This document shows, piece by piece, positions 1 to 64,000 of a DNA stretch of 64,000 nt. This stretch comes from Stigmatella ashevillena (GTDB lineage Bacteria; Myxococcota; Myxococcia; Myxococcales; Myxococcaceae): contig NZ_JAQNDM010000002.1 of NCBI RefSeq assembly GCF_028368975.1, positions 3,280,425-3,344,424 on the forward strand, read 5' to 3'. The position numbers and the translations under genes were made by a program. Numbering within the stretch: the first letter of the stretch is position 1; each line of letters starts with the position of its first letter. The notes beneath the pieces were generated by a model. The model was not told the origin of the DNA and did not search any database. It was given only the letters and a program-made list of their open reading frames with translations.

Positions 1-1
1 T

Positions 2-724
2 GGAAGCTGGGAGTTCAAGATCTCCGGCGGAGAGCCCTTTCTGCTCAAGCGGCTGCCGGAGGTGGCGAAGCGGCTGGCCACGGCGGGGCACAAGGTCTCG
101 CTGCTCACCAACCTCTCGGCCCCCCTGCGCGTCCTCTCCACCTTCATCGAGGCAGCGGGGGAACAGCTGCGCACCTTCTCCTGCTCGCTGCACCGCGAGG
201 AGGTGGAGGAGGCGGTGTTCCTCGAGAAGGCCCAGGCCGTCCAGGAGATGCTGGCGCGGTGGCCTCGCGCCACGTTTGTCGTCAACAGCGTGGTGGTGCC
301 CGGCCAGGTGTCCGCGGTCTCCACCAGCCGCGAGCGCTTCGAGGAAGCCGGCATCAAGTTCTACCCACAGCTCATGCGGGTGGATGGAAAACCGGCCGAA
401 TACGGGTGGATGGACCGCTGGCGCATCGACAGGGCGTTCGGGGACATGGTGTCCCCCTCGCAGATGAACCGCGGCTACCCGCTCAAGGGCTACCTGTGCC
501 ACGCGGGCAGCAAGTACTTCATCATCCACCCCAAGGGGGATGCCTTCTCGTGCTATCCCGGCAAGCGTTTCGGGGAGGGACACCTGGGCAACGTCTTCGA
601 CGGAACGTTGAAGCTGTGGGATGCGCCCGCCCCCTGCCGCTATGAGGTGTGCCCCTGCACGGTGCCCCAAAACCGGGGCATCATCGAAGGGTTCGGCCAG
701 GGGGCCGAGGAAGACGCGCAATAG
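2..724 (+). CDS. Radical SAM protein, C-terminal part (5' end outside window)
   Basis: The reading frame is already open at base 2, so the gene begins upstream. The first residues in view contain SGGEPFL, the glycine-rich SAM-contacting motif that follows the CxxxCxxC iron-sulfur motif in radical SAM enzymes; the cluster cysteines themselves lie outside the window. A Cys-rich tail (LCHAGS, FSCYPGKR, then CRYEVCPC) resembles an auxiliary-cluster or SPASM-like region, with HLGNVFDGTLKLW matching the usual 'GN-x-x-x-x-x-LxxxW' segment. It is followed 10 bases later by a family 2 glycosyltransferase on the same strand, which suggests a shared operon for a glycan or small-molecule product. Substrate unknown. 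An internal GTG at 62 could be mistaken for the start, but the upstream frame encodes the SAM motif. Confidence 0.8.
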   Translation, partial: GSWEFKISGGEPFLLKRLPEVAKRLATAGHKVSLLTNLSAPLRVLSTFIEAAGEQLRTFSCSLHREEVEEAVFLEKAQAVQEMLARWPRATFVVNSVVVPGQVSAVSTSRERFEEAGIKFYPQLMRVDGKPAEYGWMDRWRIDRAFGDMVSPSQMNRGYPLKGYLCHAGSKYFIIHPKGDAFSCYPGKRFGEGHLGNVFDGTLKLWDAPAPCRYEVCPCTVPQNRGIIEGFGQGAEEDAQ

Positions 725-734
725 ATTGGCAGCG

Positions 735-1556
735 ATGACGCGCAAGCAGCCCCAGCTGTCCATCATCATCCCCTGGAGCAGGCGTCCCGAGCTCGACGTT
801 ACCTTGAGGCGCAACCGCCGCTTCTTCACCGCGCGCCCGTTCGAGGTGCTGGTGGTGAACTGTGGAGGAGACATCCGGATGTTCCGGAAGCTGCTGAGAG
901 CCCATCGCTTCCCGGGCCTGCGGGGCCTGGAAATGCGGGGCACCTCCTTCAACAAGTCCCTGGCGCTGAACGTTGGCGCCTCCGCGGCCCGCGCCGACTG
1001 CCTCCTCTTCCTCGACGCGGACGTGGTGCTGCGGAGCAATTTCCTGGAAGAGTCCCTGGCCCGGCTGGGCACGAAGCACTTCGTCACCGTGGACCGGCTC
1101 TTCGAGTCGCATCCGTCCTCCCTGCGCCCCTCCCGCTTGCGAGAGCTGGCCTACCTCATGCGCTTCGTGGACCGGAAGGGCCGCATCGCCCAGGTGGAGA
1201 CGAGGCGCGTGAACCTGAGCGATGGCAGCCACAGCGGGCCGGGCGTCGTGATGCTGCGGCGCAAGCACTTCGAGGAAGTGAGCGGGATGAACTCGAACCT
1301 GAGGGGCTGGGGCTGGGAAGACATGGATCTGCTGGTCCGCTTGCAGCTCGCGCTGGGGCTCTCGCCGAAGCGCCACGGCGAGGGGGTGCACCTCACCCAC
1401 GGCGATGACCAGCGAGACCTCGCGGGCATGCACAAGAAGGCCAGCGAACTGCTCAACCTCTCCCGCTGCTTGGAGAACTACCGCGAAGGGTATTACTGGG
1501 GCACCTGCGAGGATGACTTCGAGAAGTGGCAAGGGCGCTTCACGTGGTTCGAGTAG
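735..1556 (+). CDS. Family 2 glycosyltransferase
   Basis: 273-residue protein starting at ATG 735, 10 bases after the preceding stop. The N-terminus (QLSIIIPWSRR) is the first beta strand of a GT-A fold. A central LFLDADVVL segment carries the DxD metal and nucleotide-sugar motif, and the late GWGWEDMDLLVRL segment resembles the acceptor-side GWGxED motif of galactosyltransferase-type GT2/GT7 proteins. No membrane segment is obvious, so it is probably cytoplasmic or peripheral. A longer in-frame start at 621 would overlap the upstream gene and is not used. Together with the radical SAM gene before it, this is the tail of a cluster whose main part lies upstream. Sugar and acceptor cannot be read from the sequence. 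Confidence 0.85.
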   Translation: MTRKQPQLSIIIPWSRRPELDVTLRRNRRFFTARPFEVLVVNCGGDIRMFRKLLRAHRFPGLRGLEMRGTSFNKSLALNVGASAARADCLLFLDADVVLRSNFLEESLARLGTKHFVTVDRLFESHPSSLRPSRLRELAYLMRFVDRKGRIAQVETRRVNLSDGSHSGPGVVMLRRKHFEEVSGMNSNLRGWGWEDMDLLVRLQLALGLSPKRHGEGVHLTHGDDQRDLAGMHKKASELLNLSRCLENYREGYYWGTCEDDFEKWQGRFTWFE

Positions 1557-1652
1557 TCCCGCGCGGAGAGCAGGCACGCAGGCAAGCCCCTGCCATGCCA
1601 TGGCCCCGCGAATGTCCATCTTCAGCCCGCCACTCACCTGAGGAAGGACACG

Positions 1653-2504
1653 ATGGCGACACTGCGAATGGGCCATGGACCGGGCTTGGAGCGTCTGGAA
1701 CAAGCGGGACACACGGTGGGAGGCTGGGTGGCGCGCTACGCCCGGTTCGGCTACGCGGCCCGAGGGGTGGTGTACGCCACCATCGGGGTGCTCGCGGTGA
1801 AGCTGGCGCTCGGCTACGGCGGGAAGACCACGGACACCCAAGGCGCGCTCGTCACCCTGGCCCAGCAGCCCTTCAGCATCGTGCTGCTGTCACTCCTGGC
1901 GGCGGGACTGGTCGCTTTCGCCGCGTGGCGCTTCGTTCAGGCGATCCTCGACCCCGAGCAGAAAGGCCGTGACGGCAAGGGGATCCTGACCCGTGTCAGC
2001 TACTTCATCAGTGGCGGCATGCACGTGGCGCTCGCGCTCTCCGCGGTGCACCTCGTGACGGGCGCGGGGGCTCAGCGAGGGCGCGGGACACAAGGGTGGA
2101 CGGCGGAGATGCTCTCCAAGCCCTTCGGGGCGGCGCTGGTCGCGCTGGTCGGCGCGGGCGCCCTCGCCTTCGCCATCATCCAGTTCCACAACGCGTACAC
2201 GGCGAAGTTCCGCGAGAAGCTCTCCCTGGAGCGCCTGACGCCCTCCCACCGGGAGTGGGCCATCCGCGTCAGCCGCTTCGGACTCGCCGCGCGCGGCGCG
2301 GTCTTCACCCTCATCAGCGGCTTTCTCCTGCTCGCCGCCCTCCACGCCAACCCCCGCGAGGCCAAGGGGTTGGATGAATCTCTGGCCGTCCTCGCGGATC
2401 AGCCCTTTGGGGCGGTCCTGCTGGGCATCGTCGCCCTGGGGCTCGTGGCGTATGCCGCCTACCTCTTCCTTCAGGCACGCTACCGTCGAATCGCCACGCC
2501 CTGA
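1653..2504 (+). CDS. DUF1206 family integral membrane protein
   Basis: 283-residue hydrophobic protein with three copies of a two-helix unit. Each starts with an amphipathic R-x-G-x-x-A-R-G-x-V-(Y/F)-x-x-I segment (about residues 27-45, 110-130 and 205-225) and ends with a second helix containing GLVA(F/Y)AA(W/Y)-type residues. This triplicated pattern and the length fit the DUF1206 family of bacterial inner-membrane proteins, whose function is not known. The copies are clearly related: 'QQPFSIVLL', 'SKPFGAALV' and 'DQPFGAVLL' occupy equivalent places. It ends 7 bases before the stop of the convergent histidine kinase gene, so the two transcripts meet there. No operon partner is evident. Confidence 0.85.
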   Translation: MATLRMGHGPGLERLEQAGHTVGGWVARYARFGYAARGVVYATIGVLAVKLALGYGGKTTDTQGALVTLAQQPFSIVLLSLLAAGLVAFAAWRFVQAILDPEQKGRDGKGILTRVSYFISGGMHVALALSAVHLVTGAGAQRGRGTQGWTAEMLSKPFGAALVALVGAGALAFAIIQFHNAYTAKFREKLSLERLTPSHREWAIRVSRFGLAARGAVFTLISGFLLLAALHANPREAKGLDESLAVLADQPFGAVLLGIVALGLVAYAAYLFLQARYRRIATP

Positions 2505-2511
2505 GGTGCCC

Positions 2512-3819
2512 TCACGAGGCGGAGGGAGGACGGCAGGGAAGGAAGAGGGTGAACCGGGCCCCCTTCTGGAGTTCGCTCTCCACTTCGATGCGGCCTCCGT
2601 GGGAGGTGACAATCCCATGGGCCGCCGCCAACCCGAGCCCCATCCCCTTGCCCGGGGGCTTGGTGGTGAAGAAGGGCTCGAAGAGGCGCTTCATCGTCTC
2701 CGAGGACATGCCCACGCCTGTGTCACGAACCTCCACCCGCGCCATGTCCCCTTCTCTCCGGGAAGAGATGATCACCCGGCCGGTGTCCGTCACGGCATGC
2801 CCCGCGTTGATGAACAGATGCACCAGCACCTGGGTGATCTGCTGAGGACGTCCCACGAAGGTGCCGATCTCCTGGAGGTCCGTCTCCACCTGGCAGTGGC
2901 TCAGTTCGCCCTGTGCGATGCGCAGGGCGGACTGGAGCTCCGCATCGAAGTTGAACTCCGTGAAGGACTCGGAGTCGCCGCGGGCGAAGCGGCGCAGGTC
3001 CATGACGATGGCATTCACCCGGCGGATGCCGTCCAACGTCGCCGGCAGGACGTCATCCACGTACTCCTGGAGTGAACACGGCAACTGGGGAACCTTGCGC
3101 AGGTCCCTGAGCAGCCAGTTGACGTTGCTCGTCACGTAGCTCATCGGGTTGTTGATCTCGTGAGCCACCCCCGCGGCCATCATGCCCAGACTGGAGAGCT
3201 TCTCCTGGTCGAGGGCCCGCTCATGCATCACCTGCAATTCCCGGTGGGCCTGCCGGAGCCGCTCCCTTTGAGCGAGCACCTGCTTGAGGACTCCCATCAT
3301 CACCGCGGAGTGCTTCTCGGTGATCAGATAGGCAAAGAGACTGAGCACCGAGAACGCCGCGAGCATCTGGAGATCACTCCCTTGCCAGAGCGCCACCCCG
3401 TCCACGAGCCCCAGGAAGAACACCATCCGCCACCGGTTCCAGGCATCCAGCCCGGTGAACCAGAGCACGTTGTACGGTAGGAAGACCCACACCAGGACCG
3501 GCCACTGTAGGAGCGTTCCTCCCACAACCAAACCCGCCGCGTTGAAGACCACCCGGACCGTCTCCGCCACCCCCCCGCCGAAGCGGCGGGCCATCCATTC
3601 GAAGACCTTGCTGTTGATGAGCGAGAGCACCGCGCAGATCAGCAGCGCGCCGGTGAGCAGCCGCCATTGCCCCCAATACCAGATGATCACCAGGAGGTTG
3701 AGGACGTTCGCGCCCAGAACCGAGACAAGGCGGGGACGGCGCAGCAGCGTCTCCAGATCCTCGTCGGTGGGGAACTGAGTGGAAAAAGGCAAGGGGGGAT
3801 TCTCCCAACAAGCCCTCAT
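2512..3819 (-). CDS. Membrane sensor histidine kinase
   Basis: 435 residues. About six hydrophobic segments (roughly residues 32-170) form a membrane sensor region without a large periplasmic loop. A linker helix (about 175-205) follows, then a HisKA domain with the phospho-acceptor motif GVAHEINNP (His about 220), then a HATPase_c domain with DTGVGM and GMGLGL boxes (about 368-400). This is a group of class-I kinases common in myxobacteria; no receiver domain is fused and no response regulator gene lies nearby, so it is an orphan here. It lies 21 bases downstream of the large membrane protein gene on the same strand, so co-transcription with the glycosyltransferase group is possible. Ligand unknown. 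Confidence 0.9.
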   Translation of the reverse strand: MRACWENPPLPFSTQFPTDEDLETLLRRPRLVSVLGANVLNLLVIIWYWGQWRLLTGALLICAVLSLINSKVFEWMARRFGGGVAETVRVVFNAAGLVVGGTLLQWPVLVWVFLPYNVLWFTGLDAWNRWRMVFFLGLVDGVALWQGSDLQMLAAFSVLSLFAYLITEKHSAVMMGVLKQVLAQRERLRQAHRELQVMHERALDQEKLSSLGMMAAGVAHEINNPMSYVTSNVNWLLRDLRKVPQLPCSLQEYVDDVLPATLDGIRRVNAIVMDLRRFARGDSESFTEFNFDAELQSALRIAQGELSHCQVETDLQEIGTFVGRPQQITQVLVHLFINAGHAVTDTGRVIISSRREGDMARVEVRDTGVGMSSETMKRLFEPFFTTKPPGKGMGLGLAAAHGIVTSHGGRIEVESELQKGARFTLFLPCRPPSAS

Positions 3820-3840
3820 CGCGCCGAAGGTGCGCCGCTG

Positions 3841-5691
3841 TCAATCGCAGCGGAAGCAGAGCGTTCGGGTGCCACTTTGAGCCCAACGCACCGGGTATTG
3901 CCGACACGTTCGTCCCGGCGCGGCGTGGAGGGCGTGCACCTGGACATCCAAGGCACGAAGTCCCTCCAGGGCTTGCTGGTGGTAGCCTTCCCAGTCCTCG
4001 CTCGCCGCCTCCCAGAAGACACAGGTGCCAGGCTCCTGACGCACCTTGCCCTCGCTGAACAGGGGCCAGTGGCCGTTGGTGGCCGTGAAATCCTCCGGCA
4101 CCCACCCCAGGGCGACATTCGAGAAGTTCACCCGGGCCCAGGAGGGGCCCAGCAGACCACCGAAGCGCTTTCCCTCGTTCTGGAGAACCTGGCGGATGAG
4201 GGCCGAGCCCTCTCTGTCCTCCAACGCGCTGAGTCGCTCGAAGGGAGGCTGGCCGTGCACCCGCTCCCGGTAGCTGGGCGCGTAGGCCGCGAAGGCCCGG
4301 CTCCACCCGCGCGTCACCGCGGCCAGCCCAGCGGCCACGAGCACCGCCAAGGCCACGTTCCAGCGCCTCGCGCGGGAAGGCGCCGCCTGGACCAGGCTTC
4401 CCACCCGGATGCTGGCAACGAGCAGGCCCGCGCAGAGCAGCAGCACCACCGCATGGAAGCTGTACTTGAGGAAGTAGTACCCCACGGGCAGCCCCGCCTT
4501 CAGGTAGGCCAGTTGGACCAGCGCGTTGAAGCCGCCGAACAAGAGGGCAAAGTCGATCAGCCTTCGCTCGACGGCCTCTTCCCGGGACAAGAAGAAGCGC
4601 AGCACCAGGAGCCCCACGGCGCACACACACTGTGTCCGCAACGCTCTCACGGGATCATGGTGAATCAGGCTGCCGTAGACGGGCGCCAGCGGGAGGAGTT
4701 TCCCATAGGCGTATGCGCCCGCCGCCAGGAAGGCGAGCCCCATGAGCCGCGCGAGCCACGCCAGCCGTCGGTGCTCCCAGCCGGAGGAGGAGAATCCCTC
4801 CGCGAGCGCCAGGACGCCGCCCATGAGGAGGAAATCGCCGAGGTTCAGCCCGTAGGTGTACCGGTAGAGGACCGTGAACACGGCGAGCGCCGCGCAGCGG
4901 GCCCAGGCCGCCCGGGGCAACGCGTAGGCCACCCACGCCAGGACCAGGGGCACCAGTCCAAAGAGGTGGCCATAGAAGCCATCGGCCTGGTGGTAGTGCA
5001 GCAACCGCAGCAACAGGAACGGCCACACGATGACGGTGGCGGCAAGCAGTGCCCCTTGTGCCACGGTGCATGCGCGGGACGAGCGCCACAACCGGCTCAC
5101 CGCGAACTCGAGCGAGGCGGCCATCGCCACCGCGAGAACAGCAGGCACCAGGTAGAAGCCCGCCCGAAAGCTGGAGAATGTGTCCAGGCCGAACAGCCAT
5201 CCCAGCCCGTACGTCACCGTGTGGAAGAGGGTGAAGCCCTGATAAATGCCGGGCTCGCCGGTGACGAAATCCATTCGCAGCGCGGCGTGGTTTCCCGCAT
5301 CCCCGCCGCCCACCGAGACCAACCCGTCCATGACGGGGATCCCCAGCATCCTCCACGTCACCCCCGCCACCCCGGCGAGGAACAGCCCTTGGAGAAGCGC
5401 GAGCCCTCCCGCCGTGGGCCAGACGGACCGGCGCGCAAGGACGCTCCCCACCGCGACAGCGGCTCCCCCCATCCCCACGAGCGCGCCCACCCACAGAGGA
5501 AGCCCCAGGGCCGCGCGGAGCACGCTCGCCCCCGCCGCTGGCACCAAGGCCAGCAGCAGCAAAAAGAGCAAGGCGCCCAACCCCCGGGGAGGGGCTTTCA
5601 CGGAGGAAGCGCTCGCATCAGGGACATCCGGCAAGGGGCGGGCGAGCGGCATCGGATCAACGGGCCGAAGGCTCGGCCTCATCGGCGGCAT
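3841..5691 (-). CDS. Large multi-pass membrane protein, possible GT-C type glycosyltransferase
   Basis: 616 residues with about 12 hydrophobic segments between residues 40 and 470, then a soluble C-terminal part of about 140 residues. An acidic residue pair (GGGDAGNHAAL, about residue 125) sits in the first outer loop, where GT-C enzymes carry their catalytic Asp; this is suggestive only. I do not recognise a named family. The context supports a lipid-linked sugar role: the upstream genes encode DUF2304 and a dolichyl-phosphate-mannose-synthase-like glycosyltransferase, and the start overlaps the DUF2304 gene by 35 bases. The first ATG codons are close together (residues 1, 4 and 14), so the exact start is uncertain. 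Confidence 0.6.
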   Translation of the reverse strand: MPPMRPSLRPVDPMPLARPLPDVPDASASSVKAPPRGLGALLFLLLLALVPAAGASVLRAALGLPLWVGALVGMGGAAVAVGSVLARRSVWPTAGGLALLQGLFLAGVAGVTWRMLGIPVMDGLVSVGGGDAGNHAALRMDFVTGEPGIYQGFTLFHTVTYGLGWLFGLDTFSSFRAGFYLVPAVLAVAMAASLEFAVSRLWRSSRACTVAQGALLAATVIVWPFLLLRLLHYHQADGFYGHLFGLVPLVLAWVAYALPRAAWARCAALAVFTVLYRYTYGLNLGDFLLMGGVLALAEGFSSSGWEHRRLAWLARLMGLAFLAAGAYAYGKLLPLAPVYGSLIHHDPVRALRTQCVCAVGLLVLRFFLSREEAVERRLIDFALLFGGFNALVQLAYLKAGLPVGYYFLKYSFHAVVLLLCAGLLVASIRVGSLVQAAPSRARRWNVALAVLVAAGLAAVTRGWSRAFAAYAPSYRERVHGQPPFERLSALEDREGSALIRQVLQNEGKRFGGLLGPSWARVNFSNVALGWVPEDFTATNGHWPLFSEGKVRQEPGTCVFWEAASEDWEGYHQQALEGLRALDVQVHALHAAPGRTCRQYPVRWAQSGTRTLCFRCD

Positions 5692-6043
5692 GGCCCTGGG
5701 GACGTTCCAGCGTGGGGCGCTGGGCTGTCAGCACGGCGAGTTCCTGCGCCAGGCGTTGAATCTGGCTGCGCTGCTCGGCCACCTGAAGGCTCAGCCGGAA
5801 GAGCAGCCAGAGCAACACGATGCACACCATGAAGAAGAGCGCCGAAGGGGCGTAATAGATGCCCATCGCCGCGGCAATGGCATCGATGGCGCCACGCCAG
5901 ATGGCCAGCGCGGCGGTGAAAACGGAGACCATCAGCCAGCTGAAGGTATGGCGCTCCGAAGTCCGCATGCGGCGCGCCGAGAAGAGCACCGCGATGGCGA
6001 AGGCCGCCGAGAACGCCAGGACGATGAGGCTGGAGCGGCTCAT
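5657..6043 (-). CDS. DUF2304 family small membrane protein
   Basis: 128 residues with three hydrophobic segments (about 5-22, 35-60 and 65-85) followed by a coiled-coil-like tail containing LQVAEQRSQIQRLAQELAVL. Length, topology and the helical tail fit DUF2304, a family usually encoded beside polyprenyl-phosphate glycosyltransferases, as here: the GT2 gene lies 5 bases upstream on the same strand. It probably acts as a membrane partner of that enzyme, which is an inference from gene order. Its 3' end overlaps the start of the following membrane protein gene by 35 bases. Confidence 0.8.
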   Translation of the reverse strand: MSRSSLIVLAFSAAFAIAVLFSARRMRTSERHTFSWLMVSVFTAALAIWRGAIDAIAAAMGIYYAPSALFFMVCIVLLWLLFRLSLQVAEQRSQIQRLAQELAVLTAQRPTLERPQGHAADEAEPSAR

Positions 6044-6048
6044 GGGGC

Positions 6049-6744
6049 TCAGACCGTCCGGAACCGCTCCATGAGGAGCGCAAACGACACCTTGGCCATA
6101 TAGAAGGCCGAGCGCCAGGGGGTGAGCGAGCTCACCCCCGCGCGCCGCGAGCGCATCTTCACGGGAACCTCCACGATGGGCAGATGCTGCCGTGAGGCCA
6201 TCAACACGCTCTCGGGCTCCGGATAGTCATGGGGAAAGTGCGCCGAGAAGAAGCGCACGGCCCGGGGGCCGAAGCCACGGAATCCGGACGTCGGATCCGT
6301 GATGCGCTGACGGCACAGCGAGGAGAGCAGATGGGACAGGAACCGGCTGCCCAGGCGCCGCACCCACGTGGACTGAAAGCTGGCCACTCCGGCGAAGCGG
6401 CTCCCCACCACCAGCTCCGCCCCCTCGTCGAGCGCCTTCAACAGCGCGGGGACGCTCTGAGGATCATGCTGCCCATCCCCATCCATGCGAAGCGCGCGCG
6501 TGTAGCCATTGCGCAGCGCGTACAGCAGGCCCGTCGCTTCCCCCGCGGCAACCCCCATGTTGAAGGGGTGGAGCACCACGAAAGCCCCCGCTTCGCGGGC
6601 GCGCTCCGCCGTCGCGTCACGGGAGCCATCATCGACCACCAGCACGTCCACGGACAGCGGCTGGCTCTGAAGCTCGCGCACCGTGACGGCGATGCTGGCC
6701 TCTTCGTTATAGGCCAGCAGGATGATGAGGGTCCTGGCTCCCAT
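6049..6744 (-). CDS. Family 2 glycosyltransferase, dolichyl/polyprenyl-phosphate sugar synthase type
   Basis: 231-residue GT-A enzyme. The N-terminus has LLAYNEE, then VVDDGSRD (about residues 37-43), and RMDGDGQHDP with the DxD motif (about 87-94), followed by GSRF. This set is typical of DPM1-like enzymes that transfer a sugar from a nucleotide donor to a polyprenyl phosphate at the cytoplasmic face of the membrane. The protein lacks a C-terminal membrane domain, so it may depend on the DUF2304 partner encoded 5 bases downstream. It is the first gene of the reverse-strand group DUF2304 - large membrane protein - histidine kinase. Sugar identity cannot be stated. Confidence 0.88.
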   Translation of the reverse strand: MGARTLIILLAYNEEASIAVTVRELQSQPLSVDVLVVDDGSRDATAERAREAGAFVVLHPFNMGVAAGEATGLLYALRNGYTRALRMDGDGQHDPQSVPALLKALDEGAELVVGSRFAGVASFQSTWVRRLGSRFLSHLLSSLCRQRITDPTSGFRGFGPRAVRFFSAHFPHDYPEPESVLMASRQHLPIVEVPVKMRSRRAGVSSLTPWRSAFYMAKVSFALLMERFRTV

Positions 6745-6802
6745 GGCTTTTCCACGGAGCGGTGTACCTCAAACCGTGCACCGTTGCCCAGCCACAGGCG
6801 CG

Positions 6803-8887
6803 CTACGGCGGGGCCCCGAGCCGGGCCTTCAGCTCATCGGGTTTCGTCAGGGGCCTCTCACAGGCAAAACCGCGGCAGACATAGGCCGCCCCCTGTCCAT
6901 TCACAGGCTCGCGCCCCTCGAACAGCTCCTTCAACACCGCGGGGACCGGGGCGCCCACTTCCTTCCAACCGAAAGCAAAGGTGGGGGCAAAGGCGCGCTG
7001 CGCCACCTCCAGCAAGGGAGCCACCTGCGCGCGAGTCCCCGAGAAGGTGATGCCCGCCCCCCCCTCCAGGAACGTGTCCGCCGCCAGCGCCAGGTGCCCA
7101 TAGCCCAGGGGGTTCTCCTCCAGCGCCTTGCGCATCCGGGACAGGTAGCGCTCGGGCAGCTCCAGTTGAGACTTGTCCCCCGTCAAGGCGGCCAGGGCTA
7201 CCTGCGCCTCGGTGAGCGTGGAGGCCCCCGAAGGGAAGGCATTGTCGAAGAGCGAGTAGGTGGCGACCACCAGGTCTTTCTGCCCCTTCGGCGCGGAGAG
7301 ATAGGCCTGCTTCTCTTCATCCCAGAAGAGCTCCACCGCCCGCTTCACCAACGCCGAGGCGACCTCCAGGTACTTCGCCTCGAACGTCGCCTGGTAGAGG
7401 GCGGTCAGCCCCGCCGCGAGGTCTCCATAGTCCTCCAGGAAGCCGTCGATGCGCCCCCCGCCCTCTTCGTAGGAGCGGCTCAAGCGCGTGCCATCCCACA
7501 TGTGGGTGAGCACGAAGTCCGCGGACCCGGCCGCGAGCTGCGCCCACTCGGGCCGGCCGAAGACGCGCGAGGCGAACGCCAGCCCCCGAATCATCAATCC
7601 ATTCCAGCCCGAGAGGATCTTGTCGTCCCGCCCCGGCTTCACGCGCTGCTCCCGGATCCCGAAGAGGGCCGCGCGCGCGGCCGTCAGGGTGCGCTCCAGT
7701 GCCTCTGGGGACAGGCCCCGCTCGTGGGCGATCTGCGCCGCGGGCACGGCCACCTCCAGCACGGTGGCGCCATGCTCGAAGTTCCCCTGGGGGGTAATCC
7801 GGAAGTGGCGCAGCAGCAGGTTCGCGTGCTCCGGCGTGAGCACCGAGCACACCTGCGCCGGGGTCCAGACGAAGAACCGGCCCTCCTCGCCCTCGCTGTC
7901 CGCGTCCTGCGCGGAGTAGAAGCCGCCGCGCGCGTCCGTCATCTCTCGCCGCACGTACTCCGCGGTCTCCTCCACCACCTTGCGCCACAAGGGACGCGAT
8001 TCCACCTGCTCGCCCTCGGCGTACAAGTGCAGGAGCTGGGCGTTGTCGTAGAGCATCTTCTCGAAGTGGGGCACCCGCCAGCGGTCGTCCACGGCGTAGC
8101 GGTGGAAACCCCCTCCGAGCTGGTCGTAGACCCCCCCGAGCGCCATGCGCTCCAGCGTCCGCAGGGCCGCTTCCTTGAGCGGCTCCGGGCCTCCCCGCCG
8201 CCAGGCCCTCAACAGGAAGGACACATTCATGGGATTGGGAAACTTGGGCGATCCCCCGAAGCCGCCATTGACCGGGTCCACGTGGCGCAGCATCCGCTCG
8301 CCCATCTTCAGCACGTCTTCCACCGACAGCGCCGCCGGGGCCGCCTCCAGGCCATAGGTGGCCAGCTCGCCCAGCCCCTCCCGGAAGTCCGCCGCCTGCC
8401 CCAGCACCTTCTCCCGCTGGGTTTCCCAGGCCTCCCGGAGCGACTCCAGCACCTTGGGAAACCCCGGGCGCCCATACTTGTCCTGCGGCGGAAAGTAGGT
8501 GCCGCCATAGAAAGGCCGCAGGTCCGGCGTGAGGAAGACGGTAAGGGGCCAGCCGCCCCCCTGCCCCATGAGCTGCACCACCCCCTGGTAGATTTGATCC
8601 AGGTCCGGCCGCTCTTCCCGGTCCACTTTGATGTTGATGAAGTGCGCGTTCATCACGCTCGCGATGGCCGGGTCCTCGAAGGACTCATGCGCCATCACAT
8701 GGCACCAATGACAGGCGGAGTACCCCACCGAGAGCAGAATGGGTTTGTCCTCCAACCGGGCGCGCGCGAGCGCCTCCTCACCCCACGGGTACCACTCCAC
8801 GGGATTGGTGGCGTGCTGCCGCAAATAGGGCGAGTGCTCGCGGGCGAGGCGGTTACCGGAACGGGAAGGCGTCTGGGAAGGGGCCAT
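6803..8887 (-). CDS. DUF255 thioredoxin-fold protein (YyaL/SSP411 family)
   Basis: 694 residues, the usual family length. The start is set at ATG 8887, because the protein from there ([21 protein letters not shown]) matches the conserved family N-terminus; an in-frame upstream extension to 9124 is not conserved-looking and runs into the divergent gene. A thioredoxin-like domain covers about residues 15-175 with the CxxC motif CHWC (59-62) and the [10 protein letters not shown] and [11 protein letters not shown] segments. The rest is an alpha/alpha toroid-like domain similar to N-acylglucosamine 2-epimerase folds, with [12 protein letters not shown] and [10 protein letters not shown]. Physiological role unsettled. 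Single gene, divergent from the family 39 glycosyltransferase. Confidence 0.93.
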
Positions 8888-9053
8888 AATCGCTACGGCT
8901 CTCGGCAAGAGGGACCTTTGGAATAGGAACCCCACGGACCAGGAGCAAGCGAGAAAGGGACTTGCAGTGTCATTCCCGGAAACACAAGCCCCTTCTGCCC
9001 CCTGTTCAAGACGCCCTGGGTGCGCTTTGTCCGGGGGCGTGGCCCTCTCCGCC

Positions 9054-10430
9054 ATGTCCACCCTTTCCGCGCCAATGAAAGCCTGCCTCACCCTGCTCGC
9101 CCTGAGTGCGGCCATCCGGCTCACCCTGGCGCTGGGAACGGACGTCTACTTCGATGAGGCGTACTACTGGCAATGGTCGCGGCGGCTCGATTGGGGCTAT
9201 TACGATCATCCGCCCCTCGTCGCGTGGCTCATCGCCGCGCTGGGCATCCGGCCCATGGCGCTGCTCTGCGGGGCGGGCACCGTGGCGGCCGTCTGGGGCC
9301 TCGCACGGGACATCCACGGCGACACCGCGGCGGCCTGGCGGGCGGCGGCGCTGTGGAGCAGCGTCCCCATCTCCATCCTGTCGGGCGTCTGGGCCACCCC
9401 CGACACGCCGTTGCTGCTGTTCTGGACGCTGGCGCTCTGGGCGCTGTGGCGCGAGCGGTGGATTCTGGCGGGCCTGGCCCTGGGGCTGGCGCTCCTGTCG
9501 AAGTACTCCGCCATGCTGCTTGGGGTGGCGTTCCTGGCCACGGCCGTGCGTGAGCGGAGGTTGCCCGCGGGCGCCTGGGGGGCAGCGCTGCTGGGCGCGC
9601 TGCTGTTCCTGCCCGTGGTGCTGTGGAATGCCCAGCTCGGGTGGGTGGGCTTCGCCTTCCAGCTCAACCATGGCCTGGGCGGCACGGGGGGACTGAAGTC
9701 CTTCGCGGAGTTCCTCGGGGGACAGCTCGCGCTGGGGGGGCCTGTGCTGCTGCCCCTGGCCCTGGTCTATGCCTTCCGGGGCCCCCGGGAGCAGTTCCTC
9801 CCGCGCGTGGCGGCGCTGGTGCCTCTGCTGTTCTTCGGGTTCGCGGCGGTCCGCACCCGGGGCGAGGCCAACTGGCCCGCGGTCGCCTATGTGACGGCCT
9901 GCATCGGCGTGGCGGGCATGCGGCCCACGCGGGCTCAGGTGTCGGCCGTGGCCGGGCTCGCCGTGGCGCTGGCCGTGACGTCGCACCTGCTCTTTCCCGT
10001 GCTGCGCTTCAAACGGGATGTGCCCCTGGAGCGCACCCAGGGCTGGGCCGTGCTCTCGGCGCTCGCCGAGCCCGGGAGGCTGTTTCCGGGCACCGAAGCC
10101 GCCCACATCGCCGTGGTCTACGCCCCCAACTACCAACTCGCGTCCCAGGCCGCGCGCTATGCGAGCCTGCCGGTGGACACCGCGGGAAATGCCCGGCAGA
10201 GCCAATACGACGCGTGGCCCCGGCCCGCGGTCGCCCCCGGCAAGGACGCCCTCTGGTGCTCGGAGCGAGCCCCTCCGCCCGATGAGCTGGCCGCGCGCTT
10301 CACCACCGTGGAGGGCCCCGTGGAGCTGCCCGCGGACTTCCATGGGCGCAGGGTCCACACCTTCCTCGTCTGGCGGCTCCGGGAAGCCCGCCCACCCGAG
10401 GGGGCTCCCTCCGCCGACGCTCTCCAATAG
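9054..10430 (+). CDS. Family 39 (PMT/ArnT-like) membrane glycosyltransferase
   Basis: 458 residues from ATG 9054; an earlier in-frame start at 8967 adds a non-hydrophobic stretch and is less likely. Many membrane segments fill residues 5-320. The first loop contains [24 protein letters not shown], matching the DE-containing motif and the 'YY-HPP' segment of GT39/ArnT-like enzymes that move sugars from a polyprenyl phosphate donor outside the inner membrane. The C-terminal 110 residues are soluble and probably periplasmic. Such an enzyme could use the lipid-linked donor made by the GT2 enzyme at 6049-6744, but this link is inferred from proximity only. It is followed by an AT-rich gap. Confidence 0.85.
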
Positions 10431-10431
10431 T

Positions 10432-10443
10432 TTAACTGGTTAA
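10432..10443. promoter_or_regulatory. Inverted repeat TTAAC-TG-GTTAA in an AT-rich promoter gap
   Basis: A short palindrome sits just after the glycosyltransferase stop and about 60 bases before the beta-helix protein start, inside an unusually AT-rich stretch (10431-10462, with T-runs). It could be an operator for the following operon or part of a terminator for the preceding gene. Nothing in the sequence decides between these. Confidence 0.35.
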
Positions 10444-10502
10444 TCTGTTTTTACTTTTTTATCCTGTCTCTCTGCGGTGGCGACCGCGTGGAGGGACTGA
10501 TC

Positions 10503-12566
10503 GTGAATACAAGCGTGAGATGGCGCCGGGTCTTCACTTGCCTGGGGCTGGCCCTGGGGCTGGCGAATGCAGGAGAGGCCCGGGCGGCGTGGCGAAGCGC
10601 GCTGTACCCGGCCACCTGGAAGCCGGGGGACTCGAACCCGGCCAACACCTCCCAGTTCTTGCATGACTTCTCCTATGCCGGCTACCGCATGCGGCAGGCG
10701 GAGCCTCCCTTCCGCACGGATCGCATCATCGATGTGACGCAGGCCCCTTATTACGCGGACAACACGGGGGGCGCGGATGTGACGGCGATCCTGCAACGGG
10801 CGATCGATGACGCGGGAGCCCTGAGCGGGGGCGCCGTGGTGTTCCTGCCCAGGGGAACCTACCGGGTGGCCCCTGCCTCGGGGAAGAACGCCGCCCTGAG
10901 CCTGAACAAGAGCCAGGTCGTGCTCCGGGGCCAGGGCCCCACCGCCACCTTCATCTACAATGATGCCACCCACATGCGCGGCCGGAGCGTTGTCCGGGTA
11001 GGCCCCGCCTCGGGAGGCACGTGGACCTCCGGCGGCACCTCCACCGTGTCCGCCAGCGAGGACCTGCCCAACCGCACCACGCGCATTCCACTGACCAGTG
11101 TGTCCGGCTTCAGCGTGGGCCAATGGATCGTCCTGCGCACGGACATGACCTCCGCCCTGATTGGAGAGCTCGGCATGGCGGGCATGGGCTGGGAGTCCCT
11201 GGAGGGAGCCACGTTCTACCGGCAGATCACCGCCATCGATACCGCCGCGAAGACGCTCACGATCGACATCCCCCTGCGCTCCACCCTGAAGACGCGGGAC
11301 AACGCCCGGGTCTACAAGATCGGTGCTCACCTCTCAGAGGTGGGCATCGAGAACCTCGCGCTCGGCATGCGGGAGAACACCACGCCCGGGACGGGAGGCA
11401 CGGACTTCTCGACGCCGGGCACGGGGGCGTACGAGATGCATGACTCCTACGCCCTGAAGCTGAGCCACACCGTCGATGGGTGGGTGCTCAACGTCAGGAC
11501 CTACCGGCCAGCCTCCAACACGCAGGACATCCAGGTGCTGTCCAACGGCATCGACTTGTCCTTCACCCGCAACATCACCGTGGACAGCTGCGATCTCAGC
11601 AAGCCCCAGTACAAGGGGGAGGGAGGCAACGGCTACCTGTTCTCCATCCGGGGCAGCGACAACCTCATCAAGGACAGCGCGGCCAACCGGGGACGGCACA
11701 ACTTCAACTTCAGGTCGATGAACACCACCGGCAACGTGCTGTTCAATGATCGCATGACCGAAGGCAGCCTGGTGTCGGACTTCCACATGCACCTGAGCGC
11801 GGCCAACCTGCTGGACAACATGACGCTGTATCTGGACTCGGCCGAGGCCGCGGACCGGTCCCCCTATGGGACGACGAAGCACGGCGTCACCAGCACCCAG
11901 AGCGTGTTCTGGAACACGAACGGGGCCCAGTACCACCCGAGCACCAACCACATCGTCAAGTCGCAGCAACACGGCTACGGCTATGTGATTGGGGTCCGAG
12001 GCAGCGCCACCCGGGTGAGCATCCCCACCGGGGGGGTGACCGCCCCCACCGACTTCGCGGAGACGAGCGCTCCCGGAACGGAATTGCAGCCCCAATCCCT
12101 CTATGTCGATCAGCTCACGAAGCGTCTGGGCAGCACGGCGGAGCACGCGGGCGAGGTATTGATCTACCAGGCCGAGAACCTCCCCCCCAGCAACGCGGGC
12201 GATGTGTCCTCGACGAACGTCGAGGCGGGGGCGCTCAACGGCGCGGTCCGGTACCACAACACCAGCGCCGCGGGCGGCAAGGTCACCTACACCCTGTATC
12301 CCCGGACGATCGGAACCTTCCGGGTGCAGGTCCGGACGAAGAAGAACAACGGCCGGGGGCAATACCAGCTCGACATTGATGGGGCCCCTCAGGGCGCGGT
12401 GCAAGACGACTACGCCAGCACCACGTCGTGGGCGGAAGCGGACCTGGGAACGGTGAGCTTCCCGGACCTCAACCCGCGCGTCTTCACCTTCACCACCGTC
12501 GGCAAGAACGCCTCCAGCAGCGGCTTCAACATCGCCGTTGACGCCCTCAAGCTCACCCGCCAATAG
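10503..12566 (+). CDS. Secreted right-handed beta-helix (pectate-lyase-like) protein
   Basis: 687 residues from GTG 10503, chosen because GGAGGG at 10490-10495 lies 7 bases upstream and the protein then begins directly with a signal peptide (hydrophobic core FTCLGLALGLANA, cleavage near GEARA-AW). An earlier GTG at 10488 has no such site. Residues about 75-500 form a pectate-lyase-superfamily beta helix: GGADVTAILQRAIDDA with FLPRGTYRV is the typical N-terminal cap of this fold, and later turns contain N/D-rich repeats. The last 135 residues (from IYQAENL) form a separate beta-sandwich resembling carbohydrate-binding or golvesin-type domains. It is followed 28 bases later by a glycoside hydrolase gene, so the two are probably co-expressed for polysaccharide breakdown. 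Substrate not determinable. Confidence 0.82.
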   Translation: MNTSVRWRRVFTCLGLALGLANAGEARAAWRSALYPATWKPGDSNPANTSQFLHDFSYAGYRMRQAEPPFRTDRIIDVTQAPYYADNTGGADVTAILQRAIDDAGALSGGAVVFLPRGTYRVAPASGKNAALSLNKSQVVLRGQGPTATFIYNDATHMRGRSVVRVGPASGGTWTSGGTSTVSASEDLPNRTTRIPLTSVSGFSVGQWIVLRTDMTSALIGELGMAGMGWESLEGATFYRQITAIDTAAKTLTIDIPLRSTLKTRDNARVYKIGAHLSEVGIENLALGMRENTTPGTGGTDFSTPGTGAYEMHDSYALKLSHTVDGWVLNVRTYRPASNTQDIQVLSNGIDLSFTRNITVDSCDLSKPQYKGEGGNGYLFSIRGSDNLIKDSAANRGRHNFNFRSMNTTGNVLFNDRMTEGSLVSDFHMHLSAANLLDNMTLYLDSAEAADRSPYGTTKHGVTSTQSVFWNTNGAQYHPSTNHIVKSQQHGYGYVIGVRGSATRVSIPTGGVTAPTDFAETSAPGTELQPQSLYVDQLTKRLGSTAEHAGEVLIYQAENLPPSNAGDVSSTNVEAGALNGAVRYHNTSAAGGKVTYTLYPRTIGTFRVQVRTKKNNGRGQYQLDIDGAPQGAVQDDYASTTSWAEADLGTVSFPDLNPRVFTFTTVGKNASSSGFNIAVDALKLTRQ

Positions 12567-12594
12567 CCATCCACCGCCCAACGCGGAGAAGACC

Positions 12595-15537
12595 ATGCTC
12601 AGACACCGGTTCCATCCAGTGGCACTGCTCACTTTGCTGCTCACATCCCCTGCCATTGCCGCGGAGGAGGCGTCCTCAGCACGCCCATCGCCCGAACTTC
12701 AGGCCGTCACCGGCACGCAGTTCCTCAACCCGGATGCGTTCCTGGGCGGCTACGCAGACCCCGCCTGGTACCGGAAGAACATCCCCTTCTTCGAGGCGCC
12801 CGACCGGGAGATTCAGGACGTCTATTACTACCGCTGGTATGCCTTCTTGCAGCACCTGCGGTACGCCACGCCCGGCGTAGGCTACATCGTGAACGAGTTC
12901 GTCAACGCGGTGTGGTACTCGCAAAAGTTCGACACCATCAGCGCCGCGGCCGGACACCACATCTACGAGGGACGTTGGCTCCGGGATCCGCGCTACCTCG
13001 ACGACTACCAGACGTTCTGGCTCCGGGGCGGTGGCAGCGCGAGGCAGTACAGCTTCTGGGCGGCGGACTCCTATTACGCCCGCTACCTGGTCAATGGCGA
13101 TGCCACCTTCGTCAAGGACCTGCTGCCCGAGCTGGTCGAGAACTTCGACGCCTGGTCAGACCATTATGAGCCTTCCACGGGCCTCTACTGGCAGGTGCCT
13201 GTCTGGGATGCCTCCGAGTTCACCATCAGCTCGTACCAGACGAATGATCCGTACCACGGCGGGAAGGGGTACCGTCCTTCCCTCAACGCCTATCAATACG
13301 GCGATGCCATGGCCATCGCGCGCATCGCCCGCCTCACCGGAAATGCGGCGCTCGAGTCCCAGTTCCTCAGCCGCGCCGCCACGATCAAGGCGACCACCCA
13401 GCAGAAGCTGTGGGATCCGTCGCGGAAGTTCTTCTTTCACATGATGCGGGACAACCAGGCCCAGGCCTATCCCTATCCCGAGGGCACGCTGCTCGATGGC
13501 CGGGAGCACTTTGGCTTCGTGCCCTGGTACTTCAACATGCCCGACGCCTCGTACTCGGAGGCATGGTCCACGCTGATCGATCCCCAGGGCTTCGCCGCGA
13601 CCTATGGGCCCACCACCGCCGAGCGGCGGCACCGCCTGTTCATGAAGGACGCCCTTAGCGGCTGCTGCCGCTGGAATGGCGTCTCCTGGCCCTTCGCCAC
13701 CAGCCAGGTGCTCACCGCGTTCGCCAACCTGCTCAACAACTACAGCCAGTCCTATGTCACCCGGGACGACTACTTCCGGGTGCTCCGGGGCTATGCCCTC
13801 TCGCAGTACAAGAACGGGCGGCCCTACGTGGCCGAGGCGCTCCATGCCGACACGGGACAGTGGATCTACGACGGCGCCGGGCACAGCGAGCACTACAACC
13901 ACTCGACTTACAATGATCTCGTCATCTCCGGGCTGGTGGGTATCCGTCCGCGCGCCGACAACACCTTCGAGGTGAATCCCCTCGTGCCCAGTTCGTGGGC
14001 CTACTTCCTCCTCGAGAACGTCCCCTACCATGGCCACCTGATGACCGTGATGTATGACCGGGACGGCACGCGCTACGGACAAGGACGGGGGCTGCGCGTG
14101 TACCAGGACGGTGCTCTGCTGGGCAGCGCGGCCACGCTTCAGCGGCTGACCGTGCCCATGGCCGCGCCCATCGCCCCCGAGCGGCCCGCTCGCCTGGAGA
14201 ACTTCGCCGCCAATGCCTACACCCGTGGCTACCCGGTGGCCTCCGCCTCCTACACCAACAGCATCGACGACGCGCAGCGCGTGCTCGACGGACGGATCTA
14301 CTACGACGACATCCCCAACAGCCGCTGGACCAACTACCAGTCCCCCAACGCGAGTGACTGGCTGGCGGTGGATTTCGGCGCCGTCCGGAGCGTGTCCGAG
14401 GTGCGGCTCTACCTTTATAATGATGGGGGCGGGGTCAAGGCGCCGGCCAGCTATGACGTGCAGTCGTGGAATGGCAGCGCCTGGGCGTCCATCGCAGGGC
14501 AGCTCAAGAGCCCCGCCGCACCGGCGGGGGATGCCCTCAATCAGGTCTCCTTCCCCGCCGTCAACACCCGGCAGATCCGCGTGGTCTTCCAGAATCCCTC
14601 CGGCGCCAAGGTGGGCGTCACGGAGCTCGAGGCCTGGGGGCCCGCGACCAGCAGCTTCACGGAGACCTTCGACGCCAACGCTTCCCGGTGGACGCCGTAC
14701 GGCGGAACCTGGTCGGTGGCCAGCGGCCAGTACACCGTCGCCACTTCCGGTGGAAAGGCCATCGCCAACTCGACGCGCTTCTCGGACTTCACCTTCTCCG
14801 CTCGGGTGACCGTCACGCCCCCCGGTGACGCGGGGCTCCTCTTCCACGTCACCAACCCCGAGCCCGGCAACGATGCGCACAATGGTTACTACGTGGGGCT
14901 CGTTCCCAGCTCGGGCGAGGTCGTCCTCGGCAAGATGAACGGTGCCTGGCAGCAGCTCAAGAGCGCGCAGGCCTCCGTCCGGGCGAACACGGCCCACCTC
15001 GTCAAAGTGGTCGCGCAGCAGGGCACCCTGCACGTGTACGTGGATGACCTGCTCACCCCGAAGCTGACCTTCGAGGACGCCACCTTCACGGAAGGCGCCA
15101 TTGGCCTGCGCTCGTTCCAGGCCGCCGCGCGCTTCGATGACATCCAGGTCACGAACCGCCTCCTCGTCGAGGCCGAGAGCGGCACCGTCACCCGTGGGGT
15201 CATCAACTCCAACGCCTCGGCCTCGGGAGGCCGGTACGTGGGAGAGATCGACTACGCCGACAGCGCCGTCGAGTTGCGCGGCCTCGCGGTGGCTAAGGCG
15301 GGCCGGTACACCGTGCGCATCACCTACGGCAATGGCACCAGCGGCAACAGCAGCCACTTCCTGTCCGTGAACGGAGGAACGCCCCAGCCGGTGGTCTACG
15401 CGCCGACGGGGGGCTGGGCGCGCTTCAGCACCGTCACGACCGGGGTCACCCTGCGCAGTGGGACCAACACCCTGCGCTTCACCAAGGGAGAGCAATTCGC
15501 GGAGCTCGACGTCATCGAGATCATCCCCAGGCTGTGA
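12595..15537 (+). CDS. Secreted MGH1-type glycoside hydrolase with three C-terminal binding domains
   Basis: 980 residues from ATG 12595, preceded by GGAG. A signal peptide occupies residues 1-22 (ALLTLLLTSPAIA-A). Residues about 40-490 form an (alpha/alpha)6-barrel domain of the mannosylglycerate-hydrolase-like/GH63-type group: YYYRWYAFLQHLRY, the DDYQTFW and WPFATSQVL segments and the NHSTYNDLVISGL segment near the end. Residues about 535-680 fit an F5/8 type C (discoidin) domain (DWLAVDFGAVRSVSEVRLYLYND). Residues about 685-855 form a LamG/DUF1080-like sandwich with GLLFHVTN, and about 860-980 a CBM6/35-like domain (VEAESGTV...GRYTVRITY). It shares an operon with the beta-helix protein 28 bases upstream. 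Confidence 0.85.
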   Translation: MLRHRFHPVALLTLLLTSPAIAAEEASSARPSPELQAVTGTQFLNPDAFLGGYADPAWYRKNIPFFEAPDREIQDVYYYRWYAFLQHLRYATPGVGYIVNEFVNAVWYSQKFDTISAAAGHHIYEGRWLRDPRYLDDYQTFWLRGGGSARQYSFWAADSYYARYLVNGDATFVKDLLPELVENFDAWSDHYEPSTGLYWQVPVWDASEFTISSYQTNDPYHGGKGYRPSLNAYQYGDAMAIARIARLTGNAALESQFLSRAATIKATTQQKLWDPSRKFFFHMMRDNQAQAYPYPEGTLLDGREHFGFVPWYFNMPDASYSEAWSTLIDPQGFAATYGPTTAERRHRLFMKDALSGCCRWNGVSWPFATSQVLTAFANLLNNYSQSYVTRDDYFRVLRGYALSQYKNGRPYVAEALHADTGQWIYDGAGHSEHYNHSTYNDLVISGLVGIRPRADNTFEVNPLVPSSWAYFLLENVPYHGHLMTVMYDRDGTRYGQGRGLRVYQDGALLGSAATLQRLTVPMAAPIAPERPARLENFAANAYTRGYPVASASYTNSIDDAQRVLDGRIYYDDIPNSRWTNYQSPNASDWLAVDFGAVRSVSEVRLYLYNDGGGVKAPASYDVQSWNGSAWASIAGQLKSPAAPAGDALNQVSFPAVNTRQIRVVFQNPSGAKVGVTELEAWGPATSSFTETFDANASRWTPYGGTWSVASGQYTVATSGGKAIANSTRFSDFTFSARVTVTPPGDAGLLFHVTNPEPGNDAHNGYYVGLVPSSGEVVLGKMNGAWQQLKSAQASVRANTAHLVKVVAQQGTLHVYVDDLLTPKLTFEDATFTEGAIGLRSFQAAARFDDIQVTNRLLVEAESGTVTRGVINSNASASGGRYVGEIDYADSAVELRGLAVAKAGRYTVRITYGNGTSGNSSHFLSVNGGTPQPVVYAPTGGWARFSTVTTGVTLRSGTNTLRFTKGEQFAELDVIEIIPRL

Positions 15538-15616
15538 GCCATCAGCATCCGATGCTGTAGCGTGGACGCTGCGTGCTCCGCGCTGGTAAGATCGAGAGTC
15601 CTTCACAGGGGGACTC

Positions 15617-15844
15617 ATGCGATGGCTTCAGGTGTCATTGGCCGTTCTATCCTTCATGGCGATGACCGGCTGTCCTTCTGAGTTCGGCAAGGACGGCCGC
15701 GTGAGCAAGGCAGTCCAGCAAGATACGCAAGACCAACTCCTCTTCGTCACGGGGTGCGCCGAGAAGAGGTACAAGGAGGTGTGCACACCAAGCCAGTGGG
15801 ACTCGAATGAGTGCCGGAAGTGCAGACTCGGAGGAGCGCGGTAA
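15617..15844 (+). CDS. Small predicted lipoprotein
   Basis: 75 residues. The N-terminus has one basic residue, a hydrophobic core and a lipobox-like MTGC (Cys about residue 19), so export and lipidation are likely. The mature part is about 57 residues and contains four more cysteines. No family recognised. A GGGGGAC segment just before the ATG can serve as ribosome binding site. The stop codon is directly followed by the GTG of the next Cys-rich gene, so the pair is translationally linked and probably works together at the cell surface. Confidence 0.65.
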   Translation: MRWLQVSLAVLSFMAMTGCPSEFGKDGRVSKAVQQDTQDQLLFVTGCAEKRYKEVCTPSQWDSNECRKCRLGGAR

Positions 15845-16741
15845 GTGCAGAGCAGGGGGTGGAGCAGAGCCGTGGCTCTCTGCGCGGGCGTGCTGCTGCC
15901 ACTGCCGCTCGTGCTCCTGCTGTGGGGACTGCTGAGGCCAGAGGTACCTGCGGACATGCCACCAGGGGTACGCATCAGCCCCATGCTCGCCAACGAGCAA
16001 CGCATGCGGTTGATGACCTACGGGCGACACTGCGGGCCAGGCGCGGAGTGTGAACCGCCACTGGGCTGCTTGTTCGAGGTCCGCGCCTTGCGGTCGTACT
16101 GCACTGACAGCCAGTGCGAGAAAGATGGGCAGTGCTCGGAAGGCCAAGTCTGCCGCAGCCTTGCCACCTGGGCAAATGGGCCCCAGGTGCGCGTCTGCGT
16201 CCCCATCGGTGTACGCCAGGAGGGGGAGGGCTGCGTCGAGATTCCAAGAGACAAAGGGAACGCCTGCGCAGCCGGATTGCTGTGCAGTGGCCAAGATGGT
16301 TGGTGCGCCCGGCCATGCCATCCGGGCAATCCGAAAGATTGTCCTGGAGGCTTTTTCTGCGCGGACACCCTTCCTCAGCCGGTGTGTCTGCCTACCTGCG
16401 AGACGCTGGGGTGCCCTCTGGGTCAGGAATGCATCCCCTTCCAAGAGGGCTCCTCGAAGTGCGCGCAGGTGTATGGCCTCAACTGCCGCCAGACTCCTTG
16501 CCCTGATGGCCGCAAGTGCGACGTGCAGTACGAGCCGTCGCACCCTGACAAAGTCTGGATGGCGTGCGTTGCTCGCTGCGATGAAGGCTCCCCCCCTTGC
16601 GAAGCGGGGTGGGTCTGCGATGGATGGGACTGCGTACAGCCTTGCGATCCGCAAGGCCCCGAGGTGTGCGGCGAGGGCTACAACTGCCACCGACTCACGG
16701 AACGCATGCCCTATGCATGCTTGCCGGACTTCCGGCATTGA
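15845..16741 (+). CDS. Cys-rich exported or membrane-anchored protein
   Basis: 298 residues starting at GTG 15845, immediately after the stop of the upstream lipoprotein gene. One N-terminal hydrophobic segment (about residues 10-30) acts as signal anchor or signal peptide. The rest has about 30 cysteines in repeated units of the form C-x(5-8)-C-x(2)-G-x-x-C with 'GQVC', 'GQEC', 'GLLC' and 'GWVC' turns, the kind of disulfide-rich 'C-xx-G' repeats widespread in myxobacterial surface proteins and distantly like Dickkopf repeats. Specific function unknown. The gene order with the small lipoprotein suggests a surface complex. Nothing suggests enzymatic activity. Confidence 0.7.
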   Translation: MQSRGWSRAVALCAGVLLPLPLVLLLWGLLRPEVPADMPPGVRISPMLANEQRMRLMTYGRHCGPGAECEPPLGCLFEVRALRSYCTDSQCEKDGQCSEGQVCRSLATWANGPQVRVCVPIGVRQEGEGCVEIPRDKGNACAAGLLCSGQDGWCARPCHPGNPKDCPGGFFCADTLPQPVCLPTCETLGCPLGQECIPFQEGSSKCAQVYGLNCRQTPCPDGRKCDVQYEPSHPDKVWMACVARCDEGSPPCEAGWVCDGWDCVQPCDPQGPEVCGEGYNCHRLTERMPYACLPDFRH

Positions 16742-16795
16742 ACTGGGTGCACTGTCCGAGGCGCTCCATAACTGTAGTCAAAGAAAGCCTGCCCC

Positions 16796-18718
16796 ATGCC
16801 CCGCGATGTCTCTTTCTTCGATCACCTCGGCCGCCTCCTCTCCCTGGAGCGTGAGGCCGAGCGGGCCCGCTCCGCCGCCCTCTCCCAGAGCCTCACCTTG
16901 CGTGAGCGCGCCGAGCAGGGCCTGTCCGTCCTGGACCTGGAGAGCATCGAAGAAGAGGTGGGCCTCGGCGGGCGCATCCTCATCACCCTGGCCCGCGCGG
17001 ACCGGGCGCCCTTCCCCGCCCGCATCCACAACGGCGACTCCGTCGCGGTGATGCCCCGCCGCGCGGAGGTGAAGGAGCCCGCGCAGGCCCTCGTCTCGCG
17101 GGCCACCCGCACGCGCCTCCAGCTCGCCTTCGACCGATCCCCGCCCCCGTTTCTCCACGAAGGGCTGCTGCGCCTGGACGTCGTTCCCAATGATGTGACG
17201 TACGAGCGCATGCGCGCAGGTCTCACGCGTGTCAAAGCCCTGGACAAGGGCGTCGAGCGACGAAGGCGCGAGGTGTTGCTCGGCAATGAGCCCCCCCGCT
17301 TCGAGAAGCCCAGCGGCACACCGCCTTCACGCCCTCTCAACCCCGAGCAGGCGGACGCCGTGAGCCGCGCGCTGGCCGCCGGGGACTTCTTCCTCGTCCA
17401 TGGGCCTCCCGGTACCGGCAAGAGCACCGTGCTCGCGGAGGTGGCCGTCCAGGCCGTGGCGCGCGGCGAGCGCCTGCTGTGCACCGCCGCCAGCAACGCC
17501 GCCGTGGATCACCTGCTGGAGCTGTGTCTGGAGCAGGGGCTGCGCGCCATCCGCGTGGGCCACCCGGCCCGCGTGGCCCCCCGCTTCCAAGAGCACACGC
17601 TGGACATCGTCGTGGAGGAGCACCCCGATCGCGTGCTCTCGCGCGAGCTGTTCGACGAGGCCTTCTCCCTGTTCGGCTATGCGCGCCGCCAGCGCACCCA
17701 GGGCCGCAGCCGCGAGCGCTTCTCCAACGCCCGCTCCTCCACCGCCGAAGCCAAGGGGCTCATGGACGATGCGCGCGCGCTGGAGCGCAAGGCCGTGCGC
17801 GCGGTGCTCGAGCGCGCCCAGGTCGTCTGCGTCACCCTGGCCAGCCTCGGCTCCGGCGTGCTGGCCCACGAGGAGTTCGATCTCGCCCTCATCGACGAGG
17901 CCACCCAGGCCACCGAGCCCCTCTCGCTGCTGGGCTTTCTGCGCGCCCCCAAGCTGGTGCTCGCCGGTGACCCCCAGCAGCTCCCGCCCACGGTGCTCTC
18001 CCAGGAGGCCGCGAAGGCGGGCCTGGGGATGAGCCTCTTCGAGCGGCTGCTCCAGGACCACGGCGAGGGCGTGAAGCGGATGCTGCGAGAGCAGTACCGC
18101 ATGAACGCGCGCATCATGGATTTCCCCTCGCGCGAGATGTACGGCGGCGAGCTGCGCGCCCACGCCAGCGTCGCGGAGCGCACCCTGGCGCCGGTGCTCA
18201 CCCCGGAAACCGAATTGGATGCCCCGCCCGTGCTCTTCCTGGACACCGCGGGCAAGGGCTTCGAGGAGCAGGAAGAGGAAAGCACGCACAGTCTCTTCAA
18301 TCCTGGTGAAGCGGACCTCATCCTTGCCCGGGTGAAAGCCCTGCTCGCCGCTGGCCTCTCGCCCCGCGAGCTGGCGGTCATTGCCCCCTACAGCGCCCAG
18401 GCCTTCCACCTGCGCGAGCGCGTGGAAATCCTCTCCCCCGACGTGGAGGTGGACACCGTGGATGCCTTCCAGGGTCGAGAGAAGGACGCCATCCTCGTCA
18501 GCCTCACCCGGTCCAATGCGGACGGAAATCTAGGCTTCCTGACGGATCTTCGCCGAATGAACGTGGCGATGACCCGGGCGCGTCGGCATCTGTTCGTCGT
18601 GGGAGATTCGGCCACCCTCAGCGGCCATCCTTTTTATGCGCGTTTCATCGAGGGCACCCAGGGCGACGGAAGCTACCGCTCGGCTTGGGAGTGGCCCGAA
18701 GCCGATCATTCCGGTTAG
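16796..18718 (+). CDS. UPF1-like superfamily I helicase
   Basis: 640 residues. Motifs in order: LNPEQADAV (Q-like), Walker A GPPGTGKST (about 203-211), CTAASNAAVDHL (Ia), DEATQATEP (Walker B/II), GDPQQLPPTV (III), EQYRMN (IV), VDTVDAFQGREKD (V) and RRMNVAMTRAR (VI). This order and wording are those of the UPF1/IGHMBP2 (SF1B) group of DNA/RNA helicases; residues 1-180 form the beta-barrel/stalk-like region that precedes the motor. Single gene, 33 bases upstream of the molybdenum hydroxylase operon but probably independent of it. Cellular role in bacteria is not established; the motifs are all intact, so the motor should be active. Confidence 0.92.
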   Translation: MPRDVSFFDHLGRLLSLEREAERARSAALSQSLTLRERAEQGLSVLDLESIEEEVGLGGRILITLARADRAPFPARIHNGDSVAVMPRRAEVKEPAQALVSRATRTRLQLAFDRSPPPFLHEGLLRLDVVPNDVTYERMRAGLTRVKALDKGVERRRREVLLGNEPPRFEKPSGTPPSRPLNPEQADAVSRALAAGDFFLVHGPPGTGKSTVLAEVAVQAVARGERLLCTAASNAAVDHLLELCLEQGLRAIRVGHPARVAPRFQEHTLDIVVEEHPDRVLSRELFDEAFSLFGYARRQRTQGRSRERFSNARSSTAEAKGLMDDARALERKAVRAVLERAQVVCVTLASLGSGVLAHEEFDLALIDEATQATEPLSLLGFLRAPKLVLAGDPQQLPPTVLSQEAAKAGLGMSLFERLLQDHGEGVKRMLREQYRMNARIMDFPSREMYGGELRAHASVAERTLAPVLTPETELDAPPVLFLDTAGKGFEEQEEESTHSLFNPGEADLILARVKALLAAGLSPRELAVIAPYSAQAFHLRERVEILSPDVEVDTVDAFQGREKDAILVSLTRSNADGNLGFLTDLRRMNVAMTRARRHLFVVGDSATLSGHPFYARFIEGTQGDGSYRSAWEWPEADHSG

Positions 18719-18751
18719 CGTTCCCCTGTTGTCATTCTGGACGGAGGTGCC

Positions 18752-19408
18752 ATGACGCATCCAAAGCAGCCCTTGCCGGACGAGCAGGCCTCGACCGACG
18801 AGCAGGCAAGTGACGTTTCCACTGGCAGCACCCGGCGGGAGTTCATCGCCACCGCCACGGTGGGCAGTGCCCTGTTGTTGGAAGCTTGCCGTCATACCTC
18901 TCCCGCCGCCGAGGGGCCGGAGCGCCTCACCGTTCCCTCGGAGTTGGAGATCTCCCTTCAGGTCAACGGCCAACCTCAAATGCTGAAGGTGGACCCCCGC
19001 ACCAGCCTGCTGGATGCGCTGCGCGAGCGCATGGGGCTCACCGGGACCAAGAAGGGCTGTGACCACGGCCAGTGTGGGGCTTGCACGGTGCTCGTGGATG
19101 GCCGACGCGAGCTGAGCTGTCTGTCGCTCGCCGTCATGCAGCAGGGCGCGAAGATCCAAACGGTGGAGGGGCTCGCCGAGGGGGACACCCTGCACCCCCT
19201 GCAACAGTCCTTTATTGAGCAGGACGCGCTGCAATGTGGCTACTGCACCCCGGGCCAGATCATGAGCGCGGCCGGACTTCTGTCCGAGCCCTGCGGGGCC
19301 TCGGACGCGGACGTGCGTGAAGCCATGAGCGGCAACCTCTGCCGCTGCAGCGCCTACCCCAACATCATCGCCGCCATTCAGCAGGTGCGGCGGCTCCCGA
19401 AACAGTAA
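18752..19408 (+). CDS. [2Fe-2S] subunit of xanthine-dehydrogenase-family enzyme (PaoA/YagT-like)
   Basis: 218 residues. The N-terminal region has a twin-arginine-like STRREFIATA motif followed by a short hydrophobic stretch, so the assembled enzyme is probably exported by Tat; the segment ends LLLEAC, which also resembles a lipobox. A plant-type ferredoxin domain follows (CDHGQCGACTVLVDGRRELSC) and then the helical second [2Fe-2S] domain (CGYCTPGQI and NLCRC). The arrangement matches PaoA of Escherichia coli, the electron-transfer subunit of a periplasmic aldehyde oxidoreductase. It is the first gene of a three-gene operon, with the FAD subunit 15 bases downstream. Confidence 0.92.
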   Translation: MTHPKQPLPDEQASTDEQASDVSTGSTRREFIATATVGSALLLEACRHTSPAAEGPERLTVPSELEISLQVNGQPQMLKVDPRTSLLDALRERMGLTGTKKGCDHGQCGACTVLVDGRRELSCLSLAVMQQGAKIQTVEGLAEGDTLHPLQQSFIEQDALQCGYCTPGQIMSAAGLLSEPCGASDADVREAMSGNLCRCSAYPNIIAAIQQVRRLPKQ

Positions 19409-19423
19409 GCCCAGGGCGACCCC

Positions 19424-20410
19424 ATGCATCCCTTTCACTATGAACAACCGCAGGAGCTGGGCTCCAGCGTGGAGCGTGTCAGCCGCGCCCAGGAGGCGAG
19501 CTTTCTCGCCGGTGGCACCGGCCTGCTCGATCTGATGAAGCTCGGCGTGGAGACCCCCGCCCTGCTGGTGGACGTGCGCAAGCTGCCGCTCGCGCAGATC
19601 CAGGAGCTTCCCGATGGCGGCGTGCGCCTGGGCGCCCTGGCGCGCAACAGCGACGTGGCCCACCACCCGCTCATCCGCGAGCGCTACCCGGTGCTCTCCG
19701 AGGCCCTGCTCGCGGGCGCCTCGGGGCAGATCCGCAACATGGCCACCGTGGGCGGCAACATCATGCAGCGCACCCGCTGCTCGTACTTCCGCGACACCTC
19801 CACGCCCTGCAACAAGCGCAATCCCGGCTCGGGCTGCTCGGCGCTGGAGGGCATCAACCGCGGCCACGCCGTGCTGGGCGTCAGCGAGTCCTGCATCGCC
19901 ACCCACCCCTCGGACATGTGCGTGCCCCTGGCCGCCCTGGGCGCCACCGTGCGCATCCAGGGCCCCAAGGGGGAGCGCACCGTGCCCTTCACCGACTTCC
20001 ACCTGGTGCCGGGCACCACGCCCCAGCGGGAGACGGTGCTGGAGCACGGCGAGCTGGTGCTCTCGGTGGATGTGCCCGCGCTGCCGGCCGCGAAGCGCTC
20101 GCTCTATATCAAGGTGCGGGACAGGGCTTCCTATGCCTTCGCGCTCACCTCGGTCGCCGCCATCCTGGAGGTGGAGGGCGGCGTCATCCGCCAGGCGCGT
20201 CTGGCGCTGGGAGGCGTGGGCACCAAGCCCTGGCGTGCCCTGGCCGCCGAGCAGAAGCTGATGGGCCAGGCCCCCTCGCCCCAGCTGTACCAGGAGGCCG
20301 CCAAGGCGGCGCTCGAGGGCGCCAAGGCCCGCGAGCACAATGGATTCAAGGTGGAGCTGGCGCAGCGGACCATCGTGCGCGCCCTGACGACGCTGGGAGG
20401 CCGCTCATGA
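19424..20410 (+). CDS. FAD-binding subunit of xanthine-dehydrogenase-family enzyme (PaoB/YagS-like)
   Basis: 328 residues. FLAGGTGLLDLMKLGVE is the flavin-binding segment of the CO-dehydrogenase-flavoprotein fold, and MATVGGNIMQRTRCSYF contains the second FAD contact. An insertion with cysteines in CSYFRD...PCNKR-PGSGC...ESCIA corresponds to the extra [4Fe-4S] cluster known from PaoB and absent from classical xanthine dehydrogenases. It accepts electrons from the molybdenum subunit through the [2Fe-2S] subunit. Its last bases overlap the start of the large subunit gene (ATGA at 20407), so translation is coupled. Confidence 0.92.
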   Translation: MHPFHYEQPQELGSSVERVSRAQEASFLAGGTGLLDLMKLGVETPALLVDVRKLPLAQIQELPDGGVRLGALARNSDVAHHPLIRERYPVLSEALLAGASGQIRNMATVGGNIMQRTRCSYFRDTSTPCNKRNPGSGCSALEGINRGHAVLGVSESCIATHPSDMCVPLAALGATVRIQGPKGERTVPFTDFHLVPGTTPQRETVLEHGELVLSVDVPALPAAKRSLYIKVRDRASYAFALTSVAAILEVEGGVIRQARLALGGVGTKPWRALAAEQKLMGQAPSPQLYQEAAKAALEGAKAREHNGFKVELAQRTIVRALTTLGGRS

Positions 20411-22626
20411 GCAGCAAACTCATTGGTCCGGCCCTGAGCCGGGTGGATGGCAAGCTGAAGGTGACCGGCAAGGCGACCTACGCCGCCGAGTACAACCCGC
20501 CGGGCATGGTCTACGCGGCCATCGTCCAGAGCACGGTGCCTCGCGGCAGCGTGCTGCGCATGCAGACCACCGAGGCGGAGAAGGCCCCGGGCGTGCTGGC
20601 GGTGCTCACCCCGCGCAACACGCCCAAGCTGGCCGGCGCGGAGAAGTACATGGCCAACCCCATCATGCCCCGGCTGGCCGCCATGCAGGACAGCGAGGTG
20701 TTCTACAACGGCCAGCCCATCGGCGTGGTGGTGGCCGACTCCTTCGAGCGCGCCACCCACGCCGCCTCGCTCGTGCGCACCTTCTACGTGGAGAAGCCCG
20801 CGTCGCTGGACATCAAGGCGGGCATGGCGGGCGCGGAGCCGGCCCAGGGCAACTTCGGCGCCCCTCCGCCGGGGCACACCCGTGGGGATGTGACGGCCGC
20901 GCTGGCGGCGGCCTCGACGCGCGTCGACGCCACGTACATCACCCCCACCGAGACGCACAACCCCATGGAGCCCCACGCCGCCATCGCGGTCTGGGACGAC
21001 GCCGAGCACCTCACCCTGTACGACGCCAATCAGGGGGTGCACTTCGTCCGGATGTTCCTCTCGCAGCTGTTCGGACTCGTCCCGGACAACGTCCGCGTCA
21101 TCTCGCGCTACGTGGGAGGCGGATTCGGCTGCAAGGCGCTGCCCTGGTCCCACAGCATCCTGAGCGTCCTGGCCGCCAAGGCCGTGAACCGCCCGGTGAA
21201 GCTGGTGCTCACCCGCCAGCAGATGTTCTCCCTGGTGGGGTACCGGCCCCAGACGGTCCAGAAGGTGGAGCTGGCCGCCAACGCCCAGGGCAAGCTCACC
21301 GCCCTGCGCCACACAGGCTTCTCGGAGACCTCCGAGAAGGACAGCTTCTCCGAGCCGTTCACCAACACCTCCAACATGCTGTACGCGTGCCCCAACGTGC
21401 ACACGTCTCAGAAGGTGGTGCGGTTGAACGCGGGCACGCCCACCTTCATGCGTGGCCCCGGCGAGGCCCCCGGCACCTTCGCGCTCGAGAGCGCCCTGGA
21501 CGAGCTCGCCCACTCGCTGAAGCTGGATCCGCTGGAGCTGCGGCGCATCAACCACGCGGACAAGGATCCCGAGCACAACCGGCCCTGGACCAGCAAGTCC
21601 CTGCTGGAGTGCTACCGCGTGGGCGCCGAGCGCTTCGGCTGGAAGAAGCGCCCGCTCCAGCCCCGCGCCACCCGAGAGGGGGACGTGCTCATCGGCTCGG
21701 GCATGGCCACCGCGCTGTTTCCCGCCATGCGCTTCCCCTGCGTGGCCGTGACCCGCGTGCTGGCCGACGGCTCCGCGGTCGTGCAGTGCGCCGCCGCGGA
21801 CATCGGGACGGGGGCCTACACGGTCTTCACCCAGGTGGCCGCCGATGCCCTGGGACTGCCCATCGAGAAGGTCCGCATGGAGCTGGGCGACACGACGTTG
21901 CCCATGGGGCCGCTCGCCGGAGGCTCGGCCAGCACCGCCTCCGCCTCTCCCGCCATCCAGTCCGCCGCCACCCAGGCCCGCCAGCAACTGGTGAAGCTGG
22001 CCATCGCGGACACGGGCTCGCCCCTGCACGGGCTCACCGAGCAGGACGTGCTCACCGAAAACGGGAAGCTCGTCTCGCGCAAGGACAAGAGCAAGGGGGA
22101 GACGTACGCGCAGATCCTCGCGCGCAAGCAACTGCCCCACGTGGAGGGCAAGGCGGACTCCAACCCCACGCCTCCGGAACAGCAGAAGCACTCCGGCTAC
22201 GCCTTCGGCGCCCACTTCGTCGAGGTGCGCGTGGATGAGGCGCTGGGCACGGTGCGCATCAGCCGCATCGTGACGTCCATGGCCGCCGGCCGCATCCTCA
22301 ACGCCAAGACGGCGCGCAGCCAGATCCTCGGCGGCGTCATCTTCGGCCTCGGCATGGCGCTCACCGAGGAGACGCTCAGAGACCCCCGCCTGGGGCGTGT
22401 CATGACGGCGGACCTGGCCGACTACCACCTGCCCGTGCACGCGGACGTGCCCGACATCGACGTGCACTTCGTCGAAGAGACGGATCCCCACGTCAACGCC
22501 ATGGGCATCAAGGGCATTGGCGAGATTGGCGCCACCGGCGTCGCCGCCGCCGTGGCCAACGCCGTCTTCCATGCCACCGGCAAGCGCATCCGGGAGCTGC
22601 CCATCACCCTGGACAAGCTGTTGTAG
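20407..22626 (+). CDS. Molybdopterin-binding catalytic subunit (PaoC/YagR-like)
   Basis: 739 residues from ATG 20407, which overlaps the preceding stop. The protein shows the aldehyde oxidase/xanthine dehydrogenase domains: the N-terminal 'a/b hammerhead' (SRVDGKLKVTGKATYAAEYN), molybdopterin contacts (GGGFGCKALPW and RGPGEAPGTFALE), and near the end GIGEIGATG with the Glu expected as catalytic base. It should oxidise an aldehyde or N-heterocycle using molybdenum cofactor; the substrate cannot be read from sequence. No PaoD/XdhC-like cofactor-insertion chaperone gene lies nearby, so that function must be encoded elsewhere. A strong hairpin follows at 22636. Confidence 0.92.
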   Translation: MSSKLIGPALSRVDGKLKVTGKATYAAEYNPPGMVYAAIVQSTVPRGSVLRMQTTEAEKAPGVLAVLTPRNTPKLAGAEKYMANPIMPRLAAMQDSEVFYNGQPIGVVVADSFERATHAASLVRTFYVEKPASLDIKAGMAGAEPAQGNFGAPPPGHTRGDVTAALAAASTRVDATYITPTETHNPMEPHAAIAVWDDAEHLTLYDANQGVHFVRMFLSQLFGLVPDNVRVISRYVGGGFGCKALPWSHSILSVLAAKAVNRPVKLVLTRQQMFSLVGYRPQTVQKVELAANAQGKLTALRHTGFSETSEKDSFSEPFTNTSNMLYACPNVHTSQKVVRLNAGTPTFMRGPGEAPGTFALESALDELAHSLKLDPLELRRINHADKDPEHNRPWTSKSLLECYRVGAERFGWKKRPLQPRATREGDVLIGSGMATALFPAMRFPCVAVTRVLADGSAVVQCAAADIGTGAYTVFTQVAADALGLPIEKVRMELGDTTLPMGPLAGGSASTASASPAIQSAATQARQQLVKLAIADTGSPLHGLTEQDVLTENGKLVSRKDKSKGETYAQILARKQLPHVEGKADSNPTPPEQQKHSGYAFGAHFVEVRVDEALGTVRISRIVTSMAAGRILNAKTARSQILGGVIFGLGMALTEETLRDPRLGRVMTADLADYHLPVHADVPDIDVHFVEETDPHVNAMGIKGIGEIGATGVAAAVANAVFHATGKRIRELPITLDKLL

Positions 22627-22635
22627 AGAAGCGAG

Positions 22636-22674
22636 CCGTTCAGGAGGCGGCGATATCTTCCGCCTCCTGAACGG
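22636..22674 (+). terminator. 15-bp hairpin after the molybdenum hydroxylase operon
   Basis: Perfect 15-bp inverted repeat (CCGTTCAGGAGGCGG and its complement) with a 9-base loop, starting 9 bases after the stop of the large subunit. There is no T-run, so it could end transcription only with help from Rho or act as an RNA 3'-end stabiliser. It separates the operon from the alpha/beta hydrolase gene. Confidence 0.65.
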
Positions 22675-22701
22675 GGTAAGCGGGGGTCCCAGGAGACCCG
22701 C

Positions 22702-23550
22702 GTGCCCCCATCCTTCGAGCCCCACAGCATCTCCGCCCACGGCCTTGCCCTTCATGTCCGCCAGCGCCATCCGTCGGGCGCGCGGGCTGTCCTGTTCCTC
22801 CACGGCTGGTTGGATCACTCGCGCAGCTTCGACTGGGTGCTGGAGCACCTGCCGGACACCTGGCGGCTCATCCTCCTGGACTTCCGGGGCATGGGGCGCA
22901 GCGCGCACGTGCCCCCGGGGGGCAGCTACTCCTTCGCGGACTACCTGCTCGATGTGGAGTGCACGCTCGACGGGCTCGGCCTGGAGGCGGTCCACCTCGT
23001 GGGCCACTCGCTCGGGGGCGTCGTCAGCGCCGCTTACGCCTCGGCCCGCCCCCAGCGGATCCAAAGCCTCACCCTCATCGAGAGCCTGGGCCCCATGGGA
23101 GGCCCTCCGGAAGCGGCGCTGGACCGCCTGCGCGGCTTTCTGGATGACGCGCGCCGCCCTCCCCACCGCAAGCACTACGCCAGCGTGGAGGAAGCCGCGG
23201 CGCGCCTGCGGGAGAACAACCCCACCCTCACCGAGGCCGCCTCGCTGCACCTGGCCCGCTACGGCACGGAGCCCTTGGAGGGCGGGGTCGTCTTCCGGTT
23301 TGATCCGTTGCACCGCCGACGCTTCGGCCACGGCTTCGATGAAGCCCAGTGGCTCGCCATCCTGGGCGCCATCTCCTGTCCGGTGCAGGTGCTCCACGGC
23401 AGCCACGGCCTCTCCTTCGAGGACGCGCAGACCCGGGCCCGGCTCGCCGCCCTGCGTTCCCCTCCCCCCCTCACCCTCTCGGGGGGCCACCATGTCCACA
23501 TGGAACAGCCCGAGGCCGTGGCCCGGGCCCTGGAACATTTCATCCGTTGA
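22702..23550 (+). CDS. Alpha/beta hydrolase
   Basis: 282 residues, starting at GTG 22702 with AGGAG 9 to 10 bases upstream. The fold shows the oxyanion segment LFLHGW (about 31-36), the nucleophile elbow GHSLGG (Ser about 103) and a C-terminal SGGHHVHMEQPEAVA segment supplying the catalytic His (about 266); the acid is probably in the strand before it. No signal peptide, so a cytoplasmic enzyme. The cap region (about 130-200) is of average length and gives no hint of substrate; the family includes esterases, epoxide hydrolases and C-C hydrolases. Separated from the upstream operon by the hairpin at 22636-22674. Confidence 0.85.
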   Translation: MPPSFEPHSISAHGLALHVRQRHPSGARAVLFLHGWLDHSRSFDWVLEHLPDTWRLILLDFRGMGRSAHVPPGGSYSFADYLLDVECTLDGLGLEAVHLVGHSLGGVVSAAYASARPQRIQSLTLIESLGPMGGPPEAALDRLRGFLDDARRPPHRKHYASVEEAAARLRENNPTLTEAASLHLARYGTEPLEGGVVFRFDPLHRRRFGHGFDEAQWLAILGAISCPVQVLHGSHGLSFEDAQTRARLAALRSPPPLTLSGGHHVHMEQPEAVARALEHFIR

Positions 23551-23729
23551 TCCACCCTGATCCCGAGGCCGGTGGGGAAAAGTCTTTCACCCTCTGGGGC
23601 ACTGGTCTTCCACCCGCCGCGTGTAAACCCTTGATTTGACGAATCCAGGGGGTTGGTACGGTCCTTGATAGCAGAAGAGCCCGGAAGAGCCCTCAGAGGG
23701 GCCTGGACACGGACAAGGGCGGGACGGAC

Positions 23730-26723
23730 ATGGGTCAGGGGTGGGGCTGGGGACGGGTCCTGGGGCTGGCGACGGTGGCTGCCATGGCGGCGTGCCACGA
23801 GCCAGGACGCACGCGGGCGGTAGAAGCGGCCGCGGTGGTCGACACGGATGCGCTCGACTTTGGAGAGGTTCCCGTGGGCGAGTGGCGGGAGCGCGAAGTG
23901 CTCATCCGCAACGTGGGGTATGTGCCCTTCTCGGCCTTGGAGGCGTTGGCCTTGGAAGGCAACCCCGCGTACCAGGTGGAGCTGACCAACGGCGGGGGCC
24001 GGGTGCTGCCGGGCGAGTCCATGCCGGTGAAGGTCCGCTTCCACCCGCTCCGGGAGGGCGCCATCGAGGAGCGCCTGCGCGTGGCCACGGACGCCAACAC
24101 GGGCAGCGAGCACACGGTGCGGGTGCTGGGCATGGGCGCCCCCACGCAGGTCGGCATCCAGCCGCCCCTGCTCGACTTCGAGACGCTGGAGGTGGACAGC
24201 GACCGGACGCTGACGCTCACCATCACCAACCCGGTGGACCTGCCCCTCACGGTGACGCTGGGGGGAGACTACGCCGCCACGTTCTCCACGGACACCGTCA
24301 CCATTCCGCCGCTCAGCAGCCAGCAGGTGAGCGCCCGGTACCTGCCCCGGGAGCTGGGGAAGATGGGGGCCCGCGTGGAGGTTCGCTCGTGTGAAGGGTG
24401 CACGCCCTCCACGGCGGAGCTTGCGGGCAACTCCGTGGCCAGCGCCTTCGTCTTCGAGCCCACGCCGGTGCCCTTCGCCCCCATCCCCGTGCACGAGCGC
24501 ACGGAGACGGTGGCCCGGGCGCGCAACATCACCTGGCGTCCGGTGACCATCTCGACGCTGAACACCAGTGACGTCTCCTTCAGCACGATGACGCCCCTGG
24601 ACGGCCGCGCGGTGGCGCCAAACGAGGCGGTGGAAGTGAAGATGGAGTTCGCCGCCCGCGCCTCGGGCCCCAAGGTGGCCAACCTCACGGTGAATTACGA
24701 GTCGGACAAGGCGCGCAAGACCGACGTGATGCTGGATGCGCGCGGGGGACAGCCCACGCTCGCGGTGGCCCCGGTGGCGCTCGACTTCGGCGAGCTGCCC
24801 GTGGGCGGCAAGCTGGCAAAGACCATCCGCATCTCCAACGGCGGCACCAACGGCAACCTGCTCTTCCGCGGCGTGCGCGCGGACGGGGGCGCGGACCACT
24901 TCAGCGTGAACGTGCCCACGCGCGGCACGCAGACCTACCCCTGGTCCGGAGGCGCCTGGCCGGCGCTGCAGGCCGGTGACATTCCCATCGCCCCGGGCAA
25001 CGACGGCCTGGACCTCCAGGTCTTCTTCGAGCCCAAGGTGGACGGCAACCACAGCGCCACGCTCACGCTCCTCTCGAGCGATCCCTTCACCCCGGAGCGC
25101 ACCATCCTCCTCACGGCGCGAGCCCGCGCCAGCGGCCCGTGTGTCTTCGAGCTGACGCCGCAGCCGGCCCTGGACTTCGGCAATGTGGTGCCTGGACGCG
25201 GCGCGGTGCTGGGCTTCCGCATCGGCAACCCCCACCGGGCCGAGTGCGCGGTGAAGGACCTGCACATCTCCAACAGCGCGGGCGGCGCCTTCTTCATGCC
25301 CGGCGGGCGGATCGACGGCGGCATCCTCCCGTACGACACGGCCTTCAGCGCCCAGGTGGCCTTCCGGCCGCCCACGGCGGGCACCTACGAGGGCGAGCTG
25401 AAGCTCACGGTGAACAACCCCAACCAGCCCACGGTGACGCTGCCCCTGAAGGGCGTGTCCCAGACGAGCTGCCTGGTCGCCGCGCCATCCTTCGTGGACT
25501 TCGGGCCCATCCGGTACGACTGCCAGGCGCAGCCGCGCAAGACGCTCATCTCCAACCGGTGCTACCAGCCCATCACCGTCACCTCGGCGGAGATTGGCGC
25601 CGGCACGAGCACCCAGTTCCAGCTGGCCAACCCCCTGGGGGCGCCGCGCACGCTCGCCCCGGGCGAGGGCTTCGAGCTGGAGGTGACGTACTCGCGCACC
25701 GTGCTCGGCCAGCACTTCAGCCCGCTCTTCCTGCGGGCCGACAGCGAGCCGCACCCCTTCCTCGTGCCGCTGCTGGCCGAGACGAACCACGAGGGCATCC
25801 AGCTCGATCAGTTCACCCAGGGCACCGACAGCCAACTGGACGTTCTCTTCGTGGTCTCCAACACGACGACCATGCAGCCCTACCAGCAGCGGCTGAAGTC
25901 GGCCCTGCCCGGCTGGCTGGAGCACGCCCGGCAGGCGGGGGTGGACGTGCGCGCGGGCGTCACCAGCACGGGCCTGGTGGCCCGGGGGCCCACGTGTGGG
26001 GGCGGTGCGCAGGGCGGTGAGGCCGGCCGGCTCTTCCCGGTGGACGGCAGCCGCTCCCGCGTGGTGAGCAGCACCTCGCCCACCGCCGCCCAGGCGCTCC
26101 AGTCCAACGTGGAGGTCGGCGTGTGCCACAACCTGGTCCAGGGCCTGGAGACGACGCGGCAGGCGCTCTCCTCTCCGCTGGTGGACAGCGTGGACGATGT
26201 GCGCACCCCGCAGCCCAATGACGGCAACCTGGGGTTGATCCGCGACACGGCCCGGCTGGCGGTGGTGACGCTCGCCGACGAGGACGACCACTCGGGCTTC
26301 GCCCCGGACAGCTACATCCAGTTCCTCCAGGCCATGAAGGGCCCTGGGATGACTCACCGCACCCAGTTCTACGCCCTGGTGCCGACGGACGGGCGGTGCA
26401 GCACCGCCGGGGATTCCGGGGAACGCTTCTCCGCGGTGGCCCGGGCCACCGGCGGCGCGGTCGACTCGGTGTGCCTGGGCAACTACGGGCCCTTCCTGGA
26501 GGGCCTCATCCGCCGCGCCGGCGAGCCCCAGGCCGACTTCCCCCTCACCGCCGAGCCCTCCACCACCAGCGAGATGACGGTGCGGGTGCAGGGACGGACG
26601 CTGGACCCGTCGCTCTGGACCTACGACGGCGCGCGAAATGTCGTCGTCTTCAAGTCCGGCTCGGTGCCACAGACAGGGCAAAACATCCAGATCCGCTACA
26701 GGAGTGTCTGCCAGGGCATCTGA
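23730..26723 (+). CDS. Choice-of-anchor-D lipoprotein with degenerate VWA-like C-terminal domain
   Basis: 997 residues. Signal peptide with lipobox MAAC (Cys about residue 22). Residues about 35-690 contain five or six immunoglobulin-like repeats of the ASH/'choice-of-anchor D' type, each opening with LDFGEVPVG-like wording (for example residues 42, 150, 350, 485, 590). Residues about 700-930 resemble a von Willebrand A domain: DVLFVVSNTTTMQPYQQRL is placed where MIDAS proteins read DVLF-V-DxSxS, so the metal-site Asp is replaced and metal binding is doubtful. The protein is probably surface-anchored and adhesive or structural. It is followed by a hairpin and a Ser/Thr kinase gene. Confidence 0.8.
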   Translation: MGQGWGWGRVLGLATVAAMAACHEPGRTRAVEAAAVVDTDALDFGEVPVGEWREREVLIRNVGYVPFSALEALALEGNPAYQVELTNGGGRVLPGESMPVKVRFHPLREGAIEERLRVATDANTGSEHTVRVLGMGAPTQVGIQPPLLDFETLEVDSDRTLTLTITNPVDLPLTVTLGGDYAATFSTDTVTIPPLSSQQVSARYLPRELGKMGARVEVRSCEGCTPSTAELAGNSVASAFVFEPTPVPFAPIPVHERTETVARARNITWRPVTISTLNTSDVSFSTMTPLDGRAVAPNEAVEVKMEFAARASGPKVANLTVNYESDKARKTDVMLDARGGQPTLAVAPVALDFGELPVGGKLAKTIRISNGGTNGNLLFRGVRADGGADHFSVNVPTRGTQTYPWSGGAWPALQAGDIPIAPGNDGLDLQVFFEPKVDGNHSATLTLLSSDPFTPERTILLTARARASGPCVFELTPQPALDFGNVVPGRGAVLGFRIGNPHRAECAVKDLHISNSAGGAFFMPGGRIDGGILPYDTAFSAQVAFRPPTAGTYEGELKLTVNNPNQPTVTLPLKGVSQTSCLVAAPSFVDFGPIRYDCQAQPRKTLISNRCYQPITVTSAEIGAGTSTQFQLANPLGAPRTLAPGEGFELEVTYSRTVLGQHFSPLFLRADSEPHPFLVPLLAETNHEGIQLDQFTQGTDSQLDVLFVVSNTTTMQPYQQRLKSALPGWLEHARQAGVDVRAGVTSTGLVARGPTCGGGAQGGEAGRLFPVDGSRSRVVSSTSPTAAQALQSNVEVGVCHNLVQGLETTRQALSSPLVDSVDDVRTPQPNDGNLGLIRDTARLAVVTLADEDDHSGFAPDSYIQFLQAMKGPGMTHRTQFYALVPTDGRCSTAGDSGERFSAVARATGGAVDSVCLGNYGPFLEGLIRRAGEPQADFPLTAEPSTTSEMTVRVQGRTLDPSLWTYDGARNVVVFKSGSVPQTGQNIQIRYRSVCQGI

Positions 26724-26738
26724 GACACCGGGGAAAAA

Positions 26739-26765
26739 CCCGTCCAGCGGGCTTCCGCTGGCGGG
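26739..26765 (+). terminator. GC-rich hairpin between lipoprotein and kinase genes
   Basis: A stem of 11 pairs with one bulged T and a GCTT loop (arms 26739-26750 and 26755-26765, inner part CCAGCGG/CCGCTGG) starts 15 bases after the lipoprotein stop. There is no T-run. It probably marks the end of the upstream transcript or an attenuator before the kinase gene. Confidence 0.5.
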
Positions 26766-26792
26766 CTCCCCGCAGCTATCGTCCCTGACGGC

Positions 26793-27953
26793 GTGGAAAC
26801 CTTCGGGCGATACGAGCTGCTGCGAAAAATCGCCTCGGGAGGCATGGGGCAGATCTATCTGGCCCGCCAGAAGGGGCCGGTGGGCTTCCAGAAGCTGCTG
26901 GTGGTGAAGCGGCTGCTGCCCCACCTCTCCGAAGAGGAAGAGTTCATCCAGATGTTCCTGGACGAGGCGCGCATCGCCGCGCTCCTCAACCACCCGAACA
27001 TCGCCCAGATCTACGAGCTGGGGGATGTCGACGGCATCTACTTCATCGCCATGGAGTACGTGCACGGCGAGGCCATCGCCGAGGTGAACAAGCGGGCCAT
27101 CCAGCGCAAAGGCCACATGCCGCTGGAGCTCAAGTGCCGCGTCATCGCCGATGCCGCCGCGGGCCTGGACGCCGCCCACCACGCGCGCAGCCCCTCGGGC
27201 CGCAGGCTGGCGCTGATACACCGGGATGTGTCGCCGCAGAACGTGCTGGTGGGCTTCAACGGCAGCGTGAAGATCATCGACTTCGGGGTGGCCAAGGCCG
27301 CCGGCAAGCTCGCGCAGACGGTGGTGGGCACCATCAAGGGCAAGCACGCGTACATGTCCCCCGAGCAGGCCCGGGGCGAGCCCTTGGACCACCGCTCGGA
27401 CGTGTTCGGCCTGGGGACGGTGTTCTACGAGCTGCTGACCCAGACGCGCCTGTTCAAGCGGGACTCGGAGCTGGCCACCCTCAAGGCGGTGGTGGGCGCG
27501 AAGGTGGCGCCCCCCTCGGAGGTGACGCCCGGCATTCCCAAGGCGCTGGACGCGGTAGTGCTCAAGGCCTTGGCGCGCAACCGCGACGAGCGCTTCGCCA
27601 CCGCGGGCGAGCTGCAACTGGCCATCGAGGACTTCCTCGTCAAGCACCAGTTGCCCGGCACCACGGCGCACCTGGCCGCCTTCATGCGCGAGCTGTACGC
27701 CGAGGAGTTGGAGGAAGAGTTCTCCAACGAGCCCACCATCATCGCGTATGACCCGCGCCTGATGGGCAACCGCAAGGCCCCGCCGCTCGGCGAGGAATCC
27801 TCGGCCCCGACGACGGTGGTGCCCACGCCCAAGGCCCCCGCCGCCAAGGCGGTGCCTCCGGCGCGCGTGCCCAAGTCGGTGCAGGGCACGGAGCAGAAGG
27901 AGACCTCCCGGAAGACCACCGTCCCGCCCCGGGGCGGCAAGGGCGACAAGTAG
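26793..27953 (+). CDS. Eukaryote-like Ser/Thr protein kinase
   Basis: 386 residues from GTG 26793. Kinase domain about residues 7-275: glycine loop IASGGMGQIYLA, the ATP-binding Lys in LLVVKR (about 39), catalytic loop HRDVSPQN (143-150), DFG (163-165) and the SPEQARGE segment equivalent to APE. The HRDVSPQN wording, with S-P in place of K-P, is common in myxobacterial kinases. The C-terminal 110 residues are Pro/Ala/Thr-rich and carry no membrane helix, so the protein is soluble. It lies 69 bases after the choice-of-anchor-D gene with a hairpin between, so common regulation is uncertain. Confidence 0.93.
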   Translation: METFGRYELLRKIASGGMGQIYLARQKGPVGFQKLLVVKRLLPHLSEEEEFIQMFLDEARIAALLNHPNIAQIYELGDVDGIYFIAMEYVHGEAIAEVNKRAIQRKGHMPLELKCRVIADAAAGLDAAHHARSPSGRRLALIHRDVSPQNVLVGFNGSVKIIDFGVAKAAGKLAQTVVGTIKGKHAYMSPEQARGEPLDHRSDVFGLGTVFYELLTQTRLFKRDSELATLKAVVGAKVAPPSEVTPGIPKALDAVVLKALARNRDERFATAGELQLAIEDFLVKHQLPGTTAHLAAFMRELYAEELEEEFSNEPTIIAYDPRLMGNRKAPPLGEESSAPTTVVPTPKAPAAKAVPPARVPKSVQGTEQKETSRKTTVPPRGGKGDK

Positions 27954-27973
27954 GCCCCTGCCCGGAAACGGGA

Positions 27974-28798
27974 CTACAGGCTGGCCAGGGCCACCCGGTA
28001 CAGGGCGCGGTAGCCCATGCGAGGGGCGGGCTCGAAGCGATCCGCGCTGAAGACGCCCGAGAGCAGCGCCTGGCCCTCGGGGGTCTCCTGCAAGCCGAGC
28101 AGCGTTTCCTCCAGCTTGCCCGCAAGCAGCGAGGGGACCCCCATGGACACCGGCACCCCGTCGTTGGGTGCCTCCTCGGTGTAGGCGAGGAGTTCGAACT
28201 TCTCGCCCGAGGAGGGCCCCAGCACCTTCTCCACCCCGGAGGTGAAGGACAGGCCCGTGGAGGCCGGCGGGCAGAAGACGCTCGCCACGGCCACCGCACC
28301 CGAGAGCACCGCCTCCAGCGCCGCCCGGTAGGAGCCCGCGAAGTGCTGGGCGGAGAAGGTCCGCGCCGGCTCCACCCCTTGGGATTTCAGGTACGCGGTG
28401 GGCAGCAGGTAACCGGCCACGGCATCGCGGTCCACCCAGGCCGCGGGCAGCCCCTTCAGCCGCTCCACGGACAGCCCCGCCCCCACCTTGCAGACGAGGG
28501 CCGCCCGGTAGGAGGACAGGCCCAGGCGGACGCCGCGCACCAGCACGCGCACGCCCATGGCCTCCGTGCGGGCACACACGAACGGCGGCGCCCAGGCCGC
28601 GTCCGCGCGCCCGGAGAGCAGATCCTTGGCCAGCAACTCATAGGAGGAGGCCACGCTCACCTCCACGGGCCTGCCCAGCGCGCCTTGGAGAAAAGACATG
28701 AGCCGGTCCGCGCGCTCCCTCACGCCCTCGCTGCCCAGGGAGGGCGGCAGCTCGAAACGGAAGGGGCTACGGGCCGGGGAAGGGGTGTTGACGGACAT
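27974..28798 (-). CDS. PhnD-like substrate-binding-fold protein without signal peptide
   Basis: 274 residues with the fold of phosphate/phosphonate ABC transporter binding proteins: ADAAWAPPFVCART (about 57-71) is the hinge segment that usually reads 'G..D..-W.gp..y', and WVDRDAVAGYLLPTAYL is the matching second-lobe segment. The N-terminus (MSVNTPSPARSPFRFELPPSLG) is not a signal peptide, and no permease or ATPase gene is adjacent, so a cytoplasmic sensing or binding role is more likely than transport. It is the last gene of a reverse-strand group after ttcA and a TerB-like gene, with a 9-base gap to the latter. Confidence 0.75.
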   Translation of the reverse strand: MSVNTPSPARSPFRFELPPSLGSEGVRERADRLMSFLQGALGRPVEVSVASSYELLAKDLLSGRADAAWAPPFVCARTEAMGVRVLVRGVRLGLSSYRAALVCKVGAGLSVERLKGLPAAWVDRDAVAGYLLPTAYLKSQGVEPARTFSAQHFAGSYRAALEAVLSGAVAVASVFCPPASTGLSFTSGVEKVLGPSSGEKFELLAYTEEAPNDGVPVSMGVPSLLAGKLEETLLGLQETPEGQALLSGVFSADRFEPAPRMGYRALYRVALASL

Positions 28799-28807
28799 AT
28801 AGAAAGC

Positions 28808-29638
28808 CTAAGCCCCCGAGCCCTTGTCAAGCCGTGCCACCTCATCATCCGCCAGGCCGAAGGTGGCTTGGAGCAGCTCCAGGAGGCGCTGCTCGGCGGG
28901 GCTGGCCTGGCCCGAGGCGTGGGCGATCTTCGTGGCCAGCCGGTAGGCCTTCACCCGCTGCGAGTGCGTGGTCAACCCATGGGCCAGCACCTGGAGCCGC
29001 CGGGGCAGACCCTCGGTGGCCAGCGCCGCCACGGCCTCGCCCACGAACCCCTGGGCACGCTCCGGGCTGACTTCCTGGAAGACAGGGTCCGCCGCGAGGC
29101 TCTCCACGAGCGCCCGGGCCTCCGCCTCCCGGAGCTTGCCGTCCGCGGCACTCACCAGCACCATCACCTCGGCGTACAGGCGCTCCAGCGGCTCGCCCAG
29201 CGCCTCGGACAGGCTCCCGCCCTTCTCGATGATGTCGATGATCTGGGCCACCTCGTCCTCGGAGATGCCGAGCGCGGCCTGGATCGTCTTGAGCAACCCC
29301 AGCTCCAGCTTGGTGGCGCGCTGGTCCGCGAACGCCACCGCCGCGGCCAGCCCGAAGGCCAGCATCCGGTTCTTGTGGTCCGGCAGCCGCGAGCGCAGCG
29401 AGGCGAGCACCTCCTGCAGGTCCGTCGCCTCCGACAGACGCAGGGCGCTGTTCTCCACCAAGGCATTGAGCTCATCGGCGCTGGTGCCCTCGAACTCCGG
29501 GCGCTCGATGACCCTGCGGAGCAACGTCTGCATCTCCCGCTGGGAGACGGATCCGTCGGCGATGGCCGCCAACAACATCGTCTCGATCAGTGCGGCATTC
29601 CGCTGCTTACGGGCGGTCAAGGCCTGCTCTCGAGGCAT
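28808..29638 (-). CDS. TerB-like (tellurite resistance B fold) protein
   Basis: 276 residues, all helical in appearance, with two repeats of a TerB-type unit: [19 protein letters not shown] (about 22-40) and [18 protein letters not shown] (about 158-176). Both carry the acidic D-G-x-(L/V)-x-x-x-E pattern of TerB/DnaJ-associated domains. The family is linked to metal or stress responses; its molecular role is not settled. The start overlaps the end of ttcA by 22 bases and the stop is 9 bases before the PhnD-like gene, so all three are one transcription unit. Confidence 0.75.
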
Positions 29639-30456
29639 ACGCGGGCGTTCCCTTCAGGGTGGGGGGTGGCGGTAGAGGCTTCTTCCTTCGCATCGGGCGA
29701 GAAGAAGTCGAAAAGTTCGCGGTCCATCAGGTGGCTGGGCCGCACGTTGCCCATCGCCGACAGCAGGCTCTGGCGGACGTTGGGAATCTCGCGGCCCAGC
29801 TCCTCCACCAACCGCTGCATGCGCTTGCGCTGCAGGTTCTCCTGCGAACCGCACAAGTCACACGGGATGATGGGGAAGCCCTTCAGCTCGGCGAACTGGG
29901 CAATCTCCTTCTCGGGCGCATAGCACAGCGGCCGGATGACGGTGTTGCGCCCGTCATCGCTGCGCAGCAAGGGCGGCATCGCCTTGAGCGAGCCCGCGAA
30001 GAAGAGGTTGAGCAAGAGCGTGTGGATGAGATCGTCCCGGTGGTGCCCCAGGGCAATCTTGGTGCAGCCCAGCTCCACCGCCGCCGTATAGAGGATGCCC
30101 CGGCGCATCCGCGAGCAGACCGAGCACTGCGTCTTCCCTGGCGGCGTCTTCTCCAGGACGATGCTGTAGGTGTCCTCCTTCAGCATCTTGTAGGGGTAGC
30201 CCTCCTTCTGGAAGTAGCCCTCCAGCGTGGCTGCGGGGAATCCGGGGTGACCTTGATCCAGGTTCACCGCCAGAAGCTCGAAGCGCACGGGGGCACGCCG
30301 CTGCATCTCCCGCAGCAGGTACAGCAGGGTGTAGGAGTCCTTGCCACCTGACACCCCGACCATGATGCGGTCGCCCTCTTGAATCAGACCAAAGTCCGAG
30401 ATGGCCCTGCCCAGGTGACCGAGCAGGTTCTTTTCCAGCCGTTGGATGTCGCTCAT
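29617..30456 (-). CDS. ttcA: tRNA 2-thiocytidine synthetase TtcA-type
   Basis: 279 residues. PP-loop motif SGGKDS (about 36-41) binds ATP to adenylate cytidine 32 of certain tRNAs; CSVC (111-114) and CDLC (199-202) are the two CxxC pairs that, in TtcA, hold a [4Fe-4S] cluster and take part in sulfur transfer. [17 protein letters not shown] is the typical 'GHH-DD' segment of the family. Length and motif spacing fit TtcA. A tail of about 30 residues beyond the core overlaps the TerB-like gene. Divergent from the RNase D gene across a 78-base gap that must hold both promoters. Confidence 0.9.
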
Positions 30457-30534
30457 GGCCCGCCCATCCTACCGATGGCGGGGGAAAAAACACGTGACAC
30501 GTCACAGTCCGGGTCCGCTAGCCTGTCTGCCGCG

Positions 30535-31704
30535 ATGCCGATCTATCCGCAGGGTGCCGTGGACGTGGTGGATGCCTCGAACGCCCAGGGGGCCGCCCGG
30601 ACGCTGGCCACGGCGGAGGAGCTGGCCGTGGATCTGGAGGCCGACTCGATGCACGCCTTCCGGGCCCGGCTGTGCTTCCTTCAGGTAGCCACCAGCACGG
30701 ACATCTTCCTCTTCGACACACTGGCCCCGGGGGTAGACGCCTCCCTGCTCGCTCCCTTGATGGCGGACCCAGGACGGACCAAGTTCTTCCATGCCGCCCA
30801 GGGGGACTTGCAGTTCCTGGCCGAGGCGGGCATCCGCGTGCGCGGCCTGTTCGACACCCACCGGGCCGCCACCTTGCTCGGTTGGCCCAAGGTGGGTCTG
30901 GCCGACATCGCCCGGGAGCGCCTGGGGGTGGAGCTTCCCAAGGAGCACCAACAGTCGGACTTCTCCCTGCGCCCCCTGCCCCCGGAGATGCGCGAGTACA
31001 TCGCCAACGACGTGCGCTACCTGTGCGAGCTGGGGCGCCAGGTGCGGGAGGCCTGCCGAGCCGCGGACATCCTCGAGGAGGTGCTCCTCGACTGCGAGCG
31101 GATGTGTGAGGAGGCGGTTGCCCGGCCGGACGTCGGCGCGGACTTCAAGCCGAAGCTGCCGCGCTCGGGCCTCTCTCCGCTCCAGCTCACCCTGGCCCAT
31201 GCCGTGGCGCAGGCCCTGCACACCAAGCGCCTGGAGTGGGCAGAAAAGGCCAACGTGCCCATGGGCCGGATGCTGTCCAACATGGCCATCGGCGACATCG
31301 CGGTGAAACTGCCGGCCAACCCCAAGGAGCTGGCGCGAGCCGCGGGCGTCCGGGGCGGCTTCGTCCGGGAACATGGCGAGGAGACGCTCACCATTGTCCG
31401 CGATCTGCTGGAGCTGTCCCGCAAGGGCGAGCTGAAACCCGGACGCGAGACCAAGGACAGTGCCCGGGACGCGAACCGGCGCAAGCGCGAGGATGCCCTC
31501 AAGGCGTTCCGCTCCGAGAAGGCCACGGCCCGCAAGGTCACCCCTTCCGTGGTGCTCCCCAATCCGCTCCTGGAGGCGCTGGCCACACACCCGCCTCGCT
31601 CGGTCGAGGAACTCTCCCAACTGCCCTGGTTCGGCGAGAAGCGGCTGGGCCTCTATGGGGCGGAGCTGATCGCCCTTCTCGCCCAGGAACCGAAGGCCTC
31701 CTGA
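30535..31704 (+). CDS. rnd: Ribonuclease D
   Basis: 389 residues from ATG 30535; a longer in-frame opening from 30379 lies over the divergent ttcA start and is not used. DEDDy exonuclease motifs are present: AVDLEAD (Asp 33, Glu 35), HAAQGDLQFL (exo II) and YIANDVRYL with Tyr and Asp of exo III. Two HRDC-like helical regions follow (about 205-285 and 335-385). The enzyme trims 3' ends of stable RNAs such as tRNA precursors. The pairing with ttcA across a shared promoter region fits two tRNA-related functions, which may be coincidence. Confidence 0.92.
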   Translation: MPIYPQGAVDVVDASNAQGAARTLATAEELAVDLEADSMHAFRARLCFLQVATSTDIFLFDTLAPGVDASLLAPLMADPGRTKFFHAAQGDLQFLAEAGIRVRGLFDTHRAATLLGWPKVGLADIARERLGVELPKEHQQSDFSLRPLPPEMREYIANDVRYLCELGRQVREACRAADILEEVLLDCERMCEEAVARPDVGADFKPKLPRSGLSPLQLTLAHAVAQALHTKRLEWAEKANVPMGRMLSNMAIGDIAVKLPANPKELARAAGVRGGFVREHGEETLTIVRDLLELSRKGELKPGRETKDSARDANRRKREDALKAFRSEKATARKVTPSVVLPNPLLEALATHPPRSVEELSQLPWFGEKRLGLYGAELIALLAQEPKAS

Positions 31705-31747
31705 GAGCCGACATCCGAGCACAATGTAGGCAATCACAGGCTCTCAG
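31701..31747 (+). terminator. 9-bp inverted repeat overlapping the RNase D stop
   Basis: CTGAGAGCC at 31701-31709, which contains the TGA stop of the RNase D gene, is complementary to GGCTCTCAG at 31739-31747. The 29-base loop is large and no T-run follows, so this is a weak terminator candidate. Confidence 0.35.
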
Positions 31748-31839
31748 CCCTTGGGAAATAAGGAGTGGCGGCTGAGGATCGTCAGTTGCGACGCGGCAGT
31801 CCGTGCATAGTTTTGAAACCGCTGTGGAGGGTGGCCGGG

Positions 31840-32193
31840 ATGATGGGTGCGATGATGGGTGTGGCGAGGGCGGACATCTCACAGTGCATTACAGCCAGTG
31901 TGCGTTGCCAGGCCTCGTGCGAGGCGGGGATTGCGCGGCTGGTTTCCGAAGGACATCCGGCCGACAGCGAGCCGGTCCGGCTGCTGCGCCAGTGCGCGGA
32001 GCTGTGCGAGCTGAACGCGCGGGCGCTCCGCAAGGAGAGCAGTCTGGCCCGCCGCACGGCGAGCATCTGCTTCGAGCTGAGCAGCCAGGTGGCGCGAAGC
32101 GCGTGGTTGGATCCCAACGCCTCGAGCGCCACGCTCGCGCGCGACGCGCTGTTCATGGCGCGGGCGTGCCGGTTGCTGCTCTTCTCGAACTGA
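31840..32193 (+). CDS. DUF326-like four-helix-bundle protein with reduced cysteine set
   Basis: 117 residues from ATG 31840, which has GGAGG 9 bases upstream; an earlier in-frame GTG at 31765 lacks a placed Shine-Dalgarno. Pattern and length resemble the DUF326 (four-helix bundle copper-binding, Csp-like) family: C-x(6)-C-x(3)-C in helix 1 (16, 23, 27), LLRQCAELCELNAR with two Cys (52, 56), then C77 and C110. Typical members have about a dozen cysteines lining the bundle; here several positions are Ser or Ala, so metal capacity would be lower or lost. No signal peptide. Followed 94 bases later by a GNAT gene. Confidence 0.6.
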   Translation: MMGAMMGVARADISQCITASVRCQASCEAGIARLVSEGHPADSEPVRLLRQCAELCELNARALRKESSLARRTASICFELSSQVARSAWLDPNASSATLARDALFMARACRLLLFSN

Positions 32194-32262
32194 AGCGGCC
32201 GTCAAAGCAGCCGTTAAAGCGGTCCTCGAAGCTGTTCTTGTCAGCCTGAGGAGCGCCGGATA

Positions 32263-32287
32263 GGAGGCACGCAGGAGAGGTGCCTCC
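32263..32287 (+). promoter_or_regulatory. Hairpin presenting the Shine-Dalgarno in its loop, touching the GNAT start codon
   Basis: GGAGGCAC (32263-32270) pairs perfectly with GTGCCTCC (32280-32287); the ATG is the next base. The 9-base loop holds GGAGAG, the likely ribosome binding site. This could expose the site or block ribosome loading according to stem stability. Confidence 0.5.
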
Positions 32288-32839
32288 ATGAAGAACCCCT
32301 TTGTCACCGGGCCACGGCTCTACTTGCGCCCCATCGAGCGCGAGGATGCGCCCCAGTTGGCCGTGTTCGTGAATGACCCGAACGTGCGCCGCACGCTGCT
32401 GCTGCACCGCCCGTTGAACGTGGCGCAGGAGTACGCCTTCGTGGAATCGCTGGAGCGGGATGAGCACCAGGTGGTGCTCGGCATCGCGCGCCGCGAGAGC
32501 CCGGAGCTGATCGGCGTCATCAACCTGTTCGATCTGGACTTCCGGAGCCGGCGGGCGGAGTTCGGCCTCTTCATTGGAGACCGCTCGCTGTGGGGCCAGG
32601 GGTATGGCACCGAGGCCACGCGGATGATGCTGGACTATGGCTTCGGCACGCTGAACCTGAGCCGCGTGTGGCTTCAGGTGTTCGCCCACCACGCGGCGGG
32701 CATTCGCGCTTATGAGAAGGCGGGCTTCCGGCGGGAAGGCGTGCTGCGCGAGCAGCATTACGCGGAAGGCAAGTTCGTGGACGCGGTGGTGATGGGCATC
32801 CTGCGCGCGGAGTGGATGCCCCTGTCCCTTCCGCAGTAG
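32288..32839 (+). CDS. GNAT acetyltransferase, RimJ/RimL-like
   Basis: 183 residues. The N-terminus (GPRLYLRPIEREDAPQLAVF) and the acetyl-CoA loop segment DRSLWGQGYGTEATRMMLDYGF are those of the RimJ/RimL group of GNAT enzymes, and LNLSRVWLQVFAHHAAGIRAYEKAGFRREG is the matching C-terminal part. It should transfer an acetyl group to a protein N-terminus or small molecule; the target is unknown. The start follows directly on a hairpin. It is convergent with the M32 carboxypeptidase gene, 12 bases apart. Confidence 0.9.
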   Translation: MKNPFVTGPRLYLRPIEREDAPQLAVFVNDPNVRRTLLLHRPLNVAQEYAFVESLERDEHQVVLGIARRESPELIGVINLFDLDFRSRRAEFGLFIGDRSLWGQGYGTEATRMMLDYGFGTLNLSRVWLQVFAHHAAGIRAYEKAGFRREGVLREQHYAEGKFVDAVVMGILRAEWMPLSLPQ

Positions 32840-32851
32840 CCGAGCCCAGGC

Positions 32852-34354
32852 CTACAGCGAGACACCATAGAGCGCGCCGTACTTCTCCCGGAGGTATGCC
32901 AGGAAGTCGGTGTCCGTGAGCCCACGCCCCGTCACCTGCTGGATGAGCTCCTCGGCGGGCAGCCGGTAGCCCTGGCGATGGACGTGGGTGCGAAGCCAAT
33001 CCCGCAGCGGCAGCAACTCCCCCCGCTGGAGGTGCGCGGAGAGGTCCGGGAGCGCCCGCTCGGCGGCGCGGTACAGGGACGCCGAATAGAGGTTCCCCAA
33101 CGCGTAGGTGGGGAAGTAACCGAACTCGCCCCAGGCCCAGTGGATGTCCTGGAGGACGCCCAGGGAATCATCGGGCGGGGTGATGCCGAGGTAGCGCCGC
33201 ATGCGCTCGTTCCACGCGGAAGGAACCTCGGAGAGCGGCAGCTCATCGTGGATGAGCAGCAGTTCCAGTTCGTAGCGCAGGACGATGTGGAGGTTGTACG
33301 TCACCTCGTCCGCCTCGGTGCGGATGAGCGAGGGGCTCACGCGGTTGGCGGCGGCGAGAAAGCCCTCCAGCCCCACCCCCGCAAGGGCCTCTGGGAAGGC
33401 CTGCTCCAGCAGGGGGAAGAAGTGCCCCCAGAAGGCGCGGCTGCGGCCCACCACGTTCTCCCAAAGGCGTGACTGGGATTCGTGCAGCCCCATGGAGGGG
33501 GCAGCGGCGATCGGCGTGCGGTAGTGGGCCTCGTCAAAGCCCTGCTCGTACAGGCCGTGACCCGCCTCATGGATGGTGCTGAAGAAGGCGTTGAGGGGGT
33601 TGGCCTCATCGAGCCGGGTGGTGAGACGCACGTCCTGGGGGTGCGTCCCGCCCGTGAAGGGGTGGATGCTGCGGTCCTGCCGGCCCGCCTCCAGGTCAAA
33701 CCCCATGGCCTCCAGGAGCCTCAAGGTGAAACGCCACTGGGCTTCCGTGTCGAAGCGCCGGCCTTCCAGGGGGTTGCGCATCTGCCGGGGGGCCGCGGCA
33801 AGGGCGGCGGCCATGGGGATGAGCGCATCCCGCAGCGCGGTGAGCACGGGCGTGAGGCGGGAGACGCGCATGCCGGGCTCGTAGCCTTCCAGGAGCGCGT
33901 TATAGCGCTCCCCCTCGTGGCCATAGGCGTCGGCCTGTTCGCGGCGCAGCACCAGCATCCGCTCCAGGGCGGGCTGGAAGAGGGCGAAGCGCTTCTCCTT
34001 GCGGGCCTGGCGCCAGGCGGCGAGGCCATGGCTCTGCGCCTCGGCGAGCGCCTTCACCAGGGCCTGGGGCACGCGCACGGCGCGATTCCGCTCGTGGGTG
34101 AGCACCCGCACCATGGCGTGCTGGTCCCGGTCGAGCGTCTTCTGTCCTGCGGCCCAGGCCAGCACGTCCCCGAGGCGCGGATCCACGAGGCGCTCATGGT
34201 AGAGCCCCTGGAGGGTGGAGAGCTGATGGGCCCGGGCCCCTTCCGCCTTGGAGGGCAGGTACGTCTCCTGGTCCCAGGTGGCCAGGCCAATGACCCCCCC
34301 CAGATCCTTGAGTTCCTGCATCCGGGCGAGCAGCGACGGAAAGGTTTGGTCCAT
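32852..34354 (-). CDS. M32 family metallocarboxypeptidase
   Basis: 500 residues, the usual M32 length. HEAGH (262-266) is the zinc-binding HExxH motif, and HPFTGGTHPQDVRLTTR, AAPSMGLHESQSRLWEN and the late ADEVTYNLHIVLRYELE segment with its conserved Glu are signature stretches of thermostable carboxypeptidase Taq-type enzymes. It removes C-terminal residues from peptides in the cytoplasm; no signal peptide. Divergent from the short gene at 34409. Confidence 0.94.
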   Translation of the reverse strand: MDQTFPSLLARMQELKDLGGVIGLATWDQETYLPSKAEGARAHQLSTLQGLYHERLVDPRLGDVLAWAAGQKTLDRDQHAMVRVLTHERNRAVRVPQALVKALAEAQSHGLAAWRQARKEKRFALFQPALERMLVLRREQADAYGHEGERYNALLEGYEPGMRVSRLTPVLTALRDALIPMAAALAAAPRQMRNPLEGRRFDTEAQWRFTLRLLEAMGFDLEAGRQDRSIHPFTGGTHPQDVRLTTRLDEANPLNAFFSTIHEAGHGLYEQGFDEAHYRTPIAAAPSMGLHESQSRLWENVVGRSRAFWGHFFPLLEQAFPEALAGVGLEGFLAAANRVSPSLIRTEADEVTYNLHIVLRYELELLLIHDELPLSEVPSAWNERMRRYLGITPPDDSLGVLQDIHWAWGEFGYFPTYALGNLYSASLYRAAERALPDLSAHLQRGELLPLRDWLRTHVHRQGYRLPAEELIQQVTGRGLTDTDFLAYLREKYGALYGVSL

Positions 34355-34408
34355 GGCCCTGTTCTAGGCCATCCCGGATCCGGCGGGCAGTGCTACCTTG
34401 GCCCCACC

Positions 34409-34951
34409 ATGGCCAGTGTGCAGAAGCTCTTCATGGCGCCCGACGATGAGGTCGCCCTCTTCCGCTTCCTCGAGCGCTTCGTCATCGAGGTGTACCCCCG
34501 GCGCGTCCCGCCCGGCTGGGAAACGTTCCGGGCCAGCGAGGAGAACGTCTCCCGGCTGCCCGAGGAGGACCTCTACCTGGTGGCCTCCGAGATTGGTGCC
34601 GCCCAGGTGGACAAGGTGAAGCGGGGACCGGACAAGGGCTTCTGGCGCATCGACGAGGTGCGCTCGCCCGTCATCTTCCTGGAGCGCTCGCGGAAGAACG
34701 AGGAGGGCGAGCTGCTGAGCGGCATGCTCTGGGCGGAGCTGGACGTCACCCCCCAGACGGGCCGGAAGGATGCGGCCCCCGATCGCTTCCGGGGCCTGTT
34801 CCGCGAAATCGAGGAGTACCTGAGGAAGACCTACCGCAAGGGCGACCCCAAGGAGTTCCTCGTGGGGCCCAAGGCCGCCCGCCTCTATAAGGAGGGGCTG
34901 GTGCTCCGGGACTCGGCCCACCGGGGGGGCACGGTCGTCCCCTTCAAGTGA
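34409..34951 (+). CDS. Conserved-looking hypothetical protein
   Basis: 180 residues from ATG 34409; the long in-frame opening upstream is a shadow of the carboxypeptidase gene. No membrane segment or signal peptide. The sequence (DDEVALFRFLERFVIEVYPRR, then a mixed alpha/beta middle and DKGFWRIDEVRSPVIFLERS) reads as a compact globular protein; I do not recognise a family. It is divergent from the M32 gene (54 bases) and convergent with RF3, sharing a hairpin at 34949-34969. Codon use looks like that of the neighbours. Confidence 0.7.
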   Translation: MASVQKLFMAPDDEVALFRFLERFVIEVYPRRVPPGWETFRASEENVSRLPEEDLYLVASEIGAAQVDKVKRGPDKGFWRIDEVRSPVIFLERSRKNEEGELLSGMLWAELDVTPQTGRKDAAPDRFRGLFREIEEYLRKTYRKGDPKEFLVGPKAARLYKEGLVLRDSAHRGGTVVPFK

Positions 34952-34969
34952 GCGGCGCCTCCCCGCTCA
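34949..34969. terminator. Bidirectional hairpin whose arms hold both convergent stop codons
   Basis: TGAGCGG (34949-34955) pairs with CCGCTCA (34963-34969), 7-base loop. The first TGA is the stop of the gene at 34409-34951 and the complement of the final TCA is the stop of RF3. No T-runs. Confidence 0.5.
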
Positions 34970-36592
34970 GGCGCCCGTGGCCGCCTGGACGACGGTGTGG
35001 AGTTGGGGCGCCTCGTTGAGGAACTTCAGCTCCGGATGCTTCTGCTCGGCGTGCTGGAGCGCCCAGTCGTCGCGGAAGAGCACCAGCGGCAACCCATCTC
35101 GGTCCTGCACCGTCTGCCGGTTGCCCTCCCAGTCGAACGCCTTGGGCTCGAAGTTCGGCCCCACCACCCAACGCGCGTGGCTGAAGGGCAGCCGGTCCAG
35201 GGCAATCTTCGCCCCGTACTCGTGCTCGAGCCGGTACTGAAGCACCTCGAACTGGAGCGCGCCCACCACGCCCACGATGGGGTCCTTCATGCCCATCTGG
35301 AGCTGCTGGAAGATCTGCACCGTGCCTTCTTCGGAGAGCTGCTCCAGCCCCTTCTCCATCTGCTTGCGGCGCAGCGGATCCTTGCTGCGCACCACGGCGA
35401 AGTACTCCGGGCTGAAGCGCGGCACCGTGTCGAAGACGACGCCCGCATCCTCCGCCAGCGAGTCTCCGATGCGGTACTGCCCCGGATCGAACAGGCCGAT
35501 GACATCCCCGGGCCACGCATCCTCGATGGCGGTGCGCTCGGCGGCGAGGAACTGGCTGGGCTTGGCCAACCGCACCTCCTTGCCCAGCCGCGAGTGGTGC
35601 GCGCTCATCCCCTTCACGTAGCGGCCGGACACCACGCGCATGAAGGCGATGCGGTCGCGGTGCGCCGGGTCCATGTTCGCCTGAATCTTGAAGACGAAGC
35701 CGGCGAACTTCGGGCAGGAGGGCTCTCGGAGGCCATCCTTCGTCGGGCGCGCGGTGGGCGCAGGGGCCAGCTCCAGGAAGGCATCCAGGAAGGGGCGCAC
35801 GCCGAAGTTGGTCATCGCCGAGCCGAAGAACATGGGCGTCAGCAACCCCGCATCGCTCATCTCCCGGGTGAACGTGTCTCCTCCCACGTCCAGCAGCTCG
35901 ATGTCCTCGTGCAGCTGCGCCAGCTCCTGCTCGTTGAGCACGGAGTGGATCTCCTCCGAGTCCAGGGGAACAGCGCGCTCGGCCACTTCCTTCTCGCCGT
36001 GGTTGCCCTCGGCGCTGAAGACGTGGACCACGTTCGCCCGCCGGTCATACACCCCGCGGAACTCCGGCCCCATGCCGATGGGCCAGTTCATCGGATAGGA
36101 GCGGATGCCGAGCACTTGCTCCAGCTCATCCATCAAATCCAGCGGCGCGCGGCCGTACCGGTCCAACTTGTTGACGAAGGTGAAGATGGGGATGCCACGC
36201 ATGCGGCAGACCTTGAAGAGCTTCTTGGTCTGCGGCTCCACGCCCTTGGCCGCGTCGATGAGCATCACCGCCGCGTCCGCGGCCGCCAGCGTGCGGTAGG
36301 TGTCCTCGGAGAAGTCCTGGTGGCCTGGGGTGTCCAGCAGGTTCACCGCATGGTCCCGGTAGACAAACTGGAGCACCGAGGAGGTGACGGAGATGCCGCG
36401 CTCCTTCTCGAGCTCCATCCAGTCACTGGTGGCGTGACGGCGGGCCCGCTTGGCTTTCACGCTGCCGGCCAGATGGATGGCGCCACCGTAGAGCAACAGC
36501 TTCTCGGTGAGCGTGGTTTTACCCGCGTCGGGGTGAGAGATGATCGCGAAGGTGCGCCGCCGGGCGACCTCCTGCTGAAGCTCGGATGCCAT
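34967..36592 (-). CDS. prfC: Peptide chain release factor 3
   Basis: 541 residues from ATG 36592 (MASELQQEVARRRTFAIISH), the normal RF3 start; a frame extension to 36718 is not conserved-looking. G1 motif SHPDAGKTTLTEKLL (about 19-33), switch II DTPGHQDFSEDTYRTL and NKLDRYGR (G4-like) identify a translational GTPase, and the insertions and SDWMELEKERGISVTSSVLQF are specific to RF3. It recycles RF1/RF2 from ribosomes after termination. Single gene on the reverse strand. Confidence 0.96.
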   Translation of the reverse strand: MASELQQEVARRRTFAIISHPDAGKTTLTEKLLLYGGAIHLAGSVKAKRARRHATSDWMELEKERGISVTSSVLQFVYRDHAVNLLDTPGHQDFSEDTYRTLAAADAAVMLIDAAKGVEPQTKKLFKVCRMRGIPIFTFVNKLDRYGRAPLDLMDELEQVLGIRSYPMNWPIGMGPEFRGVYDRRANVVHVFSAEGNHGEKEVAERAVPLDSEEIHSVLNEQELAQLHEDIELLDVGGDTFTREMSDAGLLTPMFFGSAMTNFGVRPFLDAFLELAPAPTARPTKDGLREPSCPKFAGFVFKIQANMDPAHRDRIAFMRVVSGRYVKGMSAHHSRLGKEVRLAKPSQFLAAERTAIEDAWPGDVIGLFDPGQYRIGDSLAEDAGVVFDTVPRFSPEYFAVVRSKDPLRRKQMEKGLEQLSEEGTVQIFQQLQMGMKDPIVGVVGALQFEVLQYRLEHEYGAKIALDRLPFSHARWVVGPNFEPKAFDWEGNRQTVQDRDGLPLVLFRDDWALQHAEQKHPELKFLNEAPQLHTVVQAATGA

Positions 36593-36660
36593 GACAGGCA
36601 GGGCACTACCACGGGCGGTATGTTTTTTCGCGGCCTTCGCGCCCGGCCCCTGGGGCAGCC

Positions 36661-36688
36661 CCCTGGGTGGGTAGGCACTCACCCAGGG
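36661..36688 (-). terminator. 9-bp hairpin downstream of the lipase foldase gene
   Basis: CCCTGGGTG (36661-36669) pairs with CACCCAGGG (36680-36688), 10-base loop. It lies 157 bases past the stop of the foldase gene and 69 bases upstream of the RF3 start, so it can end the lipase operon or lie in the RF3 leader. The rest of 36593-36844 shows no coding signal. Confidence 0.4.
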
Positions 36689-36844
36689 AGTGCGACGCCG
36701 GAGGGTCTCGGGGAGCACCTCCGGCGGCGCGGTGGGCCGGTCGTTGGGAATCCCCCTCCCTCGTTCCGGCCCGAGCCCTCAAAACAGGCCTCCTGGAGTT
36801 TGCGAATACTCAAACACAGGAGTCCACCCTGGGTTGCGGGAAAT

Positions 36845-37927
36845 TTAATTCCGCCCCCACTGGCGGAGCTGTTGAAATCGGAAAAGCCCGCTTGCCTCCT
36901 CTTGTGCGATGACGTCGGCCTCCGTGGGAAAGTAGCGAGCCCTCAGCGCTTGGAGCTGCGCCTCCAGTTCGGCTCCAGAGAGCTGCCGGGCGAGGGCTTC
37001 GCGCTCCGCCGTGTAGCGGGCCCCCACCTCCCAGCGCTCGTCCCGGACGCGGTCCAGCGCCTCCCACCGCTTCAGCGCCTCCTCATCCAGCCCCATCTCC
37101 TGGCGGATGGCGCGCAGACTCTCCAGGCGGCGCTCGGGAGACATCGCCGTCAGCTCCTGCTGGATGGAGGGCAGGTCCATGAAGCGGTCCATCAACTCCT
37201 GCGGGTGGCGGGCCAGGCGAGCGGAGGCCTGCTCCCCGTAGACTTCCTGGAGTCGCTGCTTGTACGCCGACAGCTTCTCCTGGACGTTCGCGCCCTCCAT
37301 CGTCTCCAGGGCCGCGAGCGAGTCCCCCATGGCCTGGTTCTTCCGCTCGGAGGCCCAGATGCGCTCCGCGGCGTCCTTGCCAAAGAGCCGATGGCGCGCA
37401 TCCCAGATGGCATTGCGCCGCTCCTGGGGGCTCAGCCCGCTCAGGTAGGCATGGTTGTCCTTGATCCACTTCTCGTAGTCGATGCGGTTGCGGAGGGTGG
37501 CCGCCAGCGCGTCGTACATCTCCGGGAACATCTTCTGGAGAAACGCCAGGAGCTCCGCTTCCCAGCGGTCCGGAAAGCGCTCGGAGAAGTACCGCATGAG
37601 CTCCTCCAGCATCCGGATTTGGATGGAGGGCTCCTTCAGCTTCGCGCCGTAGCGCTCGCGCAGCGAAGCCGCCAGCGCCTCCCATTCCCCCGCCTCCGAG
37701 GAGCCGGGCTCGCTGAGCAGAGGCTCAGGACGGGGCGACGGGGCCCGCTGGGCAGCAGATGGGGAAGCCGGTGCCGGAAACGGTGGGCGGGAAGGTGCGT
37801 CCGGAACCCGCTGTGCAGCAGGCGCCTGCGCCACGCTCGCCTGACCTGGAGAGGCGAAGTACAGAAAAGCGCCCAAGCCCAGCAGGGCCGCCGAGCCCCC
37901 CAGCATCCAGCTTCTCCGAGTCCACAT
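36845..37927 (-). CDS. Lipase-specific foldase (lipase chaperone)
   Basis: 360 residues. One N-terminal membrane anchor (about 9-27), a Pro/Ala-rich linker (about 28-80), then a long all-helical region. RYFSERFPDRW, the middle GLSPQERRNAIWDARHRLFG segment and the C-terminal REALARQLSGAELEAQLQALRARYFP region fit the Lif/LifO family, membrane-anchored steric chaperones that fold their cognate lipase in the periplasm. The gene lies 93 bases downstream of a lipase gene on the same strand, the standard arrangement. Sequence is divergent from Pseudomonas/Burkholderia Lif, so the family call rests partly on context. Confidence 0.75.
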   Translation of the reverse strand: MWTRRSWMLGGSAALLGLGAFLYFASPGQASVAQAPAAQRVPDAPSRPPFPAPASPSAAQRAPSPRPEPLLSEPGSSEAGEWEALAASLRERYGAKLKEPSIQIRMLEELMRYFSERFPDRWEAELLAFLQKMFPEMYDALAATLRNRIDYEKWIKDNHAYLSGLSPQERRNAIWDARHRLFGKDAAERIWASERKNQAMGDSLAALETMEGANVQEKLSAYKQRLQEVYGEQASARLARHPQELMDRFMDLPSIQQELTAMSPERRLESLRAIRQEMGLDEEALKRWEALDRVRDERWEVGARYTAEREALARQLSGAELEAQLQALRARYFPTEADVIAQEEASGLFRFQQLRQWGRN

Positions 37928-38020
37928 TCAGCCTTCTCCTGGCCCAGGCGGTGAGACACCACGGGAGGAAGAGACGGGAAAGCCCCGCGGGGGCCCTCCC
38001 GCCCTCCTGCCCGCGGGCGG

Positions 38021-39133
38021 CTAGTCGTTCTTCGCCACGTAGTCGATGATGGCCGCGTAGAACTCCATCTCGCTGAACGTGTCCGGGCCCACGCCGATCA
38101 CATCGATGTGGTCCTGGATGATGAGGCTCGAGGAAGACGTCATCTGCGTGGCATTGGGCGCATTGATGTCGGCCACGTAGCCCACCGACGTGTCGATGGA
38201 GAGCTTGTCCAGCCCGGACTGCTCGGTGTACCGCAGCCGGTAGCCCATCTGCTGGGAGTTGATGCCCACCAGACCGTCGTCATCGTTCTCGTTCTTCACG
38301 CCGTCGCCCTTGCCCGCGGCCCCGTCGTTGTCGCAGTCATCGACGCAGTAGCCATCCCCGTCCGGATCGAAGAAGAACTCCTTCACCAGGTACAGGGCGG
38401 GGTTGACGCTCAGGCCGTACTGGGCAGTCATCAACGAGCCGTACAGCGACGCGTACGAGGCGTTGATCGGGTAGGCGATATTGAACGCCTTCGCCCCCGT
38501 CGTCTTGCCATCCTTCGCATCGAAGTCGTTGTAGACGAGCGCCTTGGCGGCCCCGTAGCCGTCATTGCCCGGACCATAGATGACGTCCCCGAAGATACGG
38601 GCCAGGGCGTCCACGACACCCGTGACGCCGTTGCCGAGCTTCAGGACCCACTGGGCCACCGGCGAGCCCCGGTGCGGCGAGGAGATGCTCAGCAGCGCCT
38701 TCACGGCGGTGTAGCCCTTGCGCTCACGCAGCAGGCGCGCGGCCTTGCGGATGTCCATGCCGCCCTGCGAGTGGCCCACGAGGCTCACATACTTGGCGCC
38801 CGAGGTGGCCATGTAGCTTTCGACCTGGTTGGCCAGTTGGAGCCCGCGAACCTCCGAGCTCTCGAACGGCTGCACCGCACCGACGAAGGACCTCTGTCCG
38901 GAGTCGATCAGATCATTGCAGTACACCTCGAGGAACTCGTCACAGGGATCGGCCACGAACGTGCCGAAGTCATCGCCCCAGTAATCCACCCCGAGGATGT
39001 CATCGAAGCCGGCCATGCCGTGCGCGAACACCACGGGGTACGTCGTCTTCTCCGCGGCGGCCAGGGCGGGCGCGGACAAACCGAGGGTGCCTGCGGCCAA
39101 TGCTGCCAGGAGAAACGGGCTCTTCTGCTTCAT
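38021..39133 (-). CDS. Secreted triacylglycerol lipase with calcium-loop insertion
   Basis: 370 residues. Signal peptide 1-26 (ending APALA-AAE). TYPVVFAHGMAGFDDILGVDYW is the oxyanion-hole region of true lipases of families I.1/I.2, GHSQGG (Ser 122) the nucleophile elbow, SSPHRGSPVA the following conserved segment, and His 342 in QDHIDV the likely catalytic His. Residues about 256-287 hold an Asp/Asn-rich stretch (DPDGDGYCVDDCDNDG, then DGVKNENDDDG) resembling thrombospondin type-3 calcium repeats, with two Cys that could form a disulfide. Folding probably needs the foldase encoded 93 bases downstream. A 14-bp palindrome lies 59 bases upstream of the start. Confidence 0.9.
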   Translation of the reverse strand: MKQKSPFLLAALAAGTLGLSAPALAAAEKTTYPVVFAHGMAGFDDILGVDYWGDDFGTFVADPCDEFLEVYCNDLIDSGQRSFVGAVQPFESSEVRGLQLANQVESYMATSGAKYVSLVGHSQGGMDIRKAARLLRERKGYTAVKALLSISSPHRGSPVAQWVLKLGNGVTGVVDALARIFGDVIYGPGNDGYGAAKALVYNDFDAKDGKTTGAKAFNIAYPINASYASLYGSLMTAQYGLSVNPALYLVKEFFFDPDGDGYCVDDCDNDGAAGKGDGVKNENDDDGLVGINSQQMGYRLRYTEQSGLDKLSIDTSVGYVADINAPNATQMTSSSSLIIQDHIDVIGVGPDTFSEMEFYAAIIDYVAKND

Positions 39134-39191
39134 GGGGACTCCTTGGTAGGGGAGATACAGCGGCGTCCTGCAACGGCTTTCATCAAAACAC

Positions 39192-39205
39192 TGACTTATA
39201 AGTCA
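39192..39205. promoter_or_regulatory. Perfect 14-bp palindrome TGACTTATAAGTCA upstream of the lipase gene
   Basis: The palindrome lies 59 bases upstream of the lipase start, in an AT-richer patch of an otherwise GC-rich 219-base gap. On the coding (reverse) strand it includes TTGACT, which could serve as a -35 box. This position suits an operator that controls the lipase operon. The remaining bases to 39352 show no gene. Confidence 0.5.
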
Positions 39206-39352
39206 AAAGGATTGCGGGCGGGTACCGGCTCTGTCCGGCGCTGAAACATGGCGCACGGCGTCAATCCCTCGCACGAAACAACCTGTCTTCTCTGGAACGC
39301 CAGGGCTGGCGCAATGCGTTAGAGATGGCTCGCCGCACCCGAACGGAGGGCG

Positions 39353-40144
39353 TCAGCTGCTCGCGGACGTGTAGTGCCCGATGGACCGCAACCACACCCG
39401 GCGGGAGATGAACGCGAACGCCAGGGAGCCGCCCACCGCCGCCACCAGGGACTTCAGCGGCAGGCGCCCCAACATCGCCTCCGCGGGGAAGGTGGTCATC
39501 AGCGCCAGCGGGATGATGAAGGTGAAGATGAACGACAGGGTCCCCTTGAACACGGTGGAAGGCCAACGCGCCGCATCAAAGATGGACTGAAAGAAGTAGG
39601 TGAGGTTGTCCACGCGCACCACGAAGAAGGCGGCGCTCACCGTGAGGATCCACATCGAATAGAGCAGCAGCGTGCTGGAGCCCAGCAGCACGAGGGAGGC
39701 GAACAGGCCCGGAAGGGAGGGCCCCCGGTCCAACAGGTGAAAGGCGTAGACGAAGAGGCCCACGCCCGACAGGACGTTGGTGGCCCGCCACGGCAGAAAC
39801 CGTGTGGTGGACACCAGGAACTGCGCGTCCGCGGGCTTGAGCAGCACGAAGTCGAGCGTCCCCTTGCGAATGTGGTCCACCACGCCGTTGAGGCTCGGGG
39901 TGATGGCGCCCTCCAGCACGCCTTGCAGCAGCGTGAACCAGCCCACCACGAGCAGCGCCTCGCCAAAACTCCAACCCGCGACGCTCTCGCGCCCCCGGTA
40001 CACCACGAACAGGGGCGCCAGCGCGGTGACCGTCCAGAACAGGGAGACGAGCCCCTCCAGCAGGAAGTCCCCCCGGTACTGGAGGATGAGCAGGCTGGAG
40101 GCGCGCAACTGAACGCCCAGCAGGCGCAGGTAGCGGCGAATCAT
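39353..40144 (-). CDS. ABC-2 type transporter permease (second subunit)
   Basis: 263 residues with six hydrophobic segments (about 20-40, 55-75, 115-135, 145-170, 200-225 and 228-248). Sequence style (LLEGLVSLFWTVTALAPLF, GALLVVGWFT-like positions, IRKGTLDFVLLKPADAQFLVS) fits the DUF990/ABC-2 permease group that pairs with a second permease and an ATPase resembling drug or antibiotic exporters. It starts 6 bases after the stop of the first permease gene. Third gene of the reverse-strand operon ATPase-permease-permease; cargo unknown. Confidence 0.88.
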   Translation of the reverse strand: MIRRYLRLLGVQLRASSLLILQYRGDFLLEGLVSLFWTVTALAPLFVVYRGRESVAGWSFGEALLVVGWFTLLQGVLEGAITPSLNGVVDHIRKGTLDFVLLKPADAQFLVSTTRFLPWRATNVLSGVGLFVYAFHLLDRGPSLPGLFASLVLLGSSTLLLYSMWILTVSAAFFVVRVDNLTYFFQSIFDAARWPSTVFKGTLSFIFTFIIPLALMTTFPAEAMLGRLPLKSLVAAVGGSLAFAFISRRVWLRSIGHYTSASS

Positions 40145-40150
40145 CGGCCT

Positions 40151-40954
40151 CTATCCTCCATAGGCCGCGAAGCGCCGCACGCCCCGGCGCCACAGCGTGA
40201 AGGAGAAGACTGCCAGCACGAGGATCCACAGCCACTGCCGGCCGAGGAGCCCCAGCGTCTCCGCAAGCCCGTGCGCGCCCGTCATCACCTCCACGGGCAG
40301 GCCAATCTGGTAGCGGAACGGCAGCCAGTCCGCGGCGGTGCGCAGCAGGGGGGGAAACAACTCCACGGGGTACATGTACCCGGAGAAGACGAAGAAGAGC
40401 ACCAGCCACACGTCCATCAACTTCTGGCTGCTCTCCATGAAGAACACCATCGTCCCGATCGCCACGTTGGCCAGGAACGTGATGAGCCACCCTCCGAAGA
40501 TGGCCAGGACGAGCACGGGCCAGCCCCACGCCGTCTGAGGCACCGCCTCGCGCCCGACGGCGGCCACCGAGAGCAGCGCCACCGGCACCGCCACGAGCAA
40601 CCGCATGGGCATGGCCCCCAGGTTCTCGGCCGCGTAGGCCCACAAGGGCGAGATGGGACGCAAGAGGCGCATGGCCAGCGTGCCCTGCCGCACCTCGAAG
40701 TTGATCTGCCAGGCGGCCCAGGAACCGGTGAGCTGGCGCACCACGAAGGTCGCCAGGAAGTAGCCGACGAAGCCCTGCGTGCCATACCGCCCCACGGGCG
40801 CCTCCCGGGCCACGGCCGTCCAGAGCGCCATCATGATGAGCGGCATGGTGGTGGACACCACCCAGATCAGCAGCTCGGCCCGGTAGGCCAACGCCTCGGA
40901 GAAGCCGATGCGCAGCATCGTGGGGAAGGCCCGGGCGGCGTTGCGCAGACTCAC
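40151..40954 (-). CDS. ABC-2 type transporter permease (first subunit)
   Basis: 267 residues, six membrane segments. The N-terminal part (MLRIGFSEALAYRAELLIWVVSTTMPLIMMALW) and the segment RQGTLAMRLLRPISPLWAYAAENLG match the partner permease of DUF990-type exporters. Its start overlaps the ATPase gene stop by 4 bases (40951-40954) and its stop is 6 bases from the second permease gene, so all three are translated as one unit. Together they should form an inner-membrane exporter. Confidence 0.88.
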   Translation of the reverse strand: MSLRNAARAFPTMLRIGFSEALAYRAELLIWVVSTTMPLIMMALWTAVAREAPVGRYGTQGFVGYFLATFVVRQLTGSWAAWQINFEVRQGTLAMRLLRPISPLWAYAAENLGAMPMRLLVAVPVALLSVAAVGREAVPQTAWGWPVLVLAIFGGWLITFLANVAIGTMVFFMESSQKLMDVWLVLFFVFSGYMYPVELFPPLLRTAADWLPFRYQIGLPVEVMTGAHGLAETLGLLGRQWLWILVLAVFSFTLWRRGVRRFAAYGG

Positions 40955-41952
40955 GTGCCCACCTTGTCCGCGGCCCGGCGGGCCTTGTTCTCGGTGAACA
41001 GCTCGCTCATCACCTCCTCGAGCGGCGCGTTCTCCACCGTCAGGTCCGTCACCGGCAGGCTCGCCAGCGCACGGCTGATGGTGGCGCTCACCGCCTCGGG
41101 AGGCACCTGGAGCACCGCCGACATGGGCTCGTGCGACACCACCCGCCCCAGCACCTCCAGGCGCGCGGCCTCGACCGGCTGCTCCAGCCGGAACATCACC
41201 CGCTTCTCCGGCCGCACCCGCTGCACCAGCGCGTCCAACCCCCCGTCATACGAGAGCTCCCCCTTGTCGATGACGATGACGCGCGGGCACAGCGCCGCCA
41301 CATCGTCCATGTAGTGGCTGGTGAGGATGAGCGTGGCGCCGTAACGCTCGTTATAGGCCTTGATGAAGGCGCGCATGGTGGCCTGCATCGACACATCCAG
41401 GCCGATGGTGGGCTCATCCAGGAAGAGCACCTGCGGACGGTGGATGAGGGCGGCGGCCAGCTCGCACTTCATCCGCTCGCCCAGCGACAGCTGCCGGGCC
41501 GGCTTGTGGATGAGCTCCTCCAGCTCCAGCAGCGCCACCAGCTCGTCCAGCGTCTGCTTGAATTGGGCCGGGGGCACGTCGTAGATGGCGCGGTTGAGTT
41601 CGAACGTCTCCGCCGGCGGCAAGTCCCACAGGAGCTGCTGCTTCTGCCCCATGACCAGCATGATTTTCTTGAGAAAGGCGGCCTCCCGCAGGCGGGGGGT
41701 GTGGCCATCCACCGTCACCTCCCCCTCAGAGGGATGGAGCAGCCCGGAGAGCACCTTGAGCGTCGTCGTCTTGCCGGCGCCGTTGGGTCCCAGGAACCCC
41801 ACCCGCTCGCCCGGCCGGATGTCGAAGGAGATGCCATCGACGGCCTTCACGGCGGTGTACTCGCGGCGGACGAGCGAGCGGAAGGCAGCCTTCAGACCAG
41901 GCGGGCGCTTGTGGACCTTGTAATGCTTGCGCAAGCCGCGAACGGAGATCAT
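40951..41952 (-). CDS. ABC transporter ATP-binding protein (DrrA/NatA-like)
   Basis: 333 residues. Walker A GPNGAGKTT (55-63), Q-loop region GQKQQLLWDLP, signature LSLGERMKCELAAALI, Walker B VLFLDEPTIGLD, and the switch His in LTSHYMDD. The signature reads LSLGE rather than LSGGQ, as in the family partnered with DUF990-type permeases. A C-terminal domain of about 90 residues (from ELSYDGGLDALVQ) is of the DUF4162 type. First gene of the three-gene export operon; divergent from the Rsm22 gene with a 62-base gap. Confidence 0.93.
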   Translation of the reverse strand: MISVRGLRKHYKVHKRPPGLKAAFRSLVRREYTAVKAVDGISFDIRPGERVGFLGPNGAGKTTTLKVLSGLLHPSEGEVTVDGHTPRLREAAFLKKIMLVMGQKQQLLWDLPPAETFELNRAIYDVPPAQFKQTLDELVALLELEELIHKPARQLSLGERMKCELAAALIHRPQVLFLDEPTIGLDVSMQATMRAFIKAYNERYGATLILTSHYMDDVAALCPRVIVIDKGELSYDGGLDALVQRVRPEKRVMFRLEQPVEAARLEVLGRVVSHEPMSAVLQVPPEAVSATISRALASLPVTDLTVENAPLEEVMSELFTENKARRAADKVGT

Positions 41953-42014
41953 GTGGAACGAGATTTAACGCGGTCGCCCCTTGGGTGCGACCCTTCGAAT
42001 GGGGTTCAGTGACG

Positions 42015-43184
42015 ATGAGCGAGGCGTATAGCAGGGATCTGGAGCGCTGGATTCCGCGGCTCATCGCCGTCTGGCGGCAGGCCCGGCGCAAGGGCGACGG
42101 GCCGGAGACGAAACTGACGCCCCAGGAAGTGAAGGAAGTGGGCGCGGGGGTGAAGCAGCTCTCGCTCGGGCTCACCCGGGAGCGGCAACTCGCGGGGGCC
42201 AAGTACATGGATGACCCGCGGCTGCTGGGCGCCTACCTCCTCTTCTACTGGCCCGTGTCCTACGCCCAGGCGCGTCAGGCGCTCGGAGAGCTGCCAAACC
42301 GTCCCCGGCAGGTGCTGGACCTGGGCAGCGGTCCAGGCCCCCTGGCCTTCGCCGCGCTGGACGCGGGCGCCAAGGAGGTGACGGCCGCGGACCGGAGCAA
42401 GCCCGCCCTGGCCCTGGCCCGCTCGCTGGCCACGGAGGCCGGGGAGGCGCTGGCCACGCGAGAGTGGGACCCCACGCGCAAAGCCCCGCTCCCCGAGGGC
42501 ACGTATGATCTCATCACGATGGGCCACGTGCTCAACGAACTGTACGGGACGGGAGATGGCGTCATTTCCCCCCGCGCCGCGCTGCTGGAGCAGGTGCTGG
42601 CCCAGGTGAAGAAGGGGGGAAGCCTGCTGGTGCTGGAGCCGGCGCTGCGAGAAACTTCGCGCGCCCTGCTGAAGGTCCGCGACGTGCTGGTGGGCAAGGG
42701 CTACGCGGTCCGGGCCCCCTGCTTGTTCCGAGGCAACTGCCCGGCCCTGGTGAAGGAGAGCGACTGGTGCCACGCGGAGCGGCCCTGGCCCATGCCCCGG
42801 GTGGTGGAGGAGCTGGCGCGGGCGGCCGGGCTGCACAAGGAATCCCTGAAGATGAGCTACCTGATGTTGGCCCCGGCGGGTGAAGCATGGCCGGAGCCTC
42901 CGCCCGGGAGGCTCTTCCGCATCGTCTCCGAGTCGCTGGAGGGCAAGGGGCGCCAGCGCTACATCGGCTGTGGGCCCGAGGGCCGCCTGGGGCTGGCGCT
43001 CCAGGAGAAGCACCGCACGGAGAAGAACGAGCGCTTCTTCAAGCTCCAGCGCGGGGATGTCCTCTCGGTGACGGAGACCGAGCCCAAGGGAGACGGACTC
43101 GCGCTGGACGACCGCACGGAGGTGCGGGTGGTGGCGCCCGCGGGTCGCGGCGTGCCACCCCCACCCGCCAAGGAGTCCCCCTGA
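42015..43184 (+). CDS. Rsm22-family methyltransferase-like protein
   Basis: 389 residues from ATG 42015; an upstream GTG in frame (41985) adds 10 residues. A Rossmann SAM-binding motif VLDLGSGPGPLAFAALDAG (about 104-122) is followed by ITMGHVLNELYG. The Cys cluster APCLFRGNCPALVKESDWCHAERPWPMP matches the iron-sulfur motif of Rsm22/METTL17, proteins that help assemble the small ribosomal subunit. Bacterial members are thought to act in ribosome maturation too; catalytic activity is unproven. Convergent with the EF-hand gene (20 bases). Confidence 0.9.
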   Translation: MSEAYSRDLERWIPRLIAVWRQARRKGDGPETKLTPQEVKEVGAGVKQLSLGLTRERQLAGAKYMDDPRLLGAYLLFYWPVSYAQARQALGELPNRPRQVLDLGSGPGPLAFAALDAGAKEVTAADRSKPALALARSLATEAGEALATREWDPTRKAPLPEGTYDLITMGHVLNELYGTGDGVISPRAALLEQVLAQVKKGGSLLVLEPALRETSRALLKVRDVLVGKGYAVRAPCLFRGNCPALVKESDWCHAERPWPMPRVVEELARAAGLHKESLKMSYLMLAPAGEAWPEPPPGRLFRIVSESLEGKGRQRYIGCGPEGRLGLALQEKHRTEKNERFFKLQRGDVLSVTETEPKGDGLALDDRTEVRVVAPAGRGVPPPPAKESP

Positions 43185-43203
43185 GCCTCTCGAGGCAACG
43201 TCG

Positions 43204-43758
43204 CTACTTGAATGCATCCATGGAACCCAGCAGCCAGTTCCCGGGAGCGTCCTTGTCCGCACTCAAATAGAACTCGACGATGGCCTGCCGGAACTCCGCA
43301 TGGCTGATCTGGCCACTGCCATCCCGGTCGAGCCGCTTGAACGCCTCGGAGGAGGTCGCCGGAGGGACGCCCAGCGCGTCGTACATCCGCACGTACTCTT
43401 CCCTTGAAAGACTGCCATTGCCGTCTCGGTCCAGAGCACCAATCAGCCCGTCGGCGATGCCACCCACCGCGTTCTCGAAATTCTCCGGAGCGATCACGCT
43501 GGACTCCATGATGCGGATGAACTCCTCCTTGCTGATCTTTTCGTCCGGAGTGCCCACCTCGGCCTTCAGCAAGAGACTCCACCAGTGCATGAAGGCTGTC
43601 TTGATCGCGATCTTGTTCTTTTGATCCTTCTCGTCCGCCAAGGCGGTGAACAGCCCGGCGATCTTCTCGAAGTCACCCCGGGTCAGCCACCCATCGCCAT
43701 TCTGGTCGAACCAGGTGAACACGTAGCTGAACTTCTTGATCTGCAATTCGGTTGGCAT
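43204..43758 (-). CDS. EF-hand calcium-binding protein, calerythrin-like
   Basis: 184 residues, helical, no signal peptide. Three canonical EF-hand loops: DQNGDGWLTRGD (18-29), DRDGNGSLSREE (110-121) and DRDGSGQISHAE (144-155), each with Asp at positions 1, 3, 5 and an acidic residue at 12. A fourth, degenerate site lies at GTPDEKISKEEF (about 69-80). Four-site layout and length fit calerythrin and invertebrate sarcoplasmic calcium-binding proteins, so it is probably a cytoplasmic calcium buffer or sensor. Divergent from the short Cys-rich peptide gene, with 206 bases between that hold the promoters of both. Confidence 0.92.
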   Translation of the reverse strand: MPTELQIKKFSYVFTWFDQNGDGWLTRGDFEKIAGLFTALADEKDQKNKIAIKTAFMHWWSLLLKAEVGTPDEKISKEEFIRIMESSVIAPENFENAVGGIADGLIGALDRDGNGSLSREEYVRMYDALGVPPATSSEAFKRLDRDGSGQISHAEFRQAIVEFYLSADKDAPGNWLLGSMDAFK

Positions 43759-43900
43759 GACTCACCCCTCGTGTGAGCCGCTGGGATACAAGTTCTCCGT
43801 CCACGGCAACAAGAAAATCCTGCCGCACCTCACGCATCCGCTTTGACGCTGCGCCGATCCAACGCACGGAGTTACGTCTTTTCCCGTTGATACATGTCTC

Positions 43901-43930
43901 TTCATTACAGCCCAGGTTTCGAGTTATACT
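43901..43930 (+). promoter_or_regulatory. Possible sigma70-like promoter of the first Cys-rich peptide gene
   Basis: TTCATT (43901-43906), an 18-base spacer and TATACT (43925-43930), ending 34 bases before the ATG. The -10 match is good and the -35 match poor. The 43860-43930 stretch is notably AT-rich for this genome. Confidence 0.4.
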
Positions 43931-43964
43931 CTGGCGGTCTCTCTCACCCCCGACGAGGTCCCCC

Positions 43965-44108
43965 ATGAAGAAGAAGAGCCGCTCGAAGAAGGCCAATCTG
44001 CTCATCACCGCGCTGGTGAAGGACTCCACCCAGGGCCCCATTGACATCTGCCGGATCTGTAGCATCTGCAGCGTGTTCTGCAACATCTGTCGGATCGGCG
44101 CCAAGTAG
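43965..44108 (+). CDS. Short Cys-rich peptide, RiPP-precursor-like
   Basis: 47-residue ORF from ATG 43965. The N-terminal half is basic and then amphipathic (MKKKSRSKKANLLITALVKD); the C-terminal half holds five cysteines in C-x2-C-x2-C-x3-C-x2-C (residues 29-42: CRICSICSVFCNIC) flanked by Ile. Leader-like plus Cys-rich core is the layout of a ribosomally made, modified peptide, but a small metal-binding protein is equally possible. The core DNA contains two near-copies of a 15-base unit (44043-44057 and 44082-44096, 13 of 15 identical). A 15-bp hairpin separates it from the next gene at 44192. Confidence 0.55.
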   Translation: MKKKSRSKKANLLITALVKDSTQGPIDICRICSICSVFCNICRIGAK

Positions 44109-44118
44109 AGGCGTTGCG

Positions 44119-44163
44119 GCTCCAGGTGCCACCGCCAGGAAAGGACGGGGTGGTACCTGGGGC
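44119..44163 (+). terminator. 15-bp hairpin between the peptide gene and the downstream gene
   Basis: Arms 44119-44133 and 44149-44163 pair over 15 positions (two of them G-U in RNA) with a 15-base loop, starting 11 bases after the peptide stop. No T-run. Likely a partial terminator or RNA-stabilising element giving more peptide transcript than downstream transcript. Confidence 0.55.
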
Positions 44164-44191
44164 GCTGCTCCAGGACTCAGCCATCGAGGAC

Positions 44192-44815
44192 ATGATGAAA
44201 AAGGCAGCGACGAAGCGGGCCGTGCGCAAGAAGCAGAGCCCCCGCTCTCCCAGAAGGCGCAAGGTGTGCTCTCTGCAAGAGGCCCTGTCCTACAGCAACG
44301 AGAAGGTTCTCCGGCGGTTCCTGGACATCTACGACGTGCCCGAAAAGGAGGCGCGAGAACTCTTCCACGAGACGAAGAAGTGGTTGTGGCTTTGCGCGCG
44401 CAGCCTTGAGGCAAAGGGGCCTCGGCTGGCCGTGCAAACTTCGCTGCTGATGGTGGACGAGATGTGGCACACCTTCATGCAGTACACGCTGGATTACCAG
44501 CGCTACTGCCAGGACCGGTTCGGCACCTTCATCCACCACCTGCCCGCCAACTCGACCGACAAACTGAAAGAGCGCACGCGCTACGAAGCCAACCCCGAGC
44601 GCTTCGTGAAGCGGTACCAGGCCGCGCTGAAGCGGCAGTACGCCTTCGTCTATGACGAACTGGGGGAAGAGACCCTGCTCAAGTGGTACCAGGAATACCC
44701 CAAGCGCTACTCTCTCGAATTTCTCGAACGCCATCGCATTCCTGCTACGCAGGGAATGCACCCTCCGCAGCCCGATGCGCACCCAGCCCAGAACGCTTCA
44801 CCCGTGGCAGCCTGA
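44192..44815 (+). CDS. GRDP-like (DUF1399-type) protein next to the peptide gene
   Basis: 207 residues from ATG 44192 (a second ATG follows at once; GAGGA lies just upstream). A basic N-terminal tail (KKAATKRAVRKKQSPRSPRRRK) precedes a helical domain with LLMVDEMWHTFMQYTLDYQRYCQDRFGTFIHHLP. The V-D-E-x-W-H and F-x-H-H pattern resembles the glycine-rich-domain-containing-protein-like (GRDP-like) family, whose biochemical role is not known; the conserved His and acidic residues could bind metal. Its position directly after a Cys-rich peptide gene with a hairpin between suggests it acts on or with the peptide, which is inference. C-terminal 25 residues are Pro/Ala-rich. Confidence 0.6.
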   Translation: MMKKAATKRAVRKKQSPRSPRRRKVCSLQEALSYSNEKVLRRFLDIYDVPEKEARELFHETKKWLWLCARSLEAKGPRLAVQTSLLMVDEMWHTFMQYTLDYQRYCQDRFGTFIHHLPANSTDKLKERTRYEANPERFVKRYQAALKRQYAFVYDELGEETLLKWYQEYPKRYSLEFLERHRIPATQGMHPPQPDAHPAQNASPVAA

Positions 44816-44931
44816 ATCAGGGTGAGCCTGAGCATGGCGGTCACCCCTGGGGATGAAGCAGGATAGGGCCCTGCCCGAGCCGAGAACGCATCGGTTCAGC
44901 GCGGGCGCCACATCACCTCTTGGGGGAAGAG

Positions 44932-47900
44932 ATGCGTCAGGCCTTCAGTTGTATGCTGGCTGTCTTTCTGTGCTGGGCACCCGCGAGACAGGCCCGCGCG
45001 GAGCCACCCGATGCGCGGCTGATGACGGCCCAGGCAGACTTCGACGAGGCGACAAGACTCAAAGACGCGTGGAAATTTTCCGAGGCCCTCACGCGGGCTG
45101 AGCAGGCACTCGCACTTCGAGAGGCCGTGCTCGGGGACGCTCATCCCGACGTTGCATCCTGCCTGTTCCTGCTGGGTGAGCTTTATCGTCAACAAGCGGA
45201 CCTGGCCCGTGCCGAACCCCTTCTCCAGCGTGCGCTCGCCATCCGAGAGGCCGTCCTCGACAGCAGCCACCCCGACGTCGCCCAATCCCTCAACGGCCTC
45301 GCCCTCATCTATACCGACCGGGGCTTGTACAGTCAGGCCGAGCCCCTCTTGCAGCGTGCTCTCGCCATCCGGGAGGCCGTCCTCAGCAGCAACCACCCCG
45401 ACATCGCCGGCACGCTCAACAACCTCGCCAGGCTCTACCATGAACAAGGGCTATACAGCCATGCAGAGCCTCTCTATCTGCGCTCGCTTGCCATCCGGGA
45501 GGCCCCTCCCAACCGCAATCCTGTACACATCGCCCTGACACTCCACAACCTCGCTGTCCTCTATCAAGCCCAGGGGATGTACGGCCGGGCTGAACTTTCA
45601 TTACAGCGCGCACTCACCCTCATCGAGGCCAATCCCACTCCCTCCCCTCCCATGGTCGCCGCCGTCCTCAACGCCCTCGCCCTCATCTACAGGGACCAGG
45701 GGATGTACGGCCGGGCAGAGCCCCTCTTCCAGCGCGCGCTTACCTTGTGGGAAGCCTCCCTCGGCAAAAACCACTTCCACGTCGCCCTCGCACTCAACAA
45801 CCTCGCTGTCCTCTATCAAGCACAGGGGATGTACGGCCGGGCAGAGCCCCTTTTACAACGCGCGCTCGCCTTGTGGGAAGCCACACTCGGCAGCAACCAT
45901 CCCTACGTCGCCATCTCACTCAACAACCTTGCCAATCTTTACTTGGAGCAAGGATTGCACGGCCAGGCCGAGCCTCTCTTACTGCGTTCCATCACCCTCA
46001 CGGAGGCCACCCGGGGCAAGACTCACCCTGACGCTGCCGCTTCACTCAACAACCTCGCCAACCTTTACATGATGCAAGGATTGTATGGCCAAGCCGCTTC
46101 CCTCTACCGGCGCGCGCTCTCCATCCGAGAGACAACCTATGGCAAGAGTCACCTTCTCGTCGCTGACTCGCTCTCCAACCTCGCCGCCCTCTACAAAGCC
46201 CAAGGATTGTACGACCGGGCCGAGCCCCTCTACCGGCGCGCACTCGCACTCTGGGAGGCAGCCCATGCCCCGAACCACCCCTCCGTCGCTGAATCGCTGA
46301 CCGGCCTGGCTCAACTGCGTCTGGCCCAGCACCGCCTCTCCGACGCACTGCCGCTCTTCTCTCGCTCCTTCTCCGTTTCCGAGCGACGCCTGCGCCATGA
46401 GGCGCTCGACTTCTCCGAATCCCGCCTTTCCACATTCCTCGCCCATCTGCGCGCTGAGGAGCAGCGGCTCTATGCCTTGCTGCGCGCCCACCCTCAGGAC
46501 ACACGCGTACAACGCCTGGCCCTCAGCGCCGCTCTCCTGCTCAAGGGCCGCTCCGTTTCGGAGACTGCAAACATCTCCCGCACCATCTACCGCAGCTTGG
46601 GCCCCGAAGACCGCGCTGCCTTCGAGCAGCTCCGAGGCCTGCGTACCCAATTGGCTTCCCTCGCGTTCGCAAATCCTGGCGCTCTCCCCTCCAAAGCCTA
46701 TCAACAGCGCCTCCAATCCCTCACCGAGGAAGGTGACCTGCTCGAAGCGGACCTGGCCAAACGCTCCGCCCCCCTTCGCACCCTCGCCTCCCTTCCTCCT
46801 CCCGGCGAGATTGTCGACCGCGTCGCCTCCTCCCTCCCCAAGGACGCCGCGCTGGTCGAATTCATCGCCTACACCGATAGTTCCCCCGTTGCTACACCCG
46901 GGATACCTCCCGCCAAGAGGGGCAGCCACGTGCGCTACCTGGCCCTGGTGCTCTTTCCCGACGCCTCCTTCCGCGCCGTGGACCTTGGCCCCGCTTCTCC
47001 CATCGACCAGGCCGCCTCTCGCCTTCGCGATGCTCTGGCCGAGCGTGAAGCCTCCTTCCCATCCACTGCCCAGGAACTCTACCGACGCGCCTTCCTGCCC
47101 CTGCTTCCCCTGCTGGGCTCCACCCGCCGCCTTTTCCTGTCTCCCGACGGCCAGTTGGGCCTCGTCCCCTTCTCCGCACTTCACGACGGCCAGGGCTTCC
47201 TCCTGGACTCCTTTGACTTCATCTACCTCACCTCGGGCCGTGAGCTGCTGCCTCGAGCCCTGGACAGCACTCCTGCCTCCTCTGTCTTCGTCCTCGCCGA
47301 CCCCGACTTCACCGCCTCCGTGTCTCCCAGCGCACTGCCTTCTGCCCCTCTCGCGCCTCCCTCAAACTCTCTGGAGCGCTTCTTCTCTCTCCCACGCCCG
47401 GGCCTGACCCGAAGCGACTGGGTCCCCCTCCCGGGCACACGTCGGGAGGCTCAAAGCATTCAGCGACTGTTGCCCCAGGCTCAGCTGTTCCTGGGCCCTG
47501 AGGCCTCCAAGGAAAAACTTCTGAACCTGCCGACGCCGGGCATTCTCCACCTGGCCACCCATGGCTTCTTCCTGGGCAGTGCCCCCTCCTCCCCAGACTC
47601 CCGGGGCACCGTCTTCGTTGATTCCCTGGGCGGCGCCCCTTCGCCTCAACAGGAGCCTCTGCTCAACTCCGGCCTCGTCCTGGCCGGCGCTCATGCCCCG
47701 ACCCCTGACTTCCCCTCTTCTCCTCTCGAAGACACCCTGGTCACGGCGCTGGAACTGGCAGGGCTCAACCTATGGGGCACCCAGCTCGTCGTCCTGTCTG
47801 CCTGCGACACCGGACGGGGCGAAGTCCACGTCGGTCAGGGCGTCTATGGCCTGCGCCGCGCTCTGGTGGCAGCGGGGGCGGAAACCCTGCTCGTGAGCCT

Positions 47901-48111
47901 GTGGAAGGTGAATGACAACTCCACGCACCTGCTCATGGACCTCTACTACCGCAACCTCTTGGAGGGCCAGGGCCGCGCCTCCGCACTGCGCAAGGCCATG
48001 CTCGCTGTGCGCGAGACCCATCCCCACCCGCATGCCTGGGCCCCCTTCATCGCCCTGGGCAGCGATGCGCCCCTGCGAGCCATCTCTCCCGTGCAGCACA
48101 CGCCAGAGTAA
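44932..48111 (+). CDS. Secreted TPR-CHAT protein (caspase-like protease domain)
   Basis: 1059 residues from ATG 44932, with GGGGGAAGAG just upstream; an earlier TTG in frame is unlikely. Signal peptide about 1-23 (ending ARQARA-E). Residues about 30-480 hold ten or so tetratricopeptide repeats of the 42-residue type, each close to 'A-x-x-L-N-N-L-A-x-L-Y-x-x-Q-G-x-Y-x-x-A-E-P-L-(L/Y)-x-R-A-L-x-(I/L)', encoded by recognisable 126-base tandem units (45118-46300). Residues about 640-1050 form a CHAT domain with the caspase-type dyad: His 877 in HLATHGFF and Cys 958 in LSACDTGRG. Such proteins are putative cysteine proteases with TPR substrate or partner recognition. Role here unknown; an attC-like site follows 76 bases downstream. 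Confidence 0.88.
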   Translation: MRQAFSCMLAVFLCWAPARQARAEPPDARLMTAQADFDEATRLKDAWKFSEALTRAEQALALREAVLGDAHPDVASCLFLLGELYRQQADLARAEPLLQRALAIREAVLDSSHPDVAQSLNGLALIYTDRGLYSQAEPLLQRALAIREAVLSSNHPDIAGTLNNLARLYHEQGLYSHAEPLYLRSLAIREAPPNRNPVHIALTLHNLAVLYQAQGMYGRAELSLQRALTLIEANPTPSPPMVAAVLNALALIYRDQGMYGRAEPLFQRALTLWEASLGKNHFHVALALNNLAVLYQAQGMYGRAEPLLQRALALWEATLGSNHPYVAISLNNLANLYLEQGLHGQAEPLLLRSITLTEATRGKTHPDAAASLNNLANLYMMQGLYGQAASLYRRALSIRETTYGKSHLLVADSLSNLAALYKAQGLYDRAEPLYRRALALWEAAHAPNHPSVAESLTGLAQLRLAQHRLSDALPLFSRSFSVSERRLRHEALDFSESRLSTFLAHLRAEEQRLYALLRAHPQDTRVQRLALSAALLLKGRSVSETANISRTIYRSLGPEDRAAFEQLRGLRTQLASLAFANPGALPSKAYQQRLQSLTEEGDLLEADLAKRSAPLRTLASLPPPGEIVDRVASSLPKDAALVEFIAYTDSSPVATPGIPPAKRGSHVRYLALVLFPDASFRAVDLGPASPIDQAASRLRDALAEREASFPSTAQELYRRAFLPLLPLLGSTRRLFLSPDGQLGLVPFSALHDGQGFLLDSFDFIYLTSGRELLPRALDSTPASSVFVLADPDFTASVSPSALPSAPLAPPSNSLERFFSLPRPGLTRSDWVPLPGTRREAQSIQRLLPQAQLFLGPEASKEKLLNLPTPGILHLATHGFFLGSAPSSPDSRGTVFVDSLGGAPSPQQEPLLNSGLVLAGAHAPTPDFPSSPLEDTLVTALELAGLNLWGTQLVVLSACDTGRGEVHVGQGVYGLRRALVAAGAETLLVSLWKVNDNSTHLLMDLYYRNLLEGQGRASALRKAMLAVRETHPHPHAWAPFIALGSDAPLRAISPVQHTPE

Positions 48112-48186
48112 CCGGCTCGCTCGACGGAAGGCCGCATCGGAGAGGAGCTGCCAGACGGCGCGGCTTCCCTCGAACGGCCCTAGAAC

Positions 48187-48256
48187 GCCTAACAAAAAGC
48201 CCTTCGGAGGGGAAGTTCCCCTCAGGAGAAGGCTACAGACCTTACATTTGTTAGGC
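48187..48256. other. Integron attC-like recombination site 1
   Basis: 70-bp imperfect inverted repeat. It opens with GCCTAAC, which fits the attC R'' consensus RYYYAAC, and closes with GTTAGGC, which fits R' GTTRRRY. The outer arms CGCCTAACAAA and TTTGTTAGGCG are fully complementary. Inside lies a second imperfect stem (AGCCCTTC...GGGGAA against TTCCCC...GAAGGCT). Length is within the attC range. Confidence 0.75.
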
Positions 48257-48335
48257 GCTCAAGTCATGGCTATCAGGTGATGCTGAACATTTGAGTAGGA
48301 TTCAGATCGCCGGAAGCCCATGTTATGCTTTGGCC

Positions 48336-48638
48336 ATGAACCTTCCTGGCGCTGGTCTTGAGTGTAAGCATTGCAAGCAAACTCTTCGGAAAGGCGTGAG
48401 CAGCCCACTTGGCAAGTACAAGGCTTGCCCGAACTGCTCTGGAAATACACTAAAGGAACATGCCTTTCGGAAATTGGGTGAGTTCGGTGTGACCGTCCAC
48501 CGTGTCACCGCGAATGCTCCGGATGGTATCCACAGCTGGTGTGAAGGATGCCGCGCTTTAAAAGAGGAGGATCAGGGGTACCCACCCAATGGTACGCCTT
48601 ACACGCTTTGCAGTGAAGTGGCCACAAAAGAACCTTGA
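48336..48638 (+). CDS. Small zinc-ribbon-like protein in the cassette
   Basis: 100 residues from ATG 48336; an ORF extension to 48291 is possible. Three CxxC pairs (CKHC 10-13, CPNC 31-34, CEGC 69-72) suggest one zinc-ribbon and a further metal site. I recognise no family. No membrane segment. Base composition and codon use (for example many A/T-ending codons such as AAA, ACT, TCT) differ from the surrounding genes, consistent with recent transfer. The stop lies 71 bases before the methyltransferase start. Confidence 0.6.
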   Translation: MNLPGAGLECKHCKQTLRKGVSSPLGKYKACPNCSGNTLKEHAFRKLGEFGVTVHRVTANAPDGIHSWCEGCRALKEEDQGYPPNGTPYTLCSEVATKEP

Positions 48639-48709
48639 TACTGTCGTCACCACGCCATCTCGAAAAAGTGCAAGAAGTAGCGGTGAATGTGCTGGGATGC
48701 GCCCCGCAC

Positions 48710-49357
48710 ATGAGCTCTACAAATCGAGGGGCTGGGCGAACCGGCTTCGACGAATACCCGACCCCGGCGTGGGCGGTGCGACGGCTGATGGAGGCGGTCC
48801 ACTTCAAGGGAGGGCACTGGCTGGAGCCTTGCGCGGGCGAGGGAGCCATCATATCGACCATCGACCGGGCCGATGTGCAGTGGACAGCGGTAGAGATCCA
48901 GCAGCGGTTCGAGCCCCTCCTCAGGAAACTCCCGAGGATCGAGTCGATCAAGATCGGTGATTTCATGGACTACCGGCCGCCAGCGACGCTGCATTCGAAA
49001 AGGCCGTTCAACGCGGTCGTCACCAATCCTCCCTATCTGGACGCGATGGAATTCGTAGCGCACTGCCTGGAACTGTCCACCCATGTGGCTATGCTACTGC
49101 GTCTCAACTTCCTGGCTTCGAACAAGCGGAATACATTCATGCGGGAGCATTGTCCGGACGTTTATGTGCTGCCTGACCGCCCTTCCTTCACCGGAAAGGG
49201 GACCGACAGCATCGAATATGCGTGGTTTGTCTGGGACTCAGGAGCGAGAAGGACCGCTGGCAGGCTCCAGGTTCTCCCGCCCACCGCGCCAGCCGATCGA
49301 AGGCGCGTTAGGGAAGATGCTGAGCGGCCAAACCGAAAGGCATCTGGCAATGCTTGA
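48710..49357 (+). CDS. Adenine-specific DNA methyltransferase-like protein in the cassette
   Basis: 215 residues from ATG 48710 (a GTG at 48683 would add 9). WLEPCAGEGAIIS (about 37-49) is the SAM-binding motif I and TNPPYLDAMEFV (about 105-116) contains the NPPY catalytic motif IV of N6-adenine methyltransferases. DEYPTPAWAVRRLMEAV at the start is typical of the small phage- and plasmid-borne members. No target-recognition domain is visible and no restriction nuclease gene is adjacent, so it is an orphan enzyme. Position between two attC-like sites makes it cassette cargo. Confidence 0.82.
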   Translation: MSSTNRGAGRTGFDEYPTPAWAVRRLMEAVHFKGGHWLEPCAGEGAIISTIDRADVQWTAVEIQQRFEPLLRKLPRIESIKIGDFMDYRPPATLHSKRPFNAVVTNPPYLDAMEFVAHCLELSTHVAMLLRLNFLASNKRNTFMREHCPDVYVLPDRPSFTGKGTDSIEYAWFVWDSGARRTAGRLQVLPPTAPADRRRVREDAERPNRKASGNA

Positions 49358-49359
49358 GC

Positions 49360-49430
49360 GCCTAACAAAAGTAAGGACTGGACCGATCTCCCCAGGGGAC
49401 AGACCCCTTCAAACCTGACTTTTGTTAGGT
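49360..49430. other. Integron attC-like recombination site 2
   Basis: 71-bp imperfect inverted repeat opening with GCCTAAC (RYYYAAC) and closing with GTTAGGT (GTTRRRY). The outer arms CCTAACAAAAGTAAGG (49361-49376) and CCTGACTTTTGTTAGG (49414-49429) pair at 15 of 16 positions. It starts 3 bases after the methyltransferase stop and ends 5 bases before the stop codon of the opposite-strand DUF4215 gene. Confidence 0.78.
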
Positions 49431-49434
49431 GCTC

Positions 49435-51240
49435 TTAGCCAATGCGCAGCTTGTAGGTGTTGCTGCACAGGTCGTTGTTGTCGGTGTTCCCGTCGTCACA
49501 GCTCTCCCCGTACGCCTCCTGCACGATGCCATCACCGCACCGCAGGCCCCAGATGCACCCAGGCGCGCACTGCCCGTAGCCACCCGGGTTCGTCCCGGTG
49601 TCGCACTCCTCGGGCGGCTGCACCTGGCCGTCTCCGCAGTTTCTCTTGCACTCGGTCCGCCGGGTGGTGAAGTTGCTCAGGGTGAGCTTGTAGTTGGACT
49701 GGGTGGTGCGGCGCTCGGCCTGGAAGACGATGGCCTCGTAGATGCCGCCCTTCCTCAGGTTGTACCTCGCGGCGGCCGAAGCCGGGCTGAGGTCCACCGT
49801 TCCACTCAGTTCCGAGTGAACCCCCCCGAGGTCCAACGCGAGCTGCTTGTTGATGAAGACCCACACGTCATCGTCGCCAGTGAACGAGAGCTTCTCGACG
49901 CCCTTGTACTCGAACCAGTATCGGCTCTCACTGGTGAAGCTGAAGTTGTGTCCCCCGTTTCGCACGGGCTCGTCCCCCGTCGCCACCCACCCCTTGTTAT
50001 CCAACGGGAAGAAGTTGCTGTTGGAGTACACGTAGTTGCCCGTCGGCTGGCCCTAGCCGTTCTTCTTCTGGATCAGCATCAGCGTTTCGACGAGGGTCTT
50101 GCTCTTCGCCGAGTCTCTGTACCAATGATCAAAGTAGGTCTTGCCGTGGGTGGTGGTACTCGGCTGGCCCTCCTTCGCGTACTCGGGCTTCTGATCCACG
50201 CCCAGCGTGGCCTTGACAATCCCTGTCTCAGCACCGGCCGTGGAATTCTCGAAGTCGATGTGCCTCAGGGCATTGGGCTGGTCGTTGCCGATGAAGTCGC
50301 GGTAGACCGCCGGGATCTCCACCTTCGGAGGAGGCTCGGTCTCGAGCTGCTGGCACTGGAAGCCTGGCTCCAGCTTGCACTGCGACGAGCACCCGTCGTT
50401 GTCGCGCACGTTGCCGTCGTCGCACTCCTCCGTGCTGCCCGGCAGAATCACGTTGTCTCCGCAGATCGCCGTGCAGTAGCCGTTGGAGCACACGGGCTCG
50501 CGCCTGCACAGCGGCGAGCACCCATCGCCCATGTCGTTGTTGCCATCATCGCACTGCTCGGGGCCCTCCACCTTCGCATCACCGCACGTGGTGCGCGAGC
50601 ACACCTGGCCCGGCGTCGGGCACTTGAACCCCTCTTCCAGACGGCACGTCACGCTGCACCCATCTCCCGCCGCAGGGTTGCCATCATCGCACTCCTCGTC
50701 GCCCGCGATGATGCTGTCGCCGCACTGGGCCGCCTGGCAGTTTCCCGTACTCGGACAATTCCACCCGTTCTCCACCATGCACGTGGCGCTGCACCCGTCC
50801 CCGGACTGGGCGTTGAAATCGTCACACGACTCCTTCGCCCCGCGCACGCCGTCGCCGCACACGTTGCGCACGCACAGCTGCCCCGGCGTCCGGCAAAGCC
50901 ACCCGTTCTCATCGGTCTCGATCGAGCAGGTCGACGAGCATCCATCCCCATCGTTCGCATTGCTGTCGTCGCACGTCTCCCCAGCCTGGAGTGTGCCGTT
51001 GCCGCAATCCCTGGGAATCTCGGGGCCGCCTCCATCGGTGCCTCCATCCGTCGAGGCATCCGGCAGGTCGGGGCTGCCTCCGTCGGTGCCTCCATCCGTC
51101 GAGGCATCCGGCAGGTCAGGGCCGCCTCCGCCCCCGTCGGGTGTGCGCTCCACGGTGTCGCTGCCGCAGGCAGCGAGCACGAGCAGAATGGAAAGGGCTA
51201 CAATCCGAGAGTGTCTGGACGAATATTGAGCATCGGACAT
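49435..51240 (-). pseudogene. DUF4215/fibro-slime lipoprotein gene with an in-frame TAG
   Basis: Read as one frame, this is a 600-residue lipoprotein interrupted by a TAG at 50053-50055 (codon 396). The start is ATG 51240; lipobox VLAAC (Cys about 25). A Gly/Asp/Ser-rich linker with a duplicated 16-residue unit follows. Five or six DUF4215-type units (C-G-D-G...E-x-C-D-D-G-N...D-G-C-S) cover about residues 60-310, then a fibro-slime domain begins (IPAVYRDFIGND, FDHWYRD). The TAG falls inside this domain: after it, the same frame continues with the expected YSNSNFFPLD, GDDDVWVFINKQLALDLGGVH and another DUF4215 unit up to 49435. So the gene carries a single nonsense change, or needs readthrough. 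Product if intact: surface lipoprotein, probably adhesive. Confidence 0.85.
51025..51120 (-). repeat. Two tandem 48-base units in the lipoprotein linker
   Basis: Units 51025-51072 and 51073-51120 are identical at 45 of 48 positions and encode the repeated PDLPDASTDGGTDGG linker directly after the lipidated Cys. In-frame length changes here would alter the spacer between membrane and folded domains. Confidence 0.85.
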
Positions 51241-51441
51241 ACGGCATCGTCCCGGCCACACGACAGCGTGTCAATGAGAAGGGCGCGAAGCAGTCGTATG
51301 TGTTGTGCATTCAAGACCCAGCGGATGCCCCTCCTCCACGAAGCGCATTCCGCGACTGATTGGGGCCGGGCTGCTGCTCAGCACCTTCGCGTTGGACGTC
51401 TTCGCCTGTCCCGCCCTGGTGGCCCCAGCCTGGGCACTGGG

Positions 51442-53466
51442 TCAGTCCGTGGGGACGAGGGTCCAGTTCTGATCAGGCGCGTTGATATCGGCGTAGATGA
51501 TCGTGTCGGTGTTGTTCGCGGTACCCGCCCGGAGCACCGACAGTGCACGGCCGCTGCGCTGGTTGATCAGTTTCTTGAAACCTGGCGAGGCGTCGCTGAG
51601 GGTCCAACTCTGGTCGGTCGCTCCCATGTCATCATAGATGATGGTAGGCGTAGAATCCGCCGTACCTCCCGCTTCCACAGAGAGCGCCTTGCCACTCTTG
51701 CGGTTGATCAATTTGTAGCGTCCACCGCCCGCGTCGAGGACTTGCCAGTACTGGTCGACGGCGGAAACCCAGTCCCAGATGATGGTGTGGGTGCCATTCG
51801 CAGTGCCAGCCGTGTGGACGGACAGAGAGCGGCCACTGTGGTTGTCCACGAGGCGATAGTACTTCGCGGGATCGATGGGCGCGTCGACCGAGACATTGTC
51901 GAAGGCGGCCTGGCCAACAGGCGTTGTCGTCTGTAGCCCGGCATAACTCACCGAGGGGCGCAGGGAGGTATCGGTGACGGAGGCCACCAGGATGTTGTTG
52001 TCGTATAACTCGATGGAAGTGCCCTTGAGCACCAAATTGAGGCGATACGCCGTGTTGGCCTGGATATCCGAAGCCACCCCCACGCCGACGAGCTTGGTGT
52101 TGACGCCGTTCACCAATTTCCCAATCGCGTACTTGTTTCCCCACGACGCGATGCCCGCGTAGTAATAATTGCCACGATTGGTATAGCGTCCCATGAGGAC
52201 GTTGTCGCGGTCGTTGACACTGCTGCTCAGAGGGGTGATCTCGGCGGACACGGCGTAGTCAGCAGAAGGGATGCGCACGTTGCCTTGCAGCGTTTGAGGA
52301 CGTGCGGCCGTCGCGTTGCCGAGAGAGCGTGCCTGGCCATTCACCACCGAGAAGGACGCGCCGTTGGGGATGTCCGCGCCTTGAAGCATCGCCCATTTCG
52401 CGGGATCGATGATCGGCAGGCTGCTGCTCCACGTGGCGAGGTTGACGGTCTCGTTCCATCCAGGACGGTTGTTTTTCGTATTGTAATAGATGTACTCCGT
52501 GCCGCCCACGTCCACGATGAACTGCCGGTAGATCATGCTGTCCTCGGGGCCTTCCACGACGCCGAGATCGAGGGTCATGGCCGAGCGGCTCAACCGCCAG
52601 ACGATTCCGTCCGGTGACGTCAGCCGGCCGCCACGCGACGGATAGTCCGCCTGCCATCCGACGACGGTCATCTGGTAGGAACCGTCAGGCATCTTGCGCA
52701 CGTTCGGGCCACCAATGCCGAGGCTTGCCCAGCCCCCATCGCTCATGGGACCCACCAGCGGGTTGGCGGACGACTTCGTCCAAGGCCCCCGCGGGTTCGT
52801 CGCGGTGGCATAACAGATGAACTCAGGCTCGCCACCTGCGGACGCGATCTTGCCCGCCGTGTACCACACCTTCCACAGGTTGGCCTGAGCGTCGTACATG
52901 AGCGATGAGTTGTAGATGTAATTGTCCTCCCATGCGGCGGTCGGCACCAACACGGCGCCGAACTTCGTCCAGGGGCCCGCGGGGTTCGTGGCCTCGGCGT
53001 AATGCACACGCCCGATCCCGTCGCTGCCCTGGCCGAAGTACGTCATGTGCCAGATGCCGCCCCGATAGACGACGCTCGGTTGGTTCAGGGCCTGCCTTTC
53101 CGTGTCCAGCGTCTGAGAGATCACCGCATTCGGGGTCTTGACCCACGTGCGCCCGTCTTGACTCGTCGCATAACCGATGTTCGTCAACGAGCCGTACCAC
53201 ATCTTGAAAAGAGGACCGCCCCCTTGGTTGTAAACAAGGGTGGGATCCTGCATGAGGCTGCTCTCCCACGGCAGGCTTTGCGCCATCACGACGCCCTGCC
53301 GGTTCCAGCCCGCGACGTTGCCGAAGCTGTCCTTCATGACGTTGACGTCATAGCGAGGCGGCGCGGCATGGGCCGCAGGTGTCGCCCCCCCCGCCCCCCA
53401 GGCGATGACCCACATGGAACTCACTGTGTACGGAGTTCTCAACCATGTTCCCAAGCGTGAACGCAC
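51442..53466 (-). CDS. Secreted beta-propeller (GH43/GH117-like) protein with ricin-type lectin domain
   Basis: 674 residues with a signal peptide near residues 12-34 (ending TPAAHA-AP). Residues about 40-365 carry five repeats ending in motifs such as LFKMWYGSLT-NIGYATSQDG, IWHMTYFG, LWKVWYTAG, SYQMTVVGW and YIYYNTKNN, the pattern of five-bladed GH43/GH117/GH130-type propellers. About 370-535 is a LamG-like sandwich. About 540-674 is a ricin-B-type beta-trefoil: three repeats with (K/R)S-GKALSV, QYW-QV/DQSWTL and NLQ-W-like ends. It probably binds and cleaves extracellular polysaccharide; catalytic residues cannot be assigned with certainty. Divergent from the Cys-rich peptide gene at 53637 with a 170-base gap. 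Confidence 0.8.
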   Translation of the reverse strand: MRSRLGTWLRTPYTVSSMWVIAWGAGGATPAAHAAPPRYDVNVMKDSFGNVAGWNRQGVVMAQSLPWESSLMQDPTLVYNQGGGPLFKMWYGSLTNIGYATSQDGRTWVKTPNAVISQTLDTERQALNQPSVVYRGGIWHMTYFGQGSDGIGRVHYAEATNPAGPWTKFGAVLVPTAAWEDNYIYNSSLMYDAQANLWKVWYTAGKIASAGGEPEFICYATATNPRGPWTKSSANPLVGPMSDGGWASLGIGGPNVRKMPDGSYQMTVVGWQADYPSRGGRLTSPDGIVWRLSRSAMTLDLGVVEGPEDSMIYRQFIVDVGGTEYIYYNTKNNRPGWNETVNLATWSSSLPIIDPAKWAMLQGADIPNGASFSVVNGQARSLGNATAARPQTLQGNVRIPSADYAVSAEITPLSSSVNDRDNVLMGRYTNRGNYYYAGIASWGNKYAIGKLVNGVNTKLVGVGVASDIQANTAYRLNLVLKGTSIELYDNNILVASVTDTSLRPSVSYAGLQTTTPVGQAAFDNVSVDAPIDPAKYYRLVDNHSGRSLSVHTAGTANGTHTIIWDWVSAVDQYWQVLDAGGGRYKLINRKSGKALSVEAGGTADSTPTIIYDDMGATDQSWTLSDASPGFKKLINQRSGRALSVLRAGTANNTDTIIYADINAPDQNWTLVPTD

Positions 53467-53575
53467 GAATCCCTCACAGTCCAGCCTGACTGTTTTTCCC
53501 TTTATTTCTGGACTATGAAATCATGCTTGGTGTGATGTCAATTGACCCTCGAACGACCTGCCGACGCACGATGCG

Positions 53576-53605
53576 TTGACCCAGGGTTCACTCTTGGTTC
53601 ATAAT
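53576..53605 (+). promoter_or_regulatory. Sigma70-like promoter of the second Cys-rich peptide gene
   Basis: TTGACC (53576-53581), an 18-base spacer and CATAAT (53600-53605), ending 31 bases before the ATG. Both boxes match the housekeeping consensus at five of six positions, rare in a genome this GC-rich. Confidence 0.65.
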
Positions 53606-53636
53606 TTATTCACTCCCATTCCCAAGGAGCAGCGCC

Positions 53637-53771
53637 ATGAACACGAAGCCCAAGCTGAAGAAGTTCGCGATCCGCGAAGTTGAGACCGTCAAGACCACGG
53701 CTTCTTTCTACGAGTGCCGTGTTTGCTTGCCCTTGTGTGAACTGTTCCCTGACCTGCCCCAGACGAACTAG
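53637..53771 (+). CDS. Short Cys-containing peptide, RiPP-precursor-like
   Basis: 44-residue ORF from ATG 53637 with a good Shine-Dalgarno (AAGGAG, 53624-53629, 7-base spacer) and a sigma70-like promoter. The N-terminal part is basic then helical (KLKKFAIREVETVKTTAS), a typical leader; the C-terminal part has three cysteines in ECRVCLPLCELF followed by PDLPQTN. It is too short for the usual gene finders. An 11-bp hairpin with a T-run follows at 53789, then a PqqD-like/M50 protease gene. Layout and context support a precursor of a ribosomally synthesised, modified peptide; the modification is not evident because no standard modifying enzyme lies adjacent. Confidence 0.7.
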   Translation: MNTKPKLKKFAIREVETVKTTASFYECRVCLPLCELFPDLPQTN

Positions 53772-53788
53772 TCCCTCTTTTGGCATGT

Positions 53789-53816
53789 AAGGGCTGCAGC
53801 AAGAGCTGCAGCCCTT
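53789..53816 (+). terminator. Rho-independent-like terminator or attenuator after the peptide gene
   Basis: Perfect 11-bp stem AAGGGCTGCAG (53789-53799) with CTGCAGCCCTT (53806-53816) and a 6-base loop; the right arm ends in TT and two more T follow. It lies 17 bases after the peptide stop and 11 bases before the protease ATG, so readthrough would set the ratio of peptide to protease. Confidence 0.75.
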
Positions 53817-53827
53817 TTCATCCCTCC

Positions 53828-55075
53828 ATGAGCTGGCTCGATCACGCCTCGACGGTCGTCATCCATCCCTTCACCCGCCAGACGGGGGGCGACGAGGTGG
53901 TCATCGGCCTCACGGAGACAGGGACGTTTCTGTCGTTGCCACCCGATGCAGTGGAACTGCTGGACGAGTTGGCGCTGGGCAAGACCGTCTCCGAGGTCCG
54001 GACGTGGTACGAGACCCGCTACGGGGAGGAGCCGGACATCGAAGGGCTTCTCGAGCACCTGTCCGCCTACGGCTTCGTGGGCTTGCCTCCCTCGCCCGAG
54101 GGCCAAACCCAGCCGCCCGCCGCGCCCTCCCAGACTCCGAAGAAGCAAACCTATCACCTGACCTTCATCTCCGAGCGCGTGGCCCGCGTCTTCTTCGGCC
54201 GCGGAGCCTTGGCGCTCTACGGGGCCGTCGTCACCGCCGGCATGGCCGCGGTGCTGGCGCGGCCCAGCATCGTCCCTGCCTGGCGCACCCTCTTCGTCCC
54301 CAGCCACATCACGGCAACGTCCCTGCTGGTGACGTTTCTCAGCCTGCTCACCATCGCGCTTCACGAACTGGCGCATTTGACGGCGGCCCGGGCCGCAGGC
54401 GTGTCATGCCGACTGGGGTTCGGCAACCGGCTGTGGACCCTGGTGGCCGAGACGGACATGTCGGGCATGTGGTCCCTGCCCAAGCACCAGCGCTACCTGC
54501 CCATCCTCGCGGGCCCGCTCTTCGATGTGGTCAGCGCATCGGCGGTCCTGCTCGCCCTGTTCGCTGGCAGCGAGGGCTGGCTCGCGCTCACCCCATGGAT
54601 GGTGCGCACGGGCGGCATCCTCCTCTTCATCCACCTGATGCGCCTGCTGTGGCAGTGCTACTTCTATGTCCGGACCGACTTCTACTACGCGCTGACCACC
54701 TTCTGGGACTGCAAGGATCTGCTGCGGGACACGGAGGACTTCCTGCGCAACCGGGTCGCCCGGCTGCGTGGCCGGAGCCCCCCGGTGGATCAGTCTCACA
54801 TTCCCGCGCGCGAGCGGCGTGTCATCGCCGTCTACTCGGTCATCTGGCTTCTGGGCCGGGTCTTGGCCTTTGGAACGCTGTTCTTCGTTCAGCTCCCCCT
54901 TCTCATTCATTACGTTCCCATCATCTTGCGCGCCATCGCCACCGGCCTCCAGGGTGGGTTGTATTCCTTCGTGGACTCCCTGCTCGTCATCACGATCTGG
55001 CTGGTGACGATGACCTTGGGCATCACGTTCTGGATACGGGAGCTGCGCGCGCCTTCCCGCCGCCCGGTGAGGTAA
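53828..55075 (+). CDS. PqqD-like/M50 membrane metalloprotease
   Basis: 415 residues from ATG 53828; an ORF opening at a TTG (53780) would read through the terminator hairpin and is rejected. No clear Shine-Dalgarno precedes the ATG. Residues about 10-85 look like a PqqD-type RiPP recognition element: a three-strand then helical layout with GTFLSLPPDAVELLDELALGKTVSEV and a second helix LEHLSAYGFV. About 105-400 is a membrane domain with HELAH (179-183), the M50 zinc motif, and LAGPLFD (227-233) supplying the third ligand, with about six membrane helices. The RRE-plus-M50 architecture is that of peptide-maturation proteases that clip leader peptides in the membrane. The TPR gene follows after 3 bases. 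Confidence 0.8.
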   Translation: MSWLDHASTVVIHPFTRQTGGDEVVIGLTETGTFLSLPPDAVELLDELALGKTVSEVRTWYETRYGEEPDIEGLLEHLSAYGFVGLPPSPEGQTQPPAAPSQTPKKQTYHLTFISERVARVFFGRGALALYGAVVTAGMAAVLARPSIVPAWRTLFVPSHITATSLLVTFLSLLTIALHELAHLTAARAAGVSCRLGFGNRLWTLVAETDMSGMWSLPKHQRYLPILAGPLFDVVSASAVLLALFAGSEGWLALTPWMVRTGGILLFIHLMRLLWQCYFYVRTDFYYALTTFWDCKDLLRDTEDFLRNRVARLRGRSPPVDQSHIPARERRVIAVYSVIWLLGRVLAFGTLFFVQLPLLIHYVPIILRAIATGLQGGLYSFVDSLLVITIWLVTMTLGITFWIRELRAPSRRPVR

Positions 55076-55078
55076 GCC

Positions 55079-57049
55079 ATGCACGAAGACCCACGGCAGC
55101 CCCTGTCCTATTCTGCCCTTCGCGGCCACACCGTCCTGCTGGAAGCCCCTCCGGGCAACTCCCGGAGCGCCCTGCTCGAGAACTTCGTCGCGCAGGCGGG
55201 CGCCTCCTCCAACGCCCAGGTGTTCTCATCGAACATGGACGAAGCGGGGCCCTGGACGGGCCTCCAGGGGCTGCTGCGCGGCATGCTCCCGCGGCTGCGG
55301 GCCGAGGCCCCTGATCTGGTGGAGCGGCACGCCTACGAGTTGGAGCAGATCCTCCCTGAGCTGCTCGGCCAGCTCTTGCAGAGCCAGGTCAGCCTGACCG
55401 ACTCCGTGCCCCTCACCGAGCGTGTCCGCAGCTACCCCATCGATCGCGCCTACCGCCTGCTGCACGGCTGTGTGGACCTGATGGCCGCGTGGCAGCAGCG
55501 CATCGACCGCGCTCCGTGGGTGCTCGCGTTCGACCACGCGGACCGCGCGGGCGCCTTGGTGGTGCGCTTCTTCGCGGAGCTCACGCGGCGGCATGTCGGC
55601 CGCATGGAAGTGAGCCTGCTCTTGGCGGTGGCCCCTGGCCAGGCTCAGTCCCTGCGAGCACGGCTGGGAGAGAGCATTCCCGTGAAGCACCTGGACGTGG
55701 CGCTGCCGCATGAGGCGCCGCCCGCCCTGGATCCAGATCAGCAAGGGCATGAGGCGCTGGAGCTGGAGAAGCGCATCACGGACCGCAAGGGCGCGGAGAT
55801 CCACATGCCGCGCCTCATCTCTCTCTGGCGCAACAGCAGAACGCCGGAGCGGGCGCTGCGGTGGCATTGCATGGCGCTGTCCCTCTACAACCACCACGGC
55901 TATTACGAGGATGCTCTCACTTACGCGCTGCCGCTCCTCGAAGACCTGGAGCGCGCCATTACCTGCGGGGGTAACTTCAGCCGGTGGGACATCGTCTCGG
56001 GCCTCTTCAACGCCCTGGTCGCCACGGGGCAGCCCGAGCGCGCCCATCAGCTCGTGTTCGACGAGGCCTATTCGAAGATCACCGATCCCAATCAACGGGT
56101 GAGCATCTGCTACTCGCTGTCCATGCTGCATGCGCGCTTCCTCAAGAACCCGGACTTCACGCTGGCGGAGCAGTTCCTGGAGCGTGCCCAGGATGCCGTG
56201 CAGCACAGCACCTTGCCCGACGATGAGAAGCACTTCCTCACCGTGTTCAACTTCAACGGCCTGGCCCTCATCCGCCACCGCCAAGGGCGGGCCGCCGAGG
56301 CGGTCAAACTGTGCCGGGAGGGCTTCGAGCACCTGCAGCGCAACCTGCACCTGGAGCGGCACCGGCTGCACCGCTCGGTGCTGCTCTACAATATCGCGCA
56401 GGTCAACATGTCCACCCGGGCTTACGAGGAAGCCCTGCGCAACTACTCGACCGCCATCGAGATGGATCCCCACTACTCGGAGTATTTCAACGAGCGGGGA
56501 AGCGTCTTCCTGCGCATGGACCGGCTGGAAGAGGCGGTGGCCGACTATCAGCGCGCCATCGCGCTGAGCCCTCCTTACCGGGAGGTGTGGACCAACTTGG
56601 GGCAGGCCTTGCGCCGGATGGGACGGTGGGAAGACGCGATCGCCGCGTACTCCAAGGCCATTGACCTGGACCCGGCCCAGGTGCTCCCCAGGGTGGGGCG
56701 CGCGCAGGCCCACGAAGCGCTCGGCCATGACCGGGAGGCCATCGAGGACTACAGCACCGCGCTGGCGCTGGACAGCCAGCAACCGCTGGTCTGGGCCAAC
56801 CGGGCCGCGCTGCACTACGAGGCGGAGCGCCTGGCCGAGGCGGTGGCTGACTTGAGCAAGGCCATTGCCCTGGCCCCCGGCACCGCCGACCTGTATCAGA
56901 ACCGCGCGTTTGCCTTGGAGGGGCTGGGGAGATTGAAGGAAGCGCGCGAGGACTTGCGCAAGTACCTGGAAGTGGCCCCCGCGGCCGAGGACCGCGGCGG
57001 CGTGGAGTCGCACCTCGTAGCCCTGGAAGAGCAGCTACGGGTGGCGTGA
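55079..57049 (+). CDS. NTPase-like/TPR protein of the peptide operon
   Basis: 656 residues, starting 3 bases after the protease stop with GGTGAGG upstream. Residues about 12-240 resemble an AAA/STAND NTPase: HTVLLEAPPGNSRSALLENF sits where a Walker A would be but has N-S-R-S in place of G-K-S/T, and WVLAFDHADRAG is placed like Walker B (D-D becomes D-H), so ATP hydrolysis is doubtful. A helical middle region (about 240-400) follows, then about six TPR units (about 405-640) with canonical NYSTAIEMDPHYSEYFNERG and VWTNLGQALRRMGRWEDAIAAYSKAIDLDP. Probably a scaffold or regulator in the same pathway as the protease and peptide; convergent with the kinase-AAA gene. Confidence 0.8.
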   Translation: MHEDPRQPLSYSALRGHTVLLEAPPGNSRSALLENFVAQAGASSNAQVFSSNMDEAGPWTGLQGLLRGMLPRLRAEAPDLVERHAYELEQILPELLGQLLQSQVSLTDSVPLTERVRSYPIDRAYRLLHGCVDLMAAWQQRIDRAPWVLAFDHADRAGALVVRFFAELTRRHVGRMEVSLLLAVAPGQAQSLRARLGESIPVKHLDVALPHEAPPALDPDQQGHEALELEKRITDRKGAEIHMPRLISLWRNSRTPERALRWHCMALSLYNHHGYYEDALTYALPLLEDLERAITCGGNFSRWDIVSGLFNALVATGQPERAHQLVFDEAYSKITDPNQRVSICYSLSMLHARFLKNPDFTLAEQFLERAQDAVQHSTLPDDEKHFLTVFNFNGLALIRHRQGRAAEAVKLCREGFEHLQRNLHLERHRLHRSVLLYNIAQVNMSTRAYEEALRNYSTAIEMDPHYSEYFNERGSVFLRMDRLEEAVADYQRAIALSPPYREVWTNLGQALRRMGRWEDAIAAYSKAIDLDPAQVLPRVGRAQAHEALGHDREAIEDYSTALALDSQQPLVWANRAALHYEAERLAEAVADLSKAIALAPGTADLYQNRAFALEGLGRLKEAREDLRKYLEVAPAAEDRGGVESHLVALEEQLRVA

Positions 57050-57105
57050 GCCACTCTCTGCCGTATGAGACAGCCCGGTGGAGGTGACAGGTCGAGCTCA
57101 GAGGC

Positions 57106-60100
57106 TCATGGGTTGCCGACGCGGGCCAGTTCGGCCTCGGCGCGCGCGAGATCGCCGACCGCCTCAAGCCGTTGGAAGAGCTCCCTGGCGCGCAAGAGGT
57201 GGGCCTTGCGCTCTGGGGCTTCTGGGGCCAGGTGCCGCCCCTGCTCGAGCCGGGCCCGGCCTTCCTCATAGGGCATCGCCAACTCCACGGCGCGCTCGGC
57301 GCAGCGCTGCCAGGTACGCCGCGCCACCTCGGTCCGCCCCAAGAGCCAGGCCTCCTGCCCGTCGCAGAGCAGGGAGAACGGCTCTGCGAACGAGAAGGCC
57401 CGGGTGTAGGCCCGCAAGGACTTGCAACCCTCCCTCGCTGCCCGCTCCAACTCCCGTACTCCAGGGGCCCGGCCGCCCGTCACTCGCTCCCACGCCGCGA
57501 GATACACCTCTGTGACCATGCGTAACCCACCGACGATAAGGCAGTTCACCGGCTTTCTGCCCCTCATCAGCGCCAACCCCCTGGCCGCCATCTCGAGCGC
57601 GCGCTCCCGCTGCCCACCCTGCAGCAGGGCCAGGGACAGCGGGCCGTAGAGCAGGGTTGTCTCCGTGGAACTCGCATGGGACTCGCACCAGGGCAGCACC
57701 TGCTCCAGCTCGCGGATGGCCTCCGCGCTACGGCCCAGACGAACGAGGCAGCGCGCCCGCAGCAACGGTCCCCAGTACGAGGGCTGCTCGGCATTGCGCC
57801 TTCGCGCGGAGAGCTCGAGCTCATGCGAGATCTCGACCCCTCGACGGAAACCTCCCTGGTAGTAGAACGCATTCAACAACATGCTGCAGCCCTGCTCGAA
57901 TTGGCGGAAATCCCTGGCGGTGCTGGCAAGCCCCCGGGCCTGTTCCGCCCAGGCCTCCGCCTCCCTCCACCGGGCCTGGCTGATGCCACAGACCACACGG
58001 CGCACCAGCACGTAGATCAAGCTGTCCGTGCTCTCCACTCGCTTGGCCGTGGTCACGGCTCGCTCGCACCAGTCGTTCACCATCGACCGCAGGCCAGGGA
58101 TGGCGTTCAGGATTGTCGCCATGATGATGTAGGCGCGCGCCAGGTCTGGTGAAGGTCCCGCGGGCTCCAGCAGGTTGACCAACCGGAGCGCCGACCAGAT
58201 CACGCGTACGGCATCCTGCTGGAAGACATAAATCTCATTGAGTCTTGTCGTCAGATGCCCGGCCTCGATGCGCAGCTTGCGGCGCTCGGGCGACTGCTCC
58301 TCGAAGGACTCGGGCGTGACCGCCTGCGCGAGCCGCACGAGCAGCTCGCGTGCGAGGCGCAGGCGCCAAGCCTTGGGGCTCTTGGGCAACGGCCAGCCTA
58401 GGTTCTCCAGGTTCTGTCCAACATGCGTGACGCAGGAGGCCATGTCGCCGATGAGGTAGAAGGACTCTGCCAGCCGCCCCTGCAGGTGTCCGATGTGGAT
58501 CGCCTGTGCGGCCTTCGCCTGGGCAATCTCCAGGGCCCGCTGGAAATAGGGGATGGCCGCATGGCAGGCATAGACAGACATGGCCTGCTCCCCTGCCCGC
58601 TCCGCGTAGTGGGCCTCCCGCTCCGTGTTACCTGCCTGGCCCCAGTGGTAGGCGAGCGCCGCCAGCCACTCGGAGGCGTTGGGGTACGCTGCCTCGATGC
58701 AGAGCGCCGCCCGGCGGTGCAGCTCTCGCGCCTTCTCCCCTGACAGGCTGGCCAGTGTGCCCTCTCGCAGCTTGTCGTGGGCGAAACGCCACCGCCCTTC
58801 CGCGAAGTCCAGCACCGCGGCGCCCGCGCAGTCTTCCAGCCACCGATCCAAGTCCTCCTCGGGCGCGCTGGCCCTCAGCACCTGAAGGTCCAGGTGGCGG
58901 CCCACCACCGCCGCCAGCTGTAGCAGTTCGCGCGCCGGAGCCGGCACCCTGTCCAGTCGCCGCTGGATGATCTGCCGCACGCCTCCGGCGAAGACCCGCT
59001 CCGGCAGGGGCGCGGCCCCAATCCTATCCAACTGCCCCGCCTCCTCCGCCAGCGCGCGCACCACCTCTACCAGGAAGAAGGGGTTGCCCTCCGTCTCTCG
59101 CCGGAGCAACTCCAGCACCTGCGGCGCACGGCCGGCCTCGCCGATCATCGACTCGCTCAGGTGCGCCATCTCCTCCGCCCCAAGCCGCGGCACGCCCAGC
59201 ACCCGCATGGCCGGCAGCTCCTGGGAAAGCCCGGGCTGCTCGTCGTCGCGGTACGTGGCGACCACCAGCAGCGGCAGCGTGGCCGCGCACGCCGACAGCC
59301 GCGCCAATAGCCGCTTGGACTCGGCACGCCCCCACTGCAAGTCCTCGAGGATCAACAGGGTCGGCTGGCCGAGTCGCTCGAAGAGTGCCTCCACCACGCC
59401 CATCAGACGCTCCTGGGCAATGTCACCGCCGACCTCCAGCACTTCCGGCACCTGCCTCTGCAGCAGCGCCTCCAGATTCGGCACCAGGGACTTGAGCACG
59501 CTGGCCTCGAAGTCGCTCGGCCCGGACAGCAGCGCCAGCCAGGGCAGCACCGACCGGAAGTCCTCATACGGGCTGCCTCCGCTGCTGACGGCTTGGCCCC
59601 GCAGCACCACAGCCCCCCGCACCATGGCCAGCGTGCGAATCTCTTCCACCAGCCGCGACTTGCCCACCCCGCTCTCTCCGCCCACCAGCCACGCCTCGCC
59701 CTGACCGGCCAACGCCCGCTCCAGCGCCTGCTCCAACAGCTCGCGCTCGCGTTCCCGGCCCACGAAGCGTGCCGACCGCAGGTAGCTCTCGCGCGTGGCC
59801 TGGGTCTCGAACTGGACCTGCTGGCCGACCATCTCCCGCAGGTCCTTCAGCACCTCTTCGGCACGCGTGTAGCGCTCGCGCCGGTCTGCCACCATCAGTC
59901 GTTGGAGGAGCTTCGCCAAGCGTGGCTCTGACTCCTGGGCCCCCGCCCCCATGCGCTGCACCATCACCCCCACACTGTACAGATCCGAAGCCTCCGAGGC
60001 CGACTCTCCCTGGAAGAGCTCGGGTGCGATGTACCCCGGCGTGCCCGCCGTCCCGTGCGGCTCGCCTCGCTCGCGTGCCAGAGCCAGGCCAAAATCCAGC

Positions 60101-60624
60101 ACTTTCACCTGCCCGTCCACCACCAGCACGTTGGCCGGCTTCAGGTCCCGGTGGATGAAGCCCCGGCGATGCATGTACGCGAGCGCTTGCAGCAGCTGCA
60201 CCAGCAGGTCGATCTGCACCCTGGGCGCCTGGCCCCGCCCCGCCTCCAACAGCGTCTTCGCCCCCGCCAGCAGTTCCATGGTGAGGTAGGGCCGCTGCTC
60301 CTCATCGAACCCGTAATCCAGCACGTGGATGACGTGAGGGTGGCGCAGCGAGGTGAGCGCCTTGAACTCGGCGGCCAGGTCCCGCGCCATCTCACGCGAG
60401 GTGGTCACCGTGGTGGCATTCCACGAGGCCTCTTGTGCCAAGCTCCCCAGCGAGCGATGCAACCGTTTGAGTGCAATGGACCCGCCCAGCCGATCCAAGG
60501 CGCGGTACACAGTCCCCATGCCTCCGCGACCGACGACTTCCAGGAGTTGGTAGCGGCGGCCCACCAGTGAGTCCTGCGCGCTGACTCCCGTGACCTCTAC
60601 CTTCTCGGTCCCCAAGTGTTGCAT
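57106..60624 (-). CDS. Ser/Thr kinase-AAA ATPase-helical repeat fusion (PknK/MalT-like)
   Basis: 1172 residues. Kinase domain about 25-270: glycine loop VGRGGMGTVYRA, Lys 53 in IALKRL, HRDLKPANV (158-166), DFG (177-179), APE (200-202). An AAA_16-type ATPase follows (about 285-640): FVGRERERELLEQAL, Walker A GGESGVGKSRL (315-325), Walker B LLILEDLQW, and the arginine-containing TYRDDEQPG segment. The remaining 520 residues are TPR-like helical repeats. This architecture occurs in PknK-type kinases and is common in myxobacteria as a signal transducer. No DNA-binding domain is fused. Convergent with the TPR gene (56 bases); 5' side faces gene remnants. Confidence 0.94.
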   Translation of the reverse strand: MQHLGTEKVEVTGVSAQDSLVGRRYQLLEVVGRGGMGTVYRALDRLGGSIALKRLHRSLGSLAQEASWNATTVTTSREMARDLAAEFKALTSLRHPHVIHVLDYGFDEEQRPYLTMELLAGAKTLLEAGRGQAPRVQIDLLVQLLQALAYMHRRGFIHRDLKPANVLVVDGQVKVLDFGLALARERGEPHGTAGTPGYIAPELFQGESASEASDLYSVGVMVQRMGAGAQESEPRLAKLLQRLMVADRRERYTRAEEVLKDLREMVGQQVQFETQATRESYLRSARFVGRERERELLEQALERALAGQGEAWLVGGESGVGKSRLVEEIRTLAMVRGAVVLRGQAVSSGGSPYEDFRSVLPWLALLSGPSDFEASVLKSLVPNLEALLQRQVPEVLEVGGDIAQERLMGVVEALFERLGQPTLLILEDLQWGRAESKRLLARLSACAATLPLLVVATYRDDEQPGLSQELPAMRVLGVPRLGAEEMAHLSESMIGEAGRAPQVLELLRRETEGNPFFLVEVVRALAEEAGQLDRIGAAPLPERVFAGGVRQIIQRRLDRVPAPARELLQLAAVVGRHLDLQVLRASAPEEDLDRWLEDCAGAAVLDFAEGRWRFAHDKLREGTLASLSGEKARELHRRAALCIEAAYPNASEWLAALAYHWGQAGNTEREAHYAERAGEQAMSVYACHAAIPYFQRALEIAQAKAAQAIHIGHLQGRLAESFYLIGDMASCVTHVGQNLENLGWPLPKSPKAWRLRLARELLVRLAQAVTPESFEEQSPERRKLRIEAGHLTTRLNEIYVFQQDAVRVIWSALRLVNLLEPAGPSPDLARAYIIMATILNAIPGLRSMVNDWCERAVTTAKRVESTDSLIYVLVRRVVCGISQARWREAEAWAEQARGLASTARDFRQFEQGCSMLLNAFYYQGGFRRGVEISHELELSARRRNAEQPSYWGPLLRARCLVRLGRSAEAIRELEQVLPWCESHASSTETTLLYGPLSLALLQGGQRERALEMAARGLALMRGRKPVNCLIVGGLRMVTEVYLAAWERVTGGRAPGVRELERAAREGCKSLRAYTRAFSFAEPFSLLCDGQEAWLLGRTEVARRTWQRCAERAVELAMPYEEGRARLEQGRHLAPEAPERKAHLLRARELFQRLEAVGDLARAEAELARVGNP

Positions 60625-60770
60625 TCGTCTCCAACGTGAGGCTCTCTGCCTCTGACCTGGGTTTTCTCGGCCCGGAACGTGTCGTTCGATACGGACAGGA
60701 CTCTACCGGGGCGCCTGCCGGAGCGCATCCGCGCCAAGCCTCCATTCCAGGTCCCTGCTCGGCACACAAA

Positions 60771-60893
60771 TGCGGGCTTTCTCAGGCCGATGTTGCGGCG
60801 TGTGTCGGCCTCTACGCTCAGGGCCAGTTGCACCGTCACTTCAAGCGCATCATCGGCGTGACGCCAGGTGCGTACGCCCGCGCCGTTCGCTGA
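60771..60893 (+). pseudogene. C-terminal remnant of an AraC-family regulator
   Basis: About 40 residues ending at TGA 60893: GLSQADVAACVGLYAQGQLHRHFKR, then IIGVTPGAYARAV. This is the second helix-turn-helix of an AraC-type DNA-binding domain. Upstream, in the same frame, there is no continuation of the domain, so only the 3' tail of the gene remains. No start codon or promoter seen. Confidence 0.65.
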
Positions 60894-60951
60894 ACAGGCA
60901 CGGGCCTGATGAGGCTGCCTGCCTGGCTCCGTATTTCTGACGCGGAAGAGC

Positions 60952-61509
60952 CTATCGAGTGCTCTCCTTTGCAACAACCTGAACCGGGAGCGGACAGGCC
61001 GCGAGCACCGTGGCCAGGTCCGCCGCTCCCGAAGCGATGCGGGTCATCACACGCGGCGCACAGGCTTGCTGGTTCAGCCTCAGCGAGTTGTGTCCACCGG
61101 TGAGGGTCACGAACTGAGCCGCCTTGCCACTGTGGTTGTCACAGTCATAGCTCCCCCTCCCCTCTTCTGCTCTGTTTCTCACAAGGGCTCGCGACTGGAC
61201 GACAGCCGCGCGCTTGGCCGGATCGGGGGTAACGCTGGCAGAGAGCAACTGCAGGTTTGGGGCGAGCACCGCAGGCGAAACCTCCATGAGCAACATGAGG
61301 ATGTGTGTCCAATCCTAAGCTCGATGGCCCAAGGCTCGGGTCTGGCTGGAGACGGGGCGGTCAATCCGCTGAATCTCCGGGGAGCCACAGTGTTCGGGAA
61401 GGGAACCGGTGAGTGCCAGTTCAGGCCTGTTGTCGCGGCTGGAGGTGCTGTCACATGCGGTGGCGGCGACAAAGGACACCAACAGCAGGGCACGCTGGCG
61501 CGAAGTCAT
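60952..61509 (-). pseudogene. Predicted lipoprotein gene with an in-frame TAG
   Basis: One frame from ATG 61509 to the stop at 60952 would encode 185 codons, broken by TAG at 61315-61317. The N-terminus (MTSRQRALLLVSFVAATAC) is a lipoprotein signal with lipobox ATAC. After the TAG the frame continues with two cysteines in GSYDCDN...QQACAP and a further ACPLP. No family recognised. Frame continuity on both sides favours a nonsense change in a former gene; the alternative is chance open frame. The region has weak codon bias. Confidence 0.45.
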
Positions 61510-61866
61510 GGCCGAGAGATTGAAGACCCCTTCAACCACAAACAAGAGCATTGAAGACAATCTTGGCTCATCCACGCATGTTCATCGTGGGGCTGAAGCG
61601 CAGGGACATCCCCACCTCCGTGCCCCGCACGAGGGTGAAGCTCACGAAGGCTCCGCGGTCAGCCATCGTCTGTGCGGCTGCCGTCCCCGTGAACAGCAAC
61701 GCGAGCGCGCAGCCCGCCTGGAGCAGCGGGTTAACGGCGGGAGGCAGGTTCTGCCGAAGGAAGGGCTCCGCGCGAGGCTCCCAGGTGACTCGTCCATGCC
61801 AGAGTGATTCAGCGCGAGCAGGGCCAGGGGAATACGAACCCGAAGGATTCCCACGAGCGCGCACCC
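61510..61866 (-). other. No intact gene; signal-peptide-like fragment
   Basis: On the reverse strand 61568-61726 encodes a hydrophobic segment (LLQAGCALALLFTGTAAAQ) and about 35 further residues ending in a stop. It could be the head of a former exported protein, but it has no start codon with a ribosome site and no downstream continuation. Nothing else in this stretch can be supported. Confidence 0.3.
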
Positions 61867-61875
61867 CGCGTCATG

Positions 61876-62010
61876 GAGGTTTTCGACAACCGAGCCCTCG
61901 CCCAAGCGCTCCACCAGTTCACTCACTGTCGCCCGGGCCCCATGAGCGAGGAAAACCTCCCGCGCGGCGTCGAGAATGTCTTCGCCGCGAATGGAGACGG
62001 GGCGGGCCAT
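61876..62010 (-). pseudogene. N-terminal remnant of a TetR-family regulator
   Basis: From ATG 62010 the first 33 residues (RPVSIRGEDILDAAREVFLAHGARATVSEL) match the first helices of a TetR-type DNA-binding domain. The expected recognition helix (G-x-S-x-G-x-x-Y-x-x-F) is then garbled (VERLGEGSVVENLHDAG), which suggests a small deletion or frameshift, and the ligand-binding domain is missing. The gap 62011-62146 to the radical SAM gene shows no other coding signal. Confidence 0.55.
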
Positions 62011-62146
62011 GGGGTCATCGAGTGTGTACTCAAATACGCTACAGTCGAAGGTCCCCTGGGAGTCAATCGGCGACGGAGGAACAGCAGGACGTGGTTCTTG
62101 ACGGCCGCCAGGGTCCTCTTCTTGGATGCAGTGTGGAGAACGGCCC

Positions 62147-63187
62147 ATGCAGGTTGAGACCATCGTCTGGGACATGACTTATGCGTGTTCCCTGCGCTGC
62201 ATCCATTGCTACTCAGAATCTGGGAGGCGGCCAGCAGGAGCGCGGCGGGAGGAGGTGCTGCGGATCGCCGAGGAGATTGCCCGGGTGAAGCCGCGGGACG
62301 TGGCGCTCAGTGGGGGAGAGCCCTTCCTGGCCCCGGGATGGGAGGAGGCGGTTCAGTGTCTCCATAGCGCGGGCATCGCGGTGAGCGTGTATGTCAGCGG
62401 TTGGCTCATGGACGAGGCCCTCGCGGAAAGGCTTGCGGGCACCATGACCCGGGTGTGCGTGAGTGTGGACGGCGCCCGGGCGAGCACCCACGACGCGATC
62501 CGGGGCCGTGAGGGTTCCTTCGAGCGGGCCATGGTGGCGCTGGAGCTGCTCGCGCATCAGAAACGGGAACGCTTGGCCCGTGGGGAGCCCTGTTACTCGC
62601 TGGAGGTCGAGATGACCGTCATGCGAAGCAACCTCGCGGAGACGGAGCTCCTGGTCCAGGAGCTGTCCAGACGTTTTCCCGGCCTGGATGGCCTTCGGCT
62701 GGGCATGGCGATTCCGGGCGGGTTGGCGGCCGATGAAGACTTCGAGGAGCGCGAGCTGCTCACCGACGCGGAGAGCCTGGCACTCCTGGCCAGCAAGCCC
62801 CGGCTGGCCGCATTGGCCTCCTCCGGCGTGCGGGTGGCGGTGACCGACGTGCGGCCACTCTTCGCGCAGCGTGAGCCCGGCGCGCCCCGGCTGCCCATGG
62901 CGCACCTGGAGCCAGACGGACAGCTGCGCGCCTTCGAAACGTGCGAGGCCAAAGTGGGCAACGTTCTGGAGGAGCCGTTCGAGGTGCTGTGGGAGCGGGC
63001 GCTCGCGTGGCGGGGCGAGGCCTTCGTGGTGGAGCAGTTCGGCGCCATCCGCTCCCTCCGGGACTGGGCCCGGGCGTCGCGCGCCCTGGATCAGCGCTTT
63101 GGTTCCGCGGAAGACCTGGCCCGCATCGCCCGGCGTCCCCGGCGGACCCTGTCTTCAGGGCCGCCAGGGTCCGGTTACAGCCGGTAA
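62147..63187 (+). CDS. Radical SAM protein with reduced SPASM region
   Basis: 346 residues from ATG 62147, chosen because GGAGAA lies 7 bases upstream; a longer frame starts at 62126. VWDMTYACSLRCIHCYSESG gives the CxxxCxxC cluster motif (Cys 14, 18, 21), and ALSGGEPFL the SAM motif. The C-terminal part has the SPASM-type layout (HLEPDGQLRAFETCEAKVGNVLEEPFEVLW) but only one cysteine where three or more are expected, so an auxiliary cluster is unlikely. Similar proteins act on peptides (PqqE/MftC-like) or in heme d1 synthesis. No peptide precursor gene sits next to it; it overlaps the convergent porin gene by 13 bases. Confidence 0.85.
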   Translation: MQVETIVWDMTYACSLRCIHCYSESGRRPAGARREEVLRIAEEIARVKPRDVALSGGEPFLAPGWEEAVQCLHSAGIAVSVYVSGWLMDEALAERLAGTMTRVCVSVDGARASTHDAIRGREGSFERAMVALELLAHQKRERLARGEPCYSLEVEMTVMRSNLAETELLVQELSRRFPGLDGLRLGMAIPGGLAADEDFEERELLTDAESLALLASKPRLAALASSGVRVAVTDVRPLFAQREPGAPRLPMAHLEPDGQLRAFETCEAKVGNVLEEPFEVLWERALAWRGEAFVVEQFGAIRSLRDWARASRALDQRFGSAEDLARIARRPRRTLSSGPPGSGYSR

Positions 63188-64000
63188 GTGCCGGAAAGCG
63201 CCACGGTCACCCCTGCGCCTCCGTAGTTGCCAGGGTTCGAGAGGGGCGGAGTCAGGTGGGCCTTGGAGACTCCATAGAGCGCGCCAACGTCGAAGTTCCA
63301 GCGCGTGAAGCGCACGCCCGCCCCAAGGTGAATGACATGGGACCGGGCCGGTGGCGGTGTGAAGTAGTCCGCCGTCTCCAAGGGCGTGGCGGAGCCCGCG
63401 GTGGTATAGCCCGCGCGCACGAGGAACATCGGTGTCACGGCATACTCCGCCCCGAGCCCGAGCCCGATGACGTTCTTCCACAGAAGCGGCTTCACCTGCC
63501 TCTGCGTCCCCTGTGGCGTCTCCACCGTCGTCACGGACTCCTCGTGGGAGTTCTCGTAGAGCATCATCTTCGCATCGAGCACCAACAGGAGTCTGTCATC
63601 GAAGAGGGAGCACGCCGCCCCTGCTTTGAACCGGTGCGGCGACGCGACGTCCGCCGAGAAGGCCTGCCCTTCGAGTCCTGGAATCTCCAACGTGCCGTCC
63701 ACCGTCGTCTTGATCTTGGACCGGTAGGACAACCCGAGGCGCAGGAACTTCACCGGGCGGTAGGTGAGACCCGCGTGCAGTCCCGCGAAATTGGCCCCGG
63801 AGAGATTCGTCTCTGACAGGACGAAGCCGTCTCCGACCAGCACCGGCACCTTCACCTGTTCCTGGATGTAGGTGATGCGGTAGCCGAGTCCCAGGGACAG
63901 AGTGTCGAGAAGCGCGACGGATACCGCCGGACTGGCCTCAATCGTCGCCACCACGGACGAGAAGTCGAGTCCGCCAAACGTCTGCACATCCTCGAAGGCC
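63175..64000 (-). CDS. FadL/OmpP1-type outer membrane porin (5' end outside window)
   Basis: The frame runs from the stop at 63175 to the window edge; residues upstream of an internal GTG (AFEDVQTFGG...) continue the protein, so the start lies beyond 64000. Alternating hydrophobic strands, such as GLHAGLTYRPVKFLRLGLSYRSKI, FKAGAACSLFDDRLLLVLDAKMMLYE and VIHLGAGVRFTRWNFDVGALYG, with a terminal beta strand ending in TYRL, fit the 14-strand FadL family, which lets hydrophobic compounds pass the outer membrane. About 275 residues are present. Convergent with the radical SAM gene, overlapping by 13 bases. Confidence 0.8.
   Translation of the reverse strand, partial: AFEDVQTFGGLDFSSVVATIEASPAVSVALLDTLSLGLGYRITYIQEQVKVPVLVGDGFVLSETNLSGANFAGLHAGLTYRPVKFLRLGLSYRSKIKTTVDGTLEIPGLEGQAFSADVASPHRFKAGAACSLFDDRLLLVLDAKMMLYENSHEESVTTVETPQGTQRQVKPLLWKNVIGLGLGAEYAVTPMFLVRAGYTTAGSATPLETADYFTPPPARSHVIHLGAGVRFTRWNFDVGALYGVSKAHLTPPLSNPGNYGGAGVTVALSGTYRL

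Follow-up and report, generated by a model that had tools for sequence, protein, structure and literature searches.

Organization of the locus

We analyzed a 64,000-nucleotide stretch of the Stigmatella ashevillena genome (the window), in which three adjacent forward-strand genes encode a short precursor peptide (44 aa; 53637..53771, including the stop codon), a predicted RRE-site-2 protease fusion (415 aa; 53828..55075) and a TPR protein (656 aa; 55079..57049). A sigma-70-type promoter-like site on the same strand, TTGACC-18-CATAAT (53576..53605), matches the consensus at 10 of 12 positions, and a forward-strand ribosome-binding site, AAGGAG (53624..53629), lies 7 bases 5' of the ATG at 53637. 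An earlier sequence-only reading of this DNA had proposed a near-consensus promoter, a strong ribosome site and a TPR gene starting 3 bases after the protease gene (55075 to 55079), and all were recovered here. Two promoter-like sites, one per strand, were found in a 4-kb stretch versus 0.2 expected; such a match would not by itself be evidence of function.

The intergenic region between the precursor and protease genes contains a forward-strand hairpin (53789..53816) with 12 pairs, a 4-base loop and four T residues. The 56 intergenic bases have a predicted folding energy of -28.4 kcal/mol (z -5.1); hairpins were also predicted in the five other intergenic regions examined, with z of -0.6 to -3.8, not all of them significant. 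The hairpin with a T-run described previously stands as a hairpin, while the T-run is just four residues long and the structure was not among the calls of a terminator scan. The hairpin probably limits read-through, so that more precursor than enzyme would be made. Rfam returned zero matches across 53400-57200.

The precursor appears to be divided into a conserved leader (residues 1-22, motif KKFAIREVETVKTTA; 53637..53702, forward strand) and a variable core (residues 23-44; 53703..53768, forward strand), with the boundary placed by alignment. The core carries Tyr25 and the three Cys residues (27, 30 and 34) that had been noticed toward the C-terminus. Eight leader columns (K8, K9, R13, E16, T17, K19, T20 and A22) are invariant in an alignment of six peptides, one of them from Micromonospora. 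Across peptides the leader follows the pattern KK..R....VKTT or VRLT and the cores differ, which is the conserved-leader, variable-core arrangement that the earlier reading had proposed to look for. Precursor genes occur in up to ten tandem copies per locus, and in arrays of 6-10 copies mean identity is 0.81-0.93 for the leader versus 0.48-0.72 for the core. Some precursors are as short as 24-26 residues.

The protease was identified by Peptidase_M50 (30.5 bits, cut-off 27.2) and contains the previously noted HELAH zinc-protease motif (54362..54376, forward strand). H179, E180 and H183 are invariant and D233 is present in at least 90% of a 23-row protease alignment, giving the HExxH motif and later Asp ligand in transmembrane helices that are expected of a site-2 protease. 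In VIA-align comparisons of the predicted model (pLDDT 87.3), residues 158-296 matched RseP (7w6y; Z 9.9) and residues 109-298 matched SpoIVFB (8vjl; Z 9.7). The fold assignment rests on VIA-align, because Foldseek gave zero matches to the model at E <= 0.001. The front domain (about residues 8-89; 53849..54094, forward strand) is modeled in the order strand-strand-strand-helix-helix-helix and aligns with the lasso B1 proteins 6jx3 (Z 11.1, rmsd 2.2, 79 residues) and TbiB1 (5v1v; Z 10.7). It thus looks like an RRE-like leader-binding domain, as judged from predicted structure. The suggestion of a PqqD-like front end was upheld at this structural level and not by Pfam, which does not detect PqqD in the window protease and gives weak matches in 5 of 22 relatives (best E 0.015). 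A profile search with the front domain reached lasso B1 proteins at E 0.19 and 0.89 only, and a phmmer search against the PDB returned designed trefoils and further matches that seem to reflect low complexity, which were set aside.

The TPR protein (TPR_1, 131.6 bits) is predicted to consist of a degenerate NTPase-like front part and a TPR superhelix (residues about 226-655). The best fold match to its model (pLDDT 92.1) was a consensus TPR protein (Z 22.5), with the front 220 residues barely covered. The Walker A motif is GxxxxGK[ST]. In all five myxobacterial TPR proteins, in an alignment read by eye, the position of its lysine is occupied by Arg, and AAA_16 scores 18.6 bits in the window protein against a Pfam cut-off of 32.6. 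The front part therefore looks inactive, and the NTPase label given in the sequence-only reading is doubtful. A Pfam scan found no DNA-binding domain or HTH in this protein.

Distribution and neighborhood of the cassette

Within the window's family, 96 genomes were searched separately with the peptide and with the protease, and each search gave five clear matches, in the same five genomes; a sixth, weak protease match (E 4.7e-6) in another genome, G062, was left out. In all five of these myxobacterial genomes the peptide, protease and TPR genes are adjacent. Among 300 actinobacterial genomes, 33 of 35 full-length TPR matches lie directly 3' of a protease match, and all 7 TPR-class proteases found in 394 genomes adjoin a TPR gene. 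The co-occurrence on which the earlier reading had staked its interpretation is thus present in both groups. The TPR protein also occurs outside the cassette: 10 of 17 full-length homologues in the 394 genomes lack this protease, and no protease relatives were found near the 15 protease-less TPR loci examined. A pattern scan of the genome contigs gave one locus only, because the patterns reach close relatives only. The counts leave out nine re-fetched places that had already been counted, two far-upstream pattern matches judged to be chance (L193 and L194), and six loci in which the pattern detected no peptide, all without a TPR gene (L090, L124, L128, L129, L130 and L132). At the place of L090, earlier search output shows a likely peptide.

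These data bear on whether the 44-residue ORF is a gene at all or resembles its relatives by chance. Short ORFs do arise by chance, and in its own genome the window peptide was the sole match at E <= 1, with no second copy. Against this, independent searches placed the peptide and the protease in the same five genomes, and the leader pN/pS of 0.32 (five myxobacterial peptides, 10 pairs; a second value was 0.43) points to purifying selection rather than the substitution pattern of an untranslated ORF. The leader also lies 5' of the protease-TPR genes at all 45 TPR-class loci examined, for which the leader pattern was a search criterion and its position was not. A chance ORF is exceedingly improbable and, to the extent that sequence data can decide, refuted.

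No known modifying enzyme adjoins the cassette in the window. Of the flanking genes, a kinase (57106-60624) and a GH43/lectin gene (51442-53466) had zero tblastn matches at 1e-20 in 28 related loci, and a radical SAM gene 5 kb downstream (62126-63187) had no homologue in the same 28 loci (tblastn, 1e-5); all three were rejected as members. Four 20-kb myxobacterial neighborhoods have the TPR gene in common and three share the protease, with the protease of the fourth found in a separate locus comparison; two other weak matches each occur in only two loci. The earlier description of a compact operon free of standard RiPP enzymes is accordingly apt for myxobacteria. At 24 of 37 actinobacterial loci (13 of 23 and 11 of 14), a flavin-reductase-like gene (Flavin_Reduct) follows the TPR gene, so in some cases the pathway may be less minimal. 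This gene is missing at the five myxobacterial loci and at 13 of the 37 actinobacterial loci.

The cassette is patchy: five genomes have it among the 96 searched in the window's family, and five among 195 in the phylum. This distribution, together with multiple variable cores per locus, would suit an antimicrobial or toxin that undergoes no enzymatic modification, with the TPR protein as its immunity or transport partner. We consider that explanation improbable, since no transporter or immunity gene is common to the compared myxobacterial loci and PADLOC assigned nothing to the peptide or protease and gave weak generic matches only for the TPR protein, so that a defense system was also rejected.

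Tyr-Cys cores and a proposed maturation pathway

Of 45 loci with a TPR gene, 44 have cores that contain Tyr as well as Cys. The exception, L038, lies on a Streptomyces plasmid amid transposases and has neither residue. In a later-fetched test set, all 14 TPR loci had Tyr and Cys, with many loci being near-copies and 7 of the 14 sharing one peptide. In the nearest TPR-less class, Cys is found in 15 of 15 distinct cores and Tyr in 0 of 15. Spacing is mostly Tyr+4/+5 Cys, or Cys+3 Tyr. In a protease tree, the myxobacterial proteases cluster with the TPR-less class (99/98), so that Tyr tracks the TPR gene and not the protease branch; the actinobacterial TPR-class proteases stand apart from the myxobacterial ones (100/98). 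This relation of labels to tree needs one or two changes, and the Tyr-TPR link thus represents few events. Because the TPR protein goes with Tyr+Cys cores, the Tyr-Cys pair would be the likeliest modification site, e.g., for a Tyr-Cys link.

The main rival is an unmodified secreted signal, or pheromone, which the protease releases and the TPR protein perceives as an intracellular receptor or sensor. In RRNPP quorum sensing a TPR protein is the intracellular peptide receptor, and the processing of pheromone-like peptides is a role of M50 proteases. The TPR fold matches include a peptide-bound phage Rap receptor (8rte; Z 17.3, rank 26), with generic TPR proteins scoring higher, and TPR-less peptide-protease pairs often lie beside PKS/NRPS-like genes and regulators, where a signal fits. 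The TPR protein has no detectable DNA-binding domain, however, and up to ten different cores per TPR gene are unlike one receptor for one signal. A chemical product is instead favored by the RRE that the protease carries and by the constant presence of Tyr+Cys, and we regard the signal as unlikely.

The set that recurs in myxobacteria and actinobacteria seems to make a peptide natural product or signal of an undescribed class, and our best reading of the triad is an undescribed RiPP-like class. It has a conserved leader and variable core beside a maturation gene and, by predicted fold, an RRE in the maturation protein. No description of the triad was found in titles and abstracts, a search whose coverage excluded most subscription journals. 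We consider it probable that the cassette is a minimal maturation unit for a ribosomally made peptide. With the hairpin behind its gene, the precursor would outnumber the enzymes. The membrane protease may grip the leader with its RRE-like front domain, and its site-2 protease part may clip the leader in or at the membrane, helping to release a core of ~20 residues outside the cell. The TPR protein would act as a soluble partner, more likely in the role of scaffold or chaperone than of ATPase, and would either handle the core or link it to a modifying step. The flavin-reductase-like protein might supply a redox step in many actinobacterial relatives; in myxobacteria such a protein would need to act from elsewhere, or the core may leave unmodified.

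A more specific proposal, which we offer as speculative and rather unlikely in its entirety, is a new RiPP class found in both Myxococcota and Actinomycetota. Here a TPR protein whose NTPase front part is dead would present the core for flavin-dependent Tyr-Cys joining, and the RRE-guided protease would then let the ring-bearing core out through the membrane. In flavin-less myxobacteria, the joining would fall to the TPR protein itself or to an enzyme supplied in trans. If the broader RiPP-like reading is right, a widespread class of tiny peptides has been overlooked by standard genome mining, because it lacks radical SAM, YcaO, lanthionine or ligase markers and its precursors can be 24-26 residues long. 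It would also offer a testable example of a protease with a built-in leader-binding domain, and of TPR proteins that serve RiPP pathways as partners. A Tyr-Cys pair that stays fixed while its surroundings vary widely, in arrays with as many as ten members, would point to tolerant new chemistry.

Comparison with known systems

Daptides, as described in PMC10036551, are found mostly in Actinomycetota; each cluster encodes several short precursors, whose leader motif is conserved, together with the protease MpaP. The cassette resembles them in these precursors and in its RRE-site-2 protease fusion, here predicted. Daptides have the leader ELExMEAP and an invariant C-terminal Thr, and the cassette has neither: a C-terminal Thr occurs in 0 of 64 distinct TPR-class cores and ELExME in 0 of 75 precursors, and the window core ends in QTN. 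Membership is ruled out by leader and C-terminus. Pfam found no alcohol dehydrogenase, aminotransferase, methyltransferase or RRE-DUF in four flanking and member proteins and the radical SAM gene product, and the TPR gene and Tyr+Cys core are unlike daptides.

Epipeptide biosynthesis depends on a radical SAM epimerase, and that of pearlins on a peptide aminoacyl-tRNA ligase. The cassette differs from the former in having no adjacent radical SAM epimerase, and no LanB-like peptide aminoacyl-tRNA ligase was found among the cassette and flanking proteins scanned. What it shares with epipeptides (EpeP) and pearlins (TglG, TmoG) is an M50 membrane protease and a short ribosomal precursor, as described for them in PMC10885120. 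The lasso B1 leader-binding proteins (6jx3, 5v1v) have the fold that is predicted for the protease front domain. Lasso B1 differs in standing alone, with no fusion to a site-2 protease; it works alongside a transglutaminase-like protease and a cyclase.

RRNPP receptors and STAND/LuxR-type AAA_16-TPR proteins resemble the cassette in their TPR superhelix, nearby short peptide gene and AAA_16-like front. Rap-type receptors have no HTH. The cassette TPR protein is unlike the RRNPP/STAND group in that no HTH was found and Arg replaces the Walker-A Lys. A TPR protein, AmmC2, also occurs in the ammosamide cluster, where its role is left open in PMC12424672. Also related are ThiF-M50 clusters of Nonomuraea, Nocardia and Actinacidiphila (L037, L041 and L042), in which a ThiF-like adenylyltransferase replaces the TPR gene and Tyr is found in none of five distinct cores and Cys in two. 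These clusters have a protease of the same family as the cassette and, like it, a short upstream peptide with a related leader, R.L...ETT.

The operon and its recurrence in myxobacteria

The operon at window positions 53576-57049 lies on one strand and comprises a promoter-like site, an AAGGAG, a 44-codon ORF, a 12-pair hairpin, an M50 protease gene (415 aa) and a TPR protein gene (656 aa) that starts 3 bases past the protease gene. A glycosidase-like protein with ricin-type lectin repeats (51442-53466, minus strand; GH43 match under cut-off) is encoded divergently from the operon, and a second promoter-like site (53541-53512) points toward its gene. Convergent with the TPR gene is the gene of a Ser/Thr kinase-AAA_16-TPR protein of 1172 aa (57106-60624, minus strand), which scores highest in NCBIfam against the TOMM kinase/cyclase fusion family (203 bits, under the cut-off of 706). 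A radical SAM protein of 353 aa (62126-63187, plus strand; PF04055, 67 bits) is encoded on the operon's strand, 5 kb beyond the 3' end of the TPR gene; because no homologue was found in 28 related loci, this gene is apparently unconnected with the operon. The host genome measures 10.95 Mb and has a match to the gliding-motility family GltE of 759.6 bits (cut-off 225; none of 14 control genomes was above it), which points to a myxobacterium.

A protease query of 96 same-family genomes returned five strong matches (E <= 4.5e-104) and one weak match (G062, 4.7e-6), while a query with the peptide alone gave five best matches at E <= 5.8e-4 and the next at 0.034. The peptide's five best genomes were exactly those with a strong protease match, and in 5/5 the peptide lies 57-168 bases 5' of the protease match with the TPR gene directly 3'. 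The sequence-only reading had taken the short ORF for a peptide gene and expected the triad to recur in related genomes; both views are upheld by the agreement of the two queries and, for the ORF, by leader codons with pN 0.11 vs pS 0.36 (ten pairs). In the phylum sample, the protease was found in 5 of 195 genomes. Four 20-kb neighbourhoods were compared all against all (the fifth locus, on a 7.5-kb contig, was excluded): the TPR gene was common to all four and the protease, present in the fourth locus too, to three. Beyond these, there were just two weak matches, each between two loci, which argues that the unit that travels is the operon itself.

Anatomy of the precursor, protease and TPR protein

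Precursor arrays of 6, 6, 6, 7 and 10 copies occur in five loci. The leaders of these tandem genes (L097, L098, L101, L107 and L189) are nearly identical, and their cores include QPLYAGGCGSVPLK. In the four arrays for which identity was calculated, its mean was 0.81-0.93 in the leader vs 0.48-0.72 in the core, and core lengths differed up to two-fold. The conserved leader and variable core sought by the sequence-only reading were thus found; judged by sequence comparison, this is the expected look of a leader-dependent peptide family.

In the protease model (pLDDT 87.3), the front domain is ordered strand-strand-strand-helix-helix-helix and resembles lasso B1 proteins with bound leader (6jx3, Z 11.1, rmsd 2.2, 79 residues; 5v1v, Z 10.7); the predicted membrane part resembles RseP (Z 9.9) and SpoIVFB (Z 9.7). 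Foldseek alone gave no match to this model at E <= 0.001. The PqqD-like front end proposed from the sequence stands as a predicted fold, with weak support in sequence (PqqD profile matches in 5/22 members, best E 0.015). Leader-guided cleavage by the protease is well supported by this modelled anatomy.

The TPR protein, previously called an NTPase-TPR protein, retains the second half of that name: its model (pLDDT 92.1) ends in a regular TPR superhelix, and its front part is AAA_16-like without the Walker-A lysine. Because this lysine is missing and the front part is shorter in actinobacterial TPR proteins, we read the protein as a scaffold, not a motor. It serves other uses as well, since 10 of 17 full-length matches in 394 genomes occurred without this protease. 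Fifteen such loci (L168-L182) were inspected, with full-length TPR homologues in recurring neighbourhoods that could reveal the protein's role.

Four classes of loci and the Tyr + Cys core

A scan of genome contigs revealed a Micromonospora locus encoding MKKLVVRKLETVKTSAAAACASVN 5' of a protease 37% identical to the window's; protease relatives occur in 83/300 genomes of its family and 17/394 of its class. Peptide-protease loci fall into four classes: TPR, VKTS, ThiF and IETT. In the TPR class, a peptide of the form KK[I/F]..R....V[KR][TL]T... is followed by the protease and then the TPR gene. Across the 300 genomes, 33 of 35 TPR matches of at least 600 bits stood directly after a protease match (gap 4-216 bases) and none of the 21 weaker ones did; in the 394 genomes, all seven TPR-class proteases had the TPR gene. 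A flavin-reductase-like gene (PF01613) lies 3' of the TPR gene in 13 of 23 actinobacterial loci with sufficient flank (family membership confirmed for four) and in 11 of 14 test loci, with an FMN oxidoreductase (PF00724) in the same place at two more; the flavin-reductase gene is missing from all five myxobacterial loci.

The protease of the window has its nearest relatives in the VKTS class, in whose 17 fetched loci no TPR gene was found. Often found nearby are genes of AMP-binding, LnmK-like, HMG-CoA-synthase-like, P450 or CRP-like proteins, names that rest on single representatives. TPR-less loci L077-L093 and L187 pair the protease with a 22-32-aa peptide having one Cys and no Tyr, often inside PKS/NRPS-like clusters, where the ribosomal peptide is perhaps a signal or carrier. 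The ThiF class is ordered peptide, ThiF-like adenylyltransferase, protease; loci of this type (L037, L041, L042, L104, L137) have related peptides with the leader R.L...ETT and are possibly a pathway activating the peptide C-terminus. In the IETT class, a gap of about 370-880 bases (about 680-880 in 6/8 loci) separates peptide and protease, and peptides carry IRLLDKIETT or IRRLDKIETT (L123, L125-L127, L133-L136). A Priestia koreensis plasmid (L040, Bacillota) consecutively encodes a ThiF-like protein, an annotated substrate-binding protein, an M50 relative (26%) and an MFS transporter.

Cores with both Tyr and Cys were found in 30/31 loci (50/51 distinct cores) of the first TPR set and in all 14 TPR loci fetched afterwards as a test set (13/13 distinct cores), seven of which have one identical peptide; pooled, the counts are 44/45 loci and 63/64 cores. 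The sole exception, L038, is a Streptomyces plasmid locus among transposases. Spacing is mostly 4 or 5 (Tyr first) or 3 (Cys first). Distinct cores held Cys in 15/15 and Tyr in 0/15 cases in the VKTS class, 2/5 and 0/5 in the ThiF class, and 0/4 and 1/4 in the IETT class. The protease tree places all five proteases of the myxobacteria with the VKTS class (99/98), far from those of the actinobacterial TPR class (100/98), although the myxobacterial cores hold Tyr. Tyr thus tracks the TPR gene rather than the branch of the protease, an association resting on one or two events because few changes are needed. We predict that the core Tyr and Cys are modified.

Comparison with known systems

M50 proteases of other RiPP pathways include EpeP, TglG and TmoG (PMC10885120), and the M50-TPR pair is unmentioned in the available parts of treatments of RiPP proteases and RREs (PMC12710340, PMC7470986). 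No description of the triad of short peptide, protease and TPR protein was found in the open-access papers searched; the cassette is real and conserved, and undescribed as far as the search reached. Daptides, which were discovered via an RRE-site-2 protease fusion and have several precursors per cluster (PMC10036551), resemble it in both respects; the cassette shares neither their leader motif nor their C-terminal Thr, and none of their modifying enzymes was found among the neighbouring proteins scanned. The compact peptide pathway originally proposed holds as a cassette conserved across related genomes; it is RiPP-like, with a protease of known kind and an unusual partner.
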